Source: Nitrospinota bacterium
Lineage (GTDB): Bacteria; Nitrospinota_A; UBA7883
Direction of reading: 5' to 3'
Length of the DNA: 34,456 nucleotides
Assembly: GCA_016207925.1 (NCBI GenBank)
Contig: JACQZB010000032.1
Location: 1 to 34,456 of the forward strand
Shown: piece by piece, positions 1 to 34,456 of the stretch
Position numbering within the stretch: the first letter of the stretch is position 1
How the letters are laid out: every line of letters begins with the position of its first letter
Translations under genes and position numbers: made by a program
Notes under the pieces: model-generated
What the model saw: only the letters and a program-made list of their open reading frames with translations
What the model was told of the DNA's origin: nothing
The model's database searches: none

Positions 1-399
1 ACTCCCCTGCGCCACCCGCTCCCCGCCCACGTCAATGACGCTTGCGTTGATGCTCACGGGAACCACGGCGCCGTCGGCGCGGACGATCTCCGCGTCCGGA
101 ACGTGAACGTGGCCGGTTTCCCACATGCTCGCGAACGCCTTCTGGTACCGCTCAAGGTCGGCGCGGGGATGAATCATGGTGAAATTCATCGTGGCCAACT
201 GTTCCTTGCTGGCGCCGAACAGGGTTTCGGCCTGGCGGTTGGCCTCGATCAGCCGCCCGTCGCGGGTGGCCAGCAGGATGGCGTCGCTGGCATGTTCCAT
301 CAGCGCGCGGTATTTTTGCTCCGCCTCGCCTTGCGCGGCGTGGTCATGCCCGCCTTGGCCAGCCAAGGTTTTACGCAACTTCGCCATTAGGCTGGTCAT
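1..399 (-). CDS. PAS-domain sensory protein, 5' part only (runs off window)
   Basis: The ORF track misses this gene because it has no stop inside the window. Read on the minus strand from the ATG at 399, it gives 133 codons without a stop. After a short charged lead (MTSLMAKLRKTLAGQ) comes a canonical PAS domain beginning near residue 28: 'YRALMEHASDAILLA', then 'GRLIEANRQAETLFG' and 'RADGAVVPVSINAS'. PAS domains sense small ligands, redox state or light and normally feed a histidine kinase, GGDEF/EAL or chemotaxis output domain, but the output domain lies outside the window. There is no membrane segment in the visible part, so it is probably cytoplasmic. An internal ATG at residue 5 is an alternative start. 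The gene is divergent from the cyclic-nucleotide-binding gene at 874. Confidence 0.85.
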   Translation of the reverse strand, partial: MTSLMAKLRKTLAGQGGHDHAAQGEAEQKYRALMEHASDAILLATRDGRLIEANRQAETLFGASKEQLATMNFTMIHPRADLERYQKAFASMWETGHVHVPDAEIVRADGAVVPVSINASVIDVGGERVAQGS

Positions 400-873
400 G
401 GTTCCCTTGGAAGGAAACGATGAATAAGAACTGCCACATTACACTCCAGACACGCCGCGCCACCCCAGCGCGCAACGCGCTCCCGGCCTGGGATGTTCCG
501 GCCATTCTGTTACAACCTGGAATACGGCCCAGCAGCGCGGCGCGGGGAAGCGCGATGACTACTTTTATTACACTTCCCTAATACCGCTCCGCGGCATGGC
601 CGCGCTTCACCCAAAAGACGCGCCATACCGGCGAGGGCGATCCGAAAGGAGTGAACACCGCTTGCAAGCCAGGGCTTGCAAAGTCCCACGGCGTTTTCCA
701 ATGTGGCGAACGGACCTCCTGCCGCCTGAACCGTATTCCACCTTACCTTAGGCATAAGTTACTATGAATAAGGGGGTTGTGTCAATGCCGCTCGTGGGCG
801 GCGGGCGGCGGATCGCCTTTACAGCGGCTCCGGGCAGGAGTAGCATGAAAGGTCAAGAAGGCGCTGTTGAACC
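400..873. other. Gene-free region between two divergent genes
   Basis: I see no credible gene in these 474 bases. The minus-strand ORF at 510-755 has no recognisable family and contains the perfect palindrome described separately. The stretch holds a short GC-rich inverted repeat at 467-481 (AGCGCG/CGCGCT, 3-base loop) and the motif ATTACACT(T)CC twice in direct orientation, near 438 and 569. As it separates divergent genes, it should carry both promoters. I could not fix a convincing -35/-10 pair for either. Confidence 0.6.
662..681. repeat. 9-bp perfect inverted repeat, possible operator or hairpin
   Basis: TTGCAAGCC and GGCTTGCAA are separated by only two bases (AG). A near-perfect 20-bp dyad in a divergent promoter region fits a dimeric regulator site; as RNA it would make a tight hairpin. 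There is no adjacent T-run, so it is not an obvious terminator. Confidence 0.55.
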
Positions 874-1233
874 ATGATGACAAGCTTTTTCGAAAATCTT
901 GAACCCGACATTGACCTGGCGCCGGGGCGCATCCTTTTCAGCCAAGGCGAGCCGGGCGACGCCGCCTACATCGTCCATTCCGGCTATCTGGATTTGCTGG
1001 TGGGCGGGGCCGAATTGACCTCTATCATGCCCGGCGAAATCGTGGGCGAAATGGCGCTGGTGGAGAACCAGACCCGGTTCGCCACGGCGGCGGCGGGCAA
1101 GGAGGGGGCGCGGTTGTACCGAATCAACCGCGACAGGTTTCTCACGCTCACGCGGGAGCGGCCCGCCTTCGCGCTGGCAGTGATGAAAACCATGTCCGAC
1201 CGGCTGCGCAAGTGGGGGGCTTTGTTCGAATAA
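874..1233 (+). CDS. Stand-alone cyclic nucleotide-binding domain protein
   Basis: The 119-residue product is a single cNMP-binding beta-roll of the CRP/PKA regulatory type: 'GRILFSQGEPGDAAYIVHSG' at about 18-37, then the phosphate-binding-cassette-like 'GEIVGEMALVENQTRFATA' at about 54-72, followed by a C-terminal helix. No helix-turn-helix, kinase or channel domain follows, so it cannot act as a CRP-type DNA-binding regulator alone and probably works through a partner. Whether it binds cAMP, cGMP or c-di-GMP cannot be told from sequence. The next ATG (codon 2) is an alternative start; an AAGAAGG-like stretch lies about 12 bases upstream. It converges on the transporter gene with a 6-base gap. 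Confidence 0.85.
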   Translation: MMTSFFENLEPDIDLAPGRILFSQGEPGDAAYIVHSGYLDLLVGGAELTSIMPGEIVGEMALVENQTRFATAAAGKEGARLYRINRDRFLTLTRERPAFALAVMKTMSDRLRKWGALFE

Positions 1234-1239
1234 CGGCGG

Positions 1240-2130
1240 TCAGTTTCCCTGTACCGCGGCCACGGCCCGCGCGCTGAAGTATTGATAGAATCCCACCGAG
1301 GCGATCACCAGCGAACCGGCCAGCGCCGACGCCGGTGTGGGCAATTCCCCCAGCGCCACGGCGGCGTACACCAGCGCGAAGAACGGGATCAACAATTTGA
1401 AAGCCGCCGCGTCGGCGGAGCCAAGCCGGCTCATACCCATGTTGAACAGGGCGGCGGGGACGCTCATGCTCGCCGCGCCCATGAAGGCGGCCAGCGCCAT
1501 TTGCCCCGGCGCGGGCGGGGTGAATTTCCCCATCGCCACCACGGCCGCCATGGACACCACGGCGCCCGACCAAAAGGTCCACTGCGACACCTTGGCCCAG
1601 CCAAGCCGGGCCAACGGCGCCTCCACGGCCAGGGTGATGACGGCGATCAACAGCGCGGAGACGAGCAGACCCGCCACCCCCATCAGGTCTCCGCCCCACA
1701 TCCCGCGCTCCAGGCTGATCCATGCCACCCCCATAAAGCCGCCGGCCAGCGCCACAAGCTGGGGCGCGGTGAACCGCTTGCGGCCCAGCGCCCCCGCCGC
1801 CACCGCCACCATCAGCGCGTTGGAGATCACGATGACCGAGGCCAGCGACGGAGTGACTACCCGCGACGCGGTGAGGATCAGGAACAGTATGGCCGGGGAT
1901 ATGGCGCCGCACAGCAGCATCACCATTTTTTCATGCGGCAAGGGCGCGGGCCCCCGCGCGCCGAGGCGCCCAAAGGCGGAAAATGCCAGCGCGCAGAACA
2001 GAGAGGAGAGCGCCACGAACGTGGGCACGCCTGCGTCGCTTTCCACCGCGCGGGCAAGGGGGTAGCCGATGGCGAACAGCGCGCTGGCGGTGACCAGGGC
2101 CGCCCGCGCGAACGGATGTCCGCGGGACAT
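1240..2130 (-). CDS. EamA/DMT-superfamily drug/metabolite transporter
   Basis: The 296-residue protein consists almost entirely of hydrophobic helices separated by short loops, about ten in two halves, the hallmark of the EamA-type DMT superfamily (inner-membrane exporters of amino acids or other metabolites). The start 'RAALVTASALFAIGYPLARA' and the C-terminal 'LIPFFALVYAAVALGELPTP' are the expected positions of the two EamA repeats; the second contains the usual P-x-x-A-x-x-x-A-x-x-x-L-G-E pattern. A GGGAGGAGG stretch lies about 13 bases ahead of the ATG. The substrate is unknown. It is divergent from coaD. Confidence 0.85.
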   Translation of the reverse strand: MSRGHPFARAALVTASALFAIGYPLARAVESDAGVPTFVALSSLFCALAFSAFGRLGARGPAPLPHEKMVMLLCGAISPAILFLILTASRVVTPSLASVIVISNALMVAVAAGALGRKRFTAPQLVALAGGFMGVAWISLERGMWGGDLMGVAGLLVSALLIAVITLAVEAPLARLGWAKVSQWTFWSGAVVSMAAVVAMGKFTPPAPGQMALAAFMGAASMSVPAALFNMGMSRLGSADAAAFKLLIPFFALVYAAVALGELPTPASALAGSLVIASVGFYQYFSARAVAAVQGN

Positions 2131-2255
2131 ACTGCTTCTTCAATCCTCCTCCCTCTACAATACCACGCCGGGCGCCTTGCGCGCCGTCCCCGCGTGCGGT
2201 ACGCTATTGGCCCACGCTGGCGAGATGATCCCCAGCGGTTTGGCGAGGAATTGCG

Positions 2256-2750
2256 ATGCGTGTCAAGGCTGTGTATCCCGGCTCGTTCGATCCGGTCACC
2301 TTCGGGCATATTGACCTGATCCGCCGCGGGGCGGCGATGTTCAGCGAGGTGGTGGTGGGCGTGGCGGACAATCCGCGCAAGGCCCACCTGTTCACCATGG
2401 AGGAGCGGGTGGCGTTTTTGCGCCAGGCCACCGCGGGGATGGCCAACGTAAGCGTGATGGGCTTCACCTCGCTGTTGGTGGAGTTCGCCCGCTCGGTGGA
2501 CGCGCGGGTGATCATCAAGGGGCTGCGCGCCGTTTCCGACTTCGAGTACGAAATGCAGATGTCGCTTATCAACCGCCGCCTGGCCGCGGGCGTGGAGACG
2601 GTGTTCATGATGCCCAGCGAGGAGTACCTGTTCGTCTCCTCCAGCGTGGTCAAGGAGGTCGCCTCATTGCTGGGGGACGTCAGTTCCATGGCCCCCGATT
2701 TCATCGGGAGCGCCCTGCGCGAGCGGCTGCTCTCCGCCGGCGGCGAATAA
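2256..2750 (+). CDS. coaD: Phosphopantetheine adenylyltransferase
   Basis: CoaD catalyses the fourth step of coenzyme A synthesis, joining AMP from ATP to 4'-phosphopantetheine to give dephospho-CoA in the cytosol. The 164-residue length is typical. The nucleotidyltransferase signature is clear: 'YPGSFDPVTFGHIDLI' at the start (T/HxGH motif), 'IIKGLRAVSDFEYE' in the middle, and 'LFVSSSVVKEVASL' near the C-terminus in place of the family's ISSTxIR-type motif. A TACAAT sequence at 2156-2161 is a possible -10 but has no good -35. It is followed 18 bases later by the aminotransferase gene, probably co-transcribed. Confidence 0.95.
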   Translation: MRVKAVYPGSFDPVTFGHIDLIRRGAAMFSEVVVGVADNPRKAHLFTMEERVAFLRQATAGMANVSVMGFTSLLVEFARSVDARVIIKGLRAVSDFEYEMQMSLINRRLAAGVETVFMMPSEEYLFVSSSVVKEVASLLGDVSSMAPDFIGSALRERLLSAGGE

Positions 2751-2768
2751 TCCACTCCGGAGTTCCCC

Positions 2769-3962
2769 ATGAAACTCGCCGACCGTTTGGCCCAGATCAA
2801 GCCCTCTCCCACCCTGGAGATCACCGCCAAGGCCAAGGCGATGAAAGCGCAGGGAATTGACCTGGTGGGGTTCGGCGCGGGCGAGCCGGACTTCGACACG
2901 CCGGAGTTCGTCAAGGAGGCCGCCATCAAGGCGCTGCGCGAGGGGAAAACCAAATACACCGACGCGGGCGGCCTGCCGCAACTGCGCGACGTGCTGTGCG
3001 CCTACTACCAGCGTACGGAGGGGCTGGGCTACACGCGCGCGCAGGCCATCATCTCCAACGGCGGCAAGCATGTGCTCTACAACCTGTTCCAGGCGCTGCT
3101 TTCCCCCGGCGACGAGGTTATCATCCCCACGCCGTTCTGGGTCTCTTACCCCGACCAGGTGTTGCTGGCCGGCGGAACGCCGGTATTCCTGCCCACGCGC
3201 GAGGAAAACGGTTTTTGCTTCACCGCCGGGGAACTGGAAAAGCTCATCACGCCGCGCACCCGCGCCATCGTGATTAATTCACCGTCCAATCCTTCCGGCG
3301 CGGTGTATGACGAGGCGACGCTGCGCGCCGTGTGCGAGGTGGCGGTCCGGCGCAAGGTGTTCATCGTGTGGGACGAGATTTACAAGGACATCTATTATGG
3401 CGAAGGGCGGTTGCGCTCACTGCCGTTTTACGACCCGGAGGTTTTGCCCTACACGCTGATCTGTTCGGGCCTGTCGAAAAACTTTTCCATGACTGGCTGG
3501 CGCATCGGCTGGCTTTTGGGGGACGCGGCGCTGATCAAGGCCATGGACATGATCCAGAGCCAGAGCACCTCCAACCCCGTCTCCTTCGCCCAGTACGGCG
3601 CCATCGCCGCGCTGGAAAAGGGGCCGGAGCATATCGGCGAGTGGTTAGAGCATTTCCGCGCCCGTCGCGACGCATTGCTGGCGGCGTTCCAGCGGATTCC
3701 GGGAATGCGCTGCCTGGAGCCGCAAGGGGCGTTCTACGTGTTCCCCAACATCTCCGGCTGGTTCGGTAAGTCGTGGAAGGGCGGGGTGATAAACGACTCC
3801 TACGGCGCCACGAAGTTTTTGCTGGAGGAAGCGCAAGTGGCCGTGGTGCCCGGCGCCCCCTTCGGCGCGCCGGAGAACATCCGCATCTCCTACGCCCTTT
3901 CGATGGCGGAGATCGAAAAGGGGATCGCGCGCATCGCCAAGGCCGTCCAGACCCTCGGCTGA
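2769..3962 (+). CDS. aspC: Class I pyridoxal-phosphate aminotransferase, probable aspartate aminotransferase
   Basis: This 397-residue fold-type I PLP enzyme most resembles the AspC/AatA (1-alpha/1-gamma) subgroup that interconverts aspartate and 2-oxoglutarate with oxaloacetate and glutamate; some members also use prephenate. Visible features are the substrate loop 'GAGEPDFDTPE', the cofactor-stacking region 'PTPFWVSYPDQV', 'NSPSNPSGAVY', and the Schiff-base lysine in 'SGLSKNFSMTGWRIGW' (Lys237). The C-terminal arginine in 'ENIRISYALS' would bind the substrate carboxylate. Length and motifs are complete. It ends 18 bases before the convergent DUF2283 gene. Confidence 0.9.
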   Translation: MKLADRLAQIKPSPTLEITAKAKAMKAQGIDLVGFGAGEPDFDTPEFVKEAAIKALREGKTKYTDAGGLPQLRDVLCAYYQRTEGLGYTRAQAIISNGGKHVLYNLFQALLSPGDEVIIPTPFWVSYPDQVLLAGGTPVFLPTREENGFCFTAGELEKLITPRTRAIVINSPSNPSGAVYDEATLRAVCEVAVRRKVFIVWDEIYKDIYYGEGRLRSLPFYDPEVLPYTLICSGLSKNFSMTGWRIGWLLGDAALIKAMDMIQSQSTSNPVSFAQYGAIAALEKGPEHIGEWLEHFRARRDALLAAFQRIPGMRCLEPQGAFYVFPNISGWFGKSWKGGVINDSYGATKFLLEEAQVAVVPGAPFGAPENIRISYALSMAEIEKGIARIAKAVQTLG

Positions 3963-3980
3963 TTAATAAAGCGGGGGAAT

Positions 3981-4184
3981 TTACTTGAGGGCGATTTCGA
4001 GGGGATGGTTTTTCAACTGGCTGACCTTCATTATGGAAAAGCCCAACACGTTTCCATCGGCGTCCACTTTTTCCATGACCTGATCGTTGCCAGTCTCGCG
4101 GAAGTATCCCGCCTTGTTCTGGAAAGTGACCTCGAGAAAATCCCCCTCAGGGTCATACCAGACTTTTACGATGGCCTTTTCCAT
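3981..4184 (-). CDS. DUF2283 family small protein (possible antitoxin partner)
   Basis: The 67-residue product has the DUF2283 pattern: 'VWYDPEGDFLEVTF' at the start and 'DADGNVLGFSIMKVS' near the end, predicted to be a small beta-rich fold. No biochemical function is established for the family. It overlaps the 3' end of the preceding gene by 19 bases and has its own Shine-Dalgarno (AAGGTGAG, about 5 bases before the ATG), so the two are translationally linked. DUF2283 genes are repeatedly found beside small RelE/nuclease-fold proteins, which makes an antitoxin or neutralising role plausible; that is inference. It is the last gene of a three-gene minus-strand operon. Confidence 0.8.
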   Translation of the reverse strand: MEKAIVKVWYDPEGDFLEVTFQNKAGYFRETGNDQVMEKVDADGNVLGFSIMKVSQLKNHPLEIALK

Positions 4185-4486
4185 ACGATCTCACCTTGCT
4201 TGATTTTATCAGTTAGATACGCCGTTAGCAAAAATGCCCCAGCCTCACCTTTTTTCACCACGGCGCAAAGATATTTACCTCCAACCGGGGTATGTTCATA
4301 ATAGCGGTAGTAAAGAAGCGCCTCGCTGTCGCTGGCCGAGCGGTTCACCCGCACGGGAGATTGAAGGGTCTCCTCAATGGCCGGAAACATATCCGCCATT
4401 TCCGGATGTTCCAGAATATGCGCCATCCGTTCATTGGTAATCCTGACGGGGGTATTGCGGTAATCGAATATCCGCCGCACGGTCAA
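4166..4486 (-). CDS. Small protein, putative RelE/PBECR-like fold (possible toxin)
   Basis: The 106-residue product shows 'RITNERMAHILEHPEM', 'LLYYRYYEHTPVGGKYLCAV' and the C-terminal 'GAFLLTAYLTDKIKQGE'. This helix followed by a meander of strands, ending in a T-A-Y strand, is what small BECR-fold proteins (RelE, BrnT, PBECR groups) look like. I recognise the pairing with DUF2283 but cannot name a validated family, and nuclease activity is not shown. The start is a TTG that overlaps the upstream stop (TTGA); a GTG two codons in is the alternative. The upstream gene ends inside this start and the downstream gene starts within its 3' end, so all three form one unit. Confidence 0.65.
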   Translation of the reverse strand: MTVRRIFDYRNTPVRITNERMAHILEHPEMADMFPAIEETLQSPVRVNRSASDSEALLYYRYYEHTPVGGKYLCAVVKKGEAGAFLLTAYLTDKIKQGEIVWKRPS

Positions 4487-4821
4487 TCGCCAAGATTTAT
4501 TTGAAGGTCTCCGCCAAACTGTAACCCGGTTACCTTGCCCGCCATTTCAATAATATCGCTGATGTTTTTCCGGCTATAGTTTGTCCCAAGCCAATACCCG
4601 GAGGATAGTTGCAACGAATATTCGCTTACCAAGTCTGGCCGGCCAGGGTATAGCTCGTCAGAATTTCTTGCGAGGTATCGGCGTTTACGTCCATGCTTGG
4701 GAAGCGCGGCGAAACGATCTAGAAATGTCGTATCGCGTTTCGCCAGCAATTCAAAAACCTGAACCATTACATCTTTTGCGTTTCGCGCGGAGTGTTCCTT
4801 CCCTTCAAACACAAACCCCAT
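4483..4821 (-). CDS. Hypothetical protein resembling the SeqA C-terminal DNA-binding domain
   Basis: The 112-residue protein is first in the minus-strand operon. Its core order, a helical 'VMVQVFELLAKRDTTFLDRF', then 'HGRKRRYLARNSDELYPG', then 'SGYWLGTNYSRKNISDIIE' and a final helix/strand 'GLQFGGDLQINL', parallels the C-terminal domain of SeqA (GRxRRYFAR... and PxxPxWVxTNTNTxRK...), which binds hemimethylated GATC DNA. The match is by eye and remote. The SeqA N-terminal oligomerisation domain is absent, so it is either a stand-alone module or the remnant of a longer gene. The upstream frame is open to 4906 but has no start. No Shine-Dalgarno is visible before the ATG. Base composition is lower in GC than the neighbours. 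Confidence 0.6.
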   Translation of the reverse strand: MGFVFEGKEHSARNAKDVMVQVFELLAKRDTTFLDRFAALPKHGRKRRYLARNSDELYPGRPDLVSEYSLQLSSGYWLGTNYSRKNISDIIEMAGKVTGLQFGGDLQINLGD

Positions 4822-5008
4822 GGAGGAAGGCGATTGGGCGGAATGGGGGGGCGTGGCGGCATGCGTGGGCTTGGAACGGGCGTGTTTCCGGAAACCTTGC
4901 CCACCTTACTCATTCGGCTCTTCCCCGTGCGCAGATAGGACTTGACGCGGATTATACTACCAGCATGTGATAATGGATATGACCAAAATAATCAGGAGAA
5001 ACCTCCCC
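4822..5008. promoter_or_regulatory. Intergenic region with candidate divergent promoters
   Basis: This 187-bp gap between divergent genes contains a perfect minus-strand TATAAT (4951-4956 in plus coordinates) that could drive the small-protein operon with a roughly 120-base leader. On the plus strand, TTGACG at 4942-4947 and TATACT at 4953-4958 are too close together to form one promoter. No clear -35 accompanies either -10. A good ribosome binding site (AGGAGAA) sits about 10 bases before the peroxiredoxin ATG. Confidence 0.3.
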
Positions 5009-5461
5009 ATGCTCACCGAAGGCTCGAAAGCCCCCGCGTTCACGTTGCCGGATCAGGAGGGCAAGCCGCGCTCATTGGCGGAGTTTGCCGGAAAGCGGCT
5101 GGTGATCTTCTTCTACCCCAAGGCCAACACCGGAGGCTGAACATCCGAGGCGGCCGGGTTCCGGGACGCGCAAGACGATTTCAAGAAAAACAAGACGGCC
5201 ATCATCGGCATCAGCCGCGACAAGCCCGCCACGCAAAAAGCGTGGGCGGAAAAATATTCGCTCCCCTTTCCGCTGCTTTCCGACCCGGACGCGGCTGTCC
5301 ATAAAAAATACGGCGCCTGGGGCGCGAAAACCTTGTACGGGGAAAAACGCCAGGGAGTGATCCGCACCACCATCGTGGTGGGCGCGGACGGCGCCGTGGA
5401 GCGGATATACCGGAACGTCAAGGCGCTGGGTCACGCCGCCGCCGTGCTGGGTGGGTTGTGA
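5009..5461 (+). CDS. bcp: Selenocysteine-containing BCP/PrxQ-type peroxiredoxin
   Basis: Read from the ATG at 5009 this gives a complete 150-residue thioredoxin-fold peroxiredoxin interrupted only by TGA at codon 44. Around it the protein reads 'FFYPKANTGG-U-TSEAAGF', where BCP/PrxQ enzymes have FYPK..TPGCT.EA..F, so the TGA sits exactly at the peroxidatic cysteine. After the TGA the frame stays open to 5459-5461 with full family similarity ('IIGISRDKPATQKAWAEKY', 'LLSDPDAAVHKKYG', 'RTTIVVGADGAVERIYRNV'). The family reduces H2O2 and organic hydroperoxides in the cytosol. The PrxQ resolving cysteine, five residues on, is alanine here and there is no other cysteine, so the enzyme would be a 1-Sec type needing an external thiol. 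TGA is a normal stop elsewhere in this window. The ORF track lacks it. Gene symbol follows family usage. Confidence 0.87.
5138..5169 (+). promoter_or_regulatory. In-frame TGA (Sec codon) and candidate bacterial SECIS hairpin
   Basis: Directly after the TGA (5138-5140) the sequence can fold as GCG (5150-5152) with CGC (5167-5169), a small internal loop, then CCGG (5154-5157) with CCGG (5161-5164), closing a GTT loop at 5158-5160. The apical G lies 18 bases from the TGA, within the spacing used by bacterial SECIS elements that recruit SelB, and a G-U at the loop start is the known recognition feature. The fold was made by eye, without an energy calculation. Confidence 0.65.
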
Positions 5462-5462
5462 C

Positions 5463-5762
5463 TTATTTATAACGGTAGGTGATGCGGCCGCGGGTGAGGT
5501 CGTAGGGCGAAAGCTCCATGCGCACCCGGTCGCCCGGCAGGATGCGGATGAAGAACTTGCGCATCTTGCCGGATACGTGGGCGAGCACCTGGAACCCGTT
5601 GTCCAGTTGCACCTTGAACATGGCGTTGGGCAGCGACTCCTGCACGGCGCCTTCTACCTCGACGGCCTTGTCGCTGCCGGTCAGCTCGCGCGGGGTGTCG
5701 TCCAGATCCGGCCCCTGCTTCCTTTTTTTGCCCGAAGGCTTGGTAGCGCTCTTCTTCGCCAT
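5463..5762 (-). CDS. infA: Translation initiation factor IF-1
   Basis: IF-1 is a single S1/OB-fold domain that binds the ribosomal A site during initiation. Residues from about 33 onward are standard: '[20 protein letters not shown]', '[16 protein letters not shown]', '[20 protein letters not shown]'. The total of 99 residues is about 27 longer than the usual 72, because of a basic, lysine-rich N-terminal extension ([19 protein letters not shown]). The ATG at the beginning of the extension is the only in-frame ATG before the domain. A TATAAT lies about 50 bases upstream on the minus strand. It converges with the peroxiredoxin gene with one base between the stops. Confidence 0.93.
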
Positions 5763-5833
5763 GGTTACTTAGTATATGTCCCAAACGGGTTTTATGTTAA
5801 ACAATCATTATACACCAGTTTTCATGCGGCGCG

Positions 5834-5862
5834 TTGCCCGCGGAGCGTCCGGCGCGTACAAT
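5834..5862 (+). promoter_or_regulatory. Candidate sigma-70 promoter of the STAS gene
   Basis: TTGCCC (5834-5839) and TACAAT (5857-5862) are separated by exactly 17 bases and lie about 20 bases before the STAS start codon. TACAAT also occurs upstream of other plus-strand genes here (near 2156 and 8270). Confidence 0.5.
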
Positions 5863-5881
5863 GTCATTCCGGGAGTGAATC

Positions 5882-6247
5882 ATGATTATCGAAAAGTACA
5901 ACGCCGCGCAAGACGTGGCCCTGTTCCGCCTCAAGGGGAAGCTTATCAGCTCCTCGATGGACAAGCTCAAGGCGGGGCTGGACGCCGCGCTGGCCGGGGG
6001 CGCGGCCAAGGTGGCCGTCAACCTCAAGGGGGTGGAGGTGGTGGACTCGGCGGCGGTGGGGCTGTTGATCAGCCGGGCGCGCGCCGCGAAAAAAGCGGGC
6101 GGCGCCTTGATCCTGTGCGAGCCGCAATCCGGCGCGCGCGCGTTGCTTCAATTGGTGGACGCCGCCGGCGCCCTGCCGGTGTGGGAAACCGAGAACGAGG
6201 CCATCGCCTCGCTGGGCAAGCGGGCGGAAGAAGCCGCCGGGGAGTGA
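5882..6247 (+). CDS. STAS-domain protein, anti-sigma-factor antagonist type
   Basis: The 121-residue protein is a single STAS domain like SpoIIAA/RsbV: 'DVALFRLKGKLISSSMDKLK' (strands plus first helix), 'KVAVNLKGVEVVDSAAVGLL' (central strand and phosphoacceptor loop) and 'GGALILCEP'. Ser56 in 'VVDSAAVG' is the residue normally phosphorylated by a partner-switching serine kinase. No cognate anti-sigma kinase or PP2C phosphatase lies beside it, so the pathway (sigma switch, biofilm or other partner switching) is unknown. A GGGAG ribosome-binding site is present. Its stop abuts the convergent PII gene. Confidence 0.88.
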   Translation: MIIEKYNAAQDVALFRLKGKLISSSMDKLKAGLDAALAGGAAKVAVNLKGVEVVDSAAVGLLISRARAAKKAGGALILCEPQSGARALLQLVDAAGALPVWETENEAIASLGKRAEEAAGE

Positions 6248-6601
<354 letters not shown>

Positions 6602-6609
6602 CTAAGTTT

Positions 6610-6686
6610 TGGTGCGCCCGGCAGGCTTCGAACCTGCGGCCCTCAGATCCGGAATCTGATACTCTATCCATCTGAGCTACGGGCGC
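6610..6686 (-). tRNA. tRNA-Arg (anticodon CCG)
   Basis: On the minus strand a full cloverleaf can be drawn: acceptor GCGCCCG pairs with CGGGCGC, the anticodon stem TCAGA/TCTGA encloses loop TTCCGGA (anticodon CCG, reading CGG), and the T-arm is GCAGG-TTCGAAG-CCTGC. The discriminator is A and the CCA tail is genome-encoded. It sits 23 bases upstream of the PII start. Confidence 0.95.
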
Positions 6687-6782
6687 CGCGAACCGGTAGT
6701 GTACCATAACGCCCCGCGTGAACCAACGCGGGGGGCGCGGGGGTAGTGGGTCAGTTTGAATTATTTTTGGAAAAGCGTGCGG

Positions 6783-6866
6783 CAAGGTCCTTCGGCTTTG
6801 CCTCAGGACTTCAACAATAAGCGTGAGATGCCTTTACCGGCGCCCTGAGCGGAGCGAAGGGCCTTG
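6783..6866. repeat. REP-like imperfect inverted-repeat element
   Basis: Left arm CAAGGTCCTTCGGCTTTGCC (continuing to 6809) and right arm ending CGAAGGGCCTTG (from 6842) are imperfect inverted copies of each other over about 25 bases, with about 32 bases between. This TCCTTCG...CAGG / CCTG...CGAAGG design is typical of dispersed palindromic elements that encode an 'ERSEG'-like string when read through. It runs into the 5' end of the FadL-like gene. Confidence 0.7.
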
Positions 6867-6888
6867 CGGTTCAAATTTCAAAGCGCTT

Positions 6889-8148
6889 ATGGTTTTCCCC
6901 GCGCCAGCGGGCGCCGCGGGATTCCGGCTCGTGGAGCAGGACAACGCGGGGCAGGGTCAGGCTCATGCCATCACCGCGTCGGTGAACGACGCCGCCGCCG
7001 TCTATTACAACCCCGCCGCCATGGCGGAAGCCGGTTCCTACGCCGCCAAGGCCGGCTTTCAGTTCGTTGATCCCAAGAACCAGTACTCCGGCCCCGTCCG
7101 CTCCTTTGAAACCGCCAACGAAACCTTCGCCGTGCCGCACCTGTATGTGATGAAGAACTTCGGCGAGTCCGGCTGGGCCGTGGGGCTGGGCGCGTTCGCC
7201 AACTTCGGCACGGGCACGAACTGGAGCATGTACGACACCTTCAACTACGAAGCGACCAACACCAAGCTGACCTCCTCCACCGTCAACCTCAACGTCGCCC
7301 GGCGTTTGAGCGACACCATAAGCGTGGCCGTGGGCGTGGACTACCTCAAGGCGGATGTGATCTACGATTCGATGTATCCCTTCGGCTCCATCCTTTCCGC
7401 CTCCATCCCCGACGGCTACCTGAACATCAAGGGGGACGGCGGCGGATTCGGGTTCAACGTGGCGGCGCTGATCAAACCCTCGGCCAGCATTAAAATCGGC
7501 GTCTCCTACCGCTCGCGCGTCACCGTCAAGTTGTCGGGGGACGCGCTTATCCACAACTTCCCCGGCGCCCTGCGCCCCCTGCTGGCCGCCAAGGGCGTTG
7601 CGGGCGACGACTGGGCCTCCGGCGTCGAGGCGGACCTTAACCTGCCCGACATGCTGCAAGTGGGCGTGGCCTACCAGGCCTCCGAGCGGCTGCTGGTGGA
7701 GTTCGACGCGGACTACACCGGCTGGTCGTCGCTTGACACGCTGGACTTCAAATTCTCGAAACCGCTGGTAATCCCCGCGTCCGGCGCGGCGCTGTTGCCC
7801 GCCACGCGCGTGAAAACCTTCGACTGGAAAAACGTGGTGGCCCTGCGCCTGGGCGCCGCCTACCAATATTCAGAGGCGCTCACCCTTCGCTGCGGCGCGT
7901 ACCACGACCCCTCGCCCGTGCCGGAGGAGACCTTCACCCCGCGTCTGCCGGACGGGGACCGCCGGCTGGCTTCGCTGGGCTTCACCTACCGCGCCGCGGA
8001 CAATTTCACCATAGACGCCGCCTACTCATACCTGTGGACGGACACGCGCTCCGTGGACAACGCCGTGGGCGCGCCCTACGTCACCGTGGACGGCGACTAT
8101 AAATCCACCACGAACATTTTCGGGGCGTCGGTGGGCTACCGGTTCTGA
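6889..8148 (+). CDS. FadL/OmpP1-family outer membrane porin, N-terminus damaged
   Basis: The protein is a FadL-type beta-barrel that lets long-chain fatty acids or aromatic hydrocarbons cross the outer membrane. The mature N-terminus 'GFRLVEQDNAGQGQAHA' followed by 'VNDAAAVYYNPAAMAEAG' is diagnostic (the NPA box), and the C-terminus ends in aromatic 'GASVGYRF'. Length is normal, but a proper signal peptide is missing: only its end survives ('ALMVFPAPAGAAG'). Upstream the frame is filled by the REP-like repeat ('RRPERSEGPCG'). The ATG at 6889 has no Shine-Dalgarno; the in-frame GTG at 6823 lies inside the repeat. Export is therefore doubtful unless another start is used. Confidence 0.85.
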   Translation: MVFPAPAGAAGFRLVEQDNAGQGQAHAITASVNDAAAVYYNPAAMAEAGSYAAKAGFQFVDPKNQYSGPVRSFETANETFAVPHLYVMKNFGESGWAVGLGAFANFGTGTNWSMYDTFNYEATNTKLTSSTVNLNVARRLSDTISVAVGVDYLKADVIYDSMYPFGSILSASIPDGYLNIKGDGGGFGFNVAALIKPSASIKIGVSYRSRVTVKLSGDALIHNFPGALRPLLAAKGVAGDDWASGVEADLNLPDMLQVGVAYQASERLLVEFDADYTGWSSLDTLDFKFSKPLVIPASGAALLPATRVKTFDWKNVVALRLGAAYQYSEALTLRCGAYHDPSPVPEETFTPRLPDGDRRLASLGFTYRAADNFTIDAAYSYLWTDTRSVDNAVGAPYVTVDGDYKSTTNIFGASVGYRF

Positions 8149-8184
8149 CAGGATGATTTCAACGCCGCGCCTTGGGCGTGGCGG

Positions 8185-8228
8185 GGAGCGGGACGCTTTT
8201 TCGAGGAGCCTTCCCGCTCCTTTTTTTT
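8185..8228 (+). terminator. Rho-independent terminator after the FadL-like gene
   Basis: GGAGCGGGA (8185-8193) pairs perfectly with TCCCGCTCC (8212-8220) and is followed at once by eight T residues. It lies 36 bases past the porin stop codon and separates it from the oxidoreductase gene. Confidence 0.93.
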
Positions 8229-8295
8229 GCGCCATCGCTCCCCGTTCCCCTTTTTCCGCTCCACCGCATACAATGGATAAAACTCCGGAGGCGTC

Positions 8296-9276
8296 ATGCG
8301 CATGAAAGCCCTGGCCGCCCGCGCGCCGGGCGGTCCCGAAACGCTGGAACTCGTGGACGTGGACGCGCCCGCTCCCGCCCCAGGCGAAATCCTGGTCAAG
8401 GTGGCCGCGTGCGGGCTTAATCCCGTGGACTACAAAATCCGCATGGGCTACTTCTCCGAGGGGCGCCGCTACCCCGCCGTTTACGGCTGGGACGTGGCGG
8501 GCGTGGTGGATCGCGCGGGCGAGGGCGTAACGGGTTTTGCGCCGGGTGACAGGGTATTCTACTTCGCCCCGCTCGGCGCGCCGGGCGCTTACGCGGAATA
8601 TCACACCGTCGCCGCTTCGTTAGCGGCGCCCATGTCTTCCGCGCTTTCCTTCGCGGAGGCAGCGCCGCTGCCGCTGGCGGGGAACACCGCATATCAGGCG
8701 CTGTTGCGGCGCGCGGACCTTAAACCGGAGGAAACTGTTTTAATCATCGGCGCGGCGGGCGGCGTGGGGTCGCTGGCCGTCCAACTGGCGGCGTGGCGCG
8801 GCGCGCGGGTCATCGGCGTATGCTCCACGGGGAACATGGAGTATGTCAGCTCGCTGGGCGCAAGCGAAGTGATAGATTACACCGCGCGGGATGTAAACGC
8901 CGAAGTGCCGCGGCTCACCGGTGGCGTGGGAGTGGATGTGGCGTTCGACTTGGTGGGCGGCGCGGGATTCAGTCAGGCGGCGGCGGCGTTGCGGCCCCAC
9001 GGGCGGTTGGTGTTCCTTAACGCCTTCACAAGGGATTACGACAAAGCCATGGCCGCCGTCAACGCCGCGCGGCTGAAAAATCTTGACCTTCACTGCATGA
9101 TCGTCCAGCCGGAGGGCGGGGTGATGCGCGCCTTGGCGCGGCTGGCGGAACGCGGTTTTCTCAAACCCCAAGTTGACCGGGTTATCCCGCTCACCGGCGT
9201 GGCGGAGGCCCACCGCCGCCTTGAAACCATGCATGGCCGGGGCAAGATCGTCATTGACATGGGCCTGCCCTGCTAG
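8296..9276 (+). CDS. Zinc-independent MDR oxidoreductase, quinone reductase type
   Basis: This 326-residue medium-chain dehydrogenase/reductase belongs to the NADPH:quinone oxidoreductase/zeta-crystallin group. The N-terminal GroES-like domain has 'PGEILVKVAACGLNPVDYKI' and 'GWDVAGVVDRAGEGVTGFAPGD' without the zinc-ligand cysteines of alcohol dehydrogenases. The Rossmann half begins with 'VLIIGAAGGVGSLAVQLA', the NADPH-binding AAGGVGS motif, and ends with 'GVAEAHRRLETMHGRGKIVI'. Likely substrates are quinones or alpha,beta-unsaturated carbonyls; the sequence does not say which. GGAGG lies five bases ahead of the ATG chosen here; the next ATG is two codons on. It is flanked upstream by a terminator, so it is probably monocistronic. 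Confidence 0.88.
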   Translation: MRMKALAARAPGGPETLELVDVDAPAPAPGEILVKVAACGLNPVDYKIRMGYFSEGRRYPAVYGWDVAGVVDRAGEGVTGFAPGDRVFYFAPLGAPGAYAEYHTVAASLAAPMSSALSFAEAAPLPLAGNTAYQALLRRADLKPEETVLIIGAAGGVGSLAVQLAAWRGARVIGVCSTGNMEYVSSLGASEVIDYTARDVNAEVPRLTGGVGVDVAFDLVGGAGFSQAAAALRPHGRLVFLNAFTRDYDKAMAAVNAARLKNLDLHCMIVQPEGGVMRALARLAERGFLKPQVDRVIPLTGVAEAHRRLETMHGRGKIVIDMGLPC

Positions 9277-9287
9277 GCGCGCAACGT

Positions 9288-9653
9288 TTACGCTTCGGTA
9301 AATGGCAGGTCCAAAATCTCCATGACCGCGAGGCGCGCCCGCCGCATGATCTCCGCCGGAAGGCGGGTCAAAGGGCCTTTCACCAACCGGGCGTTGTCAA
9401 TGGCGCGCATCTGGTCAATTATCAGGTCGGAATCCTTTTTCAGCCCTTCGCGCGCCCGAACGCGAACCCGGAGCGGCTCCGCGTCATCCACAAGATTAGT
9501 AGTCAGCGGGATGATGAGTGTCGAGGGATGGCCTGCGTCCAGCAACGCCTGGCTTTGCATGATCAACACCGGACGGGTTTTCCCCGGTTCAGTGCCTTGG
9601 CGCGGGTTCAGGCCGGCGAGCCAAACCTCGCCCTGCCTAATCTTTGGGGTCAC
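9288..9653 (-). CDS. mazF: MazF/PemK-family endoribonuclease toxin
   Basis: The 121-residue protein opens with 'IRQGEVWLAGLNPRQGTEPG' and 'KTRPVLIMQSQALLD', the conserved CcdB/MazF fold start (R-G-x-V-W...PxxGxExxKxRPxxV). 'STLIIPLTTNL' and 'KKDSDLIIDQMRAID' supply the second active-site region, with S and D/Q at the expected places. MazF toxins cleave mRNA at short motifs and block translation. The start overlaps the antitoxin 3' end by 17 bases, the usual arrangement with antitoxin first. The cleavage specificity cannot be predicted. Confidence 0.92.
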   Translation of the reverse strand: MTPKIRQGEVWLAGLNPRQGTEPGKTRPVLIMQSQALLDAGHPSTLIIPLTTNLVDDAEPLRVRVRAREGLKKDSDLIIDQMRAIDNARLVKGPLTRLPAEIMRRARLAVMEILDLPFTEA

Positions 9654-9873
9654 GCTCGGTGTCCGCGAACTCCGCGTTTACCTTCATGCTTTCGCCGCGG
9701 ACTTTCAGCGAAACTTCCCGTATCTTCCTGCCGCGCTCCTCGTGGCGGCTTTTCTCCGCCGCCGATTCAAGGGCGGCGCGAATGTATTGGGCGCGCGGGA
9801 CGCGCAGCTTCTTGGCGTTCCGGCTGACTTCGCTCAACAGCTTGTCGGTGAGGCGAATGGAGATGGTGGCCAT
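9637..9873 (-). CDS. Ribbon-helix-helix antitoxin of the MazF pair
   Basis: From the ATG at 9873 the product is 78 residues: 'MATISIRLTDKLLSEVSRNA' is a ribbon-helix-helix start (a beta-strand of alternating residues, then a helix), and 'VPRAQYIRAALESAAEK' is the second helix. The acidic, flexible C-terminus ('VNAEFADTERDPKD') would wrap the toxin. The ORF track begins 21 residues earlier at 9936, but that extension ('MTSGDQQLIMGCRIATHAG') covers the likely operator, so I prefer 9873. It overlaps mazF by 17 bases. Confidence 0.85.
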   Translation of the reverse strand: MATISIRLTDKLLSEVSRNAKKLRVPRAQYIRAALESAAEKSRHEERGRKIREVSLKVRGESMKVNAEFADTERDPKD

Positions 9874-9887
9874 GCTCAATCCAGCGT

Positions 9888-9920
9888 GAGTTGCTATCCT
9901 GCAACCCATTATGAGTTGCT
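9888..9920. promoter_or_regulatory. Repeated GAGTTGCT boxes, likely antitoxin operator
   Basis: GAGTTGCT occurs at 9888-9895 and 9913-9920 in direct repeat, and GCAAC at 9901-9905 is inverted to the first box (GTTGC-N6-GCAAC). Short clustered repeats just upstream of a ribbon-helix-helix antitoxin start are where such proteins bind to repress their own operon. Confidence 0.5.
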
Positions 9921-9932
9921 GATCCCCGCTCG

Positions 9933-10514
9933 TCAAGGCCGCTGTCCCTCGATCACATAGTGGTCATGGTACAAATCGAGTGATTGAACCTCGGTGAAGC
10001 CCGCGCCGCGCATCAGCGCCTGCGCCTTCACCTCCGGCACGCGATGATCCACCGGCGGGCCGCCCCGCGTCTCCTGCGCGCGCCAATCGGCGAGGTACAG
10101 CCTGCCGCCGGGCTTGAGGATGCGCGTGATCTCGCGGTGAAACGCCGCCGCGTCCTTGATCTCGTGGAACAGGTTGACGTGGTACACCACGTCCGCCGCG
10201 CCATCCTCCACCGGCGCGGCCTCCGCCCGCCCCACGCGCAAATCCACGTTGGTCAACGCGGCGAAAGCGGGTTTTGAGCGGAACACTTCCAGCATTTTTT
10301 CCGAAAGGTCAACGCCGATAAAACGCGCGCAGAGCGGCGCCACCGCCTCGGCGAAAAATCCGGTCCCCACGCCCAGTTCGACCACGGTATCATCGCCGCG
10401 CAATCCCATCGCCCGCGCCAGCAGGGCGGGATTCATCCACGCGCGGCGCTCCGGCGACTCCAGCTTGGCCCAGTCCGAAGGATCGAAGGTATGTTTTCCG
10501 CCGTGGCCCTCCAT
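9933..10514 (-). CDS. Class I SAM-dependent methyltransferase
   Basis: The 193-residue protein has a Rossmann-type methyltransferase core: motif I 'TVVELGVGTGFFAEAVAP', the acidic ribose-binding end of strand 2 'FIGVDLSEKM', motif II 'AADVVYHVNLFHEIKD' and motif III 'ILKPGGRLYLADWR'. This is the Methyltransf_11/UbiE-like layout. The histidine-rich N-terminus ('MEGHGGKHTFDPSDW') is reminiscent of small-molecule methyltransferases but does not identify a substrate. It lies just upstream, on the same strand, of the MazF pair and is divergent from trpG. Confidence 0.85.
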   Translation of the reverse strand: MEGHGGKHTFDPSDWAKLESPERRAWMNPALLARAMGLRGDDTVVELGVGTGFFAEAVAPLCARFIGVDLSEKMLEVFRSKPAFAALTNVDLRVGRAEAAPVEDGAADVVYHVNLFHEIKDAAAFHREITRILKPGGRLYLADWRAQETRGGPPVDHRVPEVKAQALMRGAGFTEVQSLDLYHDHYVIEGQRP

Positions 10515-10587
10515 TGTCGCGCTCCTTTTCTTTATCTTGGCATCCGTCCTATACTATCCCAATTGACGTTCTGGAACGTGGAGTGAC

Positions 10588-11157
10588 ATGCTGCTGCTGC
10601 TGGACAACTACGACTCGTTCACCTACAACCTTGCCCAGTACCTGACCGAACTGGGGCAGGAGGTGGCGGTGCGCCGCAACGACCAGATCACCGTGGACGA
10701 GGCGCGCGCCATGAACCCGGAACGCATCGTCATCAGCCCCGGCCCCAAGACGCCTGCGGAGGCGGGGATCACCATAGAGCTGATCCGCGCGTTCAACGGC
10801 AAAGCGCCCATCCTGGGGGTGTGCCTGGGGCATCAGGCGATGGCGGCGGCCTATGGCGGACGGATCATCAAGGCCAAAGAACTTATGCACGGCAAAACCT
10901 GCCCCATCACCCACGACGGCAAGGGTGTGTACCAGGGAGTGCCCAGCCCCTTTAGCGCCACGCGCTACCACAGCCTGGTGGCGGAGGAGGCGTCGCTGCC
11001 CGCGGAATTTGTCATCACCGCGCGCGCGCCCGACGGGGAGATCATGGGCATCCGCCATAAAAGCGCGCCTACGGAGGGGGTTCAGTTCCATCCGGAATCC
11101 ATCATCTGCGAACACGGCAAGGACCTGTTGCGCAACTTTCTGACCTTCAAGCCATGA
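10588..11157 (+). CDS. trpG: Anthranilate synthase component II (glutamine amidotransferase)
   Basis: TrpG releases ammonia from glutamine for TrpE to make anthranilate from chorismate; in many bacteria the same protein also serves p-aminobenzoate synthesis as PabA. The class I amidotransferase triad is complete: Cys79 in 'PILGVCLGHQAM', with His168 and Glu170 in 'GVQFHPESI'. 'LLDNYDSFTYNLAQYL' is the typical N-terminus and 189 residues is full length. Its stop overlaps the trpD start (ATGA). No trpE is upstream, so component I is encoded elsewhere. A TATACT at 10550-10555 is a possible -10 with a poor -35. Confidence 0.95.
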   Translation: MLLLLDNYDSFTYNLAQYLTELGQEVAVRRNDQITVDEARAMNPERIVISPGPKTPAEAGITIELIRAFNGKAPILGVCLGHQAMAAAYGGRIIKAKELMHGKTCPITHDGKGVYQGVPSPFSATRYHSLVAEEASLPAEFVITARAPDGEIMGIRHKSAPTEGVQFHPESIICEHGKDLLRNFLTFKP

Positions 11158-12164
11158 TCAAAAAAGCCATCGCCACGCTGATTGACCGCCGCGACCTGAC
11201 CGAGGAGGAGATGGCCGCCGTCATGGAGCAGATCATGACCGGGGGCGCCTCGCCCGCGCAGATCGGCGCGTTTCTTGTCGCCCTGCGGATGAAAGGGGAG
11301 ACCATAGACGAAATCACCGGCGCCGCGCGGGTGATGCGGGCCAAGGCCCTTTCGGTGGACGCGGGGCCGGGGCCGGTGGTGGACACCTGCGGCACCGGCG
11401 GCGACGGGCTGAACACGTTCAACATCTCCACCACGGCGGCGTTCATCGCCTCCGGCGCGGGGTTGACGGTGGCCAAGCACGGCAACCGCTCCGTCTCCTC
11501 CGCCTGCGGCAGCGCCGACGTGCTGCGCGCGCTGGGGGTGAACATCGAAGCGGAGGTCGCGCAGGTGGAGCGCTGCCTCAAGGAGGCGCGCATCGGTTTT
11601 CTGTTCGCGCCCATCATGCACAGCGCCATGAAGCACGCCATCGGCCCGCGCCGCGAGATCGGCGCGCGCACGGTGTTCAACATCCTGGGGCCGCTCACCA
11701 ACCCGGCGGGCGCGCCCGCGCAGGTGATCGGCGTGTTCGACGGCGCCTTGGCGGAGCCGCTGGCGCTGACGCTGGCCCGGCTGGGGGCGCGGCATGTCCT
11801 CGTGGTTCACGGCGCCGACGGGCTGGACGAAATCACGGTCACCGGCCCCACGCGCGCGGTTTCGATGCGGGATGGACGGCTGGAGATGTTCGAGATCAAT
11901 CCCGGCGACTTCGGGTTCCCGCTCCATCCGCTGGAGGCCATCCGCGGCGGGACGCCGGAAGACAACGCGCGCATCCTGCGCGCCGTACTCGACGGGCAAA
12001 AGGGCGCGCCGCGCGACGTGGCGCTGCTCAACGCGGGCGCGGCGATATGGGTGGGCGGGGTGGCCGCCACGCTGGCGGAAGGCGTCACAAAAGCCGCCGC
12101 CTCGGTGGACTCCGGCGCGGCCAGGGCGCGGCTGGAAAAGCTGCTGGGGATGTTCGCCTCATGA
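11154..12164 (+). CDS. trpD: Anthranilate phosphoribosyltransferase
   Basis: TrpD transfers the phosphoribosyl group of PRPP to anthranilate, the second step specific to tryptophan synthesis. The 336-residue sequence has the diagnostic PRPP-binding 'VDTCGTGGDGLNTFNISTT', 'VAKHGNRSVSSACGSADVL' and 'FLFAPIMHSAMKHA', plus the magnesium site 'GADGLDEITVTGPT'. It overlaps trpG by four bases and proB by four bases, so tryptophan and proline genes share a translationally coupled operon. Downstream trp genes are not in this window. Confidence 0.96.
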   Translation: MIKKAIATLIDRRDLTEEEMAAVMEQIMTGGASPAQIGAFLVALRMKGETIDEITGAARVMRAKALSVDAGPGPVVDTCGTGGDGLNTFNISTTAAFIASGAGLTVAKHGNRSVSSACGSADVLRALGVNIEAEVAQVERCLKEARIGFLFAPIMHSAMKHAIGPRREIGARTVFNILGPLTNPAGAPAQVIGVFDGALAEPLALTLARLGARHVLVVHGADGLDEITVTGPTRAVSMRDGRLEMFEINPGDFGFPLHPLEAIRGGTPEDNARILRAVLDGQKGAPRDVALLNAGAAIWVGGVAATLAEGVTKAAASVDSGAARARLEKLLGMFAS

Positions 12165-13333
12165 CGGATGAACGGATGGCCCGGCGCGCGAAACTGCTGG
12201 CGGGCGCGCGGCGGATCGTGGTCAAGGTGGGCAGCGGCGTCATCACCGGCGAGACCTACACCGACATCAGCGACGCGGTGGTGGGCGGCATCGCGCGCCA
12301 GGTGGCCGCGCTGGTGCGCGAGGGGCGCAAGGTGGCGGTGGTCAGCTCCGGCTCCGTGGCTTTGGGCGCGCGTTCGCTCAAGGTGCCGCGCCACGGCCTT
12401 TCCATCCCGGTCAAACAGGCCGCCGCCGCCGTGGGGCAGGGCAGTCTTATCTCCCTGTGGGGCCGCCACCTGGCCGCCGAAGGGTTGCAGGTGGGCCAGG
12501 TGCTGCTCACGCACGACGACCTTTCCAACCGGCGCCGGTTCCTCAACTCGCGCAACACCATCAACCAGCTCATTGAGTTCGGCGCCGTGCCCGTCATCAA
12601 CGAAAACGACACCGTGGCCGTGCATGAAATAAAGTTCGGCGACAACGACACCCTTTCCGCGCGCGCCACCAACCTTTTGGAGGCGGACGTGCTGGCCATC
12701 CTTTCCGACGTGGACGGCCTGTACACCGCCGATCCACGCCGCGACCCTTCCGCGCGCAAAATTGACATCGTGGAGAAAGTGACGGAGGAAATCCGCGCCG
12801 GCGCCGGCGACAGTTCCACGCGCACGGGCTTGGGCGGCATGGCCTCCAAGGTGCGCGCGGCGGACGAGGCGGCCAAGTCCGGCGCCGCCACCATCATCAT
12901 TCCCGGCGTTCGGCCCAATAGCCTGATCGAGGCGCTGACCGGCGCTGAGGTGGGCACTTTTTTCTTCCCTCACGAAGACCGGCTATCCAGCAAGCATCAC
13001 TGGATTGAGTTCACCCTCAAGCCTCAGGGGCTGGTGGTGGTGGATGAGGGCGCCCGGCGCGCCCTCACCACGGGCGGCAAAAGCCTGCTGGCCAAGGGTG
13101 TAGTGGAGGTGCGCGGCGAGTTCGAGTCCGGGGAAGCGGTGGAAATCGCCGGCCCGGACGGCGCCGTGTTCGCCAAAGGCCTTGTGAACTATCACGCCTT
13201 CGAACTGGAGCGGATCAAGGGCGCCCACACCAGCGACATCGAGCGCATCCTGGGTTATAAAATGAACGACGAGGCCATCCACCGTGACGACATGGTGTTC
13301 TTCACCGGCGCCAGAACATCCTCCCCTTCCTGA
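12161..13333 (+). CDS. proB: Glutamate 5-kinase with PUA domain
   Basis: ProB phosphorylates glutamate to gamma-glutamyl phosphate, the committed step of proline synthesis, and is usually feedback-inhibited by proline. The amino-acid-kinase domain shows 'RRIVVKVGSGVITGE', 'VAVVSSGSVALGAR', 'VPVINENDTVAVHEIKFGDN' and 'GLGGMASKVRAADEAAKSG'. The C-terminal PUA domain begins near residue 285 ('GLVVVDEGARRALTTGGKSL'). I use the ATG at 12161, overlapping the trpD stop as ATGA, giving 390 residues; the ORF track extends 38 codons into trpD. It is separated from its usual partner proA by a histidine kinase gene. Confidence 0.95.
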   Translation: MTDERMARRAKLLAGARRIVVKVGSGVITGETYTDISDAVVGGIARQVAALVREGRKVAVVSSGSVALGARSLKVPRHGLSIPVKQAAAAVGQGSLISLWGRHLAAEGLQVGQVLLTHDDLSNRRRFLNSRNTINQLIEFGAVPVINENDTVAVHEIKFGDNDTLSARATNLLEADVLAILSDVDGLYTADPRRDPSARKIDIVEKVTEEIRAGAGDSSTRTGLGGMASKVRAADEAAKSGAATIIIPGVRPNSLIEALTGAEVGTFFFPHEDRLSSKHHWIEFTLKPQGLVVVDEGARRALTTGGKSLLAKGVVEVRGEFESGEAVEIAGPDGAVFAKGLVNYHAFELERIKGAHTSDIERILGYKMNDEAIHRDDMVFFTGARTSSPS

Positions 13334-13350
13334 CAGGTAAGCCATCCGCC

Positions 13351-15792
13351 ATGGCGCTCGCCACCGATCTATCCTCCGCCGCCGCCGCGCGCTTGGACGC
13401 GGCGCGCGTGGAGTTGATTTACACCCAGGCCCGCATGGCGGCCCTGGCGGGGTTCGTCTGCGCCTTGGGGTTGGCGGCGGCGGTGTGGGGGCAAACCGGC
13501 GGGCTGGCGCTGGAGGGATGGCTCGCCGCCGTCACGCTGTTCACGGCCGTTCGTATCCAGTCGGTGGCGCGCTACCACGCGCTCGGCCCGGCGGCCGATC
13601 CGGGGGCATGGGAGCGGCGCTTTCACCTCCACGTGCTTCTTCAGGGAATCTTGTGGGGGAGCGCCACGTTCCTGCTGTTCCCCAACATTTCGTTGGCCGG
13701 CCAAGCCCCGCTGTTCCTGATTCTCGCGGGAATAACCGGCGGCAGCGTGGCGACATACGCGATTTCCCCATGGGCTCCGGCGGCGTTCATCGTTCCCGCG
13801 CTGACCCCCATCGGGCTGCGCTTCATGCTGGAGGGAAACCGCATGGAAGCCGTTACGGGAGCGCTAACCCTGTTTTACATTCTCGTCCTGCTGCTCGCTG
13901 CGCGGGGCTTGCGGCACGCTCTCACCAACGCGCTGCGCCTGCGGTTTGAAAACATCGAGTTGCTCGATGATATCCACCGCGCCAGCGAAAGCCTGCGCTC
14001 TCTTTCCGAGGCGGCGTTCGAGGGGGTTATCGCCCACCGCGACGGCGTGATCCTGGACGCAAACCAGGCGGCGCTGGACCTGCTCGGCTACCGGCTGGAC
14101 GAGGTGAAAGGGAAAAACGTGCTCGATTTTTTGCCGCCTGATCTCCGGGACGTGGCGAGAGAAAAAATCGCCAGCGGCGACGAGAGGCCCTACCAAACCG
14201 CCGCCCATGACAGCCATGGCGTCCTCCGCCCCATCGAGGTGCGCGCCCGGCATATCCTGTACCGGGGCGAACAGACCCGCATGGCGGTGTTCCGCGACCT
14301 CACCGACCGGCTGGAAAGCGAACGCGCCCTGCGCGAGCAGGTGGAGTTGATGCAGGTGCTCATCGAGACCATCCCCAGCCCCGTGTTCCTCAAGGACCGC
14401 GAGGGCCGGTTCGTCCGTTGCAACGCCGCAATGGAACGCTTCTTTAACAAGCCCAAGGAGGCCATCATCGGCAATACCATGTCCAACCTGGCCCCCCCGG
14501 ACCAGGCCGCGCTCCACGCGGACAAGGAGCGCGAACTGCTGGAGCGGCCCGGATCGCTGACCTATGAGGCGCCCATGGTTCTGGACAACGGCGAACGCCG
14601 CGATGTGATCGTCAACAAGGCCACCTTCCTGCGGCCCGATGGTTCGGCGGGGGGTGTGGTGGGCGTCTTTACGGACATCACCGGCCGTAAAACCATCGAG
14701 CGCGACTTGCGTACCCTTTCCAACGCCATCCGCGAGGCCGACCAGATGATCATGATCACCGGCCGCAACGGGGTCATCGAGTACATCAACCCCGCCGGGG
14801 AGCGCGTGACCGGCTATACACTGGCCGAAGTGAAGGGCCAAACGCCCCGCCTGTTCAAATCGGGGGCCCACGAGCCGGAGTTCTACCGGGCCATGTGGGC
14901 CACCATTCTCTCCGGGCGGAACTGGAGCGGCCACGTGGTCAACCGGCGCAAGTCCGGCGAGCGGTACGACGAGGAAATGACCATATCCCCCGTGCGCGAC
15001 GCCGATGGCGCCGTCACCCATTTCGTCGCCGTCAAGCGCGACGTGTCGGACCGCATCCGCGCCCAGCGCGACCTGATGATGGCCAAGGAGCGCGCGGAAC
15101 GCGCCACGCGCCTGAAGGACAAGTTCGTCTCCCTGGTCGCGCACGACCTGCGCACGCCGCTTACCTCGGTCAGCGGCTTCGCCACGATTTTGTCCCAGGA
15201 GCTTGATCACGCCATGAACGCCGACCAGCGCGACTTGATGGAGCGCATCCGCAAGGGGACGGACAACATGGGGCGGATGATTGACGACCTGCTGACGTTA
15301 AGCCGCGTGCAGTCGGGCCACATCACGCCACACCCCGCCAAGGTCAACGCGCGGGCGTTGGCCGAGGATTTAATCGAGGGGTTCCGGCACACGGCGGCGC
15401 GCCGCGGCGTCATTCTGGCCAACGACATCTCCCCCGGCCTTACGGTGTATGCCGACCGCGCGCTGTTGACCGAGGTGTTGCGCAACCTGATCGAGAACGC
15501 CATCAAGTTCATGCGCGGCGCGGGACGGGTCATCGTGTCCGCCGTTGACGGGGAGCGCACCGTGGTATCCGTGGCGGACAACGGCCCCGGTATTCCCGCG
15601 GACCTGCTGCCGCACCTGTTCAAAAGCGAGGTAAAAACCAGCACTCCCGGCGCGCGCGGCGAGGTGGGCACTGGCCTGGGTCTGCCGTTGTGCCACGACA
15701 TCATCACCGCCAGCGGCGGCTCGATCACGGTGGAAAGCGGCCCCGGCAAGGGAACGTTGTTTCTTATCGCGTTGCCGCGCCCCCCGGCATGA
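13351..15792 (+). CDS. Membrane-bound multi-PAS sensor histidine kinase
   Basis: The 813-residue protein has about six N-terminal membrane segments (roughly residues 28-190), then three PAS domains (about 208-330, 337-455 and 456-575; for example 'GVILDANQAALDLLGY', 'EGRFVRCNAAMERFF' and 'NGVIEYINPAGERVTGYT'). Next is a HisKA dimerisation domain with the phosphoacceptor His598 in 'FVSLVAHDLRTPLTSV'. The HATPase domain carries N-box 'NLIENAIKFM', G1 'DNGPGIP' and G2 'GTGLGLPLCHDI'. It should autophosphorylate and pass the phosphate to a response regulator, but none is adjacent. It lies 17 bases after proB and ahead of proA. The ligand of the PAS domains and of the membrane part is unknown. Confidence 0.93.
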   Translation: MALATDLSSAAAARLDAARVELIYTQARMAALAGFVCALGLAAAVWGQTGGLALEGWLAAVTLFTAVRIQSVARYHALGPAADPGAWERRFHLHVLLQGILWGSATFLLFPNISLAGQAPLFLILAGITGGSVATYAISPWAPAAFIVPALTPIGLRFMLEGNRMEAVTGALTLFYILVLLLAARGLRHALTNALRLRFENIELLDDIHRASESLRSLSEAAFEGVIAHRDGVILDANQAALDLLGYRLDEVKGKNVLDFLPPDLRDVAREKIASGDERPYQTAAHDSHGVLRPIEVRARHILYRGEQTRMAVFRDLTDRLESERALREQVELMQVLIETIPSPVFLKDREGRFVRCNAAMERFFNKPKEAIIGNTMSNLAPPDQAALHADKERELLERPGSLTYEAPMVLDNGERRDVIVNKATFLRPDGSAGGVVGVFTDITGRKTIERDLRTLSNAIREADQMIMITGRNGVIEYINPAGERVTGYTLAEVKGQTPRLFKSGAHEPEFYRAMWATILSGRNWSGHVVNRRKSGERYDEEMTISPVRDADGAVTHFVAVKRDVSDRIRAQRDLMMAKERAERATRLKDKFVSLVAHDLRTPLTSVSGFATILSQELDHAMNADQRDLMERIRKGTDNMGRMIDDLLTLSRVQSGHITPHPAKVNARALAEDLIEGFRHTAARRGVILANDISPGLTVYADRALLTEVLRNLIENAIKFMRGAGRVIVSAVDGERTVVSVADNGPGIPADLLPHLFKSEVKTSTPGARGEVGTGLGLPLCHDIITASGGSITVESGPGKGTLFLIALPRPPA

Positions 15793-15817
15793 CGTAACCG
15801 GGAGAAGACGCTATACT
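15789..15817 (+). promoter_or_regulatory. Candidate promoter in front of proA
   Basis: ATGACG (15789-15794) and TATACT (15812-15817) are 17 bases apart and lie about 50 bases before the proA ATG. The -35 matches the consensus at four of six positions. A separate promoter here would uncouple proA from the kinase gene. Confidence 0.45.
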
Positions 15818-15866
15818 GTAGTCAAAGGCGCGTCCGCCCTTTCGCGGCGCGCAAGGGAAACAGCAC

Positions 15867-17126
15867 ATGACGGCATTGGAGCAGGAAATCGAATCGCTGG
15901 CGCGCGCGGCGCGCGCCGCGGCGCGGCCTTTGGCGGCGCTTTCAACAGAGGTGAAGAACCGCGCGTTGCGCCAGATGGCCGAGGCGCTGGTCTCCGGACA
16001 CGACGCGATCATCGCCGCCAACGCGCGCGACCTGGACGCGGGCAAACAGGCCGGCCTCTCCGCGGCGATGCTGGACCGGCTCATGCTCGACCCCAAGCGG
16101 ATCGAAGCCATGGCCCAGGGATTGCGCGAGATCGAACAGCTCGCCGACCCCGTGGGAGAGATCACCGGCATGAAACGCCGCCCCAACGGGTTGATGGTGG
16201 GCCGGATGCGCGTTCCGCTGGGCGTGGTGGGGATCATTTACGAATCACGCCCCAACGTCACCGCCGACACGGCGGCGCTGTGCCTTAAGTCCGGCAACGC
16301 CGTGGTGTTGCGCGGCGGTTCCGAGGCGATCCACTCCAACCGCGCCATCGCCGAAGCCTTGGGCCGCGCCGCCTCCTCCGCGGGTGTCCCCGAAGGCGCC
16401 ATCACCTTGGTCCCCACCACCGACCGCGAGGCGGTGCGCGCGCTCCTCCAGCAGGAGCGCTACATAGACCTGGTGATCCCGCGCGGCGGGTACGAGCTGA
16501 TCAACTTCGTCACAAAAAATTCGCTCATTCCCGTCGTCAAGCACGACAAGGGGGTGTGCCACCTGTACGTGGACCGCGCCGCTGATCTGGCCATGGCCGA
16601 AACCATCGCCTTCAACGCCAAGGTTCAGCGCCCCGGCGTGTGCAACGCCACGGAGGCGATGCTGGTGCACGCCGATGTGGCGGAGCGGTTCCTGCCCTCC
16701 GCGCTCGACCGGCTGGCGGCGGCGGGGGTGGAGATACGCGGCTGCCCGCGCACGCGCGCGATTTGGTCAAAGTCCTCGGCCGCGAAGGATACTGATTGGG
16801 GCGAGGAGTTTTTGGACCTGATCCTGGCCGTGCGCGTGGTGGACAGTTTGGACGAGGCTATCGAACATATCGCGCGCTACGGCTCCGGACATACAGAGTC
16901 CATCATAACCGGCGACCTGGCGGCGGCGGGCCGTTTTTTACGCGAGGTGGACTCGTCGGCGGTGATTGTCAATGCCTCCACGCGCTTTAACGACGGCGGC
17001 CAGTTCGGCCTGGGCGCGGAGATCGGCATCTCCACCCAGAAACTGCACGCGCGCGGCCCCATGGGCCTTGAAGAACTGACGTCGCTCAAATTCATCGTGC
17101 TCGGTGACGGACACATCAGGGGCTGA
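15867..17126 (+). CDS. proA: Gamma-glutamyl phosphate reductase
   Basis: ProA reduces gamma-glutamyl phosphate with NADPH to glutamate-5-semialdehyde, the second step of proline synthesis, in complex or in series with ProB. The 419-residue length is typical. The catalytic cysteine is Cys259 in 'FNAKVQRPGVCNATEAML'; the aldehyde-dehydrogenase-like cofactor region includes 'VPLGVVGIIYESRPNVT', 'LVIPRGGYELINFVT' and 'VVKHDKGVCHLYVD'. The C-terminal 'STRFNDGGQFGLGAEIGIST' is also family-specific. The 3' end overlaps nadD by 23 bases. Confidence 0.96.
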   Translation: MTALEQEIESLARAARAAARPLAALSTEVKNRALRQMAEALVSGHDAIIAANARDLDAGKQAGLSAAMLDRLMLDPKRIEAMAQGLREIEQLADPVGEITGMKRRPNGLMVGRMRVPLGVVGIIYESRPNVTADTAALCLKSGNAVVLRGGSEAIHSNRAIAEALGRAASSAGVPEGAITLVPTTDREAVRALLQQERYIDLVIPRGGYELINFVTKNSLIPVVKHDKGVCHLYVDRAADLAMAETIAFNAKVQRPGVCNATEAMLVHADVAERFLPSALDRLAAAGVEIRGCPRTRAIWSKSSAAKDTDWGEEFLDLILAVRVVDSLDEAIEHIARYGSGHTESIITGDLAAAGRFLREVDSSAVIVNASTRFNDGGQFGLGAEIGISTQKLHARGPMGLEELTSLKFIVLGDGHIRG

Positions 17127-17799
17127 TCCGCGCGGCGCGGCGCGGATCGGCGTTTTCGGCGGCGCCTTCAACCCCATCCACCTGGGGCATCTTCGCGCGG
17201 CGGAGGAAATCGCCGAAGCCCTGTACCTCGCGCGCGTTCACTTTGTCGTCTCCGCCGCTCCGCCCCACAAGGACACCCGCGGGCTTATCGCCGCGGAGGA
17301 CCGCTTCGCGATGGTGACGCTGGCCTGCGCGGGCAACCCGCGCTTCGCCCCCAGCCGCGTGGAACTGGAGCGGCGCGGCCCAAGCTACACCATAGACACG
17401 CTGCGCCACTTCGCCGCCGCCCACGGCCGCGCGAACCTGTATTTCATCACCGGGCTGGACGCCTTCGAGGAAATCGGCGTGTGGAAAGAGGCGCGCGCGA
17501 TGGTCATGGAGTATAATTTCGCCGTCGCGGCGCGGCCCGGCGGACAGTGGGAGCGCGTGGCGGATACCCTGCGCGCCATAACGGGGCGCGGGGTGGCCGC
17601 GGAAGAGCGAAGCGAGGGAGTCCACGCCTTTCGCGCCGAGGGCGCCGCGGGCGTGACGCTGGCGATGCGCACCACCGCGCTCGACATTTCCAGCACCGCC
17701 ATCCGCCGCCGCCTGCGCGAGGGGCGCTCGATCCGCTACCTTGCGCCGGAGCCGGTGACGCGTTATCTTGAGGAACACCGCATCGCGCCGCCCGCGTAG
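17104..17799 (+). CDS. nadD: Nicotinate-nucleotide adenylyltransferase
   Basis: NadD adenylylates nicotinate mononucleotide to deamido-NAD in NAD synthesis. The nucleotidyltransferase signatures are 'IGVFGGAFNPIHLGHLRAAE' and, near the C-terminus, 'LDISSTAIRRRLREG'; 'PSYTIDTLRHF' and 'YFITGLDAFEEIGVWKE' are the other conserved blocks. The start is a GTG inside the proA 3' end. Its length of 231 residues is slightly above the usual 190-215; the extra residues include 'AAEERSEGVHAFRAEG' around residue 165, which resembles half of the REP-like repeat at 6783. The pairing with rsfS downstream is common. Confidence 0.93.
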   Translation: MTDTSGADPRGAARIGVFGGAFNPIHLGHLRAAEEIAEALYLARVHFVVSAAPPHKDTRGLIAAEDRFAMVTLACAGNPRFAPSRVELERRGPSYTIDTLRHFAAAHGRANLYFITGLDAFEEIGVWKEARAMVMEYNFAVAARPGGQWERVADTLRAITGRGVAAEERSEGVHAFRAEGAAGVTLAMRTTALDISSTAIRRRLREGRSIRYLAPEPVTRYLEEHRIAPPA

Positions 17800-17821
17800 C
17801 GGGTGAAAGGATGGAGCAAGC

Positions 17822-18190
17822 GTGACGATATTCGACAAGTTGGCCCTGTGCTATAATTGCGCTATAGACAAGAAAGCCACGGACGTCGTGATGTTCGACG
17901 TGCGCGGTGTTTCGGACATCACCGACACGCTGCTGATCGCCAGCGGCGCGTCCGCCCGCCAGGTCAGCACCATCGTCAACGCCATCGAAGAGGCGTTGCG
18001 GGCGGCGGGCGAAAAACAGTACCACATCGAGGGGCGGGAGAACGCCTGGTGGGTGCTTATAGACGCGGGAGAGGTGGTCGCCCACATTTTCCAGGAGGAA
18101 GCCCGGCGCTACTACAGCCTGGAGCGCCATTGGGGCGACACGCCGCAAGTGGCGCCCGAAACGCTTCCCGCGGCGCCCGCGGCCAAGTGA
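17822..18190 (+). CDS. rsfS: Ribosomal silencing factor RsfS
   Basis: RsfS binds ribosomal protein L14 (uL14) on the large subunit and blocks subunit joining in starvation. The 122 residues carry the conserved 'KATDVVMFDVRGVSDITDTL', 'ASGASARQVSTIVNAIEEAL' and 'WVLIDAGEVVAHIFQEEAR', ending in 'YYSLERHWGD' plus a short alanine/proline-rich tail. The start is a GTG, preceded by GGAGCAAGC. nadD-rsfS adjacency supports the call. Confidence 0.93.
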   Translation: MTIFDKLALCYNCAIDKKATDVVMFDVRGVSDITDTLLIASGASARQVSTIVNAIEEALRAAGEKQYHIEGRENAWWVLIDAGEVVAHIFQEEARRYYSLERHWGDTPQVAPETLPAAPAAK

Positions 18191-18197
18191 GGTCACG

Positions 18198-18554
18198 ATG
18201 GAAGAGAAAGAACGCGAACGGTTCAGGACGATACTTACCGAACTGCGCCGCCGCCTGACGACGGATTTCGAAAAAATCCGCGACGCCAGCAGCGAGGAAT
18301 GGGGCGCCGATCTGCCCGACATCAACGACGAGGCCACCCGCACCATGAACCGCCGCCTGCTGTTGTCCATCGGCGCGCGCAGCTTCGACGTGATCCAGAA
18401 GATTGACATCGCCCTCGACCGCATCAGTGAAGGCGATTACGGCGTCTGCCAGGAGTGCGGCGAGGACATCCCCGTCAGCCGGCTTGAGCTTTTGCCCTAC
18501 GCGGAGTTGTGCGTGGAGTGCCAGGAGCGGATCGAACGCGAGAAACAAAGCTGA
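18198..18554 (+). CDS. DksA/TraR-family zinc-finger protein
   Basis: The 118-residue protein has an N-terminal charged helical region (about 1-75, shorter than in E. coli DksA) and a C4 zinc finger 'CQECGEDIPVSRLELLPYAE' completed by 'LCVECQE'. DksA-type proteins enter the RNA polymerase secondary channel and, with ppGpp, tune rRNA and amino-acid promoters. The 'EGDYGVCQECGEDIP' block is the canonical signature. The acidic pair at the coiled-coil tip cannot be assigned with certainty. It follows rsfS by seven bases and converges with the reductase gene. Confidence 0.9.
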   Translation: MEEKERERFRTILTELRRRLTTDFEKIRDASSEEWGADLPDINDEATRTMNRRLLLSIGARSFDVIQKIDIALDRISEGDYGVCQECGEDIPVSRLELLPYAELCVECQERIEREKQS

Positions 18555-18561
18555 CGCCCCT

Positions 18562-19536
18562 TCACCGCCCCGCCGCGTTCATGATCATTTTCCCGTGTTC
18601 GCGGCTGTTCTCGATGAACACCTTGTTGTTGTTGATCCCCGCGATGATCGAACCGGCCACGTACAGCCCCTTCACCGGCGTCTCCAGCGTCGCCGGATCG
18701 TAAACCGGCTCCAGGGTGAGCGGGTCAATCTTCGCGCCCGCCCCGATCAACAGCGACGGGTCGGGATGATAGCCGGTGAGCGCGAACACAAAATCGTTGG
18801 CGATGGTTTCACGCGCCCCGGTGACAAGGTTCTGCGTCTCCACTTCCGCGCGGGTGATCCGCGTCATCACCGTGTTGAACATCGCCTTGATCTGCCCCAG
18901 TTCCAGGCGCTTTTCCATATCCGGCCGCACCCAATACTTCACGCTGTCCGATAAGGCGTCGCCGCGGTGGATCAGCGTCACGCGCGCGCCCGCGCGCCAG
19001 TACCCCAGCGCCGCCTCCGCGGCGGAGTTCTTGCCGCCGATGATGGCCACGTTCATCCCCCGGTACGGATGCCCTTCGGTGTAGTAATGGGACACCTTGG
19101 GCAAATCCTCCCCATCCACCAGGAGCGGGTTGGGGTTGTCGTAATATCCCGTGGCGACGATCACCCGCTTGGCCTCAACCGCCCGCGCGCCGCGCGCGGC
19201 CTGTTCTGTTTTCACGGTGAACCCGCCCTCCACGGGCTGAATGGCGGTCACTTTTTCATAGGGCCGGATCGCAAGTTCATAGTGATCCGCCACGGCGCGG
19301 TAGTAGCGCAATACCTCCGCGCGCGTGGGGCGGAACGAGGGGGAGACGAACACCAGTTCGCCGATTTGCAGCAGGCCGGGGGTGGAAAAGAATACCAGGT
19401 CCGCGGGGAAGCGATGGATGGAATCGGTCAGACACCCCTTGTCGGCCACCGCGCAGCTAAAGCCGCGCCGCCGCGCCTCGATGGCGCAGGCCAAACCCGC
19501 CGGACCCGCCCCGATAATGAGAAAATCAAGCGCCAC
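18562..19536 (-). CDS. ypdA: YpdA-type FAD/NAD(P)-binding thiol-disulfide reductase
   Basis: The 324-residue flavoprotein has two Rossmann motifs, 'FLIIGAGPAGLACAIEA' for FAD at the N-terminus and 'VAIIGGKNSAAEAALGYW' for NAD(P)H near residue 165, and the C-terminal 'GLYVAGSIIAGINNNKVFIE'. It lacks the CxxC redox pair of thioredoxin reductase. This is the YpdA/Bdr family, shown in Firmicutes to reduce bacillithiol disulfide; 'AVADKGCLTDSIHRFPAD' holds the cysteine region of that family. Whether this organism makes bacillithiol or uses YpdA on another low-molecular-weight thiol is unknown. No bshA/B/C gene lies nearby. Confidence 0.88.
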   Translation of the reverse strand: MALDFLIIGAGPAGLACAIEARRRGFSCAVADKGCLTDSIHRFPADLVFFSTPGLLQIGELVFVSPSFRPTRAEVLRYYRAVADHYELAIRPYEKVTAIQPVEGGFTVKTEQAARGARAVEAKRVIVATGYYDNPNPLLVDGEDLPKVSHYYTEGHPYRGMNVAIIGGKNSAAEAALGYWRAGARVTLIHRGDALSDSVKYWVRPDMEKRLELGQIKAMFNTVMTRITRAEVETQNLVTGARETIANDFVFALTGYHPDPSLLIGAGAKIDPLTLEPVYDPATLETPVKGLYVAGSIIAGINNNKVFIENSREHGKMIMNAAGR

Positions 19537-19611
19537 GCCGCCGCCTTTCGCCGCATGGGATCATTGTGCCATACCGTGTGGGCGCGCGGGGCAAATTGCG
19601 GGCCGGTCTGT

Positions 19612-19617
19612 TATAAT
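19612..19617 (+). promoter_or_regulatory. Candidate -10 element upstream of glyS
   Basis: A perfect TATAAT lies 38 bases before the glyS GTG start, in the gap from the divergent reductase gene. No good -35 hexamer is seen at the right distance, so the element could depend on an activator or be chance. Confidence 0.35.
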
Positions 19618-19655
19618 GGCGCGGTTGTCTCCGGTAATGGTCAGGTCCACACATC

Positions 19656-21663
19656 GTGAAAGAGCTGCTGTTTGAAATCGGGATGGAGGAGGTTCCCTCC
19701 GGCTACATCCTGCCCGCCGCCGAATCCTTGCTGGCGTCCGTGAAGCAGCGGCTCGACAGCCTCAACCTCACCTACGCCGATCCGCAAAGCTACGCCACGC
19801 CGCGGCGCCTCGCGGTGTCGTTCCTGAACGTGCCGGACCGCCAGCCCCAGCGCGTCGTGCGCCTGTACGGTCCGCCCAAGGCGGCGGCGGTGGCGCCCGA
19901 TGGCGCGTTCACCAAGGCCGCGCTCGGCTTTGCCAAAAGCAAGGGGGCCGATCCGGCTTCGCTGAAAATCGGGAGTACGGACAAGGGCGAATACGTGTAC
20001 GTGGAGGTCAACGAAGGTGGCGCGCCGGTGGTTGATTTGCTGGCCGCCGCGCTCCCCGAAATCGCCGCGGCCTTGCCGTTCCCCAAATCCATGCGGTGGG
20101 GCGGAAGCGATTTCCGTTTCGCCCGCCCGATCCACTGGGTTGTGGCGCTGTTCGGCGGCGCGGTGATTCCCATGACGCTCGGCGGCATGGCCGCGGGCGG
20201 CGCCACCCGCGGGCACCGGTTCATGGGCGCCGCCGCCATCCCCGTCACCTGCCGCGCGGATTACCTGGCGCGGGGGCGCGCGCGCCGCGGCGCGGGGGCA
20301 TGGCGCCGCGCTGGTGGAGGACGGCGAACTGGCCACTTCCGTCGCCTGCCTCACCGAATGGCCCCATGCGCTGTGGGGTTCGTTCTCACCGGAGTACCTG
20401 GAACTTCCGGCGGAGTTGCTGACCGCCTCGATGAAAAACCACCAGCGCATGTTCTCCGCCGCCGGGCAGGACGGCAAGCTTACCAACGGTTTTATCGGCG
20501 TCTCCAACATGATCGTGGAGGACGACGCAGTGGTCGTGGCCGGATACCGGCGCGTACTGGCCGCCCGGCTGGCCGACGCCAAGTTCTTTTTCGACACCGA
20601 CCGCAAAAAACGGCTTGAGGATTTCGCCGCCCGGCTCGACGGCGTGGTCTATCAGAAGAAACTGGGCACGGTGGGGGAGAAAATCGCCCGGTTCGCCGCT
20701 CTGGCCGCGCATATCGCCGCCGCTGTCAAGCCGGAGCTTGCCGCCGAAGTGGTTCGCGTGGCCCGCCTGTGCAAGGCCGACCTGGAGACCCAGATGGTGT
20801 ACGAGTTCCCGGAGCTGCAGGGCGTCATGGGCCGCGAGTACGCCCGCCATCAGGGAGAACCGGAATCCGTATGCCAGGCGATCCACGAACACTACAAGCC
20901 GCGGTTTTCCGGCGATACGGTACCCGCTGGCCATCCCGGCGCCATTGTGGGCTTGGCCGACCGGCTGGACACGCTGGCCGGCTGTTTCGGCGTGGGGCTG
21001 ATCCCCACCGGCGCCGCCGATCCCTTCGCCCTGCGCCGCGCCGCCCTAGGCGTGATTCAGACTATTATTGAAAAAGACTACCGGCTCGGCCTTGCCGGGC
21101 TTTTCGATTTCGCGCTGAGCCAACTCGCCGGGAAAATAGATTCGTCACCGGAGGCCGCGCGCGCCCAAATGCTCGACTTTTTTGCGGCGCGCCTTAAAAA
21201 CCTGTGGACCGGCCAGGGCGCGGCGCCGGACGTGGTGGACGCCACGCTGGCGGCCGGTTTTGACGACCTTGCCGCCGCACGGATGCGCCTGGAGGCGATG
21301 ACGGAACTCAAGAAACGCGACTTCTTCGAGCCGCTGGCGGTGGCCTTCAAGCGCGCGGCCAACATCACCCGCGGCCACGCGCGCGGCCCGGTGCATCCTG
21401 CTTTGTTCGAGGCGGACGCCGAAAAAGAATTGAACGCCGCGATCGCGGGCATCGCTTCGGAAGTAGCCTCGTCGCTTGAACAGCGGCGGTATCTTGCGGC
21501 GCTGGAAAAAATCGCGGGACTGCGCGGCGCGGTGGACCGGCTGTTCGATTCGGTCATGGTCATGGCGGATGATCCGAAGGTGAGGGAGAACCGGCTGAAC
21601 CTTCTCGCCTCGCTGACGGCGCTGTTGGGAGCGATTGCGGATTTCTCGCGCGTCGAAGCGTAA
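19656..21663 (+). pseudogene. glyS: Glycyl-tRNA synthetase beta subunit, frameshifted with an internal gap
   Basis: The first frame (GTG at 19656) gives a normal GlyS N-terminus: 'ELLFEIGMEEVPSGYILPAA', 'SMRWGGSDFRFARPIHWVVA' and 'GATRGHRFMGAAAIPVT', good to about residue 205. It then degenerates. A second frame resumes at about 20302 with 'ALVEDGELATSVACLTEWP' and runs intact to 21663 ('SMKNHQRMF', 'KFFFDTDRKKRLEDFAARLD', the HD-like and anticodon-binding regions). The joined product would be about 30 residues shorter than usual, so this is a deletion of roughly 70-90 bases plus a frameshift, inside the extremely GC-rich 20265-20312 with a direct repeat of GGCGCGGGGGC. GlyS with GlyQ is essential in organisms using the alpha2beta2 enzyme, so an assembly error is likely. 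glyQ is not adjacent. Confidence 0.88.
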
Positions 21664-21711
21664 CGCGGCTTGGGGGAATCCGTAATCCCGAAAAGTGTTG
21701 GGAGGATAGCG

Positions 21712-24438
21712 ATGGCAAAGCAGAAGCACATTTATTTTTTCGGGCCTAAAGGCGCCGAAGGCGCCGCGGGCATGAAGAACCTGCTCGGCGGCAAAGGGGC
21801 GAATCTGGCCGAAATGTGCAACCTCAAGGTTCCCGTCCCCGCGGGGTTCACCATAACCACGGAAACCTGCGTCCAGTTCTTCGATCAGGGCCGCAGGTGG
21901 CCCCAGGGCCTTGACGCGGAGCTTGCCAAGAACCTCGCCCGCCTTGAAAAGGAGATGGGCAAACGGTTCGGCGACCCTTCGAATCCCCTGCTGCTCTCCG
22001 TGCGCTCCGGCGCCCGCGCCTCCATGCCGGGCATGATGGACACGGTGCTCAACCTGGGCCTTAATGACGAGTCGCTCAAGGGCCTGGCCGCCAAAAGCGG
22101 CAATGAATGGTTCGCGTGGGACAGCTACCGCCGTTTCATCACCATGTTCTCCGACGTGGTGCTTGGCGTGGAGCGGCAGAACTTCGAGCAGGCCATAGAA
22201 AGGGAAAAACAGCGCATCGGCGTCATCTCCGACGCGGAGCTGCCGCTGGACGCGCTCAAGGCGCTCGTCGAGCAGTTCAAGAAAATCGTGCGCGAGCATA
22301 CCAAGACGCCCTTCCCCCAGAATCCGCGGGAGCAGCTTCGCATGGCGGTCAACGCCGTGTTCAACAGTTGGCACAACAAGCGCGCCATCGAGTACCGCCG
22401 CCTGTACCACATCCCCGCCTCGTGGGGCACCGCGGTGAACGTGCAGGCGATGGTGTTCGGCAACATGGGCGCCGAATCGGGTACCGGCGTGGCCTTTACC
22501 CGCGACCCCGGCACGGGCGAGCGGCGCTTCTTCGCCGAGTTTTTGTTCAACGCGCAGGGCGAGGACGTGGTGGCCGGCATCCGCACGCCGCTGGGGATAG
22601 AGGAGATGGGCGCCCGCCTGCCAAAGGTCAAGGCCGAGCTTGACCGCATCTGGCAGCGGCTTGAAAAGCATTACCGCGACATGCTCGACCTGGAATTCAC
22701 CGTCGAGTCCGGCGCGCTGTGGATGCTCCAGGCCCGCGTGGGCAAGCGCACGGCCGAAGCGGCGGTCCGCATCGCCGTGGAAATGTCCCGCGAAGGGCTG
22801 ATCACAAAAGACGAGGCGGTCATGCGGGTGTATCCCGAATCGCTTGACCAACTTCTGCACGACACCATTGACCCCGCGGCGGAGCTTACCGTGCTTACCC
22901 GCGGGCTGCCCGCCTCGCCGGGCGCGGGCGTGGGCAAGGTGGTGTTCACCGCGGAGGAGACCATCGAACTGGCCGCTTCCGGCGAAAAACTGATCCTTGT
23001 CCGGCAGGAAACCAGCCCGGAGGACATCGGCGGAATGAACGCCGCGCAAGGCATCCTCACCGCCACCGGCGGCATGACCTCCCACGCGGCGGTGGTGGCG
23101 CGCGGCATGGGCAAATGCTGCGTGGCCGGCGCCGAGCAGATCAAGATTTCGGAACGCAACCAATTGTTCACCGTCGGCTCCGTCGCCGTGCACAAGGGGG
23201 ACTGGATCACGCTTGACGGCTCCACGGGCCGCGTGATTCTTGGCAAGGCGCCGCTGGTCAAACCCAAATTGTCCGAGCATTTCAAAACGCTCATGGGCTG
23301 GGCGGACAAGGCGCGCCGTTTGCGCGTCCGCACCAACGCCGATACCCCCAACGACGCGAAAACCGCCCGCGACTTCGGCGCGGAGGGCATCGGCCTGTGC
23401 CGCACGGAGCACATGTTCTTCGAGGGTGACCGCATCATCTCCGTGCGCGAGATGATCCTGGCGAAAACAGACGAGGACCGGGCCAAGGCCCTCGCCAAGC
23501 TACTGCCCATGCAGCGTCAGGATTTTGTAGGAATTTTCGAGGCGATGGAGGGCCTGCCGGTCACCGTCCGCCTGCTTGACCCGCCCCTGCACGAGTTTTT
23601 GCCCAAGAGCGAGGGCGATTACGAGGTGTTGGCCAAGGACCTGGGCGTGCTGGTGACCGAACTTAAGGCGCAGGCGCAATCCCTGCACGAATTCAACCCC
23701 ATGCTCGGCCACCGCGGCTGCCGTCTGGGGATGACCTTCCCCGCCATTTACGAAATGCAGACCCGCGCTATTTTCGAGGCGGCGTGCCACCTGCTCAAGA
23801 AGGGTGTCGTGGTAAAACCGGAGGTGATGATCCCGCTGGTGGCGCACCAGGAGGAGATGCGGCGTAGCCGCGAACTGGTCGTCCGCGTGGCCGAAGACGT
23901 GATGAAACAGGAGGGGCTGCGCGTCGTTTACACCGTCGGCTCGATGATCGAACTGCCCCGCGCCGCCATCGTGGCGGATAAGATCGCCGAACACGCCGAC
24001 TTTTTCTCCTACGGCACCAATGACCTTACCCAGACCACGTTTGGGCTTTCCCGCGACGACGCGGGCCGGTTCCTGCCGCACTACACGCAGACGGGCATTC
24101 TGGACACCGACCCCTTCGTCTCCATTGACCGTGAGGGCGTGGGCGAACTCATCAAGCTCGGCGTCGCGCGGGGCCGCGGGATCAAGCCGGGCCTTAAGGT
24201 GGGTATCTGCGGCGAGCATGGGGGCGAACCGCGTTCCGTGGAGTTCTGCCACGAAACCGGATTCGACTACGTTTCATGTTCGCCCTACCGCATCCCCATC
24301 GCACGGCTGGCGGCGGCCCAGGCGGCCATCACCGCGCCCGCCGCGATAAAACCAGCGAAAACGAAAAAGGCGCGCCCCGCGAAACGGCGGGTGAAGAAAC
24401 CCGCGCCCAGCAAGGCCGCGAAACGGCGCAAACGGTAA
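21712..24438 (+). CDS. ppdK: Pyruvate, phosphate dikinase with basic C-terminal tail
   Basis: PPDK interconverts pyruvate, ATP and phosphate with PEP, AMP and pyrophosphate. From the ATG at 21712 (GGGAGGA six bases upstream) the protein is 908 residues. The nucleotide-binding domain starts 'GMKNLLGGKGANLAEMCNL'; the phosphohistidine domain has 'GGMTSHAAVVARGMGKCC' with His458 and the regulatory Thr456; the PEP/pyruvate barrel has 'VTVRLLDPPLHEFLP' and the catalytic Cys833 in 'GICGEHGGEP'. After the usual end near residue 875 comes an unusual lysine/arginine/alanine/proline tail ('AKTKKARPAKRRVKKPAPSK'). The ORF track's start at 21670 is a TTG and less likely. It follows glyS, as in many deltaproteobacteria. 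Confidence 0.95.
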   Translation: MAKQKHIYFFGPKGAEGAAGMKNLLGGKGANLAEMCNLKVPVPAGFTITTETCVQFFDQGRRWPQGLDAELAKNLARLEKEMGKRFGDPSNPLLLSVRSGARASMPGMMDTVLNLGLNDESLKGLAAKSGNEWFAWDSYRRFITMFSDVVLGVERQNFEQAIEREKQRIGVISDAELPLDALKALVEQFKKIVREHTKTPFPQNPREQLRMAVNAVFNSWHNKRAIEYRRLYHIPASWGTAVNVQAMVFGNMGAESGTGVAFTRDPGTGERRFFAEFLFNAQGEDVVAGIRTPLGIEEMGARLPKVKAELDRIWQRLEKHYRDMLDLEFTVESGALWMLQARVGKRTAEAAVRIAVEMSREGLITKDEAVMRVYPESLDQLLHDTIDPAAELTVLTRGLPASPGAGVGKVVFTAEETIELAASGEKLILVRQETSPEDIGGMNAAQGILTATGGMTSHAAVVARGMGKCCVAGAEQIKISERNQLFTVGSVAVHKGDWITLDGSTGRVILGKAPLVKPKLSEHFKTLMGWADKARRLRVRTNADTPNDAKTARDFGAEGIGLCRTEHMFFEGDRIISVREMILAKTDEDRAKALAKLLPMQRQDFVGIFEAMEGLPVTVRLLDPPLHEFLPKSEGDYEVLAKDLGVLVTELKAQAQSLHEFNPMLGHRGCRLGMTFPAIYEMQTRAIFEAACHLLKKGVVVKPEVMIPLVAHQEEMRRSRELVVRVAEDVMKQEGLRVVYTVGSMIELPRAAIVADKIAEHADFFSYGTNDLTQTTFGLSRDDAGRFLPHYTQTGILDTDPFVSIDREGVGELIKLGVARGRGIKPGLKVGICGEHGGEPRSVEFCHETGFDYVSCSPYRIPIARLAAAQAAITAPAAIKPAKTKKARPAKRRVKKPAPSKAAKRRKR

Positions 24439-24473
24439 CGCCGCCAAACGGCGCCCGGTGAGCCGTTTCGGCG
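24439..24473 (+). terminator. GC-rich hairpin after ppdK, weak terminator candidate
   Basis: The arm CGCCG..AAACGGC pairs with GCCGTTTCGGCG, with a two-base bulge and a nine-base loop. Only a short T stretch follows (ACGCTTT), so termination may be partial. It lies in the 68-bp gap between ppdK and ribD. Confidence 0.4.
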
Positions 24474-24506
24474 ACGCTTTACACGCAAGAACCTTGGTGT
24501 GCCCTT

Positions 24507-25497
24507 ATGCCGGTCGAGCTTTCGGATGAAACCTTCATGCGGCGCGCGCTGGAACTGGCGCGGCGCGGCAAGGGGCGGACCGCGCCCAACCCGGCCGTGG
24601 GCGCGCTGATTGTCAAGAACGGCCGCATCGTCGCCGAAGGCTGGCACCGCAAGGCGGGCAAACCCCATGCGGAGATCGAGGCGTTGCGCGCCGCGCGTGA
24701 ATCCGTATCAGAGGCCACGATGTATGTCACCCTGGAGCCGTGCAACCACCAGGGCCGCACCGGCCCCTGCGCGCAGGCGGTCATCGCCGCCGGAATCGGC
24801 GCGGTGGTCATCGGCGCGCGCGACCGTTCAACCAAACCCGGCCCCAAGGGCGCCGCCGCGTTGCGCCGCGCGGGTGTAGCCGTCCGCGGCGGAATCATGC
24901 GCGCCGAATGCGAGCGCATGGTGGAGGATTTCCACAAACATGCCGCCACTGGCCTGCCGCTGGTGACGCTCAAGGCCGCCGTCACGCTGGACGGCAAAAT
25001 CGCGTCGCGCTCATGGGACAGCAAATGGATCACCACTCCGGCGTCGCGCGCGCTTGTCCATCAAATGAGGAATGAGTCTGGCGCGGTCATGGTGGGCGCG
25101 GATACGGTGATATACGACGACCCGCGGTTGACCGTCCGTGTTGGCGCGCGCCGCCGCGACCCTCTGCGGGTGATCGTGGACGGCGGGCTGCGCATCCCCC
25201 TCGCCGCCCAGGTGGTCAAAACCGCGCGAGAAACGCCTACTCTCATCGTCACCACGCGCCGGCGGCGTGATGAGCCTGCTGGTGGAAAGCGGCGGCGCGT
25301 TGGCGGCGGCGCTGCTTGAACAGCGGCTGGTTGACCGCGCGGCCTTTTTCATCGCGCCCAAGATCATCGGCGGCGCGCGCTGCGCCATCCCCGCGCGCGG
25401 GCCGCAAAAAATGGCGGACGCCTGGCGGCTGGGGCAAGTCTCCTTCCGGCCCTCCAACGGCGATATGATAATAGAAGGAACGATTGAATACAGGTAA
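24507..25497 (+). pseudogene. ribD: Riboflavin biosynthesis deaminase/reductase RibD, frameshifted with an internal gap
   Basis: RibD deaminates and then reduces the pyrimidine intermediate of riboflavin synthesis. The deaminase half is intact: 'TAPNPAVGALIVKNGRIVAE', 'PHAEIEALRAA' and 'VTLEPCNHQGRTGPCAQAVI' hold the zinc ligands. The reductase half starts normally ('VTLKAAVTLDGKIA', 'WITTPASRALVHQMRNES', 'VGADTVIYDDPRLTVR') and runs to 'TLIVTTRR' near residue 252. There the frame is lost. A second frame from about 25265 gives the expected C-terminus 'VMSLLVESGGALAAALLEQR' to 'MIIEGTIEYR'. Between these blocks family members have about 40-50 more residues, so a segment is missing and the frame changes at the junction. 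Either the gene is dead or the assembly is wrong. Confidence 0.88.
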
Positions 25498-25501
25498 CCG
25501 C

Positions 25502-25966
25502 ATGTTCACCGGCATCATCATCGGCGTGGGCAAAATCGGCGCGGTCCGGCATGGCGCGGACGGCCTTTCCATGGACGTGGACACCGCGGGCGCCGTCCCC
25601 GATCCCGTCATCGGCGAAAGCGTGGCGCTCAACGGCGTCTGCCTGACAGTAACCGCCGCCCGCGGCCCGCTTTTAACGTTCGACGTTTCAGGGGAAACGT
25701 TGCGCCGCACCACGTTGAGCGACGCCGCCCCGGGCCGCGACGTGAACATCGAGCGCGCCCTGCGCTTGGGCGACCGGTTGGGCGGCCATCTGGTGCAGGG
25801 CCATGTGGACGGCGTTGGGACCGTCGCCGCCGTCACCCCGGCGGGTGAGGGGTACGATGTGGAGATCGAACTGGCAAAATACGTTGAAAACTTTACGCGC
25901 CCGTTGATTTCCGGTGGTGGTGTGAATGAGCAGCTTTTGCGCCGCGCCGGATATTTGCCGGAATAG
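25502..25966 (+). CDS. ribE: Riboflavin synthase alpha-type, second lumazine-binding domain mostly missing
   Basis: Riboflavin synthase converts two 6,7-dimethyl-8-ribityllumazine molecules to riboflavin, using two similar barrels per chain. The first barrel is normal from the ATG at 25502: 'MFTGIIIGVGKIGAV', 'ESVALNGVCLTVTAA', 'GETLRRTTLSDAAPG' and 'RLGGHLVQGHVDGVGTV'. At 'YDVEIELA' the sequence jumps straight to 'KYVENFTRPLISGGGVNEQL', which belongs after the second barrel. About 60 residues, including the second GVSLTV-type motif, are absent, leaving 154 instead of about 215, with the frame kept. As read it should bind ligand but not form a normal active site. The ORF track begins six codons earlier at a TTG. 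Confidence 0.87.
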   Translation: MFTGIIIGVGKIGAVRHGADGLSMDVDTAGAVPDPVIGESVALNGVCLTVTAARGPLLTFDVSGETLRRTTLSDAAPGRDVNIERALRLGDRLGGHLVQGHVDGVGTVAAVTPAGEGYDVEIELAKYVENFTRPLISGGGVNEQLLRRAGYLPE

Positions 25967-25975
25967 GAAACACGC

Positions 25976-27202
25976 ATGAGCGAACAGGAACGAAAATTCA
26001 ACACCGTCCAGGAAGTCGTGGACGATTTGCATGACGGCAAAATGGTGATCCTCCTCGATGACGAGGATCGCGAGAACGAAGGCGACCTGATGATCGCCGC
26101 GGAGAAGATCACCCCCCAGGCGGTGAACTTCATGGCCCGCGAAGCGCGCGGGCTGATCTGCCTGGCGCTGACCCCCCAGCGCTGCGACGAGTTGGATCTG
26201 CCGCCGATGACGCGCGACAACACCTCCGCGTTCGGCACCGGCTTCACCGTCTCCATAGAGGCGCGCCGCGGCGTCACCACCGGCATCTCCGCCGCCGACC
26301 GCGCCACCACCATCCTCACCGCCATCAGCCCCCAGACCCGGCCCGAGGATTTGGCCCGGCCCGGCCACGTGTTCCCCTTGCGCGCGCAAGCGGGCGGCGT
26401 GCTGGTGCGCGTGGGCCAGACGGAAGGTTCCGTGGACCTGTGCAAAATCGCCGGGATGACCCCCGCCGCCGTGATCTGCGAAGTCATGAAGGACGACGGC
26501 ACCATGGCCCGCGTCCCGGATTTGACGGAATTCGCCGCGCGGCACGGCCTGAAGATGATCACCGTCAAGGAGATCGTGGGCTTCCGGCTGAAAACCGAAA
26601 GCTTCGTCCACCGCGCCGCCGAAACCACCATCCCCACCCGGTTCGGCGTGTTCAACGCCATCGGCTATGAAAACTCCATCAACAAGGACGTGCACCTGGC
26701 CTTGACCATGGGCGAGGTGGGCAATGGCGAGCCGTGCCTGACGCGCGTCCATTCCCAATGCCTCACCGGCGACGTGTTCGGCAGCGAGCGGTGCGACTGC
26801 GGCGAGCAGCTCATCCACGCCATGGAGATGATCGCCAAGGAAGGGCGCGGGGCGCTGTTGTACCTGCCGCAGGAAGGGCGCGGCATCGGCCTTATCAACA
26901 AGCTGCGCGCCTACCACCTGCAAGACGAAGGAAAGGACACCGTGGAAGCCAACGAGTCCCTGGGGTTCCACCCCGACCTGCGCGACTACGGGCTGGGCGC
27001 GCAGATTTTGCGCGACTTGAACATCCATAAACTGCGGCTGATGACCAATAACCCGCGCAAGATCGTGGGCCTCGACGGCTACGGGCTGGAGATTGTCGAG
27101 CGCGTACCCATCGTCTGCCAACCCAAGGACAGCAACCTGCGCTATCTGGACACCAAACGCTCCAAGCTGGGCCACCTGCTGGACGCATTGGTCAAACCCT
27201 GA
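25976..27202 (+). CDS. ribBA: Bifunctional DHBP synthase / GTP cyclohydrolase II
   Basis: The 408-residue fusion starts both branches of riboflavin synthesis. The RibB half (1-205) has 'MVILLDDEDRENEGDLMIAA', 'TGFTVSIEARRGVTTGISAA' and 'RPGHVFPLRAQAGGVLVR'. The RibA half carries 'RVHSQCLTGDVFGSERCDCG', which supplies the three zinc cysteines, and 'YLPQEGRGIGLINKLRAYHL'. It is full length, unlike its upstream neighbours. An AGGAAAC stretch precedes the ATG. Its position ribE-ribBA-ribH is standard. Confidence 0.96.
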   Translation: MSEQERKFNTVQEVVDDLHDGKMVILLDDEDRENEGDLMIAAEKITPQAVNFMAREARGLICLALTPQRCDELDLPPMTRDNTSAFGTGFTVSIEARRGVTTGISAADRATTILTAISPQTRPEDLARPGHVFPLRAQAGGVLVRVGQTEGSVDLCKIAGMTPAAVICEVMKDDGTMARVPDLTEFAARHGLKMITVKEIVGFRLKTESFVHRAAETTIPTRFGVFNAIGYENSINKDVHLALTMGEVGNGEPCLTRVHSQCLTGDVFGSERCDCGEQLIHAMEMIAKEGRGALLYLPQEGRGIGLINKLRAYHLQDEGKDTVEANESLGFHPDLRDYGLGAQILRDLNIHKLRLMTNNPRKIVGLDGYGLEIVERVPIVCQPKDSNLRYLDTKRSKLGHLLDALVKP

Positions 27203-27225
27203 CGGCGTGAAGGAGAAACGGAACA

Positions 27226-27690
27226 ATGGTGAAAACACTGGAAGGGACGCTGGAGGGCGCCGGACTGAAATTCGCCCTGGTGGTGAGCCGGTTCAACGAT
27301 TTCCTTAACGCCAAGCTTTTGGACGGCGCGCTGGACTGCCTGCGCCGCCACGGCGTCAAGGAAGGCGACATCACCGTGGCGCGCGTCCCCGGCGCGTTCG
27401 AGATACCCTTCGCCGCCCGCAAAATGGCGGCGTCGAAACAATACCATGCGGTGATCCTGCTGGGCGCCATCGTGCGCGGCGCCACCAGCCACTACCAGTA
27501 CATCTCCGCCGAGGTCGTCAAGGGCGCCGCCCAGGTCATGCTCGATACCGGCGTCCCCGTGGCCCTGGGCGTCATTACCGTGGAAACCCTGGAGCAGGGG
27601 ATCGAACGCGCCGGAACCAAGTCCGGCAATAAAGGCTGGGACGCCGCCATGGCCGCCATCGAAATGGCGCGCCTCAACGATACTTTGTAG
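27226..27690 (+). CDS. ribH: 6,7-dimethyl-8-ribityllumazine synthase
   Basis: RibH condenses the pyrimidine from RibD with dihydroxybutanone phosphate from RibBA; it forms pentamers or 60-subunit capsids. The 154 residues show '[20 protein letters not shown]', '[15 protein letters not shown]', '[20 protein letters not shown]' with the catalytic histidine, and '[20 protein letters not shown]'. GGAGA lies eight bases before the ATG. It is complete. Confidence 0.96.
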
Positions 27691-27708
27691 CCGCGCGGGT
27701 AACTTACG

Positions 27709-28170
27709 GTGGGGTCCCGGCGCAAGGCGCGCGAATCGGCGATGGCGATTTTATATCAGGCCGACCTGCGTCCCGGTGAAGACGCCGCATCCTTGCTGGA
27801 GGATCACTTCGCCCATGCCGGTTCCGAATCCCAGGGCGACCGGGCTTTTGTCGAAGCGCTGGTGTACGGCGTGCTGCGCGGCATTAAGGAGATTGACGAA
27901 GCGCTCGGCGCCGCGCTGCAGAACTGGACGGTGGAGCGCCTTGGCTGCGTGGAGCGCGCCATACTGCGCCTAGGCGTTTTTGAACTGCTGCGCCAGCCCG
28001 CCACGCCGCCCAAGGTGGCCGTGGACGAGGCGGTGCGCCTGGCCAAAACCTACGCGCAGGAGGAGTCCGCCGGCCTGGTCAACGGCGTGCTGGACCGGAT
28101 CATGAACGAGCGCCGGCCCCAGCCCCCCACGCCGGGAACCCGCCCCGGCGCCCTGGGCGGAGTTGAATGA
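27709..28170 (+). CDS. nusB: Transcription antitermination factor NusB
   Basis: NusB with S10 (NusE) binds boxA RNA and prevents premature termination of rRNA transcription. The 153-residue all-helical protein starts 'GSRRKARESAMAILYQADL' and contains 'WTVERLGCVERAILRLGVFE' and 'VAVDEAVRLAKTYAQEESAG', followed by 'LVNGVLDRI', the classical NusB pattern. The start is a GTG. A proline-rich tail ends the protein, and its stop overlaps the next gene as ATGA. The ribH-nusB pairing is typical. Confidence 0.94.
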   Translation: MGSRRKARESAMAILYQADLRPGEDAASLLEDHFAHAGSESQGDRAFVEALVYGVLRGIKEIDEALGAALQNWTVERLGCVERAILRLGVFELLRQPATPPKVAVDEAVRLAKTYAQEESAGLVNGVLDRIMNERRPQPPTPGTRPGALGGVE

Positions 28171-28898
28171 TGCGCTACGCCATCATCTCCGACATCCACT
28201 CCAACATCGAAGCCTTCGAGGCGGCGATGGAGGACATCGAGCGCGCCGGCGTTGACCGCATCCTGTTCCTGGGCGACATCATCGGCTACGGCCCCAATCC
28301 CAACGAATGCATGGACCTGCTGCTTAAAACCGCGGATCTGTGCCTGGCCGGCAACCACGATTGGGCCTTGGTGGGCCTCACCGACACCAGCTACTTCAAC
28401 CCCTTCGCCAAAGCCGCCCTGGACTGGACCGGCGAAGTGTTGCGGCCCGACCTGAAGGACTTTTTGGCCCGCCAGCGGCCCGCGGACCTGTTCGCCACCT
28501 TCCAGGTGGCCCACAGCTCGCCCAAGGAGCCGGAAAAGTGGAAATACATTCTCTCCCACAAGGACGCCATCGAAAACTACCCCTTCCTCGAACGCGACCT
28601 GTGCTTCATCGGACACTCCCACCAGCCGATCATCATTGAATACCTCGCGCCCGATCAAGTGCGCGCCCTGCGTGGCAACTTCATGACGCTCGAACCCAAC
28701 CGCAAGTACATCGTCAACGTCGGCTCCATCGGCCAGCCGCGCGACGGTATCCCCGACGGCCGCTGGGTCATTTACGACGCCGAGGTCAACTCCATAGAGT
28801 TCCGCCGCGTCCCTTACGACGTGGCCGCCACCCAGCGCAAGATGGAAGCCGCCGGCTTGCCCCGGTACCTTATCGAACGCCTCGCGGCGGGCCGCTGA
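28167..28898 (+). CDS. Calcineurin-like metallophosphoesterase
   Basis: The 243-residue protein has all metal-binding blocks of the family: 'YAIISDIHSNIEAFEA', 'ILFLGDIIGYGPNPNECM', 'CLAGNHDWALVG' and 'LCFIGHSHQPIII', plus 'YIVNVGSIGQPRDG' towards the C-terminus. Such YfcE/diadenosine-tetraphosphatase-like proteins hydrolyse phosphodiesters; the substrate cannot be read from sequence. Two adjacent ATG codons are possible starts; the first overlaps the nusB stop. It stands seven bases before holA in the same transcript. Confidence 0.92.
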   Translation: MMRYAIISDIHSNIEAFEAAMEDIERAGVDRILFLGDIIGYGPNPNECMDLLLKTADLCLAGNHDWALVGLTDTSYFNPFAKAALDWTGEVLRPDLKDFLARQRPADLFATFQVAHSSPKEPEKWKYILSHKDAIENYPFLERDLCFIGHSHQPIIIEYLAPDQVRALRGNFMTLEPNRKYIVNVGSIGQPRDGIPDGRWVIYDAEVNSIEFRRVPYDVAATQRKMEAAGLPRYLIERLAAGR

Positions 28899-28905
28899 GC
28901 CGCCC

Positions 28906-29994
28906 ATGGCCGCGCTTACGCCGGAACAACTCACCCGCCTGATCCGCGAAGGCAAGGCCGCCCAGCAGCGCGCCCCTGTGTACCTGATCCACGGCGACGA
29001 TTCGCGCGTGGCGGCCGATGCGGCCCTGGCGCTGCGCGACGCCCTGGCCCCCGCGCTCGGCGGGCCGGATTCCGTGTTCCGCTTCCTTCGTTTGGGAGCC
29101 GGGGAAGGTGAGACGTCCGCCGCGGAAATCGCCGCCCAGTTGAACACCGTTTCCATGTTCGGCGCGGGCAAGCTTATGTGGGTGGGGCCGTTGGAAGAAC
29201 TGGGGCCGGAGGACGCGGCGGCGTTTGAACGGTACGCCAATAACCCCAATCCGCAATCGTCCCTCATACTTACCGTGGCGTTGGGCGGCGAGTCCAAAAC
29301 CGCCGCGCAATTACCCGCCTCGCCCATGGCGAAGGCGTTCGCCGCATCGGGCGTGGTGGTCCACGCCCCCGCTCCCACCGCCGCCGGCGCGGGCGCGTGG
29401 CTTAAGGAAAAAGCCCGCGAGCGCGGCGTGGCCCTGGACGCGCGCGCCGCCGGACTGCTGACCGAATTGTGCGCCGCCGATCCCGGCCGAATGGAGGCCG
29501 AGTTGGAAAAGCTGGCCGTCTACGCCGGCGAAAACGGCAAGATAACCGCGGACGATGTGGCCGAAGTGACGGGCGACTGGCGCGAAGAGTCAATATGGAA
29601 TCTCACCAAGGCGTTCGCGGCGCGCGACCTTGCCGCCGCGCAGGACGCCCTGGACAACCTGCTGCGCGCGGGCACGCCCCCGCAGGTCATTCTCAAAACG
29701 CTCACCACGGAGTTGCTGCGGATCGCCGCCGCGCTGGATCACAGGGCGCGGGGGGCTTCAATCAAGGAAATGGCCGCGGAACTTGGATCGTCCCCGTTCC
29801 CGCTCAAGGACGCATGGAGCGCGGCGGCGCAGTGGAACCGCGCGCAGGTGGGCAAAGGTTTGCGCGGTGTTCTGGAAGCCACCCTTGCCCCGATGCAAAA
29901 AGGGATCGCGCCGGAGACGGCGCTGGCGGCGTTAATGGCTTCCCTTATTCCCCGGCGGGGCCGATCCGCCCGCGCCGGCAAGGGCGCCGCCTGA
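28906..29994 (+). CDS. holA: DNA polymerase III delta subunit
   Basis: HolA opens the beta sliding clamp as part of the clamp loader. The 362-residue sequence opens 'PVYLIHGDDSRVAADAALAL' (Walker-like remnant without a functional P-loop), continues with 'NTVSMFGAGKLMWVGPLEEL' and has the C-terminal collar helices around 'WNLTKAFAARDLAAAQDALD'. HolA often lies close upstream of rpsT, as here, on the opposite strand. No lesion is seen. Confidence 0.9.
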   Translation: MAALTPEQLTRLIREGKAAQQRAPVYLIHGDDSRVAADAALALRDALAPALGGPDSVFRFLRLGAGEGETSAAEIAAQLNTVSMFGAGKLMWVGPLEELGPEDAAAFERYANNPNPQSSLILTVALGGESKTAAQLPASPMAKAFAASGVVVHAPAPTAAGAGAWLKEKARERGVALDARAAGLLTELCAADPGRMEAELEKLAVYAGENGKITADDVAEVTGDWREESIWNLTKAFAARDLAAAQDALDNLLRAGTPPQVILKTLTTELLRIAAALDHRARGASIKEMAAELGSSPFPLKDAWSAAAQWNRAQVGKGLRGVLEATLAPMQKGIAPETALAALMASLIPRRGRSARAGKGAA

Positions 29995-30008
29995 ACTTGC
30001 GCCCCTTG
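29979..30008. terminator. Hairpin between convergent holA and rpsT
   Basis: CAAGGGCGC (29979-29987) pairs with GCGCCCCTTG (29999-30008, one bulged C) around an 11-base loop holding the holA stop codon. There is no T-run, so a bidirectional terminator is possible but unproven. Confidence 0.35.
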
Positions 30009-30013
30009 CGGGG

Positions 30014-30277
30014 TCACTTCATCAGGTTGACCTGATGGGCAAGGCGCGAAACGCGCCGTGAGGCGTTCTTGCGATGGGAAATACCCCTGGTCACGGAACC
30101 GTCCAGCGTTTTCGTGGCCTCCAGCAGCGACTCCGCCGCCTTTGCCTTGTCGCCCGACTCAATGGCCGCGCGCGCTTTTTTCACCGCCGTGCGGCATGCG
30201 GAGCGAATCGCCATGTTCCGTTCCTGGCGCCGCTTGTTCTGCCGGGCGCGTTTGTCCGCCGATTTATGATTCGCCAT
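30014..30277 (-). CDS. rpsT: 30S ribosomal protein S20
   Basis: S20 is a small helical protein bound at the base of the 30S body. The 87 residues match throughout: 'MANHKSADKRARQNKRRQER', 'NMAIRSACRTAVKKARAAIE', 'LDGSVTRGISHRKNASRRVS'. Its ribosome-binding site is the purine-rich AGAGAGAAG, just before the ATG. It is transcribed alone and converges on holA. Confidence 0.97.
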   Translation of the reverse strand: MANHKSADKRARQNKRRQERNMAIRSACRTAVKKARAAIESGDKAKAAESLLEATKTLDGSVTRGISHRKNASRRVSRLAHQVNLMK

Positions 30278-30310
30278 TCTTCTCTCTAAACCTGTTATCG
30301 GGAAAACGTA

Positions 30311-30340
30311 ATTATCACGCCATCGGCGGATTCAAGTCAA
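30311..30340 (-). promoter_or_regulatory. Sigma-70 promoter of rpsT
   Basis: On the minus strand TTGACT (30340-30335) and GATAAT (30316-30311) are separated by 18 bases and lie 34 bases before the rpsT start, a good match to consensus. Confidence 0.7.
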
Positions 30341-30360
30341 CACAAAATACGCCTTTTGCC

Positions 30361-30389
30361 TTGACATGCGCCGCTCCATCGTCTAACGT
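30361..30389 (+). promoter_or_regulatory. Sigma-70 promoter of the tRNA-Lys/Glu/Phe operon
   Basis: A perfect TTGACA (30361-30366) and TAACGT (30384-30389) are exactly 17 bases apart, 23 bases before tRNA-Lys. Confidence 0.75.
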
Positions 30390-30412
30390 AGCTAATTTCG
30401 CGTTCATGATGT

Positions 30413-30488
30413 GGGCCGCTAGCTCAGTTGGTAGAGCAACGCCCTTTTAAGGCGTGGGTCGTTGGTTCGAATCCAACGCGGCTCACCA
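30413..30488 (+). tRNA. tRNA-Lys (anticodon TTT)
   Basis: The acceptor GGGCCGC pairs with GCGGCTC (one G-T pair), the anticodon loop is CTTTTAA within stem CGCC-type pairing, the T-arm is intact (TTGG-TTCGAAT-CCAA) and CCA is encoded. It is first in a three-tRNA cluster. Confidence 0.96.
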
Positions 30489-30508
30489 TACGGCAGCAGG
30501 GAATACAC

Positions 30509-30584
30509 GTCCCCATCGTCTAGAGGCCCAGGACACCGCCCTTTCACGGCGGTAACGCGGGTTCGAATCCCGCTGGGGACGCCA
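30509..30584 (+). tRNA. tRNA-Glu (anticodon TTC)
   Basis: The acceptor GTCCCCA pairs with TGGGGAC, the anticodon stem CCGCC/GGCGG encloses loop CTTTCAC, the discriminator is G and CCA is encoded. The 'TCGTCTAGAGGCC' D-arm is typical of Glu tRNAs. Confidence 0.96.
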
Positions 30585-30601
30585 CCGCAAGGCCCATACG
30601 G

Positions 30602-30677
<76 letters not shown>

Positions 30678-30678
30678 T

Positions 30679-32310
30679 CTAGCCCCCCATCCCCATCACC
30701 ATCGCCTGCGCCAGAACGATCTTCATCACCGTCGCCGCGGGGAATACGTACGAATACCCCTGGTTCACCAAGTCGCTTTTGGAGCGTTCCACCGCGAACG
30801 CCAGCGCCGCTGGTTGCGTGTGCACCCCCGCCACCATACCCATCAGCAGCGGAAAACTGATGCCCCACCCCACGCGCCCGATCACCAGCGACGCCACCGC
30901 CACCGTAAACGTGACCATCGCTCCCCCGGCGAACACCACCAGTCCGCCGCCGCTTAAAAGGGTGGTGGCGAAGCCGTAGCCTGCCTTGGTCCCTACCCCC
31001 GCGAGAAACAGCATCAGCCCGAACTGGCGCAGCGTCATGTTCACCCCGTAGGGGATCGTCCACACCAGCCCGCCGGTCCTGCCGCGCGCGCCCAGGATCA
31101 GCCCCACCACCAGCGGCCCGCCCGCCGCCCCCAGGCGGAACTCGCCCATGCCCGGCAGGGGTGCGGGAATCATACCCACGGCCAGCCCCAGCGCCAGCCC
31201 CAAGCTGAACGTCAGCGCGTCCACCTCGCTCACCGCGCGGTAGGAGTCGCCCAAAAATTCGCTGACCTTGCCCATCTGGGCGTGCGGGGCCACCACACGG
31301 ACCCGGTCGCCGGGTTCGAGCACGGTTTTGCCGTTGACGATCATGTCCATGTCGCCCCGGCGCAGGCGGGTGATCACCGCGCCGAACCGCCGGGTCAGGC
31401 CCAGATCCTTGACCATCCGCCCGATCACTTCGTGGCTGGAGACGAATATGCGGCGCATCTGCAACTCGGTGTTGTCGCGGTCAATATTCTCCTCGCACGC
31501 CTCGCCGAGCATCGCTCGCGCGCCCACCACGGTCACCAGGTCGCCGGGTTCGAGCGCCGTGTCCGCCGATGGCGCCAGGAAATGCCCGCCGCGCTTGACG
31601 CGGCTGAACACCACGTTCCACTTTCCCTTGACCATGTCGCGCACGGTTTTGCCCGCCGCTTCCGGGCTGGTCACACGCGCGGTATGCACGATAATCTCCT
31701 CGCCCTGGCTTGAAAATCCGCGCGCCCGCCGCGCCTCTTCGGCGTAGTCCACGCGGAAAAGCCGTTCGGCGGCGGCGAACGCCAGCATAATGCCCACCAC
31801 CCCCATGGGATACGCGATGGAGTAGGCCACCACCGGCTCGCCGGCCAGCTTCTCCGCTACCTCCGGCGGCGCGGCGTGGCGTATGGTTTCCAATGCGGCG
31901 GCCAGCGCGGGCGTGTTGGTCAAGGCGCCCGCGAACATCCCCGCCGTCATCGGGGCCGAAAGCCCCAGCGCCGCGCCCAGCGCCAGCGCAAGGCCCGCCC
32001 CGGCGGCTATGACGCCCGCCGCGAACAGGTTGTCGCGCACGCCCTGGCGGCGCAGCGACGCCGCGAACGACGGGCCGGATGAAAGCCCGATGCAATACAC
32101 GAACAGCACCAGGCCCAGCATGGGCACAATGTCCGGCAGGCGCATCGCCGGGCTTAGGGATCCGAAACCCAGCCCCACAAACAGCGCCGCCGCCACCCCC
32201 AGGCTTACCCCAAGAATTTTTATCCGGCCCAGGGGGTACCCCAGCGCCACGATCAAAAACAGATACAACAGCGGATTGGTTGACAGCGCTTCGATCAGCG
32301 TTTCGAGCAT
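30679..32310 (-). CDS. AspT/YidE/YbjL-type transporter with two RCK_C domains
   Basis: The 543-residue protein has two blocks of hydrophobic segments (about 10-175 and 370-540) flanking two soluble TrkA-C/RCK_C domains ('ARVTSPEAAGKTVRDMVKGK' and 'FVSSHEVIGRMVKDLGLTRR', each ending in a GD-x-V-x-V-V strand). This is the aspartate:alanine exchanger (AAE) family layout. 'GLSSGPSFAASLRRQG' and 'ALTNTPALAAALE' are conserved helices. E. coli YidE and YbjL of the same family have no settled substrate, so the cargo is unknown. The RCK_C domains suggest control by a bound ligand. Confidence 0.9.
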   Translation of the reverse strand: MLETLIEALSTNPLLYLFLIVALGYPLGRIKILGVSLGVAAALFVGLGFGSLSPAMRLPDIVPMLGLVLFVYCIGLSSGPSFAASLRRQGVRDNLFAAGVIAAGAGLALALGAALGLSAPMTAGMFAGALTNTPALAAALETIRHAAPPEVAEKLAGEPVVAYSIAYPMGVVGIMLAFAAAERLFRVDYAEEARRARGFSSQGEEIIVHTARVTSPEAAGKTVRDMVKGKWNVVFSRVKRGGHFLAPSADTALEPGDLVTVVGARAMLGEACEENIDRDNTELQMRRIFVSSHEVIGRMVKDLGLTRRFGAVITRLRRGDMDMIVNGKTVLEPGDRVRVVAPHAQMGKVSEFLGDSYRAVSEVDALTFSLGLALGLAVGMIPAPLPGMGEFRLGAAGGPLVVGLILGARGRTGGLVWTIPYGVNMTLRQFGLMLFLAGVGTKAGYGFATTLLSGGGLVVFAGGAMVTFTVAVASLVIGRVGWGISFPLLMGMVAGVHTQPAALAFAVERSKSDLVNQGYSYVFPAATVMKIVLAQAMVMGMGG

Positions 32311-32331
32311 GGGGCGCTCCTTCCCCGCGGT

Positions 32332-34008
32332 TTACAGGGCACCGCAGGTGAATTTTTTCATGATCTCCTGCCGTAGGCTGGCAAGGTCGCCAAACTCCTC
32401 CTTGAACCGGCGCGTCTCCATCACGTTGGGGTTGAGGTACACCGCCTCCACCAGGCGCGAACTGGCCTGCGCCTGATCCTGCATTTCCAGAAAGGTCATG
32501 GCCAGGTCCAGCAGCACCCACTCGCGCCCGTCGCTTTTGCCCGCGTAAATGAGGACGTTCTTGTAGGCGGTCACCGCCTCGTCCATCTTCATCGCGTTGC
32601 GCAGCGCCAGGGCGTACTTGCCCCCCGCCATCATCAGGTTCTTGATCACGATGTCGCGGTCGGGAATCTCGAACTTGAGCAGTTCCATGTAAATCTGAAA
32701 CGCCTTGCCAAACTCGCCGTTTTTGCGAAGCTCCACCGCGAAATTGTTGAACGCCGGCCCCACGTGGGAAGGGTCATGCGCGATCAATTCGCGGAATATG
32801 CGCTCCGCCTCCTGGTAATGGCGCCGCCGCGCCAGCAGGATCGCGTAGTCCAGCCGCGCGTCGCTATCAAGATTGTGGTCGGTGAAATTGATGGTTTTGG
32901 TTTTCTGGAACACGCGGTCGGTCAAATCACCCAGCCGCTCCTCGACACCGCCCGGCAGGCCCAACCCGCGCACATCCGCCTCCGCCAGCGCCGTCATGAT
33001 CCCTTTATAGGCGCAGGAACGCTCCTCGCCGGGCGCGAACAAGGCGTCGTTGGCCTTCACCTCGTCCGCCAACGCTTCCGCCTTGGTCAGCGCGTTCATG
33101 CCCATCTCCAGCCATTGGGCCGCTTTATTCTTGTCCGGCCCCGCCGCCAGCCCCTTGACCATCACAAAACAGCAGGCGCTGATGCGCGCGTAGGGATCGG
33201 ACTTGCGCCGCTCCAGCTTGTTGGCCTCGCGGTAATCGTTGAGCGCGAAAAGGTATTCCTTGATGGAGTAATAGGCGTCGCCGCGCTTCATCAGCGCGGT
33301 GAAATCGGGCTTTAGCTCCAATGCCGCAGTGAACAGTTCGATGGCCTTCGCCGGGTCGCTGGCCGCCGCCTCCTCGGCCCGCGCCAGAAGAGCCTTGTAT
33401 TCATCGGTGGCCTCCACCTTCTCCCGCTCCCTGACGGAAAGCGGCGCTTCCTCCGCGGGGGCGATCTGCCCGCTCTCGAACATAACCGCCTGGTAGCGGC
33501 GCAGTTCGGAAAGCAAAGCGGAAAGCTCCGCCTCCTCCCCGCCCGTGGGCGGCAGGAAAATGATGTAGCGAATGTCGTACCGGCTCAACAGGCGGAACAA
33601 TTCGTACTGTTTGGCGGAACTGGGCGACGCGACGAACACCGGCACGACGTTGGCGAAGGGCTGGAACGGGTCGCGCGCCCTGATCTCGTTGAGCACACTT
33701 ATCATCGTGGAGCCGTCCAGCTTCTTGCGGTAATGCAGGATCACCAGATGCCCCTTCTTGAACGAATAGGCGAGGTGCTGTACCAGGCCCGCCTTGTCCT
33801 TGCCGGAAAGGTTCTGCTCCACAAACCCTGTCCGCTCGAACACGCCGGCCATCCCCGCCGCCAAACGCTCGTCGTCAAAATAGAACGTAAGGTAGGGGAA
33901 CTCCTTGACCAGCCTTTTCAGCCTTGGTTTGTATTCCATCGCCAGCCGCTGGCGGAAGGGGAGTTTGGCGGGGATGGACTCCTGACGCTTGGCTTTGGCT
34001 TCGGTCAT
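32332..34008 (-). CDS. TPR-repeat protein with receiver-like N-terminus
   Basis: The first part (about 20-185) alternates strands and helices: 'FPYLTFYFDDERLAAGMAGV', 'KKGHLVILHYRKKLDGSTMI', 'FANVVPVFVASPSSAKQYEL' and 'RYDIRYIIFLPP'. This looks like a degenerate receiver domain; I cannot see a full phosphorylation site. TPR units begin near residue 208 ('YKALLARAEEAAASDPAKAI', 'MKRGDAYYSIKEYLFALNDY') and recur to about 520 ('RRRHYQEAERIFRELIAHDP'). No signal peptide or membrane segment is present, so it is a cytoplasmic scaffold or adaptor. Its partners are unknown. Confidence 0.8.
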   Translation of the reverse strand: MTEAKAKRQESIPAKLPFRQRLAMEYKPRLKRLVKEFPYLTFYFDDERLAAGMAGVFERTGFVEQNLSGKDKAGLVQHLAYSFKKGHLVILHYRKKLDGSTMISVLNEIRARDPFQPFANVVPVFVASPSSAKQYELFRLLSRYDIRYIIFLPPTGGEEAELSALLSELRRYQAVMFESGQIAPAEEAPLSVREREKVEATDEYKALLARAEEAAASDPAKAIELFTAALELKPDFTALMKRGDAYYSIKEYLFALNDYREANKLERRKSDPYARISACCFVMVKGLAAGPDKNKAAQWLEMGMNALTKAEALADEVKANDALFAPGEERSCAYKGIMTALAEADVRGLGLPGGVEERLGDLTDRVFQKTKTINFTDHNLDSDARLDYAILLARRRHYQEAERIFRELIAHDPSHVGPAFNNFAVELRKNGEFGKAFQIYMELLKFEIPDRDIVIKNLMMAGGKYALALRNAMKMDEAVTAYKNVLIYAGKSDGREWVLLDLAMTFLEMQDQAQASSRLVEAVYLNPNVMETRRFKEEFGDLASLRQEIMKKFTCGAL

Positions 34009-34086
34009 GACAGGCGGACCACCGGATCAGGTACAACGGTTAGCCCGCATTGTGGCACGGCCCATGACGAGAGGCAAGCGGGGTAT

Positions 34087-34163
34087 TGGTGGGCCCACCA
34101 GGAATCGAACCTGGAACCACCCGGTTATGAGCCGGAGGCTCTAACCAGTTGAGCTATGGGCCC
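34087..34163 (-). tRNA. tRNA with CAT anticodon, probably tRNA-Ile2
   Basis: On the minus strand acceptor GGGCCCA pairs with TGGGCCC, stem CCGG/CCGG encloses loop CTCATAA, and CCA is encoded. The CGGCTCATAACCG anticodon arm and GGGCCC acceptor resemble lysidine-modified tRNA-Ile (read as AUA) more than elongator or initiator Met. Elongator Met cannot be excluded by eye. It lies one base from the rpoD stop and may be co-transcribed with it. Confidence 0.9.
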
Positions 34164-34164
34164 G

Positions 34165-34456
34165 CTATTCGACAAATGACCGCAGTTTTTTGCTGCGCGA
34201 TGGATGACGCAATTTACGCAACGCCTTGGCTTCGATCTGCCGGATGCGCTCGCGGGTGACCTCGAAATCCTGGCCCACTTCCTCGAGGGTATGTTCGGAG
34301 TCCATGCCGATGCCGAATCTTTTCCGTACCACCCGCTCCTCGCGGGAAACCAGCGTGGCGAGCACTTGGGCCGTTTTCTCCTTCAACCCGGAGCGAACCA
34401 CCGCCTCCAGCGGGCTCATGGCCTTTTTATCCTCGATGAAGTCGCCCAGGTGGCTG
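34165..34456 (-). CDS. rpoD: RNA polymerase primary sigma factor, 3' part only
   Basis: The minus-strand frame is open to the window edge and gives the last 97 residues of a sigma-70 primary factor. Region 4.2 is exact: '[20 protein letters not shown]', '[20 protein letters not shown]', which contact the -35 hexamer. '[20 protein letters not shown]' is the linker from region 3.2. The ORF track lists only the 84 codons after an internal ATG. The consensus-like TTGACA/TTGACT promoters in this window fit such a factor. Confidence 0.95.

Follow-up and report, generated by a model that had tools for sequence, protein, structure and literature searches.

The locus examined here raises the question of how a reading frame resembling a bacterial peroxiredoxin can carry a stop codon at the very position of its catalytic residue. 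The frame lies at positions 5009-5461 on the forward strand of the window, by which we mean the whole 34,456-nucleotide stretch of Nitrospinota DNA that was analyzed, and encodes 150 amino acids when its one internal stop, the TGA at 5138-5140 (codon 44), is translated as selenocysteine (Sec, U). This translation reads MLTEGSKAPAF...FYPKANTGGUTSEAAGF...AVLGGL and ends at a second TGA (5459-5461), and a likely ribosome-binding site, AGGAG (4994-4998, forward strand), precedes the ATG at 5009 by 10 nt. As the initial annotation had remarked, the frame is missing from the standard-code list of open reading frames of at least 80 aa. We are highly confident that this is a functional selenoprotein gene, in which UGA codon 44 is decoded as Sec at a bacterial SECIS element (bSECIS) and the product is a 1-Sec peroxidase of the BCP/PrxQ type that is reduced by an external thiol.

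Homology to the BCP/PrxQ enzymes extends over the full length of the protein. The Pfam AhpC-TSA domain is matched by residues 5-132, thereby spanning the TGA (E=4.7e-38, 130 bits), and the NCBIfam model for thioredoxin-dependent thiol peroxidase (BCP), PRK09437, gives a score of 145.3 against a cut-off of 140. BCP/PrxQ enzymes are also the closest solved structures when the PDB is searched with phmmer, and their peroxidatic Cys aligns with the TGA, the predicted Sec being residue 44. These alignments, together with the single internal stop, uphold the original description of a BCP/PrxQ frame broken once, at the codon for the peroxidatic Cys. The motif PxxxTxxU is formed by P37, T41, and U44, and these positions and the catalytic arginine, R119, are invariant active-site residues in an alignment of 13 homologs (A2). 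In the AlphaFold2 model (mean pLDDT 94.8), residue 44 is found within the first turn of a helix formed by residues 42-53, as expected for the peroxidatic residue of BCP/PrxQ. GC3 values on the two sides of the TGA (0.84 and 0.79) are like those of other genes in the window, and the codon 44 site is among the 11 positions returned by a scan of the window for in-frame TGA candidates based on GC3 only. When the region around the peroxiredoxin gene was searched against plasmids, all of the best five matches listed were at infA. Upstream, an ORF on the reverse strand (4166-4486) has a weak, below-cutoff match to PBECR2, a phage-type nuclease domain, and the adjoining reverse-strand ORF (4483-4821) has no Pfam match.

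A single-codon interruption within a draft assembly might be nothing more than a sequencing error, or a recent nonsense mutation that turned the TGC or TGT of a Cys-type PrxQ into TGA, and this explanation gains something from the ortholog L105 of a relative, G010, which has TGC at the codon 44 site. A search that took in 40 related genomes, however, found full-length orthologs in eight of them, all members of the same family or order, with identities of 55-64%, and in seven of these eight the gene is interrupted by a single in-frame TGA that falls at the same codon. (The protein of L019 is identical to that of G004, which belongs to the same family.) The UGA is therefore both aligned with the Cys of homologs and conserved in orthologs, as in bacterial selenoprotein genes, and the seven other genomes of the order that share it were assembled separately. 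Moreover, the sequence downstream of the TGA is constrained: dN is 0.06 and dS is 0.40 for the two members of one genus (G006 and G005), while in other pairs third-position changes are about twice as numerous as those at position 1 or position 2. As judged from these substitutions, purifying selection acts downstream of the TGA, and the third-position bias indicates that the interruption is neither a sequencing error nor the mark of a pseudogene. Error or recent mutation is also at odds with the presence of selB, selC, and a Sec-type selD in the genome, and with the fact that the resolving Cys of most Cys homologs is absent from the window gene. Conservation in effect refutes this explanation, to which we assign a negligible probability.

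The initial annotation also described a hairpin with a G-U apical loop that begins within 10 bases of the TGA, and called for the region 5130-5180 to be checked against a bacterial SECIS model. Folding places a SECIS-like hairpin, GCG-g-CCGG [GUU] CCGG-ga-CGC, at 5150-5169 on the forward strand, with stems at 5150-5152/5167-5169 and 5154-5157/5161-5164, an apical GUU loop (5158-5160) located 17 nt after the TGA, and a folding energy of -9.9 kcal/mol. These values satisfy the published bSECIS model (PMC13188914), namely a loop of 3-9 nt with G in the first two loop positions, a spacing of 16-37, and an MFE of at most -7.5, and the element expected of a bacterial selenoprotein gene is thus in place. 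The hairpin from one sequence is, nevertheless, no evidence by itself, because dinucleotide shuffles fold at least as well (z +0.9) and the same SECIS rules are passed at 98 of 400 random positions (about 25%) in this GC-rich window. We rejected single-sequence SECIS significance as evidence on the grounds that a quarter of random stretches pass. When the same peptide was recoded synonymously 400 times, 123 of the versions passed the rules and just 19 formed these seven pairs.

It is the conservation of the hairpin, and not the hairpin alone, that counts as evidence. Its position, loop, and stem are kept in the orthologs, and across the eight orthologs 96.4% of the cells for the seven pairs are paired, compared to 18-43% for slid controls, with the qualification that the strict 4-bp upper stem fails in L106, for which a bulged form is needed. 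Two pairs are compensated, one changing from A-U to G-C in the window and the other from G-C to A-U in L106; with this small number of sequences, the apparent covariation is suggestive, not strong. In addition, same-codon conservation is higher for codons 45-55, which span the SECIS element, at 0.62, than for the remainder of the gene, at 0.46 (permutation p 0.013). Stopping at UGA when selenium is short is a general property of bacterial Sec codons. This property, and a hairpin that directly follows the UGA, might be taken to mean that the locus is a selenium-gated switch, with translation terminating at codon 44 under selenium shortage so that the full-length enzyme is made in selenium-replete cells only. 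The locus showed no feature specific to such a switch, and the behavior is compatible with the selenoprotein reading and is no true alternative to it; as an explanation in its own right we regard it as very unlikely.

Whether the source organism could read UGA as Sec depends on its decoding machinery, and the initial annotation had proposed that selA, selB, selC, and selD be sought in the genome, naming their absence from the complete sequence as a refutation. The genome is a draft of 2.67 Mb in 170 contigs that is 90.87% complete. Three of the four are present, as they should be in the host of a bacterial selenoprotein. The selC gene on contig C109 scores 79.1 bits, which exceeds the cut-off, and is called as tRNA-SeC(tca) by ARAGORN; selB (359 bits) is on contig C40; and selD (335 bits) is on contig C125 and has an in-frame TGA of its own within TSGGUGSK. 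The selD gene (L015, G000:C125:2262-3215, reverse strand) is thus itself a selenoprotein gene, and standard-code annotation will truncate it as well. The fourth gene, selA, was not found in the 90.87%-complete draft with either TIGR00474 or PF03841. Among relatives, selA is present in 6/6 other genomes of the family and 3/5 other genomes of the order (9/11), with scores that exceed 540 bits in each case, and in three genomes of the same family it adjoins a TIGR03960/TIGR03936 radical SAM gene. The portion of this selA neighbor that is fused to it in the relatives, TIGR03936, is likewise absent from the source draft. A TIGR03960 match was considered as a marker of the selA site and rejected, the genome's one match being another radical SAM gene that is 27% identical to the selA neighbor. 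Given that all six other family genomes have selA and that the draft is incomplete, the likeliest explanation is that an assembly gap, or a region left unassembled, accounts for the missing selA and probably for its missing neighbor as well.

With selA missing from the draft, Sec-tRNA synthesis in the source genome is presumed, which lends some weight to the idea that UGA is read here as another amino acid, such as Trp or Cys, through near-cognate suppression or a partial code change. Set against this idea are the finding that genes in the window end more often in TGA than in any other stop codon (14 of the 22 clear genes), as well as the presence of selB, tRNA-Sec, and a Sec-type SelD, the requirement for Cys or Sec chemistry at this position, and the occurrence of selA throughout the rest of the family. 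We consider decoding as another amino acid to have only a very slight chance of being correct. The same stop-codon count agrees with the earlier statement that TGA is an ordinary stop in a standard code, and the companion proposal that the organism decodes UGA as Sec is now supported by selB, selC, and selD, by the TGA shared with seven other genomes of the order, and by the conserved hairpin. The UGA at catalytic codon 44 is, then, almost certainly read as selenocysteine.

What kind of enzyme results is suggested by its Cys content. The claim that the protein has no other cysteine and lacks the PrxQ resolving residue is borne out: there is no Cys anywhere in the chain, and on the basis of its sequence the window protein is classified as a BCP homolog of the 1-Sec type rather than an atypical 2-Cys PrxQ. 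No other Cys is present in any of the 14 Sec homologs found, compared to at least one in 91 of 95 Cys homologs, most often at CP+5 (73 cases), although the rows in these two groups are related and a Fisher value on the counts is not a probability. In the remaining four of the 95 Cys-type homologs, the second Cys is missing from the aligned stretch. The homolog tree requires at least two changes between Cys and Sec, and three in its best form. One Cys homolog that lacks a second Cys in its aligned stretch (L071) groups with a Desulfobacterota Sec clade (support 80), and loss of the second Cys may therefore precede the arrival of Sec rather than follow it.

Sec-type BCPs were also seen outside the Nitrospinota. 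A second Sec-type clade is formed by sequences from Desulfobacterota and Myxococcota MAGs (L059, L064, L074, and L088, each from 3001 to about 3400), which also have no other Cys and possess a different, longer hairpin with an 8-9 bp stem and a loop 23 nt after the UGA. In a Neomarinimicrobiota MAG, a divergent BCP gene (L096:3001-3444) has TGA as its peroxidatic codon, within TPGU, and possesses a SECIS-like hairpin with the same spacing as that in the window. We tentatively raise the possibility, which we hold to be somewhat less than even, that Sec-type BCPs are a recurrent 1-Sec class whose members in Nitrospinota, Desulfobacterota, and Neomarinimicrobiota separately lack any other Cys. 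The catalytic cycle of such a class would no longer pass through an intramolecular disulfide and would instead depend on reduction by an external thiol, as it does in the glutathione peroxidases of animals.

In the mechanism that we propose, SelB and tRNA-Sec would decode UGA codon 44 as selenocysteine at the downstream bSECIS hairpin. The predicted Sec44 would sit at the N-terminal end of helix alpha-2, share the active site with T41 and R119, and attack peroxides. An external thiol would be needed because the chain has no other Cys, and the selenenic acid would presumably be reduced by thioredoxin, a low-molecular-weight thiol, or another redoxin. The enzyme, in other words, probably works as a 1-Sec peroxidase dependent on such a thiol.

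Sec-containing peroxiredoxins of the Bcp type are already catalogued. COG1225 (Bcp) members with a TxxU motif are listed among the known prokaryotic selenoproteins, with WP_011365628.1 as an example (PMC9312934), and Sec-type peroxiredoxins numbered 12 in a 2006 count, which also takes in five Cys-to-Sec events (PMC1794560). The GOS survey yielded 253 sequences (PMC2398784), and a comparison across more than 5,200 organisms recorded the family in 78 of them (PMC5029168). The window protein is the same BCP-type peroxiredoxin, with Sec for the peroxidatic Cys in PxxxTxxU; it differs from the catalogued members in its Nitrospinota lineage. It has no other Cys. PrxU of Eubacterium acidaminophilum is also a Sec-containing peroxiredoxin (Soehling et al. 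2001, cited by PMC13188914) but belongs to another subfamily, the window protein scoring 42.3 bits with the corresponding NCBIfam model (peroxi_PrxU, NF040737) against a cut-off of 270. With Cys-type PrxQ/BCP enzymes (PDB 3gkk and 5iiz, and the G010 ortholog) it shares the fold family and the active-site P, T, (C/U), and R, whereas these proteins have Cys in place of Sec and most possess the CP+5 Cys that it lacks. Our literature search, the coverage of which leaves out many journals, found no paper on selenoproteins in Nitrospinota.

The known picture of Sec decoding is unchanged by these findings. The window gene adds a Nitrospinota member to the catalogued Sec-containing Bcp-type peroxiredoxins, and places a Sec-type BCP in an order in which the gene is kept with its TGA. 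It is also a genuine gene, overlooked both by ordinary gene calling and by the standard-code ORF list. Among the collected homologs, the difference between Sec and Cys goes together with the absence or presence of a second Cys, a relationship that can be tested enzymatically.

Follow-up and report, generated by a model that had tools for sequence, protein, structure and literature searches.

The break in the ribD gene of this Nitrospinota bacterium is, with a probability of about 0.9, an artefact of assembly, and the organism itself almost certainly carries intact copies of ribD, ribE and glyS. Lesions of the same kind are present in unrelated genes of this genome and absent from the relatives with which it was compared (five cases versus none), and the genes struck include glyS and ligA, sole copies of essential genes. 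The window, that is, the whole stretch of DNA that was analysed, is the complete contig C3 (34,456 bp) of a genome in 170 pieces, with a total of 2.67 Mb and an estimated completeness of 91%. The features of the window that bear on the argument are collected in Table 1.

Table 1. Positions in the window of the interrupted genes, their junctions and the intact neighbours
Feature	Position	Strand	Basis
glyS (glycyl-tRNA synthetase beta), N-terminal part, frame 3	19656..20270	+	PF02092 positions 1-202; blastx
glyS junction, about 56 nt gone and frameshift; nearly all-GC, direct repeat GGCGCGGGGGC	20268..20300	+	four relatives
glyS, C-terminal part, frame 1	20278..21663	+	PF02092 positions 223-535
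ribD, N-terminal part: deaminase and first half of reductase domain, frame 3	24507..25259	+	PF00383, PF01872 positions 1-107; 52-62% identity to relatives
ribD junction, probable false join: about 113 nt of reductase domain gone, frame 3 to frame 1	25256..25267	+	eight relatives
ribD, C-terminal part of reductase domain, frame 1	25264..25497	+	PF01872 positions 129-189; blastx to relatives
ribE (riboflavin synthase), in-frame loss of about 61 aa including the second lumazine-binding domain	25502..25966	+	154 aa versus 214-239 aa in relatives; single Lum_binding stretch
ribE deletion junction, EIEL/AKYVENF	25870..25890	+	MAFFT alignment with seven relatives
ribAB, intact neighbour	25976..27202	+	both Pfam domains full length
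ribH, intact neighbour	27226..27690	+	PF00885 positions 1-137 of 139

Structure of the ribD lesion

As the first-pass annotation had claimed, two conserved blocks of the reductase domain, TLIVTTRR in frame 3 and VMSLLVESGG in frame 1, are brought together in different frames, approximately 10 bases apart, at 25256-25267. The reading frame is clean on either side, with frame 3 running from the start at 24507 to about 25256-25262 and frame 1 from about 25264 to the stop at 25497. The N-terminal zinc deaminase domain is present (PF00383, 80.2 bits against a cut-off of 25), and the Pfam domain RibD_C (PF01872) is split across the two frames, positions 1-108 in the first and 129-187 in the second, with about 113 nt missing, so that no complete single-frame C-terminal reductase domain was found in ribD.

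Eight comparable relatives from the same family and order possess an uninterrupted ribD of 364-385 codons, lying in one of them within a longer open frame, and the break was recovered by blastx with each of the eight, which is not compatible with chance. The net loss against these relatives amounts to 110-116 nt with a mode of 113 (exactly 113 in six of the eight), which is not a multiple of three and corresponds to about 38 amino acids; the relatives are some 50-75% identical, and neither the exact missing bases nor short overlaps at the junctions are readable from them. The loss of a segment proposed in the first-pass annotation therefore stands, whereas its size, given there as 40-50 residues, was set slightly too high. 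The GC content by codon position is similar in the two halves of the gene (0.70/0.54/0.82 versus 0.66/0.51/0.81) and thus gives no sign of decay, in agreement with what had been noted earlier. The marks of a genuine pseudogene were not found in ribD, the halves of which lack further decay, and essential genes are struck as well. A functional copy elsewhere had been suggested as something to look for; in a Pfam search of the genome the two halves were the sole RibD_C matches, and no second ribD came to light.

In two of the relatives, the matches to ribD are divided between contigs (C106 and C115 in G002, C291 and C198 in G003). Breaks in ribD are therefore also seen in further drafts from this family; as these are highly fragmented, this may be chance.

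Lesions in other genes

The gene lies in a riboflavin operon context, with ribE, ribAB and ribH downstream on the same strand. The sole riboflavin synthase match in the genome, ribE, adjoins ribD on the 3' side and retains its C-terminal tail (AKYVENF...), and the missing stretch of about 61 amino acids holds most of the second lumazine-binding domain. When the whole window was compared with the relatives, ribAB, ribH, nusB and ppdK proved to be intact.

Two of the genes struck have no part in riboflavin synthesis and are essential. At a distance of 5 kb upstream of ribD, glyS has lost a net 56 nt against all four relatives compared, with a change of frame at about 20270, and the 11-mer GGCGCGGGGGC occurs twice at the junction within an almost pure-GC stretch. 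This is the only GlyRS beta gene of the genome, in which the homodimeric GlyRS has no match above its cut-off. On a different contig, ligA (L136 12555-14394, contig C16) lacks about 51 amino acids and is frameshifted; it is the only adenylation-domain NAD-dependent DNA ligase found in the genome in a search for NAD-dependent ligases. GlyRS is indispensable to bacteria, and so, as a rule, is the NAD-dependent ligase. Since a cell devoid of GlyRS is not viable, and both glyS and ligA are destroyed in the sequence as written, the lesions are best read as errors, namely as false joins; the glyS lesion at least, and very probably all the lesions, are absent from the organism.

These data bear directly on the possibility that ribD, and perhaps ribE as well, was inactivated by a genuine recent deletion in a lineage that now obtains its riboflavin externally or uses a different reductase. 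The lesion in ribD is clear-cut, and both ribD and ribE belong to the same pathway, as pathway loss would predict. Such a deletion is nevertheless very unlikely, given that the adjoining ribAB and ribH are intact, that the C-terminal part of ribD has a normal codon-position composition, and that glyS and ligA, which are essential and lie outside the riboflavin pathway, carry the same kind of lesion. It is likewise highly improbable that functional ribD and ribE have truly been lost and ribAB and ribH kept, with riboflavin taken up or another reductase employed, and that only the glyS and ligA lesions are errors.

Frame-shifting losses were detected in two further genes. In an ABC transporter ATPase (L128 12585-12984, contig C8), about 108 amino acids are missing and the frame is shifted; beside the junction, the Walker A motif reads GPNGARKT, not GPNGAGKT, a change that is unlikely in a live gene, and the replacement of this near-invariant glycine at the junction is what would be expected from poor sequence at a contig end. 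An acyl-CoA ligase (L131 618-2203, contig C11) is frameshifted near its C-terminus, with a net loss of 43 nt and about 21 residues of the reference missing.

We used a uniform blastx survey that records every place where two alignments to a single reference protein lie in different frames and leave part of the reference uncovered between them; it was not designed to detect in-frame losses, and ribE is an additional case of that type. The survey covered approximately 870 kb of the 2.67 Mb genome, together with 1.28 Mb of one four-contig relative and parts of seven others. It returned six matches in this genome, five of them credible (glyS, ribD, ligA, the ABC ATPase and the acyl-CoA ligase). 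The count of frame-shifting deletions was thus five here, over 196,889 bases of aligned coding sequence, and zero in the eight relatives, over 303,539 bases; if events were proportional to length, the probability of all five falling in this genome would be 0.009, with the qualification that two of the five lie in the window, from which the search started, and three were found independently. The sixth match (L171 at 5536) was dropped, its alignments being to a shadow frame. A pterin/B12-binding methyltransferase-like protein (L152 at about 4045, contig C26) carries a small frameshift in a linker rich in proline; this involves no net deletion and was not counted.

The first-pass annotation had described the event in ribD as recent or artificial. 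That statement is supported, and the lesions in glyS, ligA and two more frameshifted genes, together with the truncated ribE and the lack of such cases in the relatives, favour the second term.

Origin of the lesions

Nine runs of N, 3-95 nt in length and irregular, are present in the pieces of the assembly that were read. N-gaps of irregular length are typical of paired-end scaffolding. One gap of 32 N faces a single residue in a relative, indicating that distances in the scaffolds are poorly estimated. The assembly artefact that we favour would have arisen in such a scaffolded draft if stretches of about 40-330 nt were left unassembled at several places and their flanks were joined directly, without Ns, whereby a conserved gene would lose a segment and usually its frame. 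The joins were probably made by gap closing or through a short overlap that arose by chance, and we infer that reads supporting the joins would be absent. Jumping during amplification would be another way of producing this error.

On that alternative, polymerase jumping during amplification of the whole genome or of the library would have produced the deletions ahead of sequencing, and the chimeric reads would then have been assembled faithfully. The extreme GC content and the repeated 11-mer at the glyS junction favour polymerase jumping, and windows of 40-100 nt at this junction fall within the lowest 0.4-1.2% of folding energies. Folding is ordinary, however, at the ribD junction (at 40-60 nt) and at those of ribE, the ABC ATPase, the acyl-CoA ligase and ligA; unusual folding at 40-60 nt is accordingly absent at five of the six junctions, and no consistent repeat or hairpin common to them was found, which leaves polymerase jumping a slim prospect. 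Hairpins or GC dropout as a general cause were rejected, as glyS alone stands out. The contig ends are not richer in GC than the interior (0.586 versus 0.625), and the ribD junction is surrounded by an imperfect inverted repeat, which was dropped as lying within the ordinary range. Rejoining of the genes at the level of RNA or translation, by frameshifting, hopping or split proteins, has nothing in its favour except the open frames on either side, and its likelihood is close to nil, as about 38 (ribD), 19 (glyS) and 61 (ribE) conserved residues are missing from the DNA and no reading mechanism supplies them.

Comparison with known systems

Automatic annotation would score this organism as riboflavin-auxotrophic, and ribD, ribE, glyS and ligA as pseudogenes, when the pattern across genes shows that it is the draft sequence that is at fault. 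Inspecting the sole-copy essential genes of a genome for lesions of this kind is an inexpensive way of recognising such cases.

The ribD gene described here resembles the RibD/RibG bifunctional deaminase-reductase (PF00383 and PF01872) in its domain order, its conserved blocks and its neighbours ribE-ribAB-ribH-nusB, and differs from it, as written, in its broken frame and in lacking about 38 reductase-domain residues. Tools for gap closing in short-read drafts use local reassembly to connect contigs (PMC5596377); like those drafts, this assembly consists of scaffolds with gaps. Apparent pseudogenes in bacterial genomes are often real genes, and their appearance has been linked to low coverage ('Many purported pseudogenes in bacterial genomes are bona fide genes', PMC11017572). 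As in the cases treated there, conserved genes here look frameshifted through assembly, and more often than in relatives; unlike the one- or two-base indels of that study, the lesions in this genome are net losses of tens to hundreds of bases. Spurious pseudogenes that originate in assembly are already documented, and in this respect the ribD case is an ordinary one.
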